The notes below the pieces were generated by a model. It did not search any database. It saw only the letters and a program-made list of their open reading frames with translations, and had not been told where the DNA came from. Positions 1-64,000 of a DNA stretch of 64,000 nt are shown piece after piece. Numbering within the stretch: position 1 is the first letter of the stretch; the number at the start of each line of letters is the position of its first letter. The position numbers and the translations under genes are program-made. This stretch comes from Lampris incognitus (taxonomy: Eukaryota > Chordata > Actinopteri > Lampriformes > Lampridae). The stretch is from NCBI RefSeq assembly GCF_029633865.1, contig NC_079213.1, positions 103,783,434 to 103,847,433 on the forward strand. Direction: 5' to 3'.

Positions 1-332
1 GGATGTTGGTATGTGTCCTGGTCACTGCACTAGCGCCTCTTGTGGTCGGTCGAGGCGCCTGTTCTGGGGGGAGGGTGAACTGGGGAGGGTGAACCGGGAG
101 GATCATGCGTGCTACATGTGATCCTCCCGCGTGCTACGTCCCCCTGGTGAAACTCCTCACTGTCAGGTGAAAAGAAGCGCCTGGCGACTCCACATGTATC
201 AGAGGAGACACGTGGTAGTCTGCAGCCCTCCCCGGATCGGCAGACGGGGTGGAGCAGGGACTGGGACGGCTCGGAAGAGTGGGGTAATTGGCCGGATACA
301 ATTGCGGAGAAAAGAGGAGGGGGGGGGGGGTC
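1..332 (+). mobile_element. tRNA-derived SINE, family B, 5' end outside window
   Basis: Same sequence as the complete copies at 2391 and 3861, entering at the CCTGGTCACTGCACTAGCGC segment and running to the 3' GGGGAGAAAAGGGG-type tail. Further + strand sequence to about 360 is A/T-rich. Confidence 0.8.
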
Positions 333-624
333 AAAATAATAAAATAAATAATGATAATGACCCGCCCAGCAGAAATGTCAGTTCATTGCTAATGCTATAA
401 TCTTTTGAACATGATTATTATTTCTCATTTCCCATTGTTGTTATAATTTTTTCAGTTTTTTTATTTTTCATTTCATCATATAGATTTTATGTTACAGGGA
501 TTAACTTGTTACAAGTTTGCCTGTGATGTTGGTGATGTGTTGTAGAAATGAGTGTTCTTGGGTTTGCAGGTTTATCACTCTGTTCTGATTTTGTGTGTGT
601 GTGTGTGTTTACCTTCGCTTCCAG

Positions 625-727
625 GCCATAGCCCGTAAGCTGCAGGAGAAGGAGATGAAGGAGGAGAGGAGGAGACAGAAGCAGATGGAGGCCAACGTGG
701 AGGAGGAGTACTATGAGGATCAAGGAG
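625..727 (+). CDS. ccdc50: ccdc50 exon with first visible MIU motif
   Basis: A polypyrimidine tract ending in CCAG precedes 625 and the donor is GGAG|GTGGGA. It starts in phase 0 and leaves one base. It encodes AIARKLQEKEMKEERRRQKQ followed by an acidic stretch with EEEYYEDQG, matching the YYYEDG region of mammalian CCDC50. Confidence 0.85.
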
Positions 728-761
728 GTGGGAGAGGGTCACCAGCTCGTGTATGTGTCTG

Positions 762-800
<39 letters not shown>

Positions 801-1988
801 GTGTGTGTGTGATTGTGGTGTTGTGCAGAGCTTGAGACTACCGCTGACTCAGGGCAAAGATTTAGTTTTGCTCTTTTAAGCACATAGTTGACCTTGAGCA
901 AGATTTATATAGTGTGCACCGAGAAGTTGTTTGTCATCTTGCCCTAAAAACAAACACAGTACTAAATGGATTCTGTCAGTGCTTCAGATGGACCAGGAAG
1001 TGCCGGCTGCTAGGCTAGATGTGACGAAAATTCACTTGAATAGTTCAGTTTTCTCTCTAACCATCCATCCATTCATCCATCCATCCATTATCCAAACCGC
1101 TTATCCTGCTCTCAGGGTCGCAGGGATGCTGGAGCCTATCCCAGCAGTCATTGGGCGACAGGCCGGGGGACACCCTGAACAGGCCGCCAGGCCATCACAG
1201 GGCCGACACACACACACACACACATTCACACCTAGGGACAATTTAGTACGACCGATTCACCTGACCTACATGTCTTTGGACTGTGGGAGGAAACCGGAGC
1301 ACCCGGAGGAAACGCACGCAGACACGGGGAGAACATGCAAACTCCACACAGAGGACGACCCGGGACGACCCCCAAGGTTGGACTACCCCGGGGCTCGAAC
1401 CCAGGACCTTCTCGCTGTGAGGCGACCGCGCTAACCACTGCGGCACCGTACCGCCCCTCTTTAACCAATAATCTTGATTTAATTTCCAGTCACCTGCTGG
1501 CAAATGCATATCATCTCATGTCACACAGTTTATCGAAAGAATTTTGTCTTAGCAAGAGAAGTATTAGATAATCTTAAACAGCTGTCTTCAACCACTAATC
1601 CCTGTTTTGACTGTCGTGGCATTTTAAAACTGCTAACACCGCGACTTGGCGTTGGCATGTTGGATTATTTTAAAGAGGCGATCCACTCAAAACTCAGAAC
1701 ATTTTTGATACATTTTTCTTTTTCCTCCGACCAGAGAAAGTTTAACCAGTGCTGTTTTTTGTTACCTTCAGTCCTTTTTCTCTGCTCAGAAGTATTAGCT
1801 TTAGCTGATCTCCGACAGCAGCCAGTCACATGCTGGTTTAGATATATGTCCCGCCTGTTGGTCCAACACCGATGGCTGCTCAAGCTGCCAGTCATCATAC
1901 TGAAACGATCCATCTGACAGCAGCATGCTGATTTGGTTGCTAGCGGTTACAGTGTGTTAGCCACAGGTGATAAGAGGGCTACTCTGCC

Positions 1989-2071
<83 letters not shown>

Positions 2072-5000
2072 AATGGAGGCGAGCACTGTTTTAAGAGGCT
2101 CCTTTAATGTTCTCCTGTGTCTCATAAAAGCTCAGCTCCTTCCTCTCCGGCTGGCTCAGACTATTGGCTCTGATTTGGCAGACTCGCACTCAGATCCATG
2201 TAATATTTGGATTCAAGCCCTCCTAGAGTCTTGAATCAAGCGTACACACACACACCACCCATCCTGTCACACTCACATTTTAAGCAAATATTAGAAATCC
2301 GTCTGACTCGTGGTTATTATTCATGCCATTAACGAGGTGCAATCTCTGGGCAGAAAAAGAGGGGATTGTTAAAAGAATAGGTTAGTGTAGGGGCGTCCGG
2401 GTAGCGTAGTGGTCTATTCTGTTGTCTGCCAACACGGAGGTTGCCGGTTCAAATCCCCGTGTTACCTCCAGCTTGGTCGGGCGTCCCTACAGACACAATA
2501 GGCCGTGTCTGCAGGTGGGAAGCCGGATGTGGGTACGTGTCCTGGTTACTTCACTAGCGTCTCCTCTGGTCAGTCCGGGTGCCTGTTCGAGGTGGAGGGT
2601 GAACTGGGGGGGAATAGCGTGATCCCCCCACGCGCTACGTCCCCCTGGCGAAACTCCTCACTGTCAGGTGAAAAGAAGCGGCTGGCGACTCCACATGTGT
2701 TGGAGGAGGCATGTGGTAGTCTGCAGCCCTCCCCGGATCGGCAGAGGGGGTGGAGCAGCGACCGGGACGGCTCAGAAGAGTGGGGTAATTGGCCAGGTAC
2801 AATTGGGGAGAAAAGGGGGGGGGGGGTGACAAAGAATAGGTTAGTGTAGTTTGTGTTGCCATGTTCTGAGGTACACACACAAGTGCAGACACACAGGGAA
2901 AAACGCTGGCGTCCTGTTTGTTGACGTAACCGGTGCTGAAGGGATGTCTCCAGCTGTTGGTGGACCTGTCCTATGTCTTGTAACGTGGACGTCCTGCTGT
3001 CCTGGTGCTTGCCCTCTTTTTATGCACTTAAGGTCCAGCAGAGAAGAGGACCTTCCGCCATAGCAGTTGCACTTCCTGGTTATGCCCCGTCCCTTTTCTC
3101 TTTCTCTGTACCATAGCAAGTGTAAACTCCCTGGCTACCGGTTTACTGTATGTACCTGTAGGTTATGCGACGGCCTGTGCATAGTGTGTCTCCCCCCCCC
3201 CCACCCCACCCCCCGCCTGCCGCCCAGTGACTGCTGGGATAGGCTGCAGCATCCCCGCGATCCTGAGAGCAGCATAAGCAGTTTGGATGGACTGGATAAA
3301 ACAATGTGTTTTTAACAGTGGATTTTCTTGAACTTTTAATGATGATGTAACTGGGAAACATTTTGAGAGTTTCTGAGAGCTGGCTGGGTGGGCGGCTGCA
3401 TTATAAAGAGAGTCCTCAATCAGTGACTGTGTTGTGGTGGAAGAAGTCGAGGGGGCTTTACTTTTCTCTGTTATTTGCTCCTTTATTGTTTGGTCATAGA
3501 CCCCTTTGTGACTGAGCTTCGGATGATTCGTAAAACTGGCCCTATAGTCTTGTGGTGCGACACCACCATGTAACTAATCTTGCACGGTATTTGTTGTGGT
3601 TCCTCGTCGGCATCCTTGAAGCCAAAGTGTTTCCAAACAGCTGAATTGGTTTTACCTTTCTTGTTGACCGAAGGCTCTCTTTCCCTCATCTTGGCTCCAG
3701 CTAAACTAAACATGCTGCAGCCGGGCTGACCGTCACTTTGGGCTTTTAGGGAGGGGCGAGGGTGCACCGCTGTAAAGGAAAGGGGTGCGCTGGATTTATA
3801 ATACAAGACCCAATGAGAGTATCATCGTGAAACGGAATGCGGCACAATAATCGTTTCATCGGGCATCCGGGTGGCGTGGTGGTGTATTCTGTTGCCTACG
3901 AAAACGGGGGTCGGCGGTTTGAATCCCCATGTTGCCTCCGGCTTGGTCGCTACAAACACAATTGGCCGTGTCTGCGGATGGGAAGGCGGATGTGGGTATA
4001 TGTCCTGGTCGCTGCACTAGCACCTCCTGTGGTCGGTCGGGGCGACTGTCAGGACGGGGGGACTGGTGGGAATAGCGTGATCCTCTCACGCGCTACGTCC
4101 CCCTGGGGAAACTCCTCACTGTCAGGTGAAAAGAAGCGGCTGGCGACGCCACATGTATCGAAGGAGACGAGTGGTAGTCCGCAGCCTTCCCCGGATCGGC
4201 AGAGGGGGTGGAGCAGGAACCGGGACGGCTCGGAAGAGTGGGGTAATAGGCCGGATACAATTGGTGACAAAAAGGGGGAACAATAAAAAGAATAATAATC
4301 GTTTTATCTCGATTATCTGTTTTCATAATCGTTGGAAGCCAAACTCGTAATTGAGAATAAGATTCGGTTAATCGCGGAGTGCTAGTGTGCGTCCTTGCTG
4401 GAACATCTGAGTCTATATGGTATAAATATGTACACAACAGAACAAAGCCTTTCAGTTAAACTCTTATTAAGTCCACGGCGAGGGAAGAATAGAGGGAAAA
4501 GAAACCACAGTAACTAATCAGAAACATTCTTTTCAAATGACAAAATAGATTTGCACAATTAAGTGTCATTTTCCAATTCTTCCCCCTCTATTCAGTCTCA
4601 CCCGGGTTTTTTTTTTTCCCCCTCTATGAAAAGACACTACGTCAGAGCTTCTGTTAAATTTTTCCATCTTTTCCAGACACACACACGGATATTCTCCTTC
4701 ACACTTGCGTGTTATCTTTGGTGTAGCTCTCCCCTCATAACCGTGTAATTGGCTGCTCATCACAAGAAATGAGTTGGGAGTTCACCGCCGTGTCTGTCTT
4801 AATCCAGCGGCTCACAATCTCACACAGCCCAGCGTGGGGCCGCAGCCCGCCTCCTCTCTTCAGATAAGTGACTGGAAAAGGAGAGCAAGAGGGAAATAGA
4901 AAATGGTGTTTTGAAAGGGAGGTGATAGAGGGGGGAGGAAACTCTTACGCAGAATTTACCGACAAAAGTTTTCAATCAGTCGTCATTCCCGGGCTCCTCC

Positions 5001-8000
5001 GGGCCGGGCTTTTGGAGCTAGCCGGAGTGAGGTTGGATCATTTTCCGCAGGTACAAGCCAGGTCGTCTAAAGTCTGTCGCCACCCCCGTTTTTTTTTTTT
5101 TTTAAAGCTTAAAAATCAACACGGTCGTTTTTGTGGACGTTAAAGTGCCAGCCGATGAGAGGCATTCCATTCAGCTGACTCTAAACATGGAGAGCGCTGG
5201 CTGGCTGGCCGGCCGGCTGGCTGGCTGGCTGGCTGGCTGGCTGCTCCCACCACATGCCTTTCTGTTTTTGTTTTCACTCAAATGTTGGCAGTCATCTGTT
5301 AGTTCACAACTGAATGGTTCACTTGGAAATGCATTAGTTCCCTCCCTGCAAGCAACAAGAATGACTACTCAGTTTCATATCTGTTTTTCTCAATGCAGTT
5401 CTTTCCTTCCGAGGGTATAACACACTATTTGCATGGTCTCAAGGGAGGCTCTCTCTGTGTATATATATCAGACACTAACGGGTGTGCTACAGGCCATACT
5501 GTGTGTTTGCAACTAAATTCCTGGTGTCGTCTGTACTTATTTTCTTAACCACACCTCCTACAAAGGGAAATGATCACAGTTTTCAACATGATCTCTCTCG
5601 CTATATATGTTAAAGGGATGGCACTCATTAGCAGCCATAATACTGAGCAGTCTTCTTGTGTGTCTCTTAAATGCCATTGAAATTATGTCAGGCGGTAATG
5701 TCACTTGCAGACAGTCTGCGAATGTGAAAACTTTATTTGCTGGTTTAAGGATGTGCTGCATTGTATTACTTTTTTTTTTCTTCAATGTATTCAATTCACA
5801 AACCAGGAAGTAAATTTTCACATTCATGAGTTTTCCACAAGTGACGGCTGACACAATTTCAAGGGCATTTCGAAGACACACAGAAGACTGCTCAGTATTA
5901 TGGCTACTAATGGAGTGTTATCCCTGCAACATACGTATATATATATATATATATATATACAGAGATAATGTTTAAAATCAAGATTGCTTCTCTTTAATGA
6001 AGTGCTTGGCGCCCTATCCGTTGCTGTCTCAGATTAGGTCTACACCACAGTCCAAACTGCTGTTTTCCATTTTGGCTCCAAACACTTGATGCCACTGACC
6101 TCACCTTGCCTTATGCTGTTTACAGGGAATTAACCACATCTCTGGACATTTTTGGGGCCAAAATGGCCACCCTCTGACAGCTGTGCACTCTGTATCTCAG
6201 TAGCTTGGTGTTGAACTGATGCTGTCCTCACAGGGGCTGTGGCTAACCTAGTACTAACCTGTTTAGCGTAGCTCATTCCTGTCTGTTGTTGTTGTTATTG
6301 TTGTTGTTCCTGTCTCCATGCTTCCATCAACTGACATGCCGTCATCGTTCCCTCCACTTCGTGCCCCCTCCACCCTCATCCACCACCTATCCATCACCTC
6401 CAACCTCGCTTAGCTGCAAGAGGACCCATAGACTTTGACAAAGCCAGCCGCCACGACTCCGGCTCTGACAGGTCAGAGTTGGGCCGCTACGACAAACCAT
6501 ATTCTCCTGGCATCCTCTGTGGTGACCGTTCCCCTGATTATACCACCTCTGAGACCAAGAGGAGCAGGTACCCGACACAGGACCCTGTGACGCCCCACAG
6601 TCGCTCCAGATACCCTGAGCACCAGCAAGAGGGAGTGCATGGCAGGCATGCAGATCCATATCCTGAGCATTTACTGCCCCCTAGAGGCAAACACAGCAGT
6701 AGATACCCAGAATATCATATGACGGAAACGGGCCGAACCAGGGGCCAAAGGGGGGAGGAGGCGGAGAGGGTGGTGAGGAGGAAGGAGAGACCAGCCCGAC
6801 TGCCGCCGCCACCACAGAGCCTCATAGAGCAGGACAAGGCCAGGGACAGAGAGAGAGACAGGGACGGTGAAAGACTCCACGAGAGAGACAAAACCAGACG
6901 CAGAGATGGAGAGAAAGGCAGGCGGCATGAACAGGAGAGGGCCAGGTACCTGGGATTGGAGAGAGACATGCGAAGAGACCACAGGACAGATGGGGAGCGA
7001 GGCCCCAGGCGGGACCAGGAGAGGGGTCGAGACAGGGAGAGGTCCAGAGAACGAGAACTTAGTGGGGACAGATGGCACGAGAGAGAGAGACGGAAAGAGA
7101 GAGAACGACAGCAAGCGAGGAGCAGAGAGAGAGTGCCGGAGGAGGTGGTCGTGGAGGCACCGCCTGACCATGGCAGAGACCGTCCAATTGAGGAAAAGAA
7201 GGAGGATGATAATGATGCTGGTGAGAGGAAGAGGGGGGCCAGGGGCCAGTGGCGGCGACTCCTCTCCGGGTCCGGGGAGGTCTTTGAGGAGGAGGAGAGG
7301 GAGGAGGAGGGGAGAGGGATGGTGCCACTACAGCTGGGGGAGGGCGCTCACTCTCATTCTCCCAGAGAGACAGGTACAGCCCCGCGTGCCCGCCTCTTGG
7401 CTTTCCGGGTGTATGCGTGGTGTGTTATGGGGGTGGCTTTTTTTTTTCCTGCTAGGGGCAATAATCTGCAGAGGCTTCAAATGGTGGTCCTTACCTTACA
7501 ATCACTAATCAAGCCTCTCATGTTCTTCTTCTTCTTCCTCCTCTGCTCGGCTCTCGCCCTGATCTCTTGTTTTGTTCTTTTTACCTGTCTGGGTCATTAA
7601 GATGATTTGGCTGTTATTATTTCTGATGAGTTTCTGATGAGTGACTGAATCAGAATCCGATGATCCGGTCAAATCTTTCGGACGTGGTTGAATCTGCTGT
7701 GGTTGGTGCTGTGGCGTGTGGTGTTGGGTGGTGAGCTTTAAGGAAAATACTTTTTCATTATTATTATTTTTTATTTTTTTTTTACAACTTTGGACTTATT
7801 TTCATAGTTTTTGCCATCATGCGTATCGACTATGATGTCATTTTGCTCACCTGCTTCCTTTTGGAGATTTAGCTTTACAACAGCGTCTTATGGAGCAACT
7901 AAGCACAATTCCTTAAACTTGTCCTTTAAACAAAAAACAAAACAAGCCATGTGGTGTCACAGACTGTCCATGACTGTCCCCTTATCTATGATTTCTCCAT

Positions 8001-11000
8001 TGTGCTGGCCCGCTAGTTTATGGATGGTTATTACTACCTATGGTAACTGTGGGCAGCTACTTCCTGCTGAATCAGGAAGTAGATCAGCAGTGTCACCCAC
8101 CATTGGCCATATTGGAAATTTCAGATGATAACTTTAAACTTGCAGTTTTGTTTTCACTTCCATATATGTGGTTTAGATAGTTGGGTTAAGTTGGACTTTC
8201 TGAAACATGACTTGATGCTCGTGTTCAGTTGTCCCATAAGACACCGTTGGAAAGCTGAGTCCAGTGGAGATCTGGTATCCAAAATCTCCAAAATGGAGCT
8301 GCTGAGTAAAATGATATCGTAACTGATATGCACAACGGCAAAAGCTACAAAAAAAAAGACCCCGGCTGTAGATAAACAGAATTATGCTTTAAGCCGCCAT
8401 TGTAAGGCAAGGAAATAGGTTCAGTGTGTTGAGCTTTAAATGTGTTGTGATTTTATTTTTTTTCCTCTCTCAGTAGAGTAGCCCCACAGCACATAACGAT
8501 TAACAATTCCCTCAGTTGTCCCCTAAGTAAAACGTACACAAAGGGGCTTCAGTGTCGGTGGCCTGGTGGTGTTGGTAGCACACCACCAGGTTCCAAAGCC
8601 ACCAGACAAAAATCCAACCCAACCCAGTGGTGCTGATGGACTGCAGCCCTTTTCTACGTGGCTCTCTCCAGGGAGTGTCAGACGCTTGCCGCTTTCAGAT
8701 CTTTCTAACCGAGTGTGACGCCTCCCGCAGGTCGTGTCTTGCACCGAGGAGGCGGGACGATCATGGCAGGAAGTGAGTTCGGGCTCAGCGAGGCGACCCA
8801 GGGCCTGACTCAGCTGGACCTCCGCGAGCAGGAGTTCCACGACATGGAGGTGGCCAGGAAGCTGCAGGAGGAGGAGATCAAGGTGAGCGGCAGGCCATTT
8901 AGTTTGATCAGTTTCAGAAACAATACTGAAAATTCCTACTTAGATAAAAGTATCTCTCCTTAAATTTTCCGAGCTGTCCCGATCGCTGCTGCACCCCCTC
9001 TGCCGACCCGGGAAGGCTGCAGACTACCACATGCCTCCTCCAATACATGTGTAGTCGCCAGCCGCTTCTTTTCACCTGACAGTGAGGTGTTTCGCCAGGG
9101 GGATGTAACATGTGGGAGGATCACGCTATTCCCCCCAGTTCCCCCTCCCCCCTGAACAGGCGCCCCGACCGACCAGAGGAGGCGCTAGTGCAGCGACCAG
9201 GACACATACCCACATCTGGCTTCCCACCCGCAGACACGGCCAATTGTGTCTGTAGGGACGCCCGACCAAGCCGGTGGTAACACAGGGATTCGAACTGGCG
9301 ATCCCCGTGTTGGTAGGCAATGGAATTAGACTGCTACGCCACCCAGATGCCCCGATTAAGACTTACTCAAAGAAATTCTTTATCAAGCCTTTTATTTTTT
9401 ACCTCTTAATAGTTATTGAAGTGAAACTACCAAAGTGGAATACTTGATTATAAATCAACTCAGGGAAAATACTATGATTTTATTGTTACTCAAAGAAATG
9501 CTGTCTCAAGGAATAATTTACTTGAGTACTGTAATGAAAGTTGTTCATTGCTTCTTATCCATTTGCATTAAAATGAAAAAAAAAACAAAATTTTTGGGGA
9601 ATAAGACTACAACAGGGGCACAGAGGAAAATGGCAGTGAACAACTCTGTATGATGTCACCTGATGATGGTGTGATATTACATCATACAAGTTCATAACTA
9701 TCTACCGTAATAGATAATCTTCACCTTGGGATGAACTGGTATTACATTTTCACTGCTGATACCGATTCCGAGTGCGACTCTTTAGGTATCGGCCGATACC
9801 GACTAGCGATCTGATCCATTACTGTTGTTGAACAGTGAAGACATGGAGCATTCGTTTGACGTTAACGGGCAAAATAATTGCTTTTGGTAACAGATTTTTT
9901 CTTCTTGGGTAAAATCTCTGATTTTGAAACTCAGTTTTTGTGTGGTATTGACTAAGTTAACACTAGAACAACCAGGATTTCACTCCTACCTAAAACGACC
10001 ATGGGCAGTCAAAATGACGGCTGGTTTTTAAACTCTATATTCTGTCAAGATAAATACCCAATTGAGATATTAATGCATTGCATATGTTAGTATGTCTGTT
10101 AAGAAATGACTGACACCAAAATAAACATTTTAACAACTTAAATACTATTTTTTAAACAATTTTAAATGGCCGCTGTCCAACGCCTGTAGATACTGCAACA
10201 TCTCACTGGTAGTGATGGTGCGTCTGAAACGGCGTCTGTAACCAGACATGTTGGACATAATCAAAAATCATCCATCCATTATCCAAAACGCTTTATCCTG
10301 CTCTCTGGGTCGCGGGGATGCTGGAGCCTATCGCAGCAGTCATTGGGCGGCAGGCGGGGAGACACCTTGGACAGGCCACCAGGCCATCACACAGGGCCAA
10401 CACACACACACACATTCATACCTAGGGACAATTTAGTAATGGCGATTCATCTGACCTACATGTCTTTGGACTGTGGGAGGAAACTGGAGCACCCGGAGGA
10501 AACCCACGCAGACACAGGGAGAACATGCAAACTCCACACAGAGGACCACCCGGGACGACCCCCAAGGTTGGACTACCCCAGGGCTCGAACCCAGAACCTT
10601 CTTGCTGTGAGGCGACTGCGCTAACCACTGCGCCACCGCGCCGCCAATCAAAAATCAAGTATAGACTATTTCTCTGCACTGGAGAACGCTAGTGTGTTTC
10701 TAGGACAGAGCAATGAACTTCACGAAGGAAATGATGCGACCAACACATGTCAATAATAGTGACATGCAAATTACGTGCGGTCATTTTGACTGCTCATGGT
10801 CGTTTTAGGTAGATCTTATCACTTTTTTTGTGCAATTCAGCAAAAACTCATTTTAATGCAAATATATGCAATTGTAGGAGCATTCAGGGAGCGGCAGGTC
10901 TCTTATCTTTTTTCTTTTCTTGTTTGTTTTTTACAAAGTTATTAAACTTTGAAAATCCAAAACCGTCCAAATGACCGCCTTGGTCGTTCTAGTTTGAATA

Positions 11001-14000
11001 GCCCATGGTACAGTTGTAACGTCATGAGCTGTTCTCCTCAACATCTGGATGAAGAGGGCGAACAATAGCATGATGTAATAGTTTGGATATGACTTCTGAG
11101 CCCCAAATTCCTTTTGAAGTCATGGATGTTGCAGAAGCAGGTTAAAATAGCTCCATCCCCGACAGTCACTTCCTGTGTTAAAGACGGTGGGAACATGCGG
11201 TTCACACTGGAGCAACAAGACTTTCATGTTTTGTATGTTTTCAGGCAAGCAAGCTGGACCAGCGTGCAGCCCAAATGGCGCAGGATGAGGTGAGTGGGTT
11301 GCAACGGCGCCACTTATGGAAACTTTGCTCTTTTTCTCCCCTTTTCTCTCTCTCTCTCTCAGCCTCCATTCCTCTTAGAAATCCTCATTTCCTGTCTCAA
11401 CCCCACTTGCTCAACTCTCAACCCCCCAGGTTTCTCAAATGAGATTATATCAGATTTTGTCAGTAGATGCTATCTTACTATGCAAGTAAATTCAAGAGGA
11501 TTACAGATTATAATGCTCATTATTTATTGCTCGTGTACTTTGAAATATTTCGTATGATATCTCTAATTAAAATCTAATTGACACACGGCAGGTGATGCAG
11601 GCTCAATAATAGTCTATACGGTATTCAAATATACACTGACTGGATGTGAGGTTGGTCTGTCACGGCTATTATTTGTAGTGGTGATGGTAATACTAATAAA
11701 TAATGCGGATCTTATTTATTACTGTGCCACACCAAGAAGATGGAGGTCATGATAATGCTAGTGGCCTTTATTTACAAAGCACTACAAAACAAAACAAACC
11801 TGCTTTATAAGAAAATGTGGGCAATAAATAAAAGCGCAAATATTTTAGATATATAGTAATGCAGCAAATGCATAGACTTAATTAAATAATTACAGAAATA
11901 TCTAAGAGAGGCAGGTGTGTTAATCTTGACTGTTGTTCTTGATGCGAGTGTCAGTCCGGTCATGTGGCTGCTGTTTGCAGCCATGGTAGACTTTTTTTCT
12001 CTTTTTTTTTTATGATGTTTTTTGGTACATTATTTACAATAGAAGAACAGGATACAAGCATCACAATTCAAACATAAAACTAGACACCATGTTTACTTTT
12101 TTGGCAAAAGTGTGTTCATGATGTTTGGATGTAGGCCATCTGTGGCGATTTAGATGAAATTATAGCGATTATCCTGTACAATCAGGCTGAAAGATGCTTT
12201 ATTACCACACAATCCCTGATGACACGAACTCGGTTGGAATAGGGCTATAGTGACTTGACCTCAGAACTGCATCTCTGCTGTTCGCAGATGATGTGGTTTT
12301 GTTGGCTTCATCAGAACGTGACCTCCGGCACGCACTGGGGCGGTTTGCAGCTGAGTGTGAAATGGCCGGGTTGAGAATCAGCACCGCCAAGTCTGAGGCC
12401 ATGGTTCTCTACCGGAAAATGGTGGATTGCTCCCACCAGGTTGGGGATGAGTTGTTGCCTCAAGTGAAGGAGTTCCAAGTATCCTGGGGTCTTGTTCACG
12501 AGTGAGGGTAGGATGGAGCGGGAGATTGACAGGTGGATTGGTGCAGCATCAGCAGTAATGTGGACGTTGTACCGGACCGCTGTGGTGAAGAGGGAGCTGA
12601 GCCGGAAGGCAAAGCTCTCAATTTACCAGTCAGGCTTCGTTCTAACCCTCACCTGTGGTCATGAGCTTCAGGTAGTGACCGAAAGGGTGAGATCGCAGAT
12701 ACAAGCGCCTGAAATGAGTTTCCTCTGTAGGGTGTCTGGGCTCAGCCTTAGAGATCGGGTGAGGAGCTCAGACATCCGGAGGGAGCTCGGAGTAGAGCCG
12801 CTGCTCCTTCACGTCGAAAGAAGCCAGCTGAGGTGGTTCAGGCATCTGATTAGGATGCCTCCTGGGTGCCTTCCTTTGGAGGTTTACCAGGCACGTCCAA
12901 CTGGGTGGAGACCCCGGGGTAGATCCAGAACTTGCTAGAGGGACTACATGTTCAATCTGGCCTGGGAACGCCTTGGGATCCCCCAGGAGGAGCAGGAGGG
13001 CGTTGCTGGGGAGAGGGACGCCTGGAGTGCCCTACTTAGCTTGCTGCCACCGCGACCCGACCCCGGAGAAGCGGCTGATGACGAGAGGAGATGAGATAGG
13101 GCTATAGTGGATATTGGTGTACTGGGGGATTTTTATCATTATGAAAAGTTTGCCGTGGCATAAGTAAGGTTATGAAACACTGCCACATTGTACACTGGTT
13201 TTTACTCCAACCCAGCATTAAACCTGCTGGTTTCACCAGGTAGTCCTCCTGTGGCACCACTACTATGAGATACATGTTAATCCCTTATTTTACTGTGATA
13301 TCCTCCTGGTTTTGTTCACCTTTTTGCTGCTGCCACAATTCAGTTTTCTCACAGGGAATGTTAAAGTGAATTTAACCTAAATGGGGGAAAAACACCGTTA
13401 TGGAAATAATAATGGAGGAAGTTATTGTATCTTGCTAACGTGGCCTGTGGCTGATGTTCTGCTCCGGCAGGAGATCGCCCGTCTGCTGATGGAACAAGAG
13501 AAGAAGGAGTATAAGAAGAACAAAGACAAGGAGAAGGACAGGGAGCGAGAGAAAGAGAAGGAGAGAGAGAGGATGGCCATGGACAGGATGGCAATGGAGA
13601 GGAGGAGACAGGAGGCTGAGCACAGGGTGACTCCCCCCCCCCCCCCCCCATACTTTTCGTATTTTACCTTGTGGGTTGGAGCAAGTTATGTTTTTCTAAG
13701 ACCACGCAATTATCAAGTGGTGTTATTCAGATCTGGGATAATGTTGTTTTTCAGTTTTTCTGTATCTCTGCGATGTGACTCATGTTTCCACTACGGCACA
13801 TGAGCAGAGATGTTTCTTAGGCTGAGCTAATGGAGAGAATGAACCGCTGTCAAACCGTTTTTCCGCTGTGGCTTTTCCAGCCGAACTCCGAGGAGGTCGT
13901 CCGACCCAGAACACGAGAGGAGCACGAATACCAGAGGCAGAAGAACCACAACAAGCCCGCCAGGTACAAGACCCACAACTTATACCTTTTGTAAATGACA

Positions 14001-14725
14001 GACAGCAGACACGAGATGCGCCGATACCGGCATCGGACATCGGGCTACTGAACTAGAATATAGGAGATCATACCAAAGACTGAAACCTAATACCACAACC
14101 CATGAGTAACATATTAAAAACAAAGGGGAAAAAATGCTTAATTTGCTGCATTTTTCCACATGGAAGACGGTATTCCCGGTGGGAAAAAACTGATTCTGTT
14201 ACTTGGCTCATGGACCACAAACTAATGAGCCTAGTCTGCAGAGCTCATGCATCAGATGGGCCCTCGGCGTCGGCTGATAGACGGGCTACAGATTAGCATT
14301 TGGAGTCGGTACCGGCGGGGGGAAAGTCCAGTCGGTGTATCAGCAGGGACTCTGATGACAGTGTCACGTTTGTTTTTGCTCACTGATAAAAAGAGAAGGA
14401 ATAAAACCGGCATATAAAATGAATCACATGGTAAAACTTGGATTGATTGTGCAAGAAGTAAAAGTGCGTTGAGTAATGAAACAATAAGGTAATCAGACAT
14501 GATAAAGACTTTTAAGTTATCAAAAGGCTTTACTAGAAAATAAAATGTTTTAAGTGGTAATCTACCGCACTGTTTCAGAGCCGAGGAGCCTGGACAGCAA
14601 AGGCACCGTCACATTAAGTCTTTAGTTCTTACTCTTCAGTATTACCAATACACACCCTAACAAAGCTATACAACAATGTTGTTTTTATGTTGTTTAGCCC
14701 AGTCATCCATTTATCTTTTTATCAT

Positions 14726-14770
<45 letters not shown>

Positions 14771-16321
14771 CTGTCTCTGTTGTGTGTCTCTCTCTCACTG
14801 ACTTGTCTCTCTCTCACTGTCTCTCTCTCTGTCTCTCTCTTGCTGTCTGTCTCTTTCTCTCTGTCCCTCCCTCTCTCTGTCTGTCTGTCTGTCTGTCTGT
14901 CTCTCAGACCTCCTCAGCCTCGCACACACGACTATCAGAATGTGAACCCCACCGCTGGCTACAGATACTCAGACAACCCCTTCTCGCCCCGCGCTCCCTC
15001 CAGACCTGAGGCTGCTTACAAAGGCACGTCCTTCTAACAGGCATCACTGGCACACCACCTCCATGACGCCACAAATCCATCCTGTGTTTAGCAGCAGCTG
15101 GGTGGTGGCTTGATATGAGGGAACCGTGTACTTGAAGCTCAGTACTGTTTCTCAGCAATGTTCTGTAAAAAAGTGTCTTTACAATAATCAATATAATAAT
15201 CCAGGTAAGACAGAAAGTTGAATCAGTTCATCTGGACACAACATCCTCCGTTTCCCCCTTAATAAACATTGTGTTGGGGCGTCCGGGTAGTGTAGCAGTC
15301 TATTCCATTGCCTACCAACACGGGGATCGCCGGTTCGAATCCCCGTGTTACCTCCGGCTTGGTCGGGCATCCCTACAGACACGGTCAGTTGTGTCTGTAG
15401 GGATGCCCGACCAAAGGGGGAAAATCCCCCCCCCCCCAAAAAAAGAAAAGGTGAGCAGACACAGGCAGTAGATCGCAGCTCTGGCTGATTATTAAGAGAC
15501 CATGTGTTTACCAGAGTATTAGAGAAATTAAACTTACCTTGTACACGTTAATTGAACTGTTGCCTTAAATTGATTAGTTCCAGTAATTGGACTGTTGGTG
15601 TGCATACATACCATATTTCATGTGACTAGATCAGTGGATTAAATGGAGCTTTGGTAACCCCCATGGGAAACTCGATGATTGCAGCAAGAAAAAGGAAATA
15701 CTGCATATATATTTATATTTAAAGATGTAAAAATGAAGTAAAATGGGGAGTATTAAATTTAACGCAACCAACATTTACCCTAGAAAATACTATGAATACA
15801 AATGCTAAGGCCGGCACGGTGGCGCAGTGGTTAGCGCGGTCGCCTCACAGCAAGAAGGTCCTGGGTTCGAGCCCCGGGGTAGTCCAACCTTGGGGGTCGT
15901 CCCGGGTCGTCCTCTGTGTGGAGTTTGCATGTTCTCCCCGTGTCTGCGTGGGTTTCCTCCGGGTCAGGTGACTCAGCCGTACTAAATTGTCCCTGTGTGT
16001 GTGTGTGTGTGTGTTGGCCCTGTGATGGTCTGGCGGCCTGTCCAGGGTGTCTCCCCGCCTGCCACCCAATGACTGCTGGGATAGGCTCCAGCATCCCCGC
16101 AACCCTGAGAGCAGGATAAGCGGTTTGCCTAATGGAGGGATGGACAAATGCTAGGATACATAACAAATATATGAAATAAAATGTGTCCAATATGATGTAC
16201 AGCCTGTGGGTGTACGTAATGGTGGCAGGGAAGCACACTAGAGAATATGTACGACTTGTAATGGATTTGATTACTGAAATTCTCTCTCTTGTCTCTTCCA
16301 GGTGCCTATTACAGGCAGTGA
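625..16321 (+). CDS. ccdc50: ccdc50 (coiled-coil domain containing 50, Ymer), 3' part, eight exons
   Basis: Exons 625-727, 6423-7373, 8731-8882, 11245-11289, 13471-13626, 13881-13963, 14908-15023 and 16302-16321. All junction phases agree and the sum is 1626 nt (541 residues plus stop); the 5' exons lie before the window. Three exons open with a copy of an xxARxLQExE motif (AIARKLQEKE, EVARKLQEEE, EIARLLMEQE), the pattern of the ubiquitin-interacting MIU helices of CCDC50. Established for the family: a cytosolic phosphoprotein in EGFR and NF-kB signalling that binds polyubiquitin and acts as an autophagy receptor. The big second exon matches the alternatively spliced long exon of mammals. Recognition rests on the MIU repeats, the QMAQDE-EIARLLM junction and the KG-x-x-Y terminal peptide. 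Introns carry many SINEs, MITEs and a LINE tail. The main uncertainty is whether an extra exon lies between the first two. Confidence 0.88.
1062..1458 (-). mobile_element. tRNA-derived SINE, family A
   Basis: Reverse-strand copy with the (ATGG)n tail at the left and the tRNA-like head at the right. The head has an A box (TGGCGCAGTGG type) and a B box (GGTTCGAGCCC). Imperfect target duplications CTCTCTAACCA / CTCTTTAACCA flank it. It lies in a ccdc50 intron. Confidence 0.8.
2391..2830 (+). mobile_element. full-length SINE, family B, 19-bp target duplication
   Basis: The tRNA-like head (A box TAGCGTAGTGG, B box GGTTCAAATCC) is followed by the family body and a G-rich tail. A perfect 19-bp duplication AAAGAATAGGTTAGTGTAG lies at 2372-2390 and 2831-2849, which marks retrotransposition by target-primed insertion. 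Confidence 0.93.
3188..3300 (+). mobile_element. 3' fragment of SINE family A
   Basis: Carries only the 3' part (GACTGCTGGGATAGGCT... to GGATGGACTGGAT) shared with the copies at 15811 and 43118. Confidence 0.7.
3861..4293 (+). mobile_element. full-length SINE, family B, 15-bp target duplication
   Basis: Head-to-tail family B copy. The duplication AATAATCGTTT(C/T)ATC at 3846-3860 and 4294-4308 has one mismatch. Confidence 0.9.
4309..5606. other. ccdc50 intron sequence without recognised gene
   Basis: Only a (CTGG)n tract at about 5196-5243 stands out. No exon-like ORF with splice sites was seen on either strand. Confidence 0.6.
5607..5930. mobile_element. hairpin MITE (long inverted repeat) in ccdc50 intron
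   Basis: About 140 bp on the left reappears inverted on the right: AGCCATAATACTGAGCAGTC at 5632 onward pairs with GACTGCTCAGTATTATGGCT near 5887-5906, and GTTAAAGGGATGGCACTC pairs imperfectly with the right end. The loop is about 50 bp around the T-run at 5769. No protein is encoded. Confidence 0.75.
6423..7373 (+). CDS. ccdc50: ccdc50 long Arg/Glu/Asp-rich exon
   Basis: A 951-nt exon coding about 317 residues: first GPIDFDKASRHDSGSDRS, then Arg/Pro/Tyr-rich sequence, then a long low-complexity run of RD/RE dipeptides (about 6840-7110), then an acidic end. Donor is ACAG|GTACAG. The acceptor must be the AG at 6421-6422: using the AG two bases earlier would give an immediate stop. It corresponds to the long alternative exon of human CCDC50 and is probably disordered. 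It is 3n in length, so skipping it keeps the frame. Confidence 0.82.
7374..8730. other. ccdc50 intron, nothing recognised
   Basis: No exon, repeat family or inverted repeat recognised, apart from short T- and A-rich runs. Confidence 0.5.
8731..8882 (+). CDS. ccdc50: ccdc50 exon with second MIU motif
   Basis: Acceptor CTCCCGCAG|GT and donor ATCAAG|GTGAGC; enters in phase 1 and ends in phase 0. It encodes a short linker and then QEFHDMEVARKLQEEEIK written here as EVARKLQEEEIK, equivalent to DAEIARKLQEEE of the mammalian protein. Confidence 0.9.
8969..9354 (-). mobile_element. SINE family B, 3'-truncated, reverse strand
   Basis: Reverse complement of the family B consensus: tRNA-like head at the right end (ending GCCACCCAGATGCCCC) and the body running left. 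The final 3' tail is missing. Confidence 0.85.
9785..9800. repeat. perfect 16-bp palindrome
   Basis: GGTATCGGCCGATACC equals its own reverse complement. Related CCGATACCGGCATCGG is at about 14020. Such TATCGG-rich palindromes recur in decayed DNA transposons of vertebrates, so this is probably an old repeat fragment. Confidence 0.6.
9961..10994. mobile_element. TTAA-target MITE, copy A, interrupted by a SINE
   Basis: Begins CACTAGAACAACC directly after TTAA (9957-9960) and ends GGTCGTTCTAGT, an inverted copy of the start, next to a decayed TTGAA. The terminal motif and TTAA target suggest a non-autonomous piggyBac-like element, which is inference. SINE A at 10271-10645 is nested in it. A homologous copy is at 51694-52762. 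Confidence 0.75.
10271..10645 (-). mobile_element. SINE family A nested in MITE, 12-bp target duplication
   Basis: Reverse-strand copy flanked by perfect AATCAAAAATCA at 10259-10270 and 10646-10657. Removing it rejoins the MITE sequence, so it inserted later. Confidence 0.92.
11245..11289 (+). CDS. ccdc50: ccdc50 15-codon micro-exon
   Basis: A 45-nt exon between TTTTCAG and GTGAGT encoding ASKLDQRAAQMAQDE, matching the mammalian VDMRAAQVAQDE segment. It is in phase 0 at both ends and too short to stand out as an ORF. Confidence 0.9.
12253..13095 (+). mobile_element. 5'-truncated non-LTR retrotransposon, reverse transcriptase C-terminus
   Basis: Frames encode LLFADDVVLLASSERDLRHA (the F/YADD catalytic box), then the FTSEGRMEREIDRWIGAAS segment and a C-terminal part with ELGVEPLLLHVERSQLRWF. 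Frames are broken near 12480 and 12930. It is bounded by a perfect 14-bp duplication ATAGGGCTATAGTG at 12239-12252 and 13096-13109. Clade is not determined. Confidence 0.85.
13471..13626 (+). CDS. ccdc50: ccdc50 exon with third MIU motif and Lys/Glu/Arg coiled coil
   Basis: Acceptor CTCCGGCAG and donor CACAGG|GTGACT; 52 codons in phase 0. It begins EIARLLMEQEKKEYKKNKDK, matching EIARLLMAEEKKAYKKAKE of mammals, and continues as a charged helix ending in RRRQEAEHR. Confidence 0.92.
13881..13963 (+). CDS. ccdc50: ccdc50 exon, basic linker
   Basis: Acceptor GCTTTTCCAG and donor GCCAG|GTACAA. It encodes PNSEEVVRPRTREEHEYQRQ and then KNHNKPA, entering in phase 0 and leaving two bases that join an A at 14908 to make AGA (Arg). 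Confidence 0.85.
13964..14907. other. ccdc50 intron with MITE-like remnant and pyrimidine tract
   Basis: Around 14010-14330 there are CCGATACCGGCATCGG and inverted TATCGG/GTCGGCTGATAG-type pieces suggestive of an old hAT-type MITE. From 14731 to 14905 a CT/CTGT/GTCT tract forms the polypyrimidine approach to the next exon. Confidence 0.45.
14908..15023 (+). CDS. ccdc50: ccdc50 penultimate exon, with GC donor
   Basis: Acceptor CTCTCAG follows a long CT/GTCT tract. It encodes PPQPRTHDYQNVNPTAGYRY and on to PEAAYKG. The proposed donor is AAAG|GCACGT at 15023/15024, a GC donor. If the intron is kept, the frame reads KGTSF and stops at 15035-15037, giving an alternative C-terminus. Confidence 0.82.
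15277..15427 (+). mobile_element. truncated SINE family B ending in a perfect 24-bp hairpin
   Basis: The tRNA-like head is complete (A box TAGTGTAGCAG, B box GGTTCGAATCC). The body stops after the GGTCGGGCATCCCTACAGACAC segment, which is then repeated inverted: arms 15359-15382 and 15391-15414 with an 8-nt loop. It lies in the last ccdc50 intron. Confidence 0.85.
15811..16143 (+). mobile_element. SINE family A with short internal deletion
   Basis: Head GGCACGGTGGCGCAGTGG, B box GGTTCGAGCCC, then a body lacking the GTGCTCCGG...GACATGTAG part, and a tail at GGATGGAC. ACAAATGCTA(A)G-type duplications flank it. It also lies in the last ccdc50 intron. Confidence 0.85.
16302..16321 (+). CDS. ccdc50: ccdc50 terminal exon, coding end
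   Basis: Acceptor GTCTCTTCCAG precedes 16302. In the phase left by 15023 it reads G-AYYRQ-stop (TGA at 16319-16321), so the protein ends KGAYYRQ, close to the KGFHYKH end I recall for human CCDC50. The resemblance and matching phase support the GC-AG intron. Confidence 0.75.
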
Positions 16322-16927
16322 CTCAGGATGCCCTGTGTTGTACGGCCATTCACGTCTCTCGTCACCTTTTTTTTTTTATATATATATATATATATTTTCT
16401 TTCATATCCAAATGGTCACACTCCGTTGACCACCATGGTTGGGACAGACTAATGATTTGGGGATTGGATCTTTCAACGCTGACCCAAAGTTCGGAAAGCG
16501 GGTGTCCTGGAATGCTGGAACCACACACACATATTTTCTTTTTTATGAGTTTCTTTTTTAGTCATTATTATTATTATTGTTGTTTGTGTTCATTTTTAAT
16601 TTTTTGTTTTAACTGACTCGACACCATTACAAACCAAAGGAGCAGCCTTGTTGACTCAAACTCCCATGTGGTTCTTCGCTGTCGAAGCTGTTTTTTGTTT
16701 TTTTGTTTTCTTTTGCCCCTCTCGGTTGCTGTACCCGTCTTGTGCCGACATCCCATCTGCCGACCGCCCCGCCACAAGGGCTCCGGGCCTCCGCTGGATA
16801 TATAACCGTGCTATCTCATGTGTCCTCACTCCTCTGGGATGCGGGATGTGGCCCTGTTTGATCCAATATGGCCGCCGCAGTGTCTTAGATCCAAGATGGC
16901 AGCTGCTTTGTACTCCCAGGGCCACGG

Positions 16928-17007
<80 letters not shown>

Positions 17008-18899
17008 GTGTAACTCGTGCTGTTCTACAAGGCGGTCCCTCCATATCCATGTGCCACGCTGCGTACTGTACATCTCCTTCAGGACAGACTGGTTTCTATC
17101 ACTTTTATGTGCATTCAAGAAAAAAAAAGATCAAACCTATATCCAGATGCTGGGTACTTTGGATGTGTGATGGGTGTTTTAACCTTGTCGCCTTTTGCAG
17201 TGGGAACCGGTACATCTGCGGTGGGATTACAGACACTTTTGTTGTATGGCTTACTGTTTTCTATGTGCATGCTTACTGAACGTGTACACTAGTTGTACAT
17301 GCATTTCTCCTCTCTAAAGCCGTCTGGCTCCCCCCCACCACACAAAAGAGACTAATCTACTCTTTGTGAATGAACAAAACTATATATATATATATATATA
17401 CTAACCCATGTACTGCAACAAAAACCAGATTCTCCTGTCCACCTGAGTTTGGCATTGCACCAGCCAGAACAAGATGGCTGCAGATGCTAAGTCCGTGCAG
17501 TGATGGAGGAGGGACTCGGTGGGATGCATGATCATTGCAGGTCTGTGCCAAACCTTATTTTCATGCTTCTTGTGCTGGCGGCATCGACTCGGCCCCATCC
17601 AACGTTTGATCTCGTCCATATTAAAGTGTAAATAACGTCCAACACCCCCCCCTCCCCCGCGTGTTTCAACCCCACCATGGAGGGGGGGGGGGTTCACTCT
17701 TCTGTGGTCAGCTGCCCCCACGGGTCACACCACTTATCTTAGGGACCCACCAGAAAAGAGAGCTTTTTTTCCCCCCCTCATATATATATTTTTATTTATT
17801 TATTTTTCCCTTTCATGTTCCCAAGCCAACGAGTCTCTCTTTCATCCTTCCATCTCTTCTTTTTTCTTTTTTTTTTTTGTTGCCTCCATATGAAAGGCCA
17901 GCATCACGTCCTGCCTGTTGTTAAAGCAAACATTCCCACAATAGAAAAGCGTCTGGGCGGAAGGGAATTTTCAGTTGGTGACTGTCTCAGCTGGGGAAAC
18001 GATTCTCATATTGAATGACTATTCCGATTTAAAGGGACCTGCCGCTCCGTGCCCGGTTAATGTTATTTTCTGTTCATATTGAATAAGTATCGTGGGCGGT
18101 GGCAGTCGAGGAACTTTCTTCATGAGCTTACCAAACAATTTTGGACCACATCCATCAAATTGGGTGGATTTCGGGTCGCTTGGAAGCGGTTGCGGGGTTG
18201 CTGCCCTGCGTTACTGCAGTAACTTCCGAGTCTCTTCCCTCAACATGATTTCCTCCCCCGAGGAATCACGAGGCAAATGTTTACTTCATACTTCTTATTC
18301 TTTCCCCCATCTACCAAGTCTTGGCTCAAGTGTATGACGTTGGTGTTAATGAAGGCCAATTTGCTGGCGTATTTGTGTCAGCTTTGGGTTTTCTTCTTCT
18401 AAGCGGCGACTTATTTTTGAGGGATTTTGTGCCATGTTGTTTTTTTTCTTTCAGGGATTTGTAGAAAACGGGGGGGGGGGGGGGAATCTCCGCTCTTACC
18501 AAGACCTGTGGTAACTAAACCGCCCATCTCTCACAGTGGCATGCAGAAGCTTTTCCTTGACAGCAGCGCCCCCTGGCGGACAGGTGTGTTTCCCACCTGG
18601 CCAGGCCGTGTGCCGGCTGTGTTTTGGCGGCTGGTTGTGCGTCGGTCGTGGTTTCGGCTCTTGAGCGCAATCCCGACTGGCACGTGAGCGCCGGGTTGGC
18701 ACGTGTGTCTATTCCCGGGCTTTACATGAAACCTGCCAATCACGAGTCGGCACCTTTCCCCGTGTGTCGTGGCGCTTAGCGGTAGAGGTTTTGGTTGCGT
18801 TTCCCTGGAGTGTGTCTCCCCCTCCCCCCCTCCCCCTCTCATGTGAAATGAAATATTGGATTTGCTTTTCCATTTTAGCATCCGAGACGTAATAATAAA
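16322..18899 (+). other. probable ccdc50 3' UTR and downstream flank
   Basis: No coding exon is visible. The stretch holds a (TA)n at 16378-16395, a (GT)n of about 75 bp from 16931, a (TA)n at 17382-17400 and T-rich runs. The first clear AATAAA is at 18894-18899. Mammalian CCDC50 has a long 3' UTR, so this could be one, but the true end of the transcript is not determined. Confidence 0.4.
16931..17005 (+). repeat. (GT)n microsatellite
   Basis: About 37 GT dinucleotides with one TAAG break at the end, in the putative ccdc50 3' UTR. Other long GT/CA tracts: 1991-2069, 19173-19232, 35803-35930, 50725-50767, 61798-61842, 62427-62470. Confidence 0.95.
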
Positions 18900-19170
18900 C
18901 TCAGTATTTCCAACCCTGACCACGGCTCAGTCGTCCATGCCCTTCCGGGGAACACGTGGGGCGGAGGGGTCATTTCATGCCGGCGCGCCGCTGCTGACCG
19001 CTGCTACTGCTGCGGTGGAAGAGGTACTCCGCTGTGGGGCGCTGTCGAGCTGGGGCATTTATCGTGTATTTATTAGCCGCGGCGTAACACGGCGAAGAGG
19101 AACTGCTGACAGTGGGACAGCCTCAGGGACGACGTGCTTTACTGGTGGAACCGGTTCAGACCCCTTCCCT

Positions 19171-19228
<58 letters not shown>

Positions 19229-19730
19229 GTGTGAGGCCAGTTTCAGAGAAATGACGTTTTACAGGATGTTCTCAACTTAATGTTGGAGTGCCTTTAATCA
19301 AACAAAGCTTAACTGGTGTTACATATTTTGCACAAAATTTAAATACACTTCGCACGAGAACGTAAGAGATAATATCTGTTGTGTGTATGGGTGTGTATGG
19401 GGGTGTGTGTGTGTGTGTGTACACGACTTAAAGTGTAAGAGGAAAAAGACAACAGACAACAGTTAAACTGGTTAAATTAAACAGAACGTCATCCAGGTGT
19501 AAAACCTGCCAGACAGGAACTCGGCACGCGGCCGCTCTTCTAGAGCAGATCTGCTAAACCAAACTGCTCGTCTGCGTTATTTGTCATGGCGGGCCTTTAC
19601 GCCAGGCTTCCATCCAGACTGAGTTGGAGGCAGGAGGCGCCTTCATTCCCAGCGTACCAACGTCACAGGAAACCAGAACCAGGGAGCGTGGCGGTCGGAG
19701 TCTGGCCCAGTGGTAAAGTGGCTGCATGCC
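18900..19730. other. intergenic, no gene recognised
   Basis: Contains a (GT)n at 19173-19232 and a shorter one at 19398-19422. No ORF with splice or promoter support. Confidence 0.5.
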
Positions 19731-21067
19731 GACTGGTGCGGCTCACCGTGCAGGCTGGTGCGGCTCACCATGCAGACTGACATGGCTCACCATATAGACT
19801 GGTGTGGCTCACCATGCAGACTGGTGCGGCTCACCGTGCAGACTGGCGTGGCTCACCGTGCAGACTGGCATGGCTCACCGTGCAGACTGACATGGCTCAC
19901 CATGCAGACTGACATGGCTCACCATATAGACTGGTGTGGCTCACCATGCAGACTGGTGCGGCTCACCGTGCAGACTGGCGTGGCTCACCATGCAGACTGG
20001 CGTGGCTCACCATGCAGACTGGTGCGGCTCACCGTGCAGACTGGCGTGGCTCACCATGCAGACTGGCGTGGCTCACCATGCAGACTGGCGCGGCTCACCG
20101 TGCAGGCTGGCGTGGCTCACCGTGCAGACTGGTGCGGCTCACCATGCAGACTGACATGGCTCACCATATAGACTGGCGTGGCTCACCGTGCTGACTGACA
20201 TGGCTCACCATATAGACTGGCGTGGCTCACCGTGCTGACTGGCGTGGCTCACCGTGCAGACTGGTGCGGCTCACCATGCAGACTGACATGGCTCACCATA
20301 TAGACTGGCGTGGCTCACCGTGCTGACTGGCGTGGCTCACCATGCAGACTGGCGTGGCTCACCGTGCTGACTGGTGCGGCTCACCGTGCAGACTGGCGTG
20401 GCTCACCGTGCAGACTGGCATGGCTCACCGTGCAGACTGGCGTGGCTCACCGTGCAGACTGGCGTGGCTCACCATGCAGACTGGCGCGGCTCACCATGCA
20501 GACTGGCGTGGCTCACCGTGCAGACTGGCGTGGCTCACCGTGCAGACTGGCGTGGCTCACCGTGCAGACTGGTGCGGCTCACCATGCAGACTGACATGGC
20601 TCACCATATAGACTGGCGTGGCTCACCGTGCTGACTGACATGGCTCACCATATAGACTGGCGTGGCTCACCGTGCTGACTGGCGTGGCTCACCGTGCAGA
20701 CTGGTGCGGCTCACCATGCAGACTGACATGGCTCACCATATAGACTGGCGTGGCTCACCGTGCTGACTGGCGTGGCTCACCATGCAGACTGGCGTGGCTC
20801 ACCGTGCTGACTGGTGCGGCTCACCGTGCAGACTGGCGTGGCTCACCGTGCAGACTGGCATGGCTCACCGTGCAGACTGGCGTGGCTCACCGTGCAGACT
20901 GGCGTGGCTCACCATGCAGACTGGCGCGGCTCACCATGCAGACTGGCGTGGCTCACCGTGCAGACTGGCGTGGCTCACCGTGCAGACTGGCGTGGCTCAC
21001 CGTGCAGACTGGCGTGGCTCACCGTGCAGACTGGCGTGGCTCACCGTGCAGACTGGCGTGGCTCACC
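19731..21067 (+). repeat. 22-bp minisatellite with 440-bp higher-order repeat, about 61 units
   Basis: Unit is like GACTGGCGTGGCTCACCGTG plus CA, with variants (TGCGG, ACATGG, CATATAGA). Because 22 is not a multiple of 3, all three frames are open and give the same 22-residue periodic peptide; these are not genes. The variant order at about 20310-20600 recurs exactly 440 bp (20 units) later. Confidence 0.95.
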
Positions 21068-23504
21068 AGTAGTGAGCAGTATTGACACACAGGCCTCCTT
21101 GTCAGGAGTCACACTGAGTCAGCTTTGACACCAGGAGCACAGAACCTGTTTGCTGCCCCGTCAGCCTCCAGCTGTTTGCATATACAAACTTCAGACGAGA
21201 CCTAAAACTCAATTCAGCCGGGAGAGAATGTCTTCCAAGTTGCACAGAACAGAAAATTGAAAACAGAAGAGGTGACTTGTTTTCTTCTTAAAACATCTTG
21301 CAAGGGAGACATTATTCTGTGCACAAGCTAACAGCTGGGTAAGATTCATGCAAAAAAAACAAGTTAGCCGGCTCTTCCGGTTTACACCGGTGAGCTATTG
21401 GAAAGTCCGTTGTGATAAATAATGTGTACTGCCCCTGTCTGCTGGCCTGTATTTTAAACAAACACGGTTATAATAATCGATACTATACAGGTTACACCCT
21501 TCAGCTGGAGCTCCATCCGGATGAGCGGAGCTGGTTCACCAACATACCTGACATAGCGATGACTCCTCTGCATGTGGCAACACCACCACCACTGCCCTCC
21601 GTGGGTTATGTCACAACCATAAATTCACAGGCTCCACCTCTGATGCAGCTGTCTGGGTTGTCGGTGCACCAAAAGAGCTACAGACAAAGCAGAGAAACCC
21701 CCCCCCACCCCCCCACCTGGTCTCAGCAACATCTGGGGCACTTTCAAGTTCGGCAGCCACTCCTGTTGTACAGCACTACTTTCCCCGGACGAAATGTCCA
21801 AACCAGTCTGTTGGCTTGTATGTTCATTAAAAAATGCACTAATGTGCACGTCAGACCCCCGTCGTGGGTGATTTACAGTGGCAGGTTGCTAAATGGACAA
21901 ATTTCCCGACCCAGTAGCCCCCCAGAAACTGCGAAGCGCTGCGGGACTTGTAGTCCAAAGACTTTCTTTACAGCCTCGGTTTGAGTTCAGCAAGTCGGTT
22001 AAGGCATTGCCCCCCATCCAGCTGCTTTCTAAGCCGGTTCAGACCCTGACGGTGTGGATACTGCTCATCCTCCCCTCTGGGGCAACGCCGCAGAAGGGTG
22101 GTCGGACCATGACGCGCTGCGTCTCATCCATCCATCCATCCATCCGCCGGTCCATCTTCCAGACTCAACGTTACACACACTACCAGAAACAATGACTGAA
22201 ATGTTCGAGTACAAAAAATTCCCAGGCAAAGTTTCCAGCTGTGCGGGCAACAATGAAAGACGACACACACACACACCCACACACACACACACACACCCAG
22301 CTCCCCAGTCTCGCCTCTGTATGGGTGGAGATCTGCGTGCGCGCATGTTTCATCATGCGCCCTGGTCCGGTCTGCTCCTGTGTTAGACGTGACAGAAACA
22401 AATGTGAAATAATTCCGGAAGTTCCTGCGTCAAGTCTAGTTTCAAATGTTCGCCAGCTGATGCCCGTCGACACTTCGTGAGCCAGTTACAGACACAACCA
22501 AAGGTCAGACCTTCTGTCTGCAACAGGTGAGGGCTTAGCAATGGCCCTGGACCCGTGAGAAGGTGAGCCGACGGAGGAATACATAGACGTACGTCACGCC
22601 AATTACTAACAGGTGCTTATCAGTGTAAATATGTTATAAATGTGTTATAAATGACAAAAGCTGTCCGAAGACCACAGCAGGACAGGTTTAAAGGCAACTC
22701 ACCTGTTGGAAGGACGGATCAGATCCCCACCTCAACACCGCAGCGTGTTCAGCAGCATTCGGCACTCGTCGTTAATTATAAGTTCTTACATTGGTAATTA
22801 GGCTACGTAATTGAAGTTGAAGCTCAACAGCTCGGTCCCTCGTCTCACCTGGCCGTCAGGTAAGTGTGATCGTCTCCTTACGCATACGCGCCCGAGACAC
22901 TGAAGACACGCCCACCAGCGCAGCTTCGGCCCCGCCCACACATGCGTGTGCGTGAGCGTGAAGGAGACCGCCCGCGCCCCGTGCGGGGTCAGAAGTCATT
23001 TAACCTCCGCTCGTCCCGAGCGTTTTCCCCGTACCATTTAAATACCATTTAAACACACACACACACACACACTCTCTCTCTCACACACACTCACACACAC
23101 ACAGAACAAAATATTTAAACACACATGTCAGTGTCTGCCCAAATGTTCCCGGGGCTTTTCTGCAGGAAGAACCGGTCGTCACAGAGCCGCTTTTTCCCCC
23201 AGTTACGAGAAACGGCCAGTCACGTGACTCCGTGCTAATCTGAAGAGGAAGTCCAGCTGAAGCGGAGGAGCCTGCTGCTGCGGAGGGAGGAGCCTGCTGC
23301 TGCGGAGGGAGGAGCCTGCTGCTGCGGAGGGGAAACATTATTACGTCCGGAGACATCTAAAACTTAACAGCTGTGGTTCTTATTCTCAAACCTTTTTTTT
23401 TGTTTGGTTTTTTTTTTTGGATCTGTTGGAAAAAGCCAAAAGTAACCTCACTTGTGTCAGTAAATGCCAGGTAGCATGTGAGCATGTTATCCTAGTCCTC
23501 CAAT
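21068..23504. other. intergenic, CpG-rich in its right half
   Basis: No gene recognised. GCGGGACTTGTAGT at about 21941-21954 resembles a ZNF143-type site. A (CA)n run lies at 22264-22295 and another at 23055-23102. About 22850-23330 is rich in CpG but no first exon could be supported. Confidence 0.45.
23263..23332 (+). repeat. three tandem copies of a ~23-bp GC-rich unit
   Basis: Unit GGAGGAGCCTGCTGCTGCGG plus AGG is repeated three times without change. Confidence 0.9.
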
Positions 23505-24090
23505 GTCCCTCACAAAAAAGTGGTTTATTCAAGGGTGCTATTAGTACACTCTTTTTAAACTCAAAATCAGTGAGTATGCTCTTTAAGTACTTATCAGAGA
23601 AGTATTGAAATAGTACACTTACAAGTATACTGCTAGTACGTTGATATTAGTAATGTAAACTACTAATAAGACCCCCTAGCTAACGGGTCTGACCCTGTAG
23701 TCGAGCGGTTAGTGATGTCGCCTTGTGGTGCAGTACACCTCGTATCGAATCCCGCACCGGGCAAGAAAATAACCGGTTACATTGGTGGCAGCGGTGGGAT
23801 CCGGAAGTGTGCAGATCCTCAGAAGTCTCTTCGGAGCGCGGGAAGAACAAAGCGCGAGGGCGCGCTTCCGGGGAGGGTGACGACTGTAAACTACTAATAA
23901 GACACGTTAGCCCCTAGCTAACGGGTCTGACCCTTTAGCTGAGCGGTTAGTGATGTCACCTTGTGGTGCAGTACACCTCGTATCGAATCCCGCACCGGGC
24001 AAAAAAATAACCGGTTACAGTAAGTATAAATATACTTGAACTTTACTTGATAAAATTAACTTCAGGTATACTTTTTTGTTTGTAAGGGAT
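23505..24090. mobile_element. decayed MITE carrying a nested LTR element
   Basis: Starts TCCCTCACAAAAAAGT and ends ACTTTTTTGTTTGTAAGGGA, near inverted repeats. The body is rich in AGTATACTT-like motifs. The LTR element at 23654-24019 splits it; without it the AAGTATA-rich halves join. Confidence 0.6.
23654..24019 (+). mobile_element. very small LTR element (TRIM-like) with tRNA-Leu-type primer site
   Basis: Two direct repeats, 23654-23781 (128 bp) and 23885-24019 (135 bp), each start TGTAAAC and end GGTTACA. One base after the left one, TGGTGGCAGCGGTGGGAT (23783-23800) matches, from memory, the complement of the 3' end of vertebrate tRNA-Leu(AAG) including CCA. A purine run GGGGAGGG precedes the right repeat. 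The whole is flanked by GTAA at 23650-23653 and 24020-24023. The internal part is only 103 bp and has no coding capacity, so it must have moved using proteins from elsewhere. Each repeat also has A-box (TAGCTGAGCGGTTAG) and B-box-like (TATCGAATCC) motifs. A dimeric SINE is the alternative reading. Confidence 0.75.
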
Positions 24091-25937
24091 GACCCGTAAA
24101 CCGTAACCTTTCTTGAACCAATACACTAACTACTGCTTATAATAATGATAATAACGATGTGAACGGGGGTGGGGGGGTACGCACCCCTGAGTGACCTTTG
24201 AACCCCCCCAGTAAACAAATTTGCATTTGAGCTTATGATTATTGTGTTGGAGAATATTTCTCATGGCAAAATAGAATGACTTGTAATTTTCACAATACCT
24301 TTCATATACATGAAATGCAGCTGAAAATGCTTTGCATTAAAAAAAAAAGACAAATAATCAAAAAAACGAAACGGCAGCAGACAAACTGAAACAGGATACA
24401 AAAGGTGGTTTAAAATTGCTCAGCTTTACACAGCCAGACTTACCCGCGACTTAAAACGACAAATGGTTAAGACTTGGGGGATAAAAAAGAAAACCAGTTT
24501 TGACTGAACCTCTCGGTCGTCATCTTTTACAGGTTGTGGTACGCCGGTGCAGAAGCAGTCATTCCCATGGCCCCGGTGTAAATGTGGGCAGGCCGTTTGG
24601 CCCAGGGCGCAGTGTGCTGTGCCTGCCGTAGGAATGACACCCGACTGGTTTGGAGCAGCGGCGGAGGCCTCCAACATGCGCTGCAGGGAGTCGCCCCTTC
24701 GTGCATGCCAAGACAATCCTGCGGTGCCGCGTCTAAGCTTGCACGAAAAGGACCGAGTCGTTTGAGGCACACAGGTTGGTTTTCATGACAGAGATCCACT
24801 GGCTCTGCGATGCAGCTAAAAAAGCCGGGGATCAATGAGAGACCCTGCCATGTCATCTGTAGTAACGTCAGAATATACTATGGTGGTTTACGGCGCCTTG
24901 TTCAGCATCTTCTCCCATGAGTTTAGCCTAATTACACTGTCATGATTTAGCACATCCGTTTTGTCGGTACAACACGGTTTTTTGTTACTCGCCTGACCTT
25001 TATTAGATGCCCAAATATCACTTCGTTTCATAACTTATAATAATAATAATTATTATTATTATACACTTTATTTATACAGGAACGTACCATTTCCAATGCT
25101 GGTACTGTCTGATAATGGAGACGAGTCCACTTCAGTATAAATACTATATTGTAGCGAATTCGGGGGACAACGCAGCCGTCAGCGTGTCTTCTTATATCCA
25201 TGCACGTTACAATATGTTATCAACAGTACAGTAATCATCCATCGAAGGGACATTATTTAAGTTGTGTAGCAGGTCCTACCTACATTACCGTGTTGGCAGT
25301 GACTTCAGAAGTACTCGGCTTTGGGCGGTGATGTGTGTCAGTATGCATATATCATGAGTGTACTTCTGTGAAATGCTGACATCAGCAGTAGGAACAACGA
25401 CCCCCCCACACACACACAGACACACAAAGCGGGGGGGGGCATTTCCAAAGCGGCCACAAGATGGCGACCTACTCGTATTTTCCCCCTCTAAGGATGACGC
25501 TGCAAGTTCTCGCAGGTTAAGTGGGATTTGGGATTCAGATCAGTCAGTCAATAACTTTACTGTCCCGAAAAGGACAATTTGTTGTCTAGTCGTGACTGAA
25601 AATGTGCAACAATTACAGTACACAGTAAGACCAGCATACACAAAATCCATAAAGGTTCTCTGTATGACAAGGGCGGTGCTTAAATGGGCCGGTACTCATC
25701 AGCACGCAGTACCGGGACTTCTGCCTTTTACCCGTCTGCGTACCGGTACTTCCTACTGCGTACCGCCACCTCATGGTGCATCTAGGTACGCATATTGTAG
25801 TGCCTGTGTGTTTTAATGGACTTCTACAGAGTGCGTCAGTAATCCCGTCTCAAACACCATCTATGCGGTTCCTAAGAAGAGCCTGTGAAATTCAAGCTAA
25901 CTATATCATATAAAGGCTTCTCTACCCAGAATGCAAT
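24091..25937. other. intergenic, repeat fragments only
   Basis: 24286-24350 (CCTTTCATATACATGAAATG and a purine tail) resembles the fish LINE-tail repeat also seen at 40838-40950. 25150-25211 is TG...CA bounded, with ATAT on both sides and similarity to the repeat pair at 41908-42166. No gene recognised. Confidence 0.45.
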
Positions 25938-26072
25938 TGTAACCGGTTATTTTCTTGCCCGGTGCGGGATTCGATACGGGGTGTACTGCACCACAAGGCG
26001 ACATCACTACCCGCTCGGCTAAAGGGTCAGACCCCTTGGCTAGGGGCTAACGTGTGTTATTAGTAGTTTACA
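25938..26072 (-). mobile_element. solo LTR of the 23654 element family
   Basis: A 135-bp reverse-strand copy of the terminal repeat, bounded by TG and CA and flanked by the direct repeat CAAT (25934-25937 and 26073-26076), as expected for LTR-LTR recombination after insertion. Confidence 0.82.
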
Positions 26073-26183
26073 CAATGTATTACCGCGTGTATTGACGTGC
26101 TCGAAGGTGCTTTTTCACTGAAGATGTAGCTAAATAAGCTAGCTAGCATGACGTTATTTCCTAATGTTAGCCTGGCTTAATAG

Positions 26184-26838
26184 TGCGAAAAGAAAGCATT
26201 GTCGCTGGACAAGGAGCCGAAAGAAGCTCCAGTTAATACTGCTGCAGCTGCAGATACAGAAAATGCTGCGTTAGAAACTTTGTGTGACTGGGAGCCTTCT
26301 CTGGTCGGTCCTCCTGCTCCAAGTCCAGTGCCCCCCCCCCCCCCCAGAGCAGCCTTCTCTCCCGCTGACGTGGTTCGGCCCCTGATGCTGCTGTTCCCAA
26401 GGCACTCTGGAGCCCTTGTTAAGAATGTGAGTATAAAACAACACATACTAATATGGAAAAAGTATATATAATGAAGACCTACCGATCAGCCACAACATTA
26501 AAACCACCTGCTTAAACCAGTTTTTTCATGATTAAAATGCTTTAAACTGTATAAATGTCTAGAAACACTTAATATTCCATTGATGTGTACTTATATAAGC
26601 AGATAATCACAAGTTGCTTCTAAAGTTCTCACTGAAATGTTTAAGAATATAAGTTGTATGTTAAAATTGTGCTCCTTATTCACACATTTATGATATGTAC
26701 CCGAACACTTAATTGTTGACCCATCTTCACCGTAACGGTATTGGTTTGAGTGATTAGTTAAACAGTATTTCTATTTATGTACAGGGAGCAGAAATGGAAA
26801 AAGAAAACTGGCCTCCCTCTCTGGATGGAGAGGACTAG
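26184..26838 (+). other. two possible 3' exons of an unrecognised gene
   Basis: 26184-26426 is open for 81 codons (it includes KEPKEAPVNTAAAADTENAA and a Pro run) and ends AAGAAT|GTGAGT. 26785-26838 follows TTATGTACAG in the matching phase and reads GAEMEKENWPPSLDGED-stop. I do not recognise the protein. Composition is biased and no promoter or start was found, so it may be chance or a decayed element. Confidence 0.25.
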
Positions 26839-26907
26839 GCAGATAAATTCAAGAGTGAGTATCTAGGTTGTGATATCTTTATTCCAAGACACTTTTATAA
26901 TTAAGTG

Positions 26908-27180
<273 letters not shown>

Positions 27181-27672
27181 TCTGTTCTAATTGCTGGTGT
27201 CTAATTTGCAGATATGCTTCTTCAATCAGGGATGGCAGAGCTGGGACAAGGGCAAGCAACCAGAGAGACAGAACAAACAAGCCAGCACAAAGCAAGTAGC
27301 TACAATAAAACCACACACAGTTGCCAACTCACTGTACATTTTATCAATTTAGACAAGCCCTCTTTTCCAGGACAAAAATATGAACTAAATAAATTTGAAG
27401 ATGAGGTTTGAAGTTTTTTACTTATTATTATTATTATTATTATTGTTATTTACAGGAAATGTGTCGGAAAATAATCAACTACTATGTGGTTTATCTAAGC
27501 AACTAGTAGAGGGTTTATCTCGAGAGGCAAACCAGGCAAAAACACATGGTGTGCCGAGCGGTTGCTGATTCAGAGTACTGCCACCTTTTTGATCCCAATT
27601 CAAGTGCTGGACAAGGGGGAAGAATGTCAACGCATATAATAGCCCAACTATGTGCACACACACACACACACT

Positions 27673-27704
<32 letters not shown>

Positions 27705-29341
27705 CAGTGCAACTGGAAAGTATTCACACCCCTTCACTTTCCCCACATTTTGTTATGTTACAGCCTTATTCCAAAATGGATTAAATTCCTTTTTTTTCTC
27801 ATCAATCTACACACAATACCCCATAAGGACAAAGTGAAAAAGGTTTTGTAGAAATTTTTGCAAATTTATTAAAAACAAAAAACTGGAATATTGCATGTAC
27901 ATAAGTATTCACACCCTTTGCTATGACACTCAAAATTGAGCTCAAGTTCATCCTGTTTCCACTGATCATCCTTGAGATGTTTCTACATCTTGATTTGAGT
28001 CCACCTGTAGTAAATTTAATTGATCGGACATGATTTGGAAAGGCACACACCTGTCTATATAAGGTCCCACTGTTGACAGTGCATGTCAGAGCAGAAACCA
28101 AGCCATGAAGTCAAAGGAATTGTCTGTGGCCCTCCGAGACAGGATTGTATCGAGGCACAGATCTGGGGAAGGGTGCAAAAAAATTTCTACAGCTTTGAAG
28201 GTCCTGAAGAGCACAGTGGTCTCCATCATTCGTGAATGGGAGAAGTTTGGATCCACCAGGACTCTTCCTAGAGCTGGCCGCCCAGCCAAACTGAGCAATC
28301 GGGGGAGAAGGGTCTTGGTCAGGGAGGTGACCAAGAACCCGATGGTCACTCTGACAGAGCTCCAGCGTTCCTCTGTGGAGATGGGAGAACCCTACAGAAG
28401 GACAACCATCTCTGCAGCACTCCACCAAGCAGGCCTTTATGGTAGAGTGGCCAGACGGAAGCCTCTGCTCAGTAAAAGGCACATGACAGCCCGCTTGGAG
28501 TTTGCCAGAAAGTACCTAAAGGACTCTCAGACCATGAGAAACAAGAGTCTCTGATCTGATGAAACCAAGATTGAACTCTTTGGCCTGAATGCCAAACGTC
28601 ACGTCTGGAGGAAACCAGGCACCTCTCATCACCTTGCTAATACCATCCCTACAGTGAAGCATGGTGGTGGCAGCATCATGCTGTGGGGATGTTCTTCAGC
28701 GGCAGGAACTGGGAGACTAGTCAGGATCGAGGGAAAGATGAATGGAGCAAAGTACAGAGAGACCCTTGATGAAAACCTGCTCCAGAACGCTCAGGACCTC
28801 AGACTGGGGCGAAGGTTTACCTTTCAACACGACAACGACCCTAAGCACACAGCCAAGACAATGAAGGAGTGGCTTCGGGACAAGTCTGTGAATGTCCTTG
28901 AGTGGCCCAGCCAGAGCCCAGACTTGAACCCCATTGAACATCTCTGGAAAGACCTGAAAATAGCTGTGCAGCGATGCTCCCCATCTAACCTTACAGAGCT
29001 CGAGAGGATCTGCAGAGAAGAATGGGAGAAATACCCCAAATATAGGTGTGCCAAGCTTGTAGCTTCATACCCAAGAAGACTTGAGGCTGTAATCGCTGCT
29101 AAGGGTGCCTCAACCAAGTACTGAGTAAAGGGTGTGAATACTTATGTACATGCAATATTTCAGTTTTTTATTTTTAATAAATTTGCAAAAATTTCTACAA
29201 AACCTTTTTCACTTTGTCATTATGGGGTATTGTATGTAGATTGATGAGGAAAAAAAGGAATTTAATCCATTTTGGAATAAGGCTGTAACAGAACAAAATG
29301 TGGGGAAAGTGAAGGGGTGTGAATACTTTCCAGATGCACTG
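27705..29341 (+). mobile_element. near-complete Tc1-like DNA transposon
   Basis: A 1637-bp element with ~215-bp terminal inverted repeats (27705-27919 and 29127-29341) starting CAGTGCAACTGGAAAG and ending CTTTCCAGATGCACTG. Both sides have TA within (TA)n sequence, as expected for Tc1/mariner insertion. The repeats differ only slightly, so it is fairly young. Confidence 0.95.
28105..29124 (+). pseudogene. Tc1 transposase, one in-frame nonsense codon
   Basis: One frame of 339 residues, the usual Tc1 length, broken only by TGA at 28552-28554. The paired-like DNA-binding N-terminus has ALRDRIVSRHRSGEGCKKIS and a GRPAKLS AT-hook-like motif. The catalytic DD34E residues are visible in [15 protein letters not shown] and NPIEHLW. 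The TGA sits where the family has Trp just before SDETK, so a single TGG-to-TGA change would explain it. It would cut off the whole catalytic core. Confidence 0.93.
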
Positions 29342-29590
29342 TATATATATATATGTATTTTATTTTATTTTTTTCAGCAACCGGGAGAGGCGGTCGCTCC
29401 GACCGCCGGCGGCTCTAAGCTGGGGGAGCGCAGAGGCTCATGGGACTGTTGGTGTTGAAATTCTTGCGATTTATGCGTTTAAATGCTGGGTTCATGTTTT
29501 TGTTATCGTGTTGTTTGTTTGGGGGTTTGACTTGGACTGGGTAGAGGACTGTCACTGACTGACTGACCTCAGGACCCTGACTTAGACTTA
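29342..29590. other. spacer between two DNA transposons
   Basis: GC-rich start (GCGGTCGCTCCGACCGCCGG, a short inverted repeat) then unique-looking sequence. No gene seen. Confidence 0.4.
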
Positions 29591-30289
29591 CACTACCGTT
29601 CAAAAGTTTGGGATCACCCAAACAATTTCGTGTTTTCCATGAAAAGTCACACTTATTCACCACCATATGTTGTGAAATGAATAGAAAATAGAGTCAAGAC
29701 ATTGACAAGGTTAGAAATAATGATTTGTATTTGAAATAAGATTTTTTTTACATCAAACTTTGCTTTCGTCAAAGAATCCTCCATTTGCAGCAATTACAGC
29801 ATTGCAGACCTTTGGCATTCTAGCTGTTAATTTGTTGAGGTAATCTGGAGAAATTGCACCCCACGCTTCCAGAAGCAGCTCCCACAAGTTGGATTGGTTG
29901 GATGGGCACTTCTTTGAGCAGATTGAGTTTCTGGAGCATCACATTTGTGGGGTCAATTAAACGCTCAAAATGGCCAGAAAAAGAGAACTTTCATCTGAAA
30001 CTCGACAGTCTATTCTTGTTCTTAGAAATGAAGGCTATTCCATGCGAGAAATTGCTAAGAAATTGAAGATTTCCTACACCGGTGTGTACTACTCCCTTCA
30101 GAGGACAGCACAAACAGGCTCTAACCAGAGTAGAAAAAGAAGTGGGAGGCCGCGTTGCACAACTGAGCAAGAAGATAAGTACATTAGAGTCTCTAGTTTG
30201 AGAAACAGACGCCTCACAGGTCCCCAACTGGCATCTTCATTAAATAGTACCTGTTAGAGCCTGTTTGTGCTGTCCTCTGAAGGGAGTAG
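29591..30289 (+). mobile_element. palindromic Tc1 derivative, copy 1, truncated
   Basis: Identical without indels (offset 4995) to the left arm and loop of the element at 34586. It begins CACTACCGTTCAAAAGTTTG and encodes the Tc1 N-terminal fragment at 29970-30257. It stops at 30289, a few dozen bases into the second arm, where the THAP-gene upstream sequence begins. Confidence 0.9.
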
Positions 30290-30290
30290 A

Positions 30291-30307
30291 ATTCTGGGAC
30301 TTGCAGT
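30291..30307 (-). promoter_or_regulatory. ZNF143/THAP11-type promoter motif
   Basis: ATTCTGGGACTTGCAGT closely matches the reverse complement of the vertebrate SBS consensus ACTACAATTCCCAGAAT. It lies 118 bp before the THAP-gene ATG, a usual promoter distance. Function is inferred. Confidence 0.55.
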
Positions 30308-30408
30308 ATGAAAACAAACTATAGGGGAATTATCAGTCTACGTCACGCTAACGTTGCGCAGGTTCTACTGCGCATGTCGGCTGCAGCAAGGACGCGGCCG
30401 GCGTCATC

Positions 30409-31824
30409 ATGTCGTGTTGTGCAGTCGGTTGCCAGAATCGTTTTGACAAACAGAACGAAACGCTCAAGTTTTACCGAATTCCATCAACTCGCACCCCTTT
30501 TAAGGCTAACCGGAGACGTCTTTGGTTGCAAGCCATCAGAAGAGGTGATTGGAGCGAGGAGCTAATTAAAAATGCCCGCATTTGCAGTGATCATTTCATA
30601 ACAGGTAAGTTAACGTTAGGCCTCAGCTAACAGGCTAATCAGCCATAACGTTACATCGCTCGTTTTAACTTAGAACAACAAACGTTAAATAACATAGTTA
30701 TTGAGTCCTATGCATACATAACTAACTATGTTTGCAAGCAACAGAGTAATTATGTTCAAGTTTGAGTTGAACTAGCTCAGAAGCTAGCTTACCTTGGTTC
30801 AGTTTTGCTGAAGTTGTGTTGCTAGTAACTGTTAACGTAGTAATGGTAGGCCCATGACCTGTTTTGGTGTGTTAAGGTTACTGTAAGTCAGTGGAATACA
30901 CTTTATTTGTACAGGAGAGGCATCTGAGGACTTTGACAGTCCTGACTTTGTCCCGTCTGTCCTCTCCTACTCAACCCAGTCCAGCAAAGGCGATGCAAAA
31001 CATGAGAGGTAAACATGGTCACTTCCTTGTGATCTGTTGTTCACTGTGCTCACCCAGCATGACTCCACATAGCATGACTCGAAGTGCAGAGAAGAAATGG
31101 TGAGCAATTTAACGTAGCTATATTTTTGTCAGGATTATCTGTTAGGCCAGGTAGTTTCTGTTATGTCCACATTATCTCATGAAGCCCTTTGAGGCGGGGT
31201 ATGTGATTTCCACTGACTTGAATTGAGGATGTGATGAACCTGTAGTCAACTGAGTAAATTCACTGTTTTGTACTAACTGCTTGCTCTCTTCTGTGTGTAT
31301 TAGATATGAGAGAAAAAGAAGAAGGGATGAAACCCCCCAAAGACGGCCAGACAATAGACATCAGTCCACAGAAGTTGTTGATGAGGCTGCATCAGAATCC
31401 ACATGTGCTTCCCTCTCCCCAAATGATTGTGGAATGGAGCCTGGTGCTGGTCCTTGCACTGGTAAGAACTTCTAACGTCTTAACTATTGTACAGTAGGAC
31501 AGTCACTACCAGGATTAATCAGGTTGTCCTGTTCATATATTTGTTGTGAAAAAGTATTTGGCCATGATTCTGTTTGGCACAGTCTGAATGGTCACCCAGA
31601 GTGTAGCCGTTTCCCAGATATGAAAAATAGGACTGTGACATTTCTATTTATCTTTATATCTAATATATATGTCAGAAGCCACAGTCCCGAGGGCTCTCCA
31701 TGATGACCTCAAACAGAAGTACAGCCAACTTTCTACCGTCTGTGACAACCTGCGCGTGGACATCAACAAACTCAAAGCCGAGAATGAACAACTAAAAGCA
31801 ACACTCACATACTGGAAAATGTAG
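30409..31824 (+). CDS. THAP-domain protein with C-terminal coiled coil, four exons
   Basis: Exons 30409-30604, 30915-31008, 31304-31461 and 31676-31824 join in phase with GT-AG introns to 597 nt (198 residues plus stop) with no disabling change. Residues 1-80 form a C2CH THAP zinc finger: C4-x3-C8, then C59-x2-H62 in ARICSDHFITG, invariant Pro25 and Trp39, and a FVPSV box near residues 77-81. Residues 97-110 are basic. The last ~45 residues have Leu heptads (LKQKYSQLSTVCDNLRVDIN). THAP domains bind DNA in transposases and host regulators. The tail-to-tail DDE transposase 100 bp downstream suggests a transposon origin. ATG 30409 is chosen because it starts directly before the zinc ligands. Confidence 0.85.
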
Positions 31825-31924
31825 ATTGTCATTTCATGGATCCTTTATCAAAACATTGACAAGTTATTTTCTAGGGACATTTACAAAGGTTTGTTAATGC
31901 TGCACACACAATCACCATGTCATC

Positions 31925-32610
31925 TTAGAGGTCTACCTGTGTGACTGGAATAACAGTTGTCAGAATTTTGAAATTCTTCCATCTACCTATTACTCTTTCA
32001 ATGTGTATTCTCCCGTTAGACAAACACCTTGATGGTTCCTCTTCTTGAGCAGAGAGCTGCTTTTTACCTTTGGTAAAGTGAGTGATTCTAAGGGTGGCAC
32101 TGTGTACAGCAAGCTCATCTCTGATGGTAAAACCACGATCTGCTAGTATTTCATCATTTACTTCTAGAAGGTCATAAAATCCAGACTCGGCTGTAAGCTG
32201 TCAGAAACGCACCCACCCCAACCTGCGGACAGAAAAGTAATGGCCCCTGCAGGTGACATGCCAACCGAATACTTAACTGTGTTGTGGTTCTTATAATTCG
32301 AATATGTTTGGGCTCTGGAGGTTAGATTCGTGGGTCTGTAAATAAAAATTTCAGTGCGGCAATAATGCATCTGCAACGCATGTATTTAGCTTCAAAACAT
32401 TTTGGCATATTCCTTAATATCGCATGCTTGCTTGGCCACTTGATGAGAGGTTTCAAAACCTGAGACACAACAGGGGGCCCACTTCTCATAATTTTAGCGA
32501 TGTCACATTAAGTCTGAATGCAATATCCTCGTTGCTGAGCCCTAATCAGAGTTTCATCAGGATAGCCAATAGATGGTCCTCCAGGGTCAGAGAGCCACGC
32601 ACAGCCTCTA
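31925..32610 (-). pseudogene. degenerate DDE_Tnp_4-type transposase
   Basis: Reverse-strand pieces match the fish transposase often paired with THAP domains: helix-turn-helix part LTLEDHLLAILMKL then a stop near 32555; [108 protein letters not shown]; stop at 31925-31927. The first catalytic Asp codon (near 32358) is destroyed by a one-base loss, and another frameshift lies near 32205. The second Asp (DRGF, 32126-32143) and the Glu (IERVIG, 31987-32006) remain. It cannot make active enzyme. Confidence 0.87.
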
Positions 32611-33092
32611 CACTGTCACCTGACCGTAATCAGCGGTCGGGTAACGTTCTTCCTGCAGCCAAGCTGCGCGCGCATCCCCAGTGTTTGATAACAAACAATT
32701 CCTCCATTGCGACCGCCAGGCGACACCAAACCCATCAAAAACGGAATAAATCAAGGATAACCGTTTAATTTACGAACCATCCACAACAACGCTACACTTT
32801 TTACGGCCCATTCATATCTGTTCTGTGGTGACGTTTCCCGAACATGAGGGTCAAAAGCCACCTGGCACCGACGGAAGTTAACCTGCGTTTCATCTCAACA
32901 TGGCTTCCAACCCAACCCAGCCTCAGGACCGTCAATCCAGATGTTCAGACTCCACACTACAAACGTTGATGCTGAATTCTGATGGCCAGTCTACTTAGTG
33001 TGGTGAGATGCTGGTGCTGATTTCTTTTTCCTGTCATTGTTAGGTTGAAGTTTCATTTTCTTCCTGTTCAGTCATTCAATTAAACATTATTT
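32611..33092. other. flank of the transposase, no terminal repeat found
   Basis: May include the 5' part of the transposase gene. No inverted copy of the sequence near 30290 was found, so the right border of the element is unknown. Confidence 0.4.
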
Positions 33093-33452
33093 GGGGTGTC
33101 CAGGTAGCGTAGCGGTCGATTCCGTTGCCTATACCAACATGGGGATCGCCAGTTCGAATCCCCGCGTTACCTCCGGCCTGCTCGGGTGTCCCTACAGACA
33201 CAATTGACCGTGTGAGGGTGGGAAGCCGGATGTGGGTATGTGTCCTGGCCGCTGCACTAGCGCCTCCTCTGGTCAGTCGGGGCGCCTGTTCGGGGGGGGA
33301 GGGAGAACTGGGGGGGAATAGCGTGATCCTCTCGCGCGTTACGTCCCCCTGGTGAAACTCCTCACTGTCAGGTGAAAAGAAGCAGCTGGCAACTCCACAT
33401 GTATCGGAGGAGGCATGTGGTAGTCTACAGCCCTCCCCGGACCGCCAGCTTT
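33093..33452 (+). mobile_element. SINE family B, 3'-truncated
   Basis: Head with A box TAGCGTAGCGG and B box AGTTCGAATCC and the family body. It stops after CCCTCCCCGGACC and lacks the 3' tail. Confidence 0.85.
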
Positions 33453-33474
33453 TCATGAAAGCCAGCTAAAGGCG

Positions 33475-33502
33475 GGGGGTGGGGTGGGGTGGGGTGGGGT
33501 AT
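33475..33502 (+). repeat. (GGGGT)n G-quadruplex-prone tract
   Basis: Five or more G4 runs separated by single T. A similar G-run array is at about 37523-37562. G4 folding is inferred from the pattern. Confidence 0.7.
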
Positions 33503-34250
33503 AGATTAGTATCTACCCATTCCAGTAGCTATACAGGATTACAGCGCTCGTTTAAAATGGGAGTTTCACCGTCTCATTCTGGCTTTTGTGAGTCTGTGTC
33601 ACACATTTCTTAGTAATAAGTGTGTCGGACAAACAGTGGGTGTGAATCACCAGACCCCACCCCGCTAACCACAGGCTGTACCAGGAAGGCGTTCCGCTTC
33701 CCACCAGGACACAAGCACACATGACTTACGACACAACTGGGCCCCTGGGCAGGGACACTTAACCCCCCCCCCCCGTCTCCTGTACGAGCTCACTCCGTTT
33801 AAAGCAAACGACACATTAAAACAAATGCACCTTTCTCAACCATGAATATGGAATCGGTTAAATCCCCATCTGATATTAACCAAGGCCATCGAGTGAAAAC
33901 GGTGACCGCAAGCTGTGACTGACTCCGGCGACCGAGTCCTTCGCCTGTGTGGCGACCAACGAGAAGTCCATTAGAGTGGTGACACAGAGATGGACCCTGG
34001 ACCCGCTTGGGCCCCCGGGCCAGTCTCCATCCCGGTTCACGAGGATTCTGGATCCTTCTACTGGGGTGTTCGCACCAAACGCGACGCCAATTCTCGCCTC
34101 TCTTTACGCGCGCGAGTTTGGCCGCAGGATCGAACCCGCGAGTTCTCTTCCGGAAAAGAGGGGAGGAGGAGGAGGATCTCAGCGCTGATAGGCTTTCGCG
34201 ACACAGCGTCGCGCGAATTTCTCGCTCAAGCTGAATATTTTCAACTCGCG
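33503..34250. other. intergenic, no gene recognised
   Basis: 33900-34250 is CpG-rich with CGCGCGAGTTTGG and CAACTCGCG motifs that look like MITE termini, but I could not delimit an element. Confidence 0.35.
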
Positions 34251-34532
34251 GGCGTCCGGGTCGCGTGGCGGTCTGTTCTGTTGCCTACCAACACAGGATC
34301 GCCGGTTCGAATCCCCGCGTTACCTCCGGCTTGGTCGGGCGCCCCCGCAGACACAGTTGGCCGTGTCTGCGGGTGGGAAGCCGCATGTGGGTATTTGTCC
34401 TGGTCGCTGCACTAGCGCCCCCTCTGGTCGGTCGGGGCGCCCCCGGATCGGCAGAGAGGGGGTGGAGCAGCGACCGGGACGGCTCAAAAAGAGCGGGGTA
34501 ATTGGCCAGATACAACTGGGGAGAAAAAGGGG

Positions 34533-34536
<4 letters not shown>
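34251..34536 (+). mobile_element. SINE family B with internal deletion
   Basis: Head and 3' end are present, but the middle from GGGGCGCC to CCCCGGATCGGCAGAG is missing about 150 bp. Directly followed by (AT)n. Confidence 0.85.
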
Positions 34537-34585
<49 letters not shown>

Positions 34586-34588
<3 letters not shown>

Positions 34589-35782
34589 TACCGTTCAAAA
34601 GTTTGGGATCACCCAAACAATTTTGTGTTTTCCATGAAAAGTCACACTTATTCACCACCATATGTTGTGAAATGAATAGAAAATAGAGTCAAGACATTGA
34701 CAAGGTTAGAAATAATGATTTGTATTTGAAATAAGATTTTTTTTACATCAAACTTTGCTTTCGTCAAAGAATCCTCCATTTGCAGCAATTACAGCATTGC
34801 AGACCTTTGGCATTCTAGCTGTTAATTTGTTGAGGTAATCTGGAGAAATTGCACCCCACGCTTCCAGAAGCAGCTCCCACAAGTTGGATTGGTTGGATGG
34901 GCACTTCTTTGAGCAGATTGAGTTTCTGGAGCATCACATTTGTGGGGTCAATTAAACGCTCAAAATGGCCAGAAAAAGAGAACTTTCATCTGAAACTCGA
35001 CAGTCTATTCTTGTTCTTAGAAATGAAGGCTATTCCATGCGAGAAATTGCTAAGAAATTGAAGATTTCCTACACCGGTGTGTACTACTCCCTTCAGAGGA
35101 CAGCACAAACAGGCTCTAACCAGAGTAGAAAAAGAAGTGGGAGGCCGCGTTGCACAACTGAGCAAGAAGATAAGTACATTAGAGTCTCTAGTTTGAGAAA
35201 CAGACGCCTCACAGGTCCCCAACTGGCATCTTCATTAAATATTACCTGTTAGAGCCTGTTTGTGCTGTCCTCTGAAGGGAGTAGTACACACCGGTGTAGG
35301 AAATCTTCAATTTCTTAGCAATTTCTCGCATGGAATAGCCTTCATTTCTAAGAACAAGAATAGACTGTCGAGTTTCAGATGAAAGTTCTCTTTTTCTGGC
35401 CATTTTGAGCGTTTAATTGACCCCACAAATGTGATGCTCCAGAAACTCAATCTGCTCAAAGAAGTGCCCATCCAACCAATCCAACTTGTGGGAGCTGCTT
35501 CTGGAAGCGTGGGGTGCAATTTCTCCAGATTACCTCAACAAATTAACAGCTAGAATGCCAAAGGTCTGCAATGCTGTAATTGCTGCAAATGGAGGATTCT
35601 TTGACGAAAGCAAAGTTTGATGTAAAAAAAATCTTATTTCAAATACAAATCATTATTTCTAACCTTGTCAATGTCTTGACTCTATTTTCTATTCATTTCA
35701 CAACATATGGTGGTGAATAAGTGTGACTTTTCATGGAAAACACGAAATTGTTTGGGTGATCCTAAACTTTTGAACGGTAGTG
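34586..35782. mobile_element. palindromic (fold-back) Tc1 derivative, copy 2, complete
   Basis: A 1197-bp element between TA dinucleotides in (TA)n. The left 533 bp (34586-35118) recurs inverted as 35250-35782 with almost no mismatches, leaving a loop of about 131 bp. It starts CACTACCGTTCAAAAGTTTG and ends TGAACGGTAGTG. The left arm plus loop encodes the Tc1 N-terminal fragment at 34965-35252 only; the catalytic half is absent. Confidence 0.93.
34965..35252 (+). pseudogene. Tc1 transposase N-terminal fragment
   Basis: 95 residues starting MARKRELSSETRQSILVLRN and continuing through the first helix-turn-helix (YSMREIAKKLKISYTGVYYS) and a GRPRCTTEQE linker, stopping at PQLASSLNITC. The DDE domain is missing. 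The same fragment, differing in one residue (S for I), is at 29970-30257. Confidence 0.9.
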
Positions 35783-36914
35783 TATATATATATATTCACA
35801 TCTTTGGTGTGTGTGTGTGTGTGCGTGAGTGTGTGTGTGTGTGTGTGTGTGAGTGAGTGTGTGTGTGCGTGTGTGTGTGTGTGTGTGTGTGAGTGAGTGT
35901 GCGTGTGCGTGTGTGTGTGTACTGGAACAACACTTGGGGAAGTGGTTTTGGGGGGGTCATTTCAAAAAGCAACTCAAATTCAGTTCAATAAGTATGGCTA
36001 TCATGTTGGTCACAGGACCAGTCCTGTCGCAGGCTGTTGACACACCGGTCCTGACATTTAAAAAGGCGCGCGAGCAAAACCGCGTTCAGCGCCCCTCGTT
36101 GGATTTGATCAGCTGTCAGTCAAATCGCCGCCTTGAAATATGAGGTGATTTTAACAATCCGCACACACCTGTGTTAGTATACGGTAAACATCTGTGGGCG
36201 GTTTAGTCTTGGAAAGTGATTTGGCTTCCGGGACGATGCTCGATACCACATATCAAGAGGGGAGCCCCCCTGACTGCAGCTTTTGGGGGGCTGATTTGAC
36301 TTTTTCCGGTACATTTTCAGTTCATGTTGACTGAATCCGGATCATGAATTTGCACATTTGCAACATAATACAACGACTGATTTGTGATCCCCTCCTCCCT
36401 GCATGAGCACTAAATCACATACCTCAACGGGGTGTGTATGTGCATACTTTTTATGCAGGCGCGCGTGCGTGCGTGCGTGCGTGCGTGCGGCTGTTTGTGT
36501 TGCATCGTGTTGTTTTACTACTTTCTTGTAGGTGGATCGCACCGTCTCAGAGGTCACGCTGTGCTTTTCCCTGCATCGCTTCTCGTCTTGTAAACACGTG
36601 ACTCATAGCTGTGATCGGATACGGTTCGCAGGGAGTGAGTGAGTGAGTGAGTGAGTGAGTGAGTGAGTGAGTGAGTGAGTGAGTGAGTGAGTGAGTGAGT
36701 GAGTGAGTGAGTGAGTGAGTGAGTGAGTGGATCAGGAATATGGATCATAGCCCAGCTGGTTCACTGGCCCGTAATCTCGGCTCTCACACCCACACACACG
36801 TCTTAACTGTCCGATGCAACCGCATCATCTAGGCGTGTTAGTCCGACTTCCAGAAATTCGACTTAGTCGGGTTTCAGTCGGACTAACGCCTGCACGTGTC
36901 TTCTTATAAGTCCA
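35783..36914. other. intergenic with microsatellites
   Basis: Long (GT)n with GAGT interruptions to 35930, (GCGT)n at 36462-36488 and an almost perfect (GAGT)n of about 95 bp at 36634-36729. No gene seen. Confidence 0.7.
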
Positions 36915-37103
36915 GTTCTGGAGCTGCCAGGGGAGAGGAGAAGAGGAGGGCCAAAGAGGAGGTTTATGGGTGTGTTGAGGGAGGACGCGCAGGTGGCTGG
37001 TGTGACAGAGGAGCATGCAGAGGACAGGAAGAGATGGAAACGGATGATCCGCTGTGGCGCCCCCTAACGGGAGCAGCAGAAAGTAGTAGTAGTAGTAATT
37101 GTA
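36915..37103 (+). mobile_element. 3' end of RTE-like LINE
   Basis: Encodes the conserved 3' piece (EEKRRAKEEVYGC... DRKRWKRMIRCG) shared with the reverse-strand copies at 53674 and 55304. It ends in the AACGGGAGCAGCAGAAAGTAGTAG tail, here followed by (TAG)n. Confidence 0.8.
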
Positions 37104-39411
37104 GGTGGACTAAACACAATAAATGGACTTTTCCTAACATGATGCAGACTGGTTCTCAGTCAGATCCTCAGGTCCCACCGGGGCTGCTGGTTTTGTGTTG
37201 AACCAGGTGCTTCATTGCGTGCGCCTGTTGTTGCAGGTTGAGAACCACTAGATTGGACCCCCCTTGATATGAAGCAGCTCGTAACATAAGCCTGACACAG
37301 TGCCAGACCATGAGTAAAGTCCAGGAGGGAAGGTCTCGCCCCTCTCGGTCAGGAGCGAGCCGAGCCCCCCCCCCCCCAAAAAAAAGAAAAAGATCCCGGA
37401 CCCCCCATGAGGGCAAGATCTGGTACAGACAGCTCGGGGTTAAAGCATTAATATGCTCCCATAAGCAGTGGGAGAAGGAACCGAAGGAGGACGATGCAGC
37501 TGTGCGACTTGGTTTCACTTACTGTGGGGTGGGGTGGGGGTCGGGTGGGGGTGGGGTGGGGGGACAGAAGATGCGAGGCAATCGCCGGACAAACCGCAAC
37601 TTTAATTGTAAGAAAATCAAGTATTTCGGCCCGGGCTTGTTTTAGGAAAGGGTGGAAGCCTTCCAGGAAGGGTGGGATGCAGCGTGTTTATAATCTGGCA
37701 TCCCCAAATGTCCAAATGTGGTCAGGTCCTCCGATAGCTGTCTCGGTTTAATTGCACAAGCAAACAAGCCGGTGATGCACACGATTAGGGACAGGAATGG
37801 AAACTGAGCATTTAAGTGCTCGCCTGTTTGGATGAAAGACTTCCGCTCTGTCATTGTTGTTACGGTTCTTCTTTATTTTGCCTGGTGCTGTTTTGTTCTT
37901 TCCCATCCAGTCCCTTTGCTGTCCATATGCACCAGCTGGCCTGGCCAATGCAACGTTTGCCTATCACATCCATTACATCCATTACATCCGTTACATCCGT
38001 TACATCCATTACATCCGTTACATCCGTTACATCCGTTACATCCGTTACATCCATTACATCCATTACATCCATTACATCCGTCACATCCGTTACTTCCTCT
38101 CCTAAGGAGACTGGCTTTGGAAACATTATCATTCTGTAGGTGTACTATGAGACATTAGTCTAATGAATATCATATGCTAATTCTGTATTGATAATATAGT
38201 AGACTTCATTGACAAATCGAACATGATCAAATTCTAACTTTGCACCAACCCTCTTTATTTACCTTTTGAACCAATCCAACCATTAAAGGGACAATATGTA
38301 ACGTTTTTCTACTTAAATTTAAAAAAAAACCACACACACACAAATCCACTGGTATTAGATATGAATCAGAGTATCACTTTTCCCAAAGAAAATGATATTA
38401 CCCATCTGTTTGTATGTGTAAATGGTGTGTTGTGCTGTGGTCTGAATTCAAACACAACAGAGTTCCCATGTGGGGACAGACGCCTCAGCAGCAAGTCAGA
38501 CTTCTGAGTTTGGGTGGATCCGGTTTTGATTGGCTGCTAAGGCGTACACACACACACCTGTGTCTGATTTCAGACCACAATACATTTTGCCGGGCCATCA
38601 AATTCTTTAAAACCTAAAAATAGATGGACAATCTTTTTCTCTTCAGCTAGAGAAATAGTTCAATAAAAACTTCATGTGATACTCACGGATGAGTTCGTTT
38701 TATTTGTTCATTTGAACAGATATTCGTACGTATTCTCAAAGCGACAACAAAAGCAAAACAAATAGAGCATCGTGTCATTCAGAACGTGTGTTTGGCACGT
38801 CTGCTGCGTTGTTGACCACTAGGGGCAGTGTTTGCACGGTGGCGGCCCACGTGACAGACAGGTGCTTTAAGTTCATGGGGTGAGGTACGCCACGGTTACC
38901 GCATCCTCGTGTCGCAGAGGACATTCGAGCGATTACGGCAGAAAACTCGGCACATTAAGCATCCCGTTCATGACGTCATAATGGTGAAGACCTGCTTGTC
39001 GACATTCAGTAAACACAAAACGAAAGAGAGAAACGTGTGCTGGACACGATCGGAAGCGCGTCCTGATCAGGCCTTCACAGCCACCTGTGCGGAATGACTG
39101 ACCCGCTTCAGACTGATATGAATCACAAAGCGCGGAGGTCACTGCGAGTCGTTTAAAAAAAAATCCTCCCCCTCTTTTCCCTCCTCCTCCTCCTCCTCTT
39201 CATCCTCCTCCTCTTCCTCGCCTCCCAGAGAGGGGTCAGGGCTGGTCAATAAAGAGTTGGAACGCGGCCCGGAGCGCGAGATAACGGATGAAAACGGAGG
39301 ATTAATTTGAGGAGGGGGGGGAAGAGAGAGAGAAACTCTCGTTAAAGACGTGGTTTCTGTGTTCTGCGTCTGTTTTCTTCCCAGTTGAATCACATTGTTT
39401 CTGCGGATACC
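37104..39411. other. upstream flank of the claudin gene
   Basis: No exon recognised. Contains a G-rich array (37523-37562), the 9-bp minisatellite below and, at 38640-39400, unique-looking sequence that should hold the claudin promoter. No TATA box was assigned. Confidence 0.45.
37968..38095 (+). repeat. 9-bp minisatellite
   Basis: About 14 units of CATTACATC/CGTTACATC. Since 9 is 3n, all frames stay open in both directions, making artificial HPLHPL-type peptides. Confidence 0.93.
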
Positions 39412-39625
39412 ATGGCCAGCTCGGAAATGCAGCTCCTCGGGTTCCTGCTCTCCCTGGCCGGCCTCGGCGCCACCGCCGTCGCCGCCTGCATGGTGGAGTG
39501 GAGGAGGTTCGACGAGGGGAGCGGACTCCTGCAGCAAACCTACGAGGGTCTGTGGATGACCTGCACCGGACAGATCGGGGGGAGGATGACCTGCGAGTCC
39601 TACGAGTCTCTCTTCAAACTCCCCA
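39412..39625 (+). CDS. cldn1: claudin exon 1: TM1 and most of extracellular loop 1
   Basis: ATG in context TACCATGG, starting [20 protein letters not shown]; donor CCCCA|GTAAGT in phase 1. Carries W30, GLW and both loop cysteines. Confidence 0.92.
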
Positions 39626-42600
39626 GTAAGTTTTTTTCCCTTTTTTTTTTAAACAGCCTCTGTGGTCCAATAGCGTCTGCCTCTGCCATGAAGCAGGATA
39701 AAGGGTGTAGAAACCCGGTCCACGGTGTAGCACGTGGATGGAGTCACATCTCTCCCTCTTCGCTCGTGTCAGCCTCTGTGATGAAGATGAGGCGAGGACG
39801 CGTTCTTCTTCCTAGCGATCTGTGTCATCCATTGTACAGGAGGGCAAAGCGTCGTTCTTCTTGTTCCTGTTCTTGTTGAGAGCCTCTGCCCTCCATCAGA
39901 AATGCTCATACTTCACCTGAGGTGGAGTGGTTGGTTGTGCTGCACTTTTTCCCCCCTGTATGTCTTTTTTCACGTTCCTTTAAAAAAAAAAAGTAAATTG
40001 CAAAAAAAAAAACCCCACACATACAGGAAGCAACATAACAGCAATGCACATGAGATGATATGGAGCTGATGAGGTGGCGGGGTGTCTGTCTGTCGTGTCA
40101 GCGGCACCTGCAGAAGATGTGGACGGGGTGGCCACAGAGGGGCCAGCTGCAGCTTATTCGGGGACTCAAGTCGTCCCCAAAATGTGGAGCATCTGCTGTA
40201 CAGATGTAGCTTACGTTGTGCAATCAAGAGGACGAGACGTAATTTGGCAAATGAATACAAACGACTATTTGAAAATAACGGAATAAGAATCCGACATGAA
40301 GTCATGGAGAATTGGAAACATGCGCCCACGCGGCCTTTGCGGTCCTGTCATTACAGGTGTATTACAGTTGTTATAGGTTTTGCAGATGGGTAATAGAGTA
40401 TTGCTATCCGCATACATGGAGTGCTGATTTGAGACCAATAAGGTTCTCAGTAGGTTTTTATTGTCGTGTGACCTGACCACAAAAGAAAAATAGCATTTAT
40501 TTTTTTCCTTCAGATGATGGACCATGACGGACCACCCTTGTTTCACATTGCCAGAAGTTCTTAGTTACACCTGGTTCTGTTTTGTCATTACGTAAAAACT
40601 ATTACTCTGCACAAGTTTTCACCATTCAGATTATAAGTATGCACACACACACACACACGAAGGAGACCTGAGCCAGACCCAGACCCAGCATAGCGTGCTG
40701 TGTAACTCCCATAGAGTGTTTTGTTATATTGAATCCGAGTAAAGGAGCGCGAGACACAGTGAGGGGCGAGGAGCAACAACCAGACAAGTCCCCCGAGTCC
40801 GGGTTTGCCCTTCATGTGCAGTAGATATGATGCAGACCTTTATTCATTTTGCACCTTTCATACACGGACTGCAGCTCAAAGTGCTTTACATTAGAAAGAC
40901 CCAAATCAAAACAGCCACATTCAGAAAAAAAATGACATGAAAAGTCCGTTTGAGAGTGTTTCACAATCAACGAGAGAGAAGGAAAAGTCAAGTTAAGAGC
41001 GTTTAAACTGATAAAAGTGAAACGTTACAGTGCAGATTTAGACTTTCTGAGGTTTCTCCTCATTTTTGTCCTGTTTTGTTTTTTTTTCCCTTCTGGAGTT
41101 TCTCTACATGCAAATCGAGTGTTTCAGAACAGTGGATGTCGTTCATTAGTGCTCTGCTATTTTTATCTGTCGGAGGATGTGAGTGTGATTATGAAGCCCC
41201 CTGGGAGGCTGGCGTCATTTAGGACTAAACAAACAAATGCTGACTGTCTGACGCGCTCGATCGTTGTCTTCGTACCTGCAGTTGAGATCCAGGCCACCAG
41301 GTCGGTGATGCTGCTCAGCATCTTCCTGTCCGGCGTGGCTCTGATGGCGTCCACCGCCGGGATGAAGTGCACGCGCTTCATGGACGGAAATGACCGGACC
41401 AAAGCCACGGTGGCCATGGTGGGAGGAATCATATTCATGATCTCAGGTGGGTTTAAAGATGGAATCTGGGATTTTTATTCCTATTAAAAGCGCCATATTT
41501 GATCCCTTTCCCCGGTGGCCTTTTCATAGTGTAAACTACTAATAAGACACGTTAGCCCCCTAGCTAACGGGGCTGAGCCTTTAGCCGAGCGGTTAGTGAT
41601 GTCGCCTTGTGGTGCAGTACACCCTGTATCGAATCCCGCACCGGGCAAGAAGATAACCGGTTACAGTAGCAACGGCCATTCAGCAGTATAGTCATTCTGC
41701 TCCCCCATATGATATTTCCCGTTGGTGCAGGCGGGGTCCGCCATTCCCGCCAACTGTTGCAAGGCGCATGCACAGGAAATGTGTCGCGTCTGCCCGGAAA
41801 AAAACTAGAAGAAGAAGAAGAAGGAACTTGCATGTCAAACGTGGACGGGCAAGCGATAAACACGAAACTAAACGTTATCAGACATTTAATCACATGTTAG
41901 ATATTATAACCGGCACGGATAAATAGACTCGCTAGCCCTTGGCTAACGGGTCGGACCCTTTAGTCGACTGGTTAACATGGTCGCCCGTGGTTCGGGAGAC
42001 ACGATTTCGCGTCCCGGCTGTGGCAGGCCACCACAGGAACTGCCGCAGCCGGGACGCGAACCCGCGACTCCCACGTCGCGGGAGACATCGCTAACCGCTC
42101 GGCTGAAGGGTCCGACCCGTTAGCCAAGGACCAACGTGTCTACTTATCCGTGCACGTTACAATATGTTACTCAGTAATGCCGTGTTGGATGACATTGTTG
42201 ATGAGCCCACTTTCTCCAAAACACGCTTGCTAGCGCTGAGTTGTCTTGCGGGTGTTGCGCCAAAATGTGAAGTCATACTGAAGCGTGAAGGGCTGTTACC
42301 ATACAGCATCACAGGCGTACAGTTGTACTTTACAGTCAGAGAAATCACTAAAACCCTTCACACGTGGCTTTGCTCCACCTTGTGCGTTTTATCCTCTTAT
42401 CTGTGATGCCCCCACTTACTCAGTTCAGATTATGTATTTTATACGAAGTGTTGGTAATGATTGTCTAATTAGTGCAAATGAACACTGACTGAATGTTTTT
42501 TTGCTTTTGTTTTCTCCACATTCAGGTGTGTTGACGTTGGCCATAACCTCGTGGTACGTCCAACAGATTATTCAGAGCTTCTTTGGATCCCGTCACCTGA

Positions 42601-43673
42601 CAAGGTAGAGCCTCCAGATAGGATGGAAGCCGTGACCCACCCCCACCCTCCACCCCCACACACACACACACAATCACAAAATACATACATAACGTGCAAA
42701 TACACAAGCACACAAGCACAAACATACAAAAATAAATATGCAGATACACAAGCACATGCATGCTATAAGTACTCATGTAAACACACCCACACCCACATGC
42801 GCACACACTGACTTCGCTGAGTTGCCAAAGTAAACCGTTGATCTCATCACACATTTTATATCCCAGATAGGAGAATTTAATGTTTTTATTGTGCAAGCCA
42901 CACTGTTAACTGTTGGGACGTGTGATAGCTTAGCAGAGTAATACTTGACCATGTGCCATACAGAGCCGTGTGACTGTTTGCTTTTAATGCCAAGCTAATA
43001 CAACACCGGCTGGTTTCACTGATTGACACGTCTTCAGCCAGACAACCAGGAGCAGGGTGATTAATACACTATGCTGAAATAAACAGGGACAAAAAAATTG
43101 TAAAAATTGCGTTGTTTTGGGCGACATGGTGGCACAGCGGTTAGCGCGGTCGCCCCACAGCAAGAAGGTCCTGGGTTCGAGCCCCGGGGAGGTCCATCCT
43201 TGGGGGTCGTCCCAGGTCGTCCTCTGTATGGAGTTTGCATGTTCTCCCCGTGTCTGTGTGGGTCAGGTGAATCAGCCATACTAAATTGTCCCTAAGTGTG
43301 AATGTGTGTGTGTGTGGGCCCTGTGTGATGGCCTGACGGCCTGTCCAGGGTGTCTCCCCACCTGCTGCCCAATGACTGCTGGGATAGGCTCCAGCATCCC
43401 TGATAGCAGGATAAACGGTTTGGATGGATGGATGGATGGATGGGTGGATGGATGGATGGATGGATGGATGGATGGATGGATGGATTGTTTCGGCACGTCT
43501 TTGTTCATACATGTATCTCACCTTTTCGTAGGTATGAGTTTGGCAACGCCGTCTTCGTGAGCTGGGGTGGTGCCGTATCCACCCTGGTGGGAGGGGCTTT
43601 CCTCAGCTGTCGCAGGTGCAGCAGGTCATTGTTGTTCCGCCCATCCTCGACCCCCGGCACCGACTACGTCTAG
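39412..43673 (+). CDS. cldn1: claudin, claudin-1-like, four exons, complete
   Basis: Exons 39412-39625, 41282-41446, 42526-42604 and 43532-43673 join in phase (1, 1, 2) to 600 nt, 199 residues plus stop. Residues ~7-27 are TM1. Loop 1 has the family signature W30 ... G46-L47-W48 ... C51 ... C61 that forms the paracellular barrier or pore. TM2 is ~79-99, TM3 ~115-138 and TM4 ~160-180, with a cysteine pair after TM4 and a C-terminal DYV ending that fits PDZ binding to ZO proteins. Four coding exons fit CLDN1 rather than the many single-exon claudins. Neighbouring p3h2 and ccdc50 support claudin-1; a cldn7- or cldn19-like paralogue is less likely. It is about 10 residues shorter than typical, mainly in the first loop. 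Confidence 0.9.
40090..40340 (+). other. possible LINE C-terminal remnant in claudin intron 1
   Basis: One frame reads CRRCGRGG ... NVEHLLYRC, like the Cys-His end of some reverse transcriptase proteins (CxxC ... ExxxHxxxxC). It is short and broken, so weak. Confidence 0.25.
40838..40950. repeat. fragment of a common fish LINE-tail repeat
   Basis: CACCTTTCATACACGGACTG then CAGCTCAAAGTGCTTTACAT is a pattern I recall from many teleost introns; a decayed relative is at about 24286-24350. Confidence 0.5.
41282..41446 (+). CDS. cldn1: claudin exon 2: TM2 and start of TM3
   Basis: Acceptor TACCTGCAG and donor TCTCAG|GTGGGT. Encodes [20 protein letters not shown] and on to [10 protein letters not shown]. 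Confidence 0.92.
41530..41665 (+). mobile_element. solo LTR of the 23654 element family
   Basis: TGTAAACTAC ... GGTTACA copy with A-box-like TAGCCGAGCGGTTAG (41582-41596). Flanks ATAG/GTAG are only a partial duplication. It lies in claudin intron 2. Confidence 0.75.
41908..42166. repeat. inverted pair of tRNA-like repeats related to the small LTR family
   Basis: Left (+) and right (-) halves both carry ACACG/ACTCG, GGCTAACGGGTCGGACCC and GTCGAC/GCCGAGCGGTTAGCG-type sequence, then a B-box-like GGTTCGCGTCCCGGCTG (right half, reverse strand). The core matches the LTRs at 23654 and 41530 but the outer sequence (TGTAACGTGCACGGATAAGT) differs, so it is a sister family. Confidence 0.7.
42526..42604 (+). 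CDS. cldn1: claudin exon 3: end of TM3 and loop 2
   Basis: Acceptor CCACATTCAG and donor ACAAG|GTAGAG. Encodes [20 protein letters not shown] and GSRHLT. Confidence 0.92.
43118..43488 (+). mobile_element. SINE family A with (GGAT)n tail
   Basis: Head with A box TGGCACAGCGG and B box GGTTCGAGCCC, 3' part GACTGCTGGGATAGGCTCCA, then about 15 GGAT repeats. It ends 44 bp before claudin exon 4. Confidence 0.9.
43532..43673 (+). CDS. cldn1: claudin exon 4: TM4 and PDZ-binding tail
   Basis: Acceptor CCTTTTCGTAG. Encodes [20 protein letters not shown], a CRRC pair and the end GTDYV; stop TAG at 43671-43673. Confidence 0.92.
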
Positions 43674-44267
43674 AGGACGGAGGACAGACGGGCCAAAAGA
43701 GGGCTTCAGTACATTCAGGTCCAAGCCGTAGCCTGCCTCACACACCACCACACCTTCTGTGGACATTATCACTGGTGTTTCTTCGGTGGAGCCCACTACC
43801 TTTGGACTCTGTGAAACTCTGCAACATACAACAAGAGCGTACAGCCGCAAGAGCAAAATTGTTGTTTGTTTTGTTTTTTTTGTGCCTTCAAATCAGAACT
43901 ATATGGCCTGCAGATGCAGCATGTTTTATTTCCAGTTACAGGGATTATGCCAAGATTTGTGCTTTTTGTTTCTCCATCAGGGAATCATTTTGATTTCTGA
44001 CTTCTGTACGGTTGACTCGGTCAGACTGTAGCAATAGGAAATCACTAATTGAAAATCAGCAAGCAAAGTATAGGACGTGTGAGTCTCTGTGCAAGTGTCC
44101 TTGCGCTGTCTTTTGGTTATTTAAAGTCTGCAGTCCGCATGTGGTCTGTCAGCACATCCTGTAATGTGTTTTCCTGTTGGTGGCTCTTACCATCTTGACG
44201 TCAACGTGTTAAATCCATTTTCAAGCTAATTCTGCAGGCATTTTTATGCATGTGTTGTTTTTTTTAG

Positions 44268-44451
44268 TGCCGGCACGGCGGCTTAGTGGTCCGCACTGTG
44301 TCCTCCCAGCAGGATGGTCCGGGATGTGATGGCAGTCCATCTGTGAGGAGTTTGCATGCCTCTGTGTTTGTGTGAGTTTCCTCCCACGATCCGACAACAT
44401 GTATGTAAGGTCAGCTGCAGACTTTTGATTGCCCCGTGTGTGTGCGTGTAC

Positions 44452-44530
<79 letters not shown>

Positions 44531-44640
44531 CGTCCTGTGATGCACTGTGATGTCCTGTCTCTGCTTTCTGACTGATGCATTCTGAGACTGACTCCCGCTC
44601 CCGGAGACCCTGACTTGGATTAAGCGGGTATAGATAATGG
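44268..44640 (+). mobile_element. diverged SINE-A-like element in claudin 3' UTR
   Basis: The GCCGGCACGGCGGCTTAGTGG head and GATTAAGCGGGTATAGATAATGG end resemble family A. The centre is a (GT)n/(CTGT)n tract. GTTGTTTTT-type flanks. Confidence 0.6.
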
Positions 44641-44766
44641 ATGAAAGTTGTTTTTGAATTATGCTGTTGTTTTCTACTTCCTGTATAAATATCACTCACT
44701 GTTATCATGTGCGTGTGTGGTGCCGTGTCCAGCGTATTTGGAAAGATGCTACTGTATATTTTTGAA

Positions 44767-44772
44767 AATAAA
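44767..44772 (+). terminator. claudin polyadenylation signal
   Basis: AATAAA about 1.1 kb after the stop, followed by a GT-rich stretch (AAGTTTGTTCCATTTG). It is the first clear signal in this 3' UTR, which also contains SINE A at 44268-44640. Confidence 0.6.
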
Positions 44773-44789
44773 ACTGAAATCTGAGATCA

Positions 44790-45117
44790 AGTTTGTTCCA
44801 TTTGACCCCGTGTGTCGCTGCCTTTGGTTCGGCTGTCGCCAAACGTGGGAGCGTGAGAGCGATTCCCCCCTCGGCCTTGTCTGCAGCTCTGAAATGAAGC
44901 CTTCACCACATCAGCCCCCTCGCCCACAGAGACAATTGCAGCTCTAAAGCCCGACTCAGACATCAGAAACTGAGAAACACTTTACTTGTCGTTTCATTTC
45001 ATGTGCTTGCGTGAATATCGTTCCCCCCAGCCCACAGTAGTGCAACACAAAGACAAAAACACATTTCTAAAAACTACAAGAACTACAAGAACACATAAAT
45101 ATCCAAACTAACACATA
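44790..45117. other. spacer between claudin and L2-like LINE
   Basis: No feature recognised. Confidence 0.5.
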
Positions 45118-46908
45118 TATTCAGTTCAATTCAATGTATTGTCATTAAAAACAATGTGTAGGCACATGTTAAAAATGAAATAAGGGCTGCGGCTTCACCA
45201 AACAGACATACACAAACACAGCAAACACAGTAGAAGATATACACAGATGAAGACCAAAAGCTAAAAATAAGTGAAAAAAGAGAACACGAGTACAAAATAT
45301 TTAAAAATATCTACAGACATTCAGTGGTAGCCAGGTTCAGATGGGCAACAGCTTGGGGAAAGGAGCTGTTTTTGAGCCTGGTAGTGCGGGCTCTGAGGAT
45401 CCTGTAGCGCCTCCCAGAGCACAGGGGGGAGAACAGTCCATGGTTGGGGTGGGTGGGATCTCTGCTGATGTTGAGGCCCCTTTGAAGGCAGCGTTTGTGA
45501 TAAATGTCTTTTATGGCTGGGAGCTGGGTACCGGTGATATGCTGGGCCGCCTTGACGACCCGCTGCTGAGCTTTCTGGTCTACTGAGGTGCAGTTGCCGT
45601 ACCACACTGAGATGCAGCTGGTCAGGATGCTCTCTGTGCTGCAGTGGTAGAAGTTGGTGAGAATTTTGGGGGATAGACAGATGCTCCTCAGCCTCCTCAG
45701 GAAATGCAGCCATTGTTGGGCCTTTTTCACAAGGGCCTGTGTGTTTGATGTCCAGGAGAGGTCCTCGTTGATGTGGACTGCAAGGAATTTAAAGCTGGAG
45801 ACACACTCCAATTCCACCCCATTGATGTGTATGGATGAGTGGCTGCAGCTTCTAGACCTCCTAAGATCCACAATCAGCTCCTTTGTCTTGTGCACATTGA
45901 GAACCAGATTGTTGGTAGTGCACCATGATGTGAGGTGCTGAATCTCGTCCCTGTAGGGTGTCTTGTCATTGTTGGAGATACGGTCAATGACTGTGGTGTC
46001 ATCCGCAATCTTAACTATTACATTTGAAGGATGAGTTGGCAGGCAGTCATGGGTAAAGATGGAGAAAAGAAGGAGGCTCAGAACACAGAACACACATATA
46101 TATATCTAAACTAAACAAAAAAAGCACTGTCCAGTGTAGTGATATAACGCCATGTATATACACTGGAACTACACTAGGTGTTATGTACTACCCGGACTGT
46201 TATTATGGTTACACCACTACCATGTATGGTTATTACGTCTGCCTACTGAGCCACGATTAAACCTGAGTTCTATAACCCATTGTGGTCATTGATCCTCGAC
46301 CAATACTACCTCAAGTATTACTTCATCCAGGAGAACAAACGCTAGCCAGGATGACTGTCGGAACTGCCGGTCTACATGGGCTAGTAGTTAGTTAGCTTAG
46401 CCTGCCCCGCTTCCATGTCCTGTCAGACCGCCCTCAGTGTTTCTTCTTTGAGCTAAGCTCCAGGCAGGGCCGTGGTCCTTGGGCCCACAGGACGCAGCAC
46501 ACCAAGCTCCCTTAGCTGATCCAATGCTAGCTCTCCCAGCCAGACACCTTCAACACACCTCCCCGCACTCCAAACAATGACACTAAAAACACAGTCAAAG
46601 CTAGGCGAGGCTGCCGCCAGACCACCCCTGGTGTTATCGGAACTGCCGGTCTGCATGGGCTAGCAGTTAGCTTAGCCTGCCCCGCTTCTGCGTCCTGTCA
46701 GACCGCCCTCGGTGTTACCTTTTGGGGCACAGCTCCAGGCAGGTCCGTGGTCCCGGGGCCCACAGGACGCAGCAGACCAAGCTCTCCCAGCCATCAAACG
46801 AAGACAAACCTAGACGCGGACAAAGACACTGTATGGACGATACTAGGTGAGGCTGCCGCAAACGTGAATTTGCGCCGCCATCTTTCCACACCGGAAGCGG
46901 AAGAACCA
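45118..46908 (-). mobile_element. L2-like LINE with duplicated 5' promoter unit and deleted middle
   Basis: The reverse-strand frame 45311-46093 (260 residues) is the reverse transcriptase C-terminal part: VIVKIADDTTVIDRISNN (IADD in place of YADD) and later QRVVKAAQHITGTQLPAIKD. Upstream, about 46330-46620 and 46620-46908 are two tandem versions of a 5' UTR unit whose outer end is CTTCCGCTTCCGGTGTGGAA-AGATGGCGGCG. The endonuclease and most of the polymerase are missing. The same 5' unit occurs on the + strand at 63723. Confidence 0.8.
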
Positions 46909-47333
46909 AATGAAATGCTGCGTTTCGATAAAATTACTTCCATCAGCTGCGTGATGTTGCAGAGTAGACTTGTGGATGAGGGAGGTTATGGAATGACATT
47001 GACTTAGACCACAACTTTCTTATACAAATGACTATTTGTATGACTTATCATAACATTGTAATTTACCAATAATAATGTTGGCATTCATTTCTGTCAAAAA
47101 GTGGTTAAAACCCTGCTCTGCCTCTGTGTCTTTGTGTCTTCATGTCGTGCATCCCACCAAATTCCCGGTTACTTGACGGTCAATAAAGCATCTGTGCATA
47201 GCTGTGGTCCACTGACTTCCGGTTTCTACTGCGGCGGTCACACCAGTTTCCTTGTTTGTTGGCGCGTGATATTGACAATGGCATATTACAAATCCGTCCG
47301 TCCGTCCGCTCATCCTCATAATTGTGGACATAA

Positions 47334-47415
<82 letters not shown>
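46909..47415. other. spacer ending in (CT)n
   Basis: No gene recognised. (CT)n of about 80 bp at 47336-47415 directly precedes the Tx1-like LINE. Confidence 0.5.
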
Positions 47416-47419
<4 letters not shown>

Positions 47420-50400
47420 AGCGGAAGTGAGCGGAACTGCAAGTGAGTGAACGGAGTGACTGCGTTTTTTCGCTTCGGTGTGAGCGAAAATTCTATGCTT
47501 TCTCTTCATCTTTCTTTTCTGTGTTTATTTTCGTGTTTAGTTTGTCGTTAATTTTTTTTGAGGTGTAGTTTGGTGGTGCGGTTGGCAGCCGGGCACTATG
47601 CCCGTTGTCAGTAGTAGTGCAGAGCTGGAGAAGCTGACACGCCGACATGCGGTTAAAATAGTACCAAGTGTTGGCTGTTCAGTGAGGAGGCCTGCTATGC
47701 TGTTAGGTGGAGGAGGCCAGCTATGGTGTTAGGTGGAGGAGGCCTGCTATGCTGTTCAGTGAGGAGGACAGCTATGCTGTTAGGTGGAGGAGGCCAGCTA
47801 TGCGGTCGGAGAGGTTGTCGGTTTTGAAAGTGTGAAGTCTGCTCCACGAATGAGCAAAGCTATCGCCATTTAGATGACGTGGCCGAAGTTGAAAAAGTTG
47901 TGGAAAATGGCGTAGTGATTCTCTCACCCCTGTTCTCCCGTTGGTGAACCCGGCAGAGAAGATAACGATTTCAAACGCACCTCCGTTTATTAAAAATGAA
48001 GTGTTGGCCATGGAGCTGTCACGTTTCGGGCAGCTGGTGTCCCCCATTAAATTAGTTCTGCTGGTGTCTATTGTCTATCACCAAAGCTAAGACACGGTGT
48101 GTGTCTGTCTCTGAATGAACTGTATACTGCTCTCATGAGCCTGGGAAATGGAAAAGCACCTGGCATTGATGGACTGCCCATTGAGTTTTATAAGTCCTTC
48201 TGGTCTGTGATTGGTAAAGATCTGCTGGGGGTGCTTCAGGACAGTTTGTGCATAGGACAACTACTGCTGAGCTGTAGAAGGGCAGTTATCACTTTGCTGC
48301 CTAAAAAGGGAGATCTACAAGACCTGAAGAACTGGAGACCTGTATCTCTGCTTAGAGAGGTGATGAGTAAGGCCATTCATGTTGACCAGACTTACTGTGT
48401 GCCCGGCAGGTTAATAAGTGACAATATCATCCTAATTGGGCATGTTTTGTAAATCTCTGGCTCATTGGGTGTAGATACTGGTCTCATTTCCATAGACCAG
48501 GAAAAGGCTTTTGACCGGGTTGAACATAAGTATCTGTGGCAGATGTTAAATGCTTTTGGGTTCAGCTCAGGTTTCATAGCCAAGATCCAGGTACTGTACC
48601 GTGATATTGTGAGTATACTTAAAATGAATGGTGATTTGGCTGCACCTTTTAATGTACAGAGGGGAGTATGTCCAGGATGTGCACTTTCTGGGATGCTGTA
48701 CTCCCCTTACATTGAGCTGTTTCTTCACAGACTCAGAAAACAACTCTCAGGTGTTTTTTCCCAGGTTGTACTTCAGCTGTAAAAATCTCAGCATACGCAG
48801 ATGATTTTATGATAATGATTAACAAACAGAGAGATATCGATGTCTTGGAGGGGACTGTAGATCTTTTCAATGGTATTTTGTCTGCTAAGGTGAACTGGAA
48901 AAAAAGTGAAGCTGTGATGGTTGGGAAAAGGCCACTAGACAATTTAGTTCTACCAGGAGGGCTAACTTGGAAAAAAGGAGGGATAAAGTACTTGGGAGTT
49001 TTTTTAGGTGAAGAATCTGTTAGAAAAGAACTGGGAGAATGTTTTAGAAAAAATAGAAGGCCGACTTGAAAAAATGGACGTGGCTCTTGCCAAGCATGTC
49101 TTACAGAGGGAGGACACTTGTAATCAGCAATCTAGTGTCTTCTTCATTATGGCACAGATTAGTTTGTGTTGATCCCCCGTTCAAATTTACTTTCAAGAAT
49201 TCAAGCTGTTTTAGTTGATTTTTTGGGGGGGGGGGGATAAATTACATTGGATTCCCCAGGCTGTTCTTTTTCTCCCAAAGGAGGAAGGAGGACAAGGACT
49301 TGTACATTTGGCCAGTAGAGGTGCTGCGTTCTGCCTTCAATTTATCCAGAGACTGCTTTATGGCCCAAAAGACTTGGTGTGGAGACCACTGGCATGCAGT
49401 TTTGCAGAGGTTTGGTGGTCTGGGACTGCATGACTCACTGTTCCTCATGGATCTAAAGACTCTGAAGTCCCAAACCTTGCCACCTTTCTACCGTGGAGTT
49501 TTCACAGTATGGAAAATGGTGGTGAAAGAGAGGAAAATGCAAAGTGACTCCCTATACTGGTTGTTGAGGGAGCCTGTGGTGCATGGAGGACGTCTGAAAA
49601 CTCCCTGCTGGGCAGGATCAGCAGTCACGGAAGTGTTTTGCAGAGCAGGTTTTCTAACCCTTGAATCGGTGGTGAACTCTGTTGGACCTGACTTGAGCAA
49701 TGCAGCTGCTCTTGCGGCTGGTCTGGGAGTGCGTTCTGTGAGGATCATCAACAAGCTGCTTGACCACTGGAGATGCTGTCTGACGGGACATGAATCCCTC
49801 CTGTTAAATGAATACAGCAACGGTTTGATCGTGCCTAATACAGAGGATCCTTTTCCTTGTTGAAGTATTCGCCCCAGTTTTGATGACTGTTCAGGTTCTT
49901 TTTTAGATGAGAAAAGAAGTACTTTTCTAAATTTAGAGGAGGCAAAAGGCAAATTACTGTATGGAATGATGGTTGAATGTCTAAACAAGAGTAAACTACA
50001 CAATTGTGTTGACACACCTTCGCAAAGTCATCTGGGCTTGGGAGTTGATGTCAGACCTGCTTGGAGGGGTTTATACAAACCACCATTAACAAAGAAGGTT
50101 GCTGACTTACAGTGGAGAGTTGTACATGGGATAGTAGCAGCTAATGCTTTTCTTTCCGTTATTAGTCAAGGTGTGAGTGATAAATGTCTTTTTTGCTCTT
50201 ACAAAGAAACTGTTTTCCACTCTTAGCTGGAGTGTGTGCCCCTGGCACCACTATTCATGTTGTTGGGAGAGTTTATTCAGCAAGGTAGGGGAGGTTGTCT
50301 CCAAACACAAGTTCATTCTGGGGTTTTAAGTATAAACAAACTGTAAAAGAAAAATGTCAACTAATGAACTTTATCTTGGGACAAGCAAAAATGGCCATAT

Positions 50401-50700
50401 ATGTAAGCAGAAAGAGGGAGATGGACAACTCAGTAGACACTGATGTAAAGCTGCTGTTTACTAGGATGGTAAAGGTCAGGATAATGATCCACTTCAGTTA
50501 TTGTAGAGAAACGAAAGATACCCAGCAGCTCAGCGTTATCTGGGCTCACGGGGATGTGTTATGCTCAGTAAAACACAACCAACTTGTTTTTTTCTGGAGA
50601 ACTGATGTGATTCACTTTTATTTTTAAATATTTATTTATTTGCATGTGGTTTGAATATGATTGTATTTTTTTTAAAATAAGTTACTTTTTAAAAATCAAA
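47416..50700 (+). mobile_element. Tx1/L1-like LINE, rearranged and frameshifted
   Basis: ORF1 starts at 47598 (MPVVSSSAELEKLTRRHAVK) and contains five tandem GAGGAGG-CAGCTATGCTGTT-type units, then frames ending ELSRFGQLVSPIKLVLL. It runs into ORF2 reverse transcriptase pieces: GNGKAPGIDGLPIEFYKSFW, ITLLPKKGDLQDLKNWRPVS, a short deletion, DTGLISIDQEKAFDRVEHKY, ISAYADDFMIMINKQRD, GIKYLGVFLGE, and the C-terminal part to a stop at 50625-50627. The endonuclease domain is missing. Several frameshifts and stops make it dead. Confidence 0.87.
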
Positions 50701-50721
50701 ATCTCTCTCTCTCTCTGTGTT

Positions 50722-50768
<47 letters not shown>

Positions 50769-51383
50769 GGCAGCGATGTGATTGTGAAACGGGGGAGAGG
50801 GTTCCCAAATGCACATTATGTCAAAATGTCCAGCAAGGTTAATAAAAGTCTGAAAGGCTGCACGACGTATTTACGCCAAGTCGCAGCTTGTTTCCAGCGC
50901 TCTAATCATCTCAATATGGACATATCGTACCACTGAAGAGACGACGTCACACTGTTTTACACGCGCACGCCTAACGCGCACGTATACACGCGCCCCCTCG
51001 CCCTCGTCTTAAGGGTACGCGGGCATGTGGAGGTAATCGTTCATTTATTATATGAGTTCTCGCCGTGCACATTTTTGCACTGCATGTTGATGTAGGAAAT
51101 GCTTTTTGGCTGGTTGATGTAAGTGTTAGGCAAATACTACTTTTTTATTTTTATTTAACCTTTAATTAACCAGGAAGTCCCTTGAGATTGAAATCTCTTT
51201 TCCGGGGGAGACCCGGGCGAGACAGCGCAGGGCACAGCAGTTCGTTTAAATAGAAAGGAAGATAAAACAACACAGACAGGAAATACAAACCTCGGACACA
51301 CCAGGAAGAGACTACGTCCAGCCCAGAGAGAACAGGTACATGGACTCTCAACACGGCTGCAGGTTTTTCCAGGGGGACCAGAT
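50701..51383. other. spacer with (GT)n and a common fish repeat fragment
   Basis: 51140-51260 (TTTATTTAACCTTTAATTAA-CCAGGAAGTCCC...GGGGGAGACC) is a repeat type I recall as frequent in teleosts. No gene recognised. Confidence 0.45.
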
Positions 51384-51693
51384 TAGAACGACCGAGATTT
51401 CACTCCTACCTAAATACCCAACTGAGACGTTAATGCGTTGCATATTTTAGTATGTCTGTTAGCAAACGACTGACACCAACATTAACATTTTAACAGCTAT
51501 AACACTATTTTTAGACTATTTAAAATTCAGAAAGACGTGGTCGAATTTGAATAGCAAAACTGAAAAAGTGAAAATATTGCCCGAAAAACACATATTGCTA
51601 ATCTAACAAGGCCTATAAATCCTAAAATGTAAAAAAAAGAACTGAAGATAACCATTGAAACAGTCCCAAGCAACGACCGGAATTTAAAAACTA
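51384..51693. mobile_element. truncated copy of the TTAA-type MITE
   Basis: Begins TTAGAACGACCGAGATTTCA and follows the left part of the 9961 element, then loses homology before the next copy starts at 51694. Confidence 0.6.
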
Positions 51694-51867
51694 CTAGAAC
51701 GACCATGGACCGCCAAAATGACCGCCCACTGTTTTTAAACCCTATATTCTGTCAAGACAAATGCCCAATTGAGATATTAATGCGTTACATATGTTAGTAT
51801 GTCTGTTAAGAAACGACTAACACCAAAATAAACATTTTAACAACTTCAATACTATTTTTCAATCAAT

Positions 51868-52331
51868 AGGTTGTTTGCATATGACGTCACGAGCTACAGA
51901 TGGAGGGCAGGAAGTGATTTTTTACATAGGAAGCGCTATCACAAACCTTCGAAATGTCTATGTTTGACGTCATTAACTGAGAAACCACAAAGAGTTTTCA
52001 TTGAGTACCAAAACTTGTTGTTCATGAGGGGGTAAAAAATGCAAGAAATTGACCGAAAACGCCGGAACAAATGGCTTGCGAACCGCCGTCCGCGGTCGGG
52101 AGGAGCGGAGTCGGATAACGAGCGTGTGTGCAGTGACCACTTCGTCACTCTTCATAACATAAGGATCATGTCCAACATATCTTACTTTCTGTTTATACCT
52201 TTCTCTCATAATATCGTCTGAACTAGCACAGTTCGGGCTAAACCAGCTCCATCTCGACCATTCTGCTTTTCACTTCCTGCCCTCCATCTGAATCTCGCGC
52301 GGCATCAGAATCACGTGGCCGCAAACAAGCT
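51868..52331. mobile_element. 464-bp MITE carrying a THAP-domain fragment
   Basis: Terminal AGGTTGTTTGC / GCAAACAAGCT with AT on both sides. Inside them, CAGATGGAGGGCAGGAAGTG (left) recurs perfectly inverted as CACTTCCTGCCCTCCATCTG (right). The space between is mostly a broken first exon of a THAP gene. It is absent from MITE copy A at the same position, which proves insertion. Confidence 0.8.
51982..52155 (+). pseudogene. THAP-domain fragment, frameshifted
   Basis: Two frames that meet at an A-run near 52035: KSFH-stop-VPKLVVHEGVKN, then MQEIDRKRRNKWLANRR and ERVCSDHFVT. The latter is the C-x2-H end of a THAP finger, like ARICSDHFITG at 30409. The N-terminal cysteines are not seen. Confidence 0.65.
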
Positions 52332-52762
52332 ATATAAAATGGCCGCTGCCCAACGCCCTTAAATGCTACAACGCGTCGGTGGTGGTCATGGTGCGTCTGT
52401 AACGGCGTCTTTACCAGACATGTTGGCAGTAATCAAAAATCAAGTTTGGACTATTACTCTGCACTAGTGTGTTTATAGGACGGAGCGAGGAACTTCGCGA
52501 AGGAAATGACGCAACCAACACACGTCATATATGGTGACATGACGCGCGCGATCACGCGCACATTACAAGCGGTGACCGCTCATGGTCGTTTCAGGTAGAT
52601 CTGATCATAACTTTTTTGTGCAATTGATCTAAAACTTATTTTAATGCAAATATATACAATTGTAGGACTATTCAGGGAGCGGCAGGTGTGTATTTTTTTT
52701 CACAAAGTTATTAAACTGAAAAATCCAAAACCGTCAAAATGACGGCCTTGGTCGTTCTAGTG

Positions 52763-53673
52763 TTCATGCAGTATGCGCTGCAGATTATTCCTAGTCCAGG
52801 GAGCAAAGTAGGAGAAGGTTTTCCTCCAGCTCAGTCAGTGCAAACCTTTGGAACCTGGTAAGAAAGCATCTGGTGGACTGCTGGAGGTCTGGGTCAGGAG
52901 ATCACACATGTAATATGAGGGGAGGTCACCCAGCATGGCGTATCACACACTGATCGGTCTACCAAGTCAGAAGGTGTATAATGATGAGCAGTGTGGTCCA
53001 CACAATCTAAAAGTGGACAAGAGGCAGTAAGTCACCATAGTCCAAAACACTTAAGAAGGTAGCCTGCACAAGTTTTATCCTGGCTAACATGTTGAAACAA
53101 CCCTTATTTTAAAAATTCAAAACTTCGCAAGATTTTCGATGTGTACTTTGAAAGACTTTATTATCCAATCAAATATCTAAATACTCCCCATTTAGAGAGT
53201 AGAGATTTGTGTTACCTGGCATGAATTTGGTTTTTTTAGCATTAAGAACTAAACTGGGCCCCTGTTAGTGACCCTGTGAGATGCTGAGATGCCTTCAGAA
53301 GCTCAGACGAGCCGTCCTGCTCACCTGACTCATTCAACACGACACGACTCTGCACGTAACCACCCAATCAAATCTGCAGCACGAGGACCGCGCACATCTG
53401 AAACAATGGCGCCACCTAGAGTTATTTTGTGGTTTGACTGCCGTCTGCTTTTGGACTTCAGGAGGTTTTTTTTTCTTCTCCCAACTTGGGTCAGTTTTTG
53501 TTGGCAACTAAGTCCTAGGTGATAGGTCCAGCCGGTGCAGTCACAGCTGAGGACGAGGATGGAGGACCCACAGATACTCAAAGCAACTCATTAATTGGTA
53601 TTTGATTGGCCAATAATAAGAGGGATTGATAAAAAAAGACTTTACAGATGAACAGATCAATTCATCAATCTTC
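52763..53673. other. intergenic, nothing recognised
   Basis: No repeat family, exon or inverted repeat could be assigned. Confidence 0.5.
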
Positions 53674-54270
53674 TACTACTACTACTTGCGGCTGCTCCTG
53701 TTAGGGGTCACCATAGCGGATCATCCGTTTCCATCTCTTCCTGTCCTCTGCATCTTCCTCTGTCACACCAGCCACCTGCATGTCCTCCCTCACCACATCC
53801 ATAAACCTCCTCTTTAGCCTTCCTCTTTTCCTCTTCCCTGGCAGCTTCATATTCAGCATCCTTCTCCCAATATACCCAGCACCTCTCCTCCACACATGTC
53901 CAAACCATCTCAATCTTGTCTCTCTTGCTTTGTCTCCAAACCGAAACGAAATGTCGTTTCTTTTGAGCTGTTTGAACCTGAGCTGTCCCTCTAATATACT
54001 CGTTCCTAATCCTGTCTTTCTTCATCACTCCCAATGAAAACCTTAACATCTTCAATCTGCCACCTCCAGCTCCGCCTCCTGCCTTTTCATCGGTGCCACT
54101 GTCTCCAAACCATATAACATAGCTGGTCTCACTACCATCTTGTAAGCCTTCCCTTTAACTCTTGCTCGTACCCTTCTGTCACAAATCACTCCTGACACTT
54201 TACTCCACCCACTCCACCCTGCCTGCACTCTCTATTACTTTGAACAGTTGACACCAAGCATTTAAACTCA
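53674..54270 (-). mobile_element. RTE-like LINE, 3' part of copy 1
   Basis: Reverse-strand frames include VVRPAMLYGLETVA-like sequence, LRFSLGVMKKDRIRNEYIRG and the 3' GRLKRRFMDVVREDMQVAGV / DRKRWKRMIRYGDP end. It is separated from its polymerase part by the SINE at 54277. Confidence 0.8.
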
Positions 54271-54276
54271 TGGGTA

Positions 54277-54611
54277 CAGGGCAGCACGGTGGCCCAGTGG
54301 TTAACACTGTTGCCTCACAGCAAGAAGGTCCTGGGTTTGAACCCCAGGCCATCCCAGGTCCTTTCTGTGTGGAGTTTGCATGTTTTCCCCATGTCTGCGT
54401 GGGTTTCCTCCAGGTGCTCCGGTTTCCTCCCACCATCAAAAAGACATGCATGTTAGGGTGAATAGGGTCTGTGTCCCAGATCAAGGAAATGGAAAGAAGA
54501 ACTGGAGTTGGTCCCCGGGTGCTGCAGCTGCCCACTGCTCCTATACAATAGGATCCGTTAAATGTAGAGAAAAAAAATTCATTGTAACCATACAATGACA
54601 AAATAAAGTGG
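54277..54611 (+). mobile_element. SINE-A-related element with a different 3' tail, inserted in LINE
   Basis: tRNA-like head GCAGCACGGTGGCCCAGTGG and B-box GGTTTGAACCCC match family A, but the 3' end is TTCATTGTAACCATACAATG-ACAAAATAAAG, a different tail type. The LINE resumes on its far side. Confidence 0.8.
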
Positions 54612-55303
54612 CTTTGTCATCCACCTTCACCATCTCTCCTCCTTGCATCCTCACCTTTCCACTGTCCTCCCTCTCGTTCAGGCACATGTATTCCGTCTTG
54701 CTCCTACTGACTTTCATTCCTCTTCTCCCCAGTGCATACCTCTACGGCAACACCTCCAGGCTCTCCTCAACCTGCAACCTGTCCATCACCAATGCAATCA
54801 AGAAAGGGCTCAGAACCGATCCTTGATGTAATCCCACCTCCACCTTCAACCCATCTGTCATTCCAGCCGCACACCTCACCACTCTCACACTTCCCTCATA
54901 CGTATCCTGCACCACTCCTACATACTTCTCTGCAACTCCCGAATTCCTCATACAATACCACACCTCCTCTCTTGGCACCCTGTCATATGCTTTCTCTAAA
55001 TCCCCAAGACACAATATAACTGCTTCTGGCCTTCTCTATACTTCTCCATCAACATTCTCAGAGCAAACATCACATCTGTGGTGCTCTTTCGTGGCATGAA
55101 ACCATACCGCTGCTCGCTAATCGCCACATCTCCTCTTAACCTAGCTTCTATTACTCTTTCCCATATCTTCATGCTGTGGCTGATCAACTTTATGCCTCTG
55201 TAGTTGCTACACTTCTGCACATCGCCCTTAATCTCGAAAATCGGTACCAGTATACTTCTTCTCCACTCCTCAGGCATCCTCTCACTTTGCAGGTAAGAGA
55301 GCA
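54612..55303 (-). mobile_element. RTE-like LINE, polymerase part of copy 1, catalytic box deleted
   Basis: Reverse-strand frames read RMPEEWRRSILVPIFEIKGD, YRGIKLISHSMKIWERVIEA, QRYGFMPRKSTTDVMFALRM, LEKAYDRVPREEVWYCMRNS and GLHQGSVLSPFLIALVMDRL, then jump straight to QVEESLE. The segment with the (F/Y)ADD box is missing. Confidence 0.85.
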
Positions 55304-55885
55304 ATCAATCAGTCTACTGCTACTTTCGGTTGCTCCCGTTAGGGTTCGCCACAGCAGATCATCCGTTTCCATCTCTTCCTGTCCTCTGCATCTTCCTCTG
55401 TCACACCAGCCACCTGCATGTCCTCTCTCACCACATCCATAAACCTCCTCTTTGGCCTTCCTCTTTTCCTCTTCCCTGGCAGCTCCATATTCAGCATCCT
55501 TCTCCCATATACCCAGCATCTCTCCTCCACACATGTCCAAACCATCTCAATCTTGCCTCTCCTGCTTTGTCTCCAAACCGTCCAACCTGAACAGTCCTTC
55601 TTATATACTCCTTCCTAATCCTGTCCTTCTTCATCACCCCCAATGAAAATCTTAGCCTCTTCAACTCTGCCACCTCCAGCTCCGCCTCCTGTCTTTTCGT
55701 CAGTGCCACTGTCTCCAAACCATACAACATAGCTGGTCTCACTACCATCTTGTAAACCTTCCCTTTAACTCTTGCTGGTACCCTTCTGTCGCAAATCACT
55801 CTCCTGACACTCTTCTCCACCCACTCCACCCTGCCTGCACTCTCTTCTTCACCTCTCTTCTGCACTCCCAGTTACTTTGGACAAC
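55304..55885 (-). mobile_element. RTE-like LINE, 3' end of copy 2
   Basis: Same 3' region as 53674-54270 (ESAGRVEWVEKSVRRVICDR ... MVVRPAMLYGLETVALTKRQ ... RLRWFGHVWRRDAGY) with its own AACGGGAGCAACCGAAAGTAG tail. It abuts the 5' side of copy 1, so copy 2 inserted there. Confidence 0.82.
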
Positions 55886-55996
55886 CCATCAATAAAACGC
55901 CAAATTAAAACAGGGGTTTATGAATAACAATAAAATAATCAACAAATGGGCTCAAGCTCGGGCTAAAGTGGTACTTAGGGTTACAAAATAATAATA

Positions 55997-56043
<47 letters not shown>

Positions 56044-56483
56044 TAATATGTCCTATTGCGATAACGAGTTTTAACCTCTAGAGAGAGCTGTCCTCCACTT
56101 AGATGGAAGGAGGGCGCGGAAAGAGGAAGACGTTCCTAGAAAAAGATAAACTTTCATTTTGTTTTTAAATGGCACTATTTCCCCCTCACATGTATGTAGA
56201 GGTGTGTTGGCTACGATGTGAGAAATGCTCTGAAACTGAGACAGGGTGTCTCGATGTGTTTGTCCATGAAGTCCCTCCAAGTGTGTGACAGTAGTGGACC
56301 TGCACACCTGCATGCGGAGCTTATTAATAAACCTTTCTCTGTCATCAAGTGGTGCCAGGTTAGTGCGGTAGAAGACCTGTCCGTGACTTAAACATGCCAC
56401 ACAGTTTGCCCTTACAGAGACTTCATGTTGAGTTGTGTACAAACTCTTCAGATCTGAAGTTTCACCTTTTCATCATATTTGGC

Positions 56484-56562
<79 letters not shown>

Positions 56563-56567
56563 GTGTA

Positions 56568-56626
<59 letters not shown>

Positions 56627-56939
56627 CATTTTATTTTCATATTTATTTTAACATATCTGATGCTTAATTCGGTCCACCTTACCAGACGTCCTTATTTCAT
56701 CAGGCTCTTAAACTGTTTTGAGTTTCATCGCTGATTCTAAAACACTTCTAAGCTGCATTTTTATTGCATCTTTATTCTGCTTGTGGCCATTTTGTTTATT
56801 TATTTATTTCTGTTTCTATCCAATGTAAAGCTGTTTGGGCTTCATTTCATGTATGAACATTAGATAGATAGACAGACAGACAGATAGATAGATGAATGAA
56901 TGGATGAATGGATGGATGAATGGGCTCGATAGACTCTTC
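55886..56939. other. intergenic with AT-rich microsatellites
   Basis: (AAT)n at about 55988-56035, (TA)n/(GT)n at 56489-56622, and (GATA)/(GATG) at 56862-56930. No gene recognised. Confidence 0.6.
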
Positions 56940-57278
56940 TGGCTGTGGTACTGGCCCGCCCTCCTCTCCGTGAGGGGGAGGAGCCTGCGGAGCCGCCGTG
57001 GGGTCATAACAAAATGAGTGTCCCCCAACTAAAGGAAACTAATTTCCGCCCCCCGCCCGGTGCCGTGTGTAGTCTCCTTAACGCTCCTGTGCTCCACAGG
57101 CTCACTTTAATGGACTTTCAAACCAGACGCTCTTCCCATTCGTGTCGTGACTGACAGTCGTTGTGTCCGGACCCCCCCGCGCTTCCCCCCACATCACCCC
57201 AGACGACACAAGACGCCTTGTTTTTTGGTGGCTCTCCGCGGTCGCCCGGTGCTCCCAGTCCGGTCCCAAGGAAAGAAG
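56940..57278 (+). promoter_or_regulatory. CpG-rich p3h2 promoter and 5' UTR
   Basis: Base composition turns CpG- and C-rich here and stays so through the exon. GGGGGAGGAGCC and CCGCCC runs fit GC-box promoters. No TATA box seen; the transcription start is not determined. Confidence 0.45.
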
Positions 57279-57716
57279 ATGGATGGAACCTCTTCGCCCG
57301 GTCTTGCCCGGTCTCTCTTCCTGCTCCTGGTCGTCCTCCTGTCCTCCTCGGTCGCGTTCATAGAGCCGTGCGACCTCCTGTACGACCAGGCGGTGCAGGC
57401 GTTCTACAAGGGGGACTACGGCGGCGTGGTGCGCTCCATGGAGGGGGCGCTCCACAGTTACGCGCAGGTCCGCCGGAGCAAAGTCGGCTGCCGGCTCCGG
57501 TGTGAGGACCAGCATCCGTTTGACGACGACGACGCCGCCGCCGCCGCCGTCGCGGAGCTGCGCTTCTTCGACGTGGTGCTCCGGAGGTCCGCCTGCATGA
57601 ACGGCTGCATCGAGGACAAGCTGGGGACGCAGTCCATGCACCGGGTCAGCGAGGACGTCGTCCAGGATTTCCACAGACGCATCCCGTACAACTACCTGCA
57701 GCTGGCTTACCAGAAG
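57279..57716 (+). CDS. p3h2: p3h2 (prolyl 3-hydroxylase 2, leprecan family), exon 1
   Basis: ATG in context AAGATGG; 146 codons to the donor CAGAAG|GTAAGG, phase 0. Residues 1-27 look like a signal peptide (LFLLLVVLLSSSVAF). The mature part has the leprecan N-terminal helix-repeat pattern: CDLLYDQAVQAFYKGDYGGV, two CxxxC motifs (C71-C75, C106-C110) and HRVSEDVVQDFHRRIPYNYL near the end, which matches P3H1/P3H2. The family hydroxylates collagen proline at C3 in the ER with iron and 2-oxoglutarate; the catalytic domain lies in later exons outside the window. Closeness to claudin-1 favours P3H2 over P3H1 or P3H3. An Asp4-Ala5 low-complexity stretch follows the first CxxxC. Confidence 0.88.
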
Positions 57717-58223
57717 GTAAGGGGGGGGGTATCCGGAACAAACCGGGCTTGAATGATCTGAAATAGTATATTTTAGGGGTTCCCACCCACCTGCGGAGAC
57801 CCCTTAAGTATTTTGTGCAGGAAAATCGACCAAAAAAAAAAACTCATTAGCTGTCAGAAAGCAAGATAGCTGTTGACCATCCCTCTCTTAATTGTTCGTC
57901 AGTGCAACATCCCCCCCCCCCTTTTCTGTCCTCAGTCGTGGCTATTTAATGGTCAGTTAAATAAACAAGGCATGTCAGCAGTTAACTGTTTTGGGGGTAA
58001 CGAAATAACTGCATATGCATTTTGTTTTGGCCTCCAACCTGGCCCGTGGTTGGAAAACCCTCTGCTCCATTTGGCTGGTTTGGTGCGGTCAACCTGCCTC
58101 CCTTCCTGCAACCTGCCCCCCTCCTGCAACCTGCCCCCCTCCTGCAACCTGCTGCCGCCGAGCTGCAAAGTGACTCGACAGAGTTTTAAACCCAACATTC
58201 AAAGCTGAGGCAGATGTGGAGAA
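57717..58223. other. start of p3h2 intron 1
   Basis: No exon seen. 58098-58155 has three to four copies of CCTGCAACCTGCCCCCCT. Confidence 0.55.
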
Positions 58224-59419
58224 GGTCTGATCGGTAGCCTGTCGGTGCAGACCCGGGGCCTGATCGGTGGCCTGTCGGTGCAGACCCGGGGTCTGATCGG
58301 TGGCCTGTCGGTGCAGACCTGGGGTCTGATCGGTAGCCTGCCGGTGCAGACCCGGGGCCTGATCGGGTAGCCTGTCGGTGCAGACCCGGGGCCTGATCGG
58401 TGGCCTGTCGGTGCAGACCCGGGGTCTGATCGGTGGCCTGTCGGTGCAGACCTGGGGTCTGATCGGTAGCCTGCCGGTGCAGACCCGGGGCCTGATCGGT
58501 AGCCTGCTGGTGCAGACCCGGGGTCTGATCGGGTAGCCTGTCGGTGCAGACCCGGAGCCTGATCGGTGGCCTGTCGATGCAGACCCGGGGTCTGATCGGT
58601 AGCCTGCTGGTGCAGACCCCCGGGGTCTGATCGGTGGCCTGTCGGTGCAGACCCGGGGCCTGATCTGTAGCCTGTCGGTGCAGACCCGGGGTCTGATCGG
58701 GTAGCCTGTCGGTGCAGACCCGGGGTCTGATCGGTAGCCTGCCGGTGCAGACCCGGGGCCTGATCGGTGGCCTGCCGGTGCAGACCCGGGGTCTGATCGG
58801 TAGCCTGTCGGTGCAGACCCGGGGTCTGATCGGTAGCCTGCCGGTGCAGACCCGGGGCCTGATCGGTGGCCTGCCGGTGCAGACCCGGGGTCTGATCGGT
58901 GGCCTGTCGGTGCAGACCCGGGGTCTGATCGGTGGCCTGTCGGTGCAGACCCGGGGTCTGATCGGTGGCCTGTCGGTGCAGACCCGGGGTCTGATCGGTG
59001 GCCTGTCGGTGCAGACCCGGGGTCTGATCGGGTAGCCTGCCGGTGCAGACCCGGGGCCTGATCGGTGGCCTGCCGGTGCAGACCCGGGGTCTGATCGGTA
59101 GCCTGTCGGTGCAGACCCGGGGTCTGATCGGTGGCCTGTCGGTGCAGACCCGGGGCCTGATCGGTGGCCTGCCGGTGCAGACCCGGGGTCCGATCGGTAG
59201 CCTGCCGGTGCAGACCCGGGGTCCGATCGGTAGCCTGCCGGTGCAGACCCGGGGTCCGATCGGTGGCCTGCCGGTGCAGACCCGGGGTCCGATCGGTGGC
59301 CTGCCGGTGCAGACCCGGGGTCCGATCGGTGGCCTGCCGGTGCAGACCCGGGGTCCGATCGGTGGCCTGCCGGTGCAGACCCGGGGTCTGATCGGTAGCC
59401 TGTCGGTGCAGACCCGGGT
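58224..59419 (+). repeat. 33-bp minisatellite, about 36 units, in p3h2 intron 1
   Basis: Unit like CTGATCGGTGGCCTGTCGGT plus GCAGACCCGGGGT. The 33-bp period keeps frames open on both strands (peptides GLIGGLPVQTR and HRQATDQTPGL); some 34-bp units (GATCGGGTAGCC) shift frame. The 446- and 415-codon reverse-strand frames here are repeat artefacts. T/C variants at the GGGGTCTG/GGGGTCCG site are clustered, with TCCG units only at 59186-59380. Confidence 0.95.
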
Positions 59420-60407
59420 TGTGCTCCACAGGAGTGTGGTTTCCATCAGTGTTCAGCTCGAAGCAGGTAGCTGAACTCTGCAGACATCTGTGTGCACTTG
59501 TTTGAATTTCATGCTTTGTGTTTTACGGTCGGCCCTGTATGCCACCCTAAGCTTCAGCAAATCTTTGCGGTTTTTTTCTTTTTTCTTTTTTTTTCTTCTT
59601 CTCTGGTTGTGTCTTTATTCCTTCTTAACTCGTTCCATATCCACAGCGGTGGTTAAACAAATCTGCAGAGCAACACTTCTCAGGGCTTGTATGTGATGAA
59701 AAAGGAGGCCGGTGTTTTTGTGCGACTGCGGCCTCCCTCCATCCGTCTCTCTCACTGGAGCTGAGGTGTCTTCACTCTGCATTATCAGCCCTTTCCCCCC
59801 TGAGGTCCGTCTTTTGGCTGGGCTGCAACCGTAGAAACGAGGAAAACTGGAGTCAGACGAGAGACCCGGACCTTCTCTCCCCGCAGACTGGACGAGATGC
59901 ATGTGGGTCTCTGTAGTCCAGCAGAGCTGTACGTCACAGAGCAGCTTTAACGTTTGCACTGTCATGAAACTGAGATTGCGTAAATCTTCAGCCCACGTGG
60001 GCGCTGACTGTAAACCCCCCGACCCCTCGTTCTACTTACTGATGGAGGGAGACATCTTGTTCCAGCTGTAGTCGGTGTAAAAGCACCCCCCCTTTTCTTT
60101 CTCTATGCGGTCACCCCAAATCTATCCCGGATTAGAGGACCTGGGCCCAAACAAATCCAGCTGCTAGCTTGATGTTGGTGAATTGACGCTGGCTGTTGCA
60201 GTTGCCCGGACTTGCTTAGACACCATTACTGTTAGTGTCTGCTATTGAGCCCTTCTCTAACTTGCACTTGATGGCATAAGTTGCCTTTTTCACTACTTGC
60301 AGCAGTGCAAATACACTCTGATTTTCCTGTTTGCCATCCCTTGTTGCTCTACCTGCACTAAATGCCTTGACTTGAAATGCAAATGCACTGCTGACATCTA
60401 CCTATAT
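59420..60407. other. p3h2 intron 1, nothing recognised
   Basis: No second p3h2 exon was found here or elsewhere to the window end. Confidence 0.5.
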
Positions 60408-60422
60408 AGATATATATAGAGA

Positions 60423-60455
<33 letters not shown>

Positions 60456-60462
60456 CTCTCTC

Positions 60463-60554
<92 letters not shown>

Positions 60555-60556
60555 TA
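60408..60556. repeat. compound microsatellite forming a large inverted repeat
   Basis: TATCTATC / CTCTCTCTCTACATA then (TA)n then TATGTAGAGAGAGAGAG / GATATAGATA: the left half is nearly the reverse complement of the right, centred on (TA)n at about 60471-60516. Confidence 0.85.
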
Positions 60557-61640
60557 GATACCTGTGTTAAAAGAAACACTCAACAGTAGGGAAAGTACTC
60601 AACAAATAAGGAGCTTAATAATCCAGTGAGTCAGGTAAATTCTCTGTGAGACAGGACAACAAGCCTGTTTGATGCCATAAGCAGTCCTCAGCTGTCAGTA
60701 CAGCCGCTCGAGGACAGGACACACCATCTACTGCCTTGTCATGCACATCATATACACAGTGTCCAATGGGGAAGGGAGAGGTGCAACATACAAAAATTCA
60801 AAAACGGGATTGCTAACAGTCCAGTGGGGTGGTGGTGGTGGTGGGGGGGGGGGTTGGTATTTGTCTATTGTCCTGATTTATTATATATATGCCAGCTGGT
60901 AGCATTTGAATATATCTGGTATTTGTCGACTCTCTTGTAATTCACTTTGGTTAGAAGTGTCTGCCAGATGAGCGTCACTGTGTGACCTTTGAACCCAGAG
61001 ATGGCATGGCGCCGCTTCGCTGGCATGAGCACCGGTTAAAGAGAAGGGATGCGCTGATGCTGATATCCCATTTCAACCCGAGACTGAAATCTGAATCTGA
61101 AAAACATGTCGTACGTGGTGTGGTTTACTTTATTTTTGCCGCATGGGAGCCTCTGTTTTTTAATGGTTAAAAAAAAAGAAAAAAAAAAGATTCTATCTCA
61201 ATTATTTTGCTCATTGACCCCTAATTAAGAGTCTTAAGTCTGCACCGTTCGGCAGACGAGCAGCCGGTTCGGACGAGCAGCCAGTTTCCGCCGCACGCGG
61301 CGTCCAAACACCGGGGCGTGACACTTCAATATTCCACCGCTCCCAAGTGCCGGGAAGTTCATCGGCCACATCGCCTCCAAGAAGGATGGTTCCCCCGTTT
61401 GTCTGGGTCAGCAAAGAGGAAAAAAAAAGAAAATCAAGTGCCAAGGTTGATCCACTCATTTTACAGAACAATGCCCCCGTCTAGACGCGAGCGCGGGAGA
61501 GGGCCGCCACCGGGCTGGGCAGCATTACTCATCCTCGCAGTATTATGATTTCCCCACCAGCTGCACCTCGGCGGTCGGTACGAGGCAGCGCGGCCTGGGT
61601 TCGTTTGCCAGGGCCGGTTAAGCAGATTTGGAAGTGGAGT
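60557..61640. other. p3h2 intron 1, nothing recognised
   Basis: Contains a (GGT)n/(G)n run near 60826-60853. No exon or repeat family assigned. Confidence 0.45.
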
Positions 61641-61796
61641 TTTACTTTTTAACCAGGTAGAGCAGGTAACTGGAGGGTTGCCGGTTCGATCCTCGCCTCC
61701 TCCCTGCAAAAATGCCGTGGTGTCCTTGAGCAAGGCACCTAATCTCCCTAACTCCCCCCTAGGAGCTGGTCATAACCTTGCATGGTTGACACCGCC

Positions 61797-61845
<49 letters not shown>

Positions 61846-61930
61846 GCATTCACTGATTGTAAAAGCACTTTGATTGGCTGTTGCAATTAGAAAAGCGCCA
61901 TATAAACACAACCCATTTACCATTTGACTT
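61641..61930 (+). mobile_element. 5'-truncated SINE of a third family with B box
   Basis: B box CGGTTCGATCCTCG, then GTGTCCTTGAGCAAGGCACC, a (GT)n insert, and the 3' end GCACTTTGATTGGC ... AAAAGCGCCATATAAA, a tail I recall from common teleost SINEs. The 5' end is not clear. Confidence 0.7.
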
Positions 61931-61953
61931 TCACTTTGAAGTCAGAACCTCTC

Positions 61954-62052
<99 letters not shown>

Positions 62053-62439
62053 GTGTATGTATGTATGTATGTATGTATATGTATTGAAATATAGTTTGGT
62101 TTTCTAGCACAGTTGATGAACAGCTCTGCTCAAATGCACTGGCTGCACCTTGTGTGCACCACATCCATCAAAACTCGGGAGTACAAATCCTCCATACAGA
62201 ACAGTGCTTAGAAACAGAGCAGGTGGCAGGTGGGCTGGGGGTGGGGGCCGGGGGTGGGGGTCACCAGGGAGCTGAAAAGTCCGGTAGTTTCTCTAGTTGA
62301 ATAGCCCCGCCCCTTTTTGCAGGAGGGGTGATTTTGATTGGCGGGTAAGGTGGCTGAGGCCGACCGGGTCACTTGTCAGCAGCAGGAGTTTCCTGAGTGA
62401 ACTTACTCCGCCCATTTGTTTAACATACACACACACAGA

Positions 62440-62473
<34 letters not shown>

Positions 62474-63476
62474 TCTGCTGGCGTATTGACGTCTTTATGA
62501 AGTGACTACATGGCAGTACATCAAGGCTCGGAGAGGGAGAGGGAAAGCTGATCCAGTCCTATTGGTCAGGCTGGCAGGAGCACATCAGGCCATGCTGTGT
62601 GCGTGTTTGTGTGTGTGTGTGTGTAACCCGTATACGTGTGCGTGTGTGTTGGGATCGGGGTTGCACTCAGTGGTGTTTGTGAAAATAAATAACATTCCTC
62701 CAGTATTTAACATTCCAATCTCACACACCCACTTCTCCCAAGCCTTCAGCATAATGCCTCCATTGCAGAAGAGGGCCCGCGGACGCCGGCCGCCACTCAG
62801 CCCCGCGCGTTCGTTCCCCAGCCGCCCGGAATTCAGCCCGGCAAATATCCTCTTTTTTTTTTTTTTTCCTGTTGCGGCTTGTTTGCTTTTCTAAAACGAG
62901 AGAGACACGCCACCTTGTGCAGATATTAAAGAGAGACTCTTGTAGCTGTCCAGGCCCCTCCACCCCCCCCCCCCCCACACCCACCCCCCCGGTAGCCTCC
63001 GGCGGCCCCTGCCCATCGGCCGGGGTTTCTGGCTCCGTTGGCTCTGACCACAGACACATCAAAGACCCCGGAGGCGTGGAGCTCTCTCCGGGTCCTGATC
63101 CGCATGCTATCTGCGGAGGCTGGGTCCCCGGCCTGGCAGGCCCCGTCAGGTTCATGAGGTGCACTGCCTCTATGACTCAGCCCGGTCTGCTTTCTTTATT
63201 TTTCAGATTTGTTTTCCGGTATGAATCAACTTGTTTTTCTGCAGTTTGATTGCAGCAGGGGCGGTGTATTGGTTGCTCAAGTCCGACCCTCCCCTGCTTC
63301 AACCCTCACACGATTTCCTCTCGGGATAAGTAACTGTCGGACTGAAACTCACCTCCTTGGTGGTGTCGGACATGTTTGTTCGATAATGTGTGTGTGTACT
63401 AGGCCTGCACAGTATGAGAAACGTCTGTGATGTGTGGTAACATTGTCCAATATTGAGATGATGCTATGACTTGCTG
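61931..63476. other. p3h2 intron 1 with microsatellites
   Basis: (TA)/(GT)/(GTAT) block at 61957-62090, (CA)n at 62427-62470 and a C-run at 62959-62990. No exon recognised. Confidence 0.5.
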
Positions 63477-63600
63477 GGTGGCACGGTGGCGCACTTGTTA
63501 GCACGGTTGCCTCACAGCAAGAAGGTCCTGGGTTCGAGCCCCGGGGTAGTCCAACCTTGGGGGTCGTCCCGGGTCGTCCTCTGTGTGGAGTTTGCACCCA
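63477..63600 (+). mobile_element. SINE family A, 3'-truncated
   Basis: Head GGCACGGTGGCGCACTTGTT with B box GGTTCGAGCCC, stopping at GTGTGGAGTTTGCA. Confidence 0.85.
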
Positions 63601-63722
63601 CTTAGTGTTAGGTGTAAGTTTTAAGGTGCAACTTAAGTCTACGTTGAACATCTCTCATTTGATGCGACAGCGTAGCGTTTAGTTGTTCGTACACTTGAAT
63701 GTAGTTCCCATTTACGTTCAAA

Positions 63723-64000
63723 CTTCCGCTTCCGGTGTGGGAAGATGGCGGCGCGAATTCCCGTTTGCAGCGGCCTCATCCAGTGCCGTCCATGCAGCAT
63801 CTTTGACCACATCTGTGTCGAAGTTTGTGTCTTGGTTTGATGGCTGGGAGAGCTGGTGCTGGATGGGCTGGGAGAGCTTGGTCTGCCGCGTCCTGTGGGC
63901 CCCGGGACCACGGCCCTGCCTGGAGCTGTGCCCGAAGAGGTAACACCGAGGGCGGTCTGACAGGACGCGGAAGCTGGGCAGGCTAAGCTAACTGCTAGCC
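63723..64000 (+). mobile_element. 5' end of an L2-like LINE, continuing past the window
   Basis: CTTCCGCTTCCGGTGTGGGA-AGATGGCGGCG start, then the same unit as the reverse-strand 5' UTR at 46620-46908, through GGTAACACCGAGGGCGGTCT to GCTAACTGCTAGCC at the edge. Confidence 0.8.

Follow-up and report, generated by a model that had tools for sequence, protein, structure and literature searches.

The element at positions 23654-24019 of the window (the whole stretch of 64,000 nt that was analysed) is very probably a gene-less TRIM of the Helenus type, with a putative Pol III-type promoter in its LTRs, that is primed by tRNA-Leu, mobilised by gypsy elements and subject to plus-strand transfer guided by the primer-binding site (PBS). 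Three classes of faulty insertion in the genome (chimeras, tRNA-bearing copies and palindromes) look like fossils of faulty reverse transcription, and jointly they favour gypsy mobilisation, tRNA-Leu priming and PBS-guided transfer. These insertions are what is new here; the kind of element is itself already published. Helenus was described by Kojima (2024) as a group of animal TRIMs with tRNA-like LTRs and 4-bp duplications, and Helenus, Ajax and Cassandra are together termed TRIMp3 (PMC10886601).

The element in the window and its family

The 366-bp element consists of a 5' LTR of 128 bp (23654-23781), an interior of 103 bp (23782-23884) and a 3' LTR of 135 bp (23885-24019), with both LTRs on the plus strand and a GTAA target-site duplication at the left (23650-23653) and right (24020-24023) flanks. 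The 5' LTR is without seven bases found in the 3' LTR; apart from this one 7-base gap, 123 of 128 aligned bases are identical. One base past the left LTR starts the predicted PBS (23783-23800, plus strand), which is complementary at 18 of 18 positions to the 3' end plus CCA of tRNA-Leu(AAG), as established by comparing letters with the host gene at locus L074. Farther into the interior, 23824-23842 is a sense copy of the tRNA-Leu variable arm and the start of the T-arm as they appear in locus L068 (AGTCTCTTCGGA-GCGCGGG against AGTCTCTTCGGAGGCGTGGG), and this is the same place as the switch point in a palindromic copy, L099. Two solo LTRs of the same family lie in the window, one on the minus strand at 25938-26072 (94.1%, with a CAAT duplication) and one on the plus strand at 41530-41665 (93.4%, its flanks ATAG and GTAG forming no exact duplication). 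Coordinates and alignments thus bear out what the initial annotation had claimed of the two-LTR structure with its 103-bp interior and GTAA duplication, the PBS one base after the left repeat, the interior likeness to the tRNA-Leu variable arm and the two further copies. The purine tract that it had placed before the right repeat is present (GGGGAGGG, 23870-23877, plus strand), but seven bases separate it from the 3' LTR, which it does not abut.

We refer to this Helenus-type family as F1, to its LTR as LTR1 and to its interior as INT1. A genome-wide search for the repeat, which had been suggested as a check, was run on an assembly of 1.48 Gb in 537 contigs, and the two-LTR copies, solo LTRs and 4-bp duplications that it returned agree with the TRIM reading. 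The best 40 of 3,472 candidates scored were near full-length at 94-97%, except for the window copy (100%) and one 55-bp piece; being the best matches to a full-length query, these 40 are selected for the two-LTR state. Together, 39 loci and the window yielded 40 LTR-INT-LTR triples (two each in L026 and L039, and none by the strict rule in L040 and L043), with LTRs of 128-139 bp, interiors of 102-104 bp and a median LTR-LTR divergence of 3.0%. A 4-bp duplication flanks 23 of the 40 triples, and the 17 without one comprise six units of tandem arrays (two each in L026 and L039, one each in L044 and L047) and 11 that are not such units. These four loci are tandem arrays of F1 LTRs and interiors, and a single CTAC duplication encloses the entire array in L026. 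The PBS has a constant position in the 44 F1 interiors and is spelled TTGGTGGCAGCGGTGGGATC in 35 of them.

Counts over the whole genome gave 2,563 F1 LTR-PBS junctions (1283 + 1280, at most two mismatches) and 9,981 LTR 3' ends (5007 + 4974, at most three mismatches), with no match to the reversed-pattern control in either case. Taking every junction as a separate two-LTR element, one arrives at an estimate of about half for the solo or broken share of the 9,981 LTR ends, a fraction obtained from two patterns with unequal mismatch limits. Of 13 apparently unpaired loci, taken in the order of the list (L075-L087), four carry a lone full-length LTR inside an exact 4-bp duplication (L075, L076, L083 and L084; a poly-T match in L082 is not counted), two a lone full-length LTR without one (L078 and L080), two a truncated LTR (L079 and L085), one an LTR pair without interior (L082), and four some interior sequence (L077, L081, L086 and L087), L081 with a 4-bp duplication. 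A systematic 200-kb sample contributed one F1 LTR, internally deleted.

Over 36 simple pairs, the distances between LTRs within and between F1 elements were 3.41% and 3.60%, respectively, and 250 of 10,000 permutations gave a value that low. These distances were left unused as a sign of LTR exchange within the family because a recent burst explains them equally well. The window element and locus L022 (G000:C1:10956804) both combine a 128-bp 5' LTR with a 135-bp 3' LTR, their 5' LTRs being 5.5% apart; LTR exchange within F1 is possibly behind this shared pattern. The idea of an interior hairpin as packaging signal was also dropped: the INT1 arms CCGGAAGTGTGC and GCGCGCTTCCGG pair, and the fold (z -0.54) was equalled in 50 of 200 shuffles.

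Promoter-like boxes and related families

Boxes were sought with the patterns TRGCNNAGYGG (A box) and GGTTCGANTCC (B box). On the plus strand, the 5' LTR has the A-box-like TAGTCGAGCGG at 23698-23708, with one mismatch, and the B-box-like GTATCGAATCC at 23742-23752, with two; the 3' LTR has TAGCTGAGCGG at 23936-23946, with none, and GTATCGAATCC again at 23980-23990, with two. The A box is likewise free of mismatches in both solo copies of the window, and 33 bases separate A box from B box. When the right LTR was shuffled 3,000 times by dinucleotides, no shuffle equalled the real boxes, the best having three mismatches in total against the two observed. Of 80 F1 LTR copies, 79 depart from the A-box pattern by no more than one base, and 79 have their two boxes 32-33 bases apart. 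Judged by these boxes, the LTR of F1 is a predicted Pol III-type internal promoter. The tetranucleotide TTTT occurs on the sense strand of one of the 80 LTRs and one of the 44 interiors, a near absence that would let Pol III read through; note however that TTTT is also missing from 65% of shuffled elements, which makes this weak evidence. LTR1 alone folds somewhat better than its shuffles (z -2.03, 4 of 200 as good).

The initial annotation had read the boxes as those of tRNA-Leu. Their Pol III type stands, but the specific attribution does not: the A-B gap of 33 bases compares with 42 in the host tRNA-Leu(AAG) gene, the best local alignment between LTR and tRNA-Leu covers 13 paired bases, and an Rfam search of the LTR returned no tRNA match at E up to 10. 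Consequently, the boxes are tRNA-like without being those of tRNA-Leu, and an origin of the LTR boxes from that tRNA was rejected.

A second family, F2, came to light through the systematic 200-kb sample. It has an LTR (LTR2) of 155 bp with A box TAGTCGACTGG and B box GGTTCGCGTCC and an interior (INT2) of 117 bp, and it forms 3,882 INT2-LTR2 junctions (control 0). The LTRs of F1 and F2 are 77.6% alike over 58 bp and their interiors 83% over 30 bp. F2 repeats a related leader and boxes amid different LTR flanking sequence. INT2 folds differently from INT1 (z -0.26, 75 of 200 shuffles as good). The F2 PBS, TGGTACCAGGAGTGGGGT, is distinct from that of F1, and we take it to match the 3' end of tRNA-Leu(TAA). 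A third set places the PBS TGGTGTCAGAAGTGGGAT, presumably that of tRNA-Leu(CAA), beside an INT2-like interior (L106). At 11 sites, L106 and ten more, TGGTGTCAGAAGTGGGAT is followed by TCGAACCC; this family may have kept an extended copy of tRNA-Leu(CAA), if the isoacceptor is the one we assume. Eleven F2 matches in one region (G000:C14:51.7-54.0 Mb) extend about 8 bp beyond the LTR, and this cluster may be a local duplication.

Chimeric, tRNA-bearing and palindromic insertions

At several F2 loci the 5' LTR is foreign to the TRIM. In L089, an 871-bp LTR that carries AATAAA, here called X, stands as the 5' LTR and is followed by PBS, INT2 and LTR2 inside one TAAT duplication; this LTR X is whole, from TGTAGCC to GGCTACA. 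In L062 the 5' LTR is Y, which has 269 bp in common with X at 96%, and CGTA occurs on both sides. Sequence features identify X as a Ty3/gypsy element. The 40 of 1,347 candidate X LTRs that were scored are all 99-100% identical, and 13 pairs are spaced 6,801-6,808 bp. One copy has an F2-type PBS and, ahead of the 3' LTR, GCAGGGGAGTA; its open frame of 499 aa encodes RVT_1 (E 2.2e-38) and RNase H. Comparison of INT2 with the X end pieces (361 bp around the PBS and 201 bp at the 3' end) revealed only 20 shared bases better than chance, and these are the PBS. Joints of the form X-PBS-INT2 were found at 10 sites (control 0), to which L089 adds one with an extra T, for at least 11.

Nine further F2 loci (L090-L098) were read, seven of them chosen because they had no LTR2 match upstream, so that the share of chimeras among them gives no rate. 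The 5' LTR is X in L090 and L095, another non-TRIM LTR, Z, in L096 (which lies in the G000:C14 region), and a divergent TRIM LTR, 76-82% like LTR2, in L091-L094, with an exact 4-bp duplication in three of these four; L097 and L098 have a like LTR pair.

The F1 family presents the corresponding joint with another LTR, W, which is joined to INT1 at 185 sites (control 0). All five W sites that were fetched read W-PBS-INT1-LTR1 with right flanks that all differ (LTR1 is cut short in L112), and L047 is a sixth such case. In L113, read upstream as L116, the whole LTR-W is preceded by CAAA, and CAAA appears again after LTR1. A perfect 4-bp duplication (TAAT, CGTA, CAAA) therefore encloses all three chimeras with non-TRIM LTRs that were read at both ends. 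W is probably a gypsy element as well, judging from one rearranged locus (L101) in which gypsy RNase H (E 3.2e-11) comes no more than about 60 bp after a run of LTR-W, PBS and tRNA sequence. No site joined W to an F2-type PBS and INT2, by a pattern that would miss a joint with an AAG-type PBS. The reciprocal chimera, LTR2-PBS-X interior, occurred at 0 sites, which argues against symmetrical exchange; one may speculate that the one-way result for X and F2 (11 against 0) arose because short TRIM minus strands were finished first.

Other insertions contain the primer itself. The tRNA-Leu 3' end has seven exact matches in the genome, and Aragorn called a tRNA gene in L074 only. Non-genomic CCA is present in L069/L100, L071/L101, L072 and L073/L099, CTA is found in L070, and L068 has neither; the last is a tRNA-Leu 3' half without CCA, followed by AATCTTT, and is a partial tRNA gene or a relic. 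In L099, L100 and L101 the CCA leads, through one A, into the reverse complement of an LTR end. More generally, the loci of L099-L105 join mature tRNA-Leu, extending past the 18-nt PBS and including CCA, to reverse-complement LTR. A wider tRNA pattern matched 41 sites, 10 of them with at most two mismatches (control 0); the tRNA-Leu(CAA) spelling accounts for 11 of the 41, and at some sites the sequence runs on as LTR, not tRNA.

Nine loci were read, and the arrangement of these copies varies. Behind LTR1, L102 has 48 nt of antisense tRNA-Leu (97.9%), after which comes INT1, beginning at its position 52. The palindrome L099 switches at a stretch common to tRNA and interior. Inverted LTR pairs enclose tRNA in L103 and L105, and CTCA flanks L103 at either end; L104 consists of LTR, tRNA and inverted LTR joined together. 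L107 continues past its PBS as LTR instead of tRNA, in the order LTR1-PBS-inverted LTR1-inverted INT1, an arrangement that suggests self-integration rather than tRNA copying. Where the end of the tRNA copy can be placed in linear numbering, it lies at about 39 (L101), 38/39 (L102), 40 (L103), 39 (L105) and about 42 (L070), that is, at about 38-40, beside the anticodon loop, in four of five loci. The tRNA parts of L072 and L104 are closer to other tRNA-Leu variants and give no placement, and in L099 and L100 the switch comes earlier. Linear position 38 of tRNA-Leu is canonical G37, and a stop here is consistent with a modified G37 that arrests synthesis, or else with a 3' tRNA half as the primer. 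The usual plus-strand stop on a primer tRNA is m1A58, and modification of position 37 in tRNAs reading most CNN codons is described for Salmonella (PMC13191261).

The window holds a member of this last class at 41905-42161, a palindromic insertion (no strand assigned) of two inverted F2-like LTRs between ATAT duplications (41901-41904 and 42162-42165). It is the same class of product as the inverted-LTR palindromes elsewhere in the genome. Weak Rfam miRNA matches (mir-1304) fall on it, probably on account of its hairpin.

Proposed mobilisation, alternatives and known systems

According to the explanation that we favour, transcription by Pol III would begin close to the A box of the left LTR and read through, and the TRIM RNA would enter gypsy particles. 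There tRNA-Leu would prime the minus strand, the plus strand would copy the tRNA 3' end, and in plus-strand transfer this copy would pair with the PBS of the minus strand. A co-packaged gypsy element with the same PBS could donate its own plus-strand strong-stop DNA (U3-R-U5-PBS), which would pair at the end of the TRIM minus strand so that the gypsy LTR stays 5', and gypsy integrase would insert the product with a 4-bp duplication. Intermolecular plus-strand transfer would be expected to leave just such traces: the foreign LTR complete, the crossover at the PBS and one duplication only. It would place TRIM RNA and gypsy RNA in one particle. Since unlike R regions would bar a further round, the chimera sites are probably independent events. 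A shared PBS is needed for a chimera, so matching isoacceptors alone are no proof of helper specificity, and there may be other helpers. Against the explanation as a whole count the two mismatches of the B box, the distance of the purine tract from the LTR, the 17 of 40 triples without duplication and the missing reciprocal chimera.

The A and B boxes and the many single units would also suit a tRNA-derived SINE moved by a LINE, its two-repeat form resulting from tandem copies. However, the single units resemble solo LTRs (four of 13 being lone full-length LTRs with an exact 4-bp duplication), tRNA-CCA is joined to LTR cDNA, the elements have TG...CA ends, 4-bp duplications and a PBS whose place is constant over 44 interiors, and by eye the 8-base flanks of the fetched F1 loci have no A-rich tails. 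The order LTR-PBS-interior-LTR, together with the short duplications, rules out the SINE reading, to which we leave next to no probability. We also consider it very unlikely that the chimeras stem from DNA recombination, among integrated copies that were neighbouring or ectopic, and not from reverse transcription. Recombination is common between integrated elements and accounts for most complex plant elements (PMC1950507), but it would leave unmatched flanks, whereas a single perfect 4-bp duplication encloses each of the three chimeras with a non-TRIM LTR that were read at both ends; furthermore, the right flanks differ at every site read, the PBS is all that the compared pieces of INT2 and X have in common, and the control joint W-F2-type-PBS-INT2 was found at 0 sites.

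Two alternatives concern single steps. The foreign 5' LTR could have been gained by a template switch at the PBS during minus-strand synthesis instead of by intermolecular plus-strand transfer; a switch at the shared PBS gives the identical crossover point, and read-through transcripts could carry a full 5' LTR. The 5' end of a genomic RNA is R-U5 only, yet L089 has the whole 871-bp LTR-X and L116/L113 the whole LTR-W, and we consider this route improbable. Somewhat less improbable, though still doubtful, is that the A and B boxes are passengers from an old SINE insertion in the LTR and that transcription is by Pol II or from flanking promoters. Kojima proposes a SINE insertion as the origin and remarks that a Pol III function still lacks validation (PMC10886601), and the B box is off consensus. 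On the other side, both boxes have been kept (the A box within one mismatch in 79 of 80 LTRs, the gap at 32-33 in 79 of 80), F2 carries a related leader and boxes amid other LTR sequence, and sense-strand TTTT is nearly absent.

The tRNA-bearing copies permit a broader proposition, to which we give an even chance of being right. In this animal, gypsy-type reverse transcription would be retrovirus-like, unlike that of yeast Ty3: the plus strand would copy the primer tRNA, and transfer would pair this copy with the PBS, often between co-packaged elements, so that the genome would be a record of particle sharing between TRIMs and helpers, sorted by tRNA-Leu isoacceptor (AAG for F1 and W; what we take to be TAA for F2 and X). 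In yeast Ty3 the PBS is not renewed from tRNA and transfer proceeds via R-U5, whereas retroviruses do renew it (PMC5371799, PMC7472051). The tRNA-bearing copies bear on this contrast and suggest that in this animal the gypsy-driven elements take the retroviral route.

Placed by its features, F1 is a Helenus-type family, which may be distinct from the published ones such as LTR-11_DR. It shares with Helenus the short gene-less two-LTR form (366 bp, inside the Helenus range of 311-1263 bp), A and B boxes in the LTRs (here boxes only, with no Rfam tRNA match), a PBS for a tRNA 3' end (tRNA-Leu among the vertebrate families), the 4-bp duplication (23 of 40 triples), solo LTRs, tandem arrays (reported for LTR-11_DR) and gypsy as the suspected animal helper. 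Helenus also has a polypurine tract before the 3' LTR; the tract of F1, GGGGAGGG, lies seven bases away from it. Kojima found no complementarity between the tRNA-like part of the LTR and the PBS in Helenus, and inferred the gypsy helper of animal Helenus from PBS similarity, with a more direct link for one fungal pair only (PMC10886601). Here the helper is indicated by chimeric insertions, genomic evidence for co-reverse-transcription with gypsy being given by at least 11 X-INT2 chimeras and, with W a probable gypsy, by 185 W-INT1 chimeras. Neither copies with tRNA nor palindromes, nor a sense piece of tRNA inside the interior, are described in the part of PMC10886601 at hand.

The initial annotation is supported in its reading of a TRIM, analogous to Cassandra, that has Pol III-type boxes in the LTR, a tRNA-Leu PBS and a 4-bp duplication. 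Cassandra is a plant TRIM that is likewise small, with a Pol III promoter in its LTR and tandem LTR-interior arrays, but its boxes are of 5S type, from 5S rRNA in the LTR, in place of the tRNA type found here (PMC7215508), and according to PMC10886601 no autonomous helper is indicated for it. The biv-TRIM of bivalves is an animal TRIM with solo repeats and tandem arrays; it differs in its repeats of 202-218 bp and, as far as the available part of PMC6934838 goes, in having no unambiguous PBS, no reported tRNA boxes and no autonomous partner. The template-switch complexes of Triticeae (Sabot and Schulman 2007, PMC1950507) are similar in that mixed elements lie inside one target duplication, which is the reason for considering them made before integration; they contain three LTRs and two cores, whereas here an unrelated LTR and a gene-less TRIM are joined at the PBS. 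Among titles and abstract starts of the open-access literature, we found no report of PBS-joined gypsy-TRIM chimeras or of tRNA-bearing TRIM copies. LTR swapping has reportedly been described in soybean, to go by the title of a 2010 article by Du et al. The helper of a TRIM is often inferred from sequence similarity, and PBS-joined chimeras with a single duplication provide a simple test of helper and passenger in any assembled genome. Furthermore, solo, palindromic and tRNA-bearing copies could confuse the annotation of SINEs and tRNAs.

Aragorn found no tRNA in the whole 64,000-nt window. The remainder of the window includes one exon resembling claudin (claudin-19, E 2.2e-4), one of leprecan (prolyl 3-hydroxylase 1, E 4.6e-22, with a Pfam match as well) and a piece of a Tc1/Sleeping Beauty-type transposase at 28063-28554 (HTH_Tnp_Tc3_2, HTH_SB), contents that mark the host as an animal and probably as a fish. 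Long repetitive open frames at 19600-21130 and 58090-59520 are, by eye, minisatellite-like.
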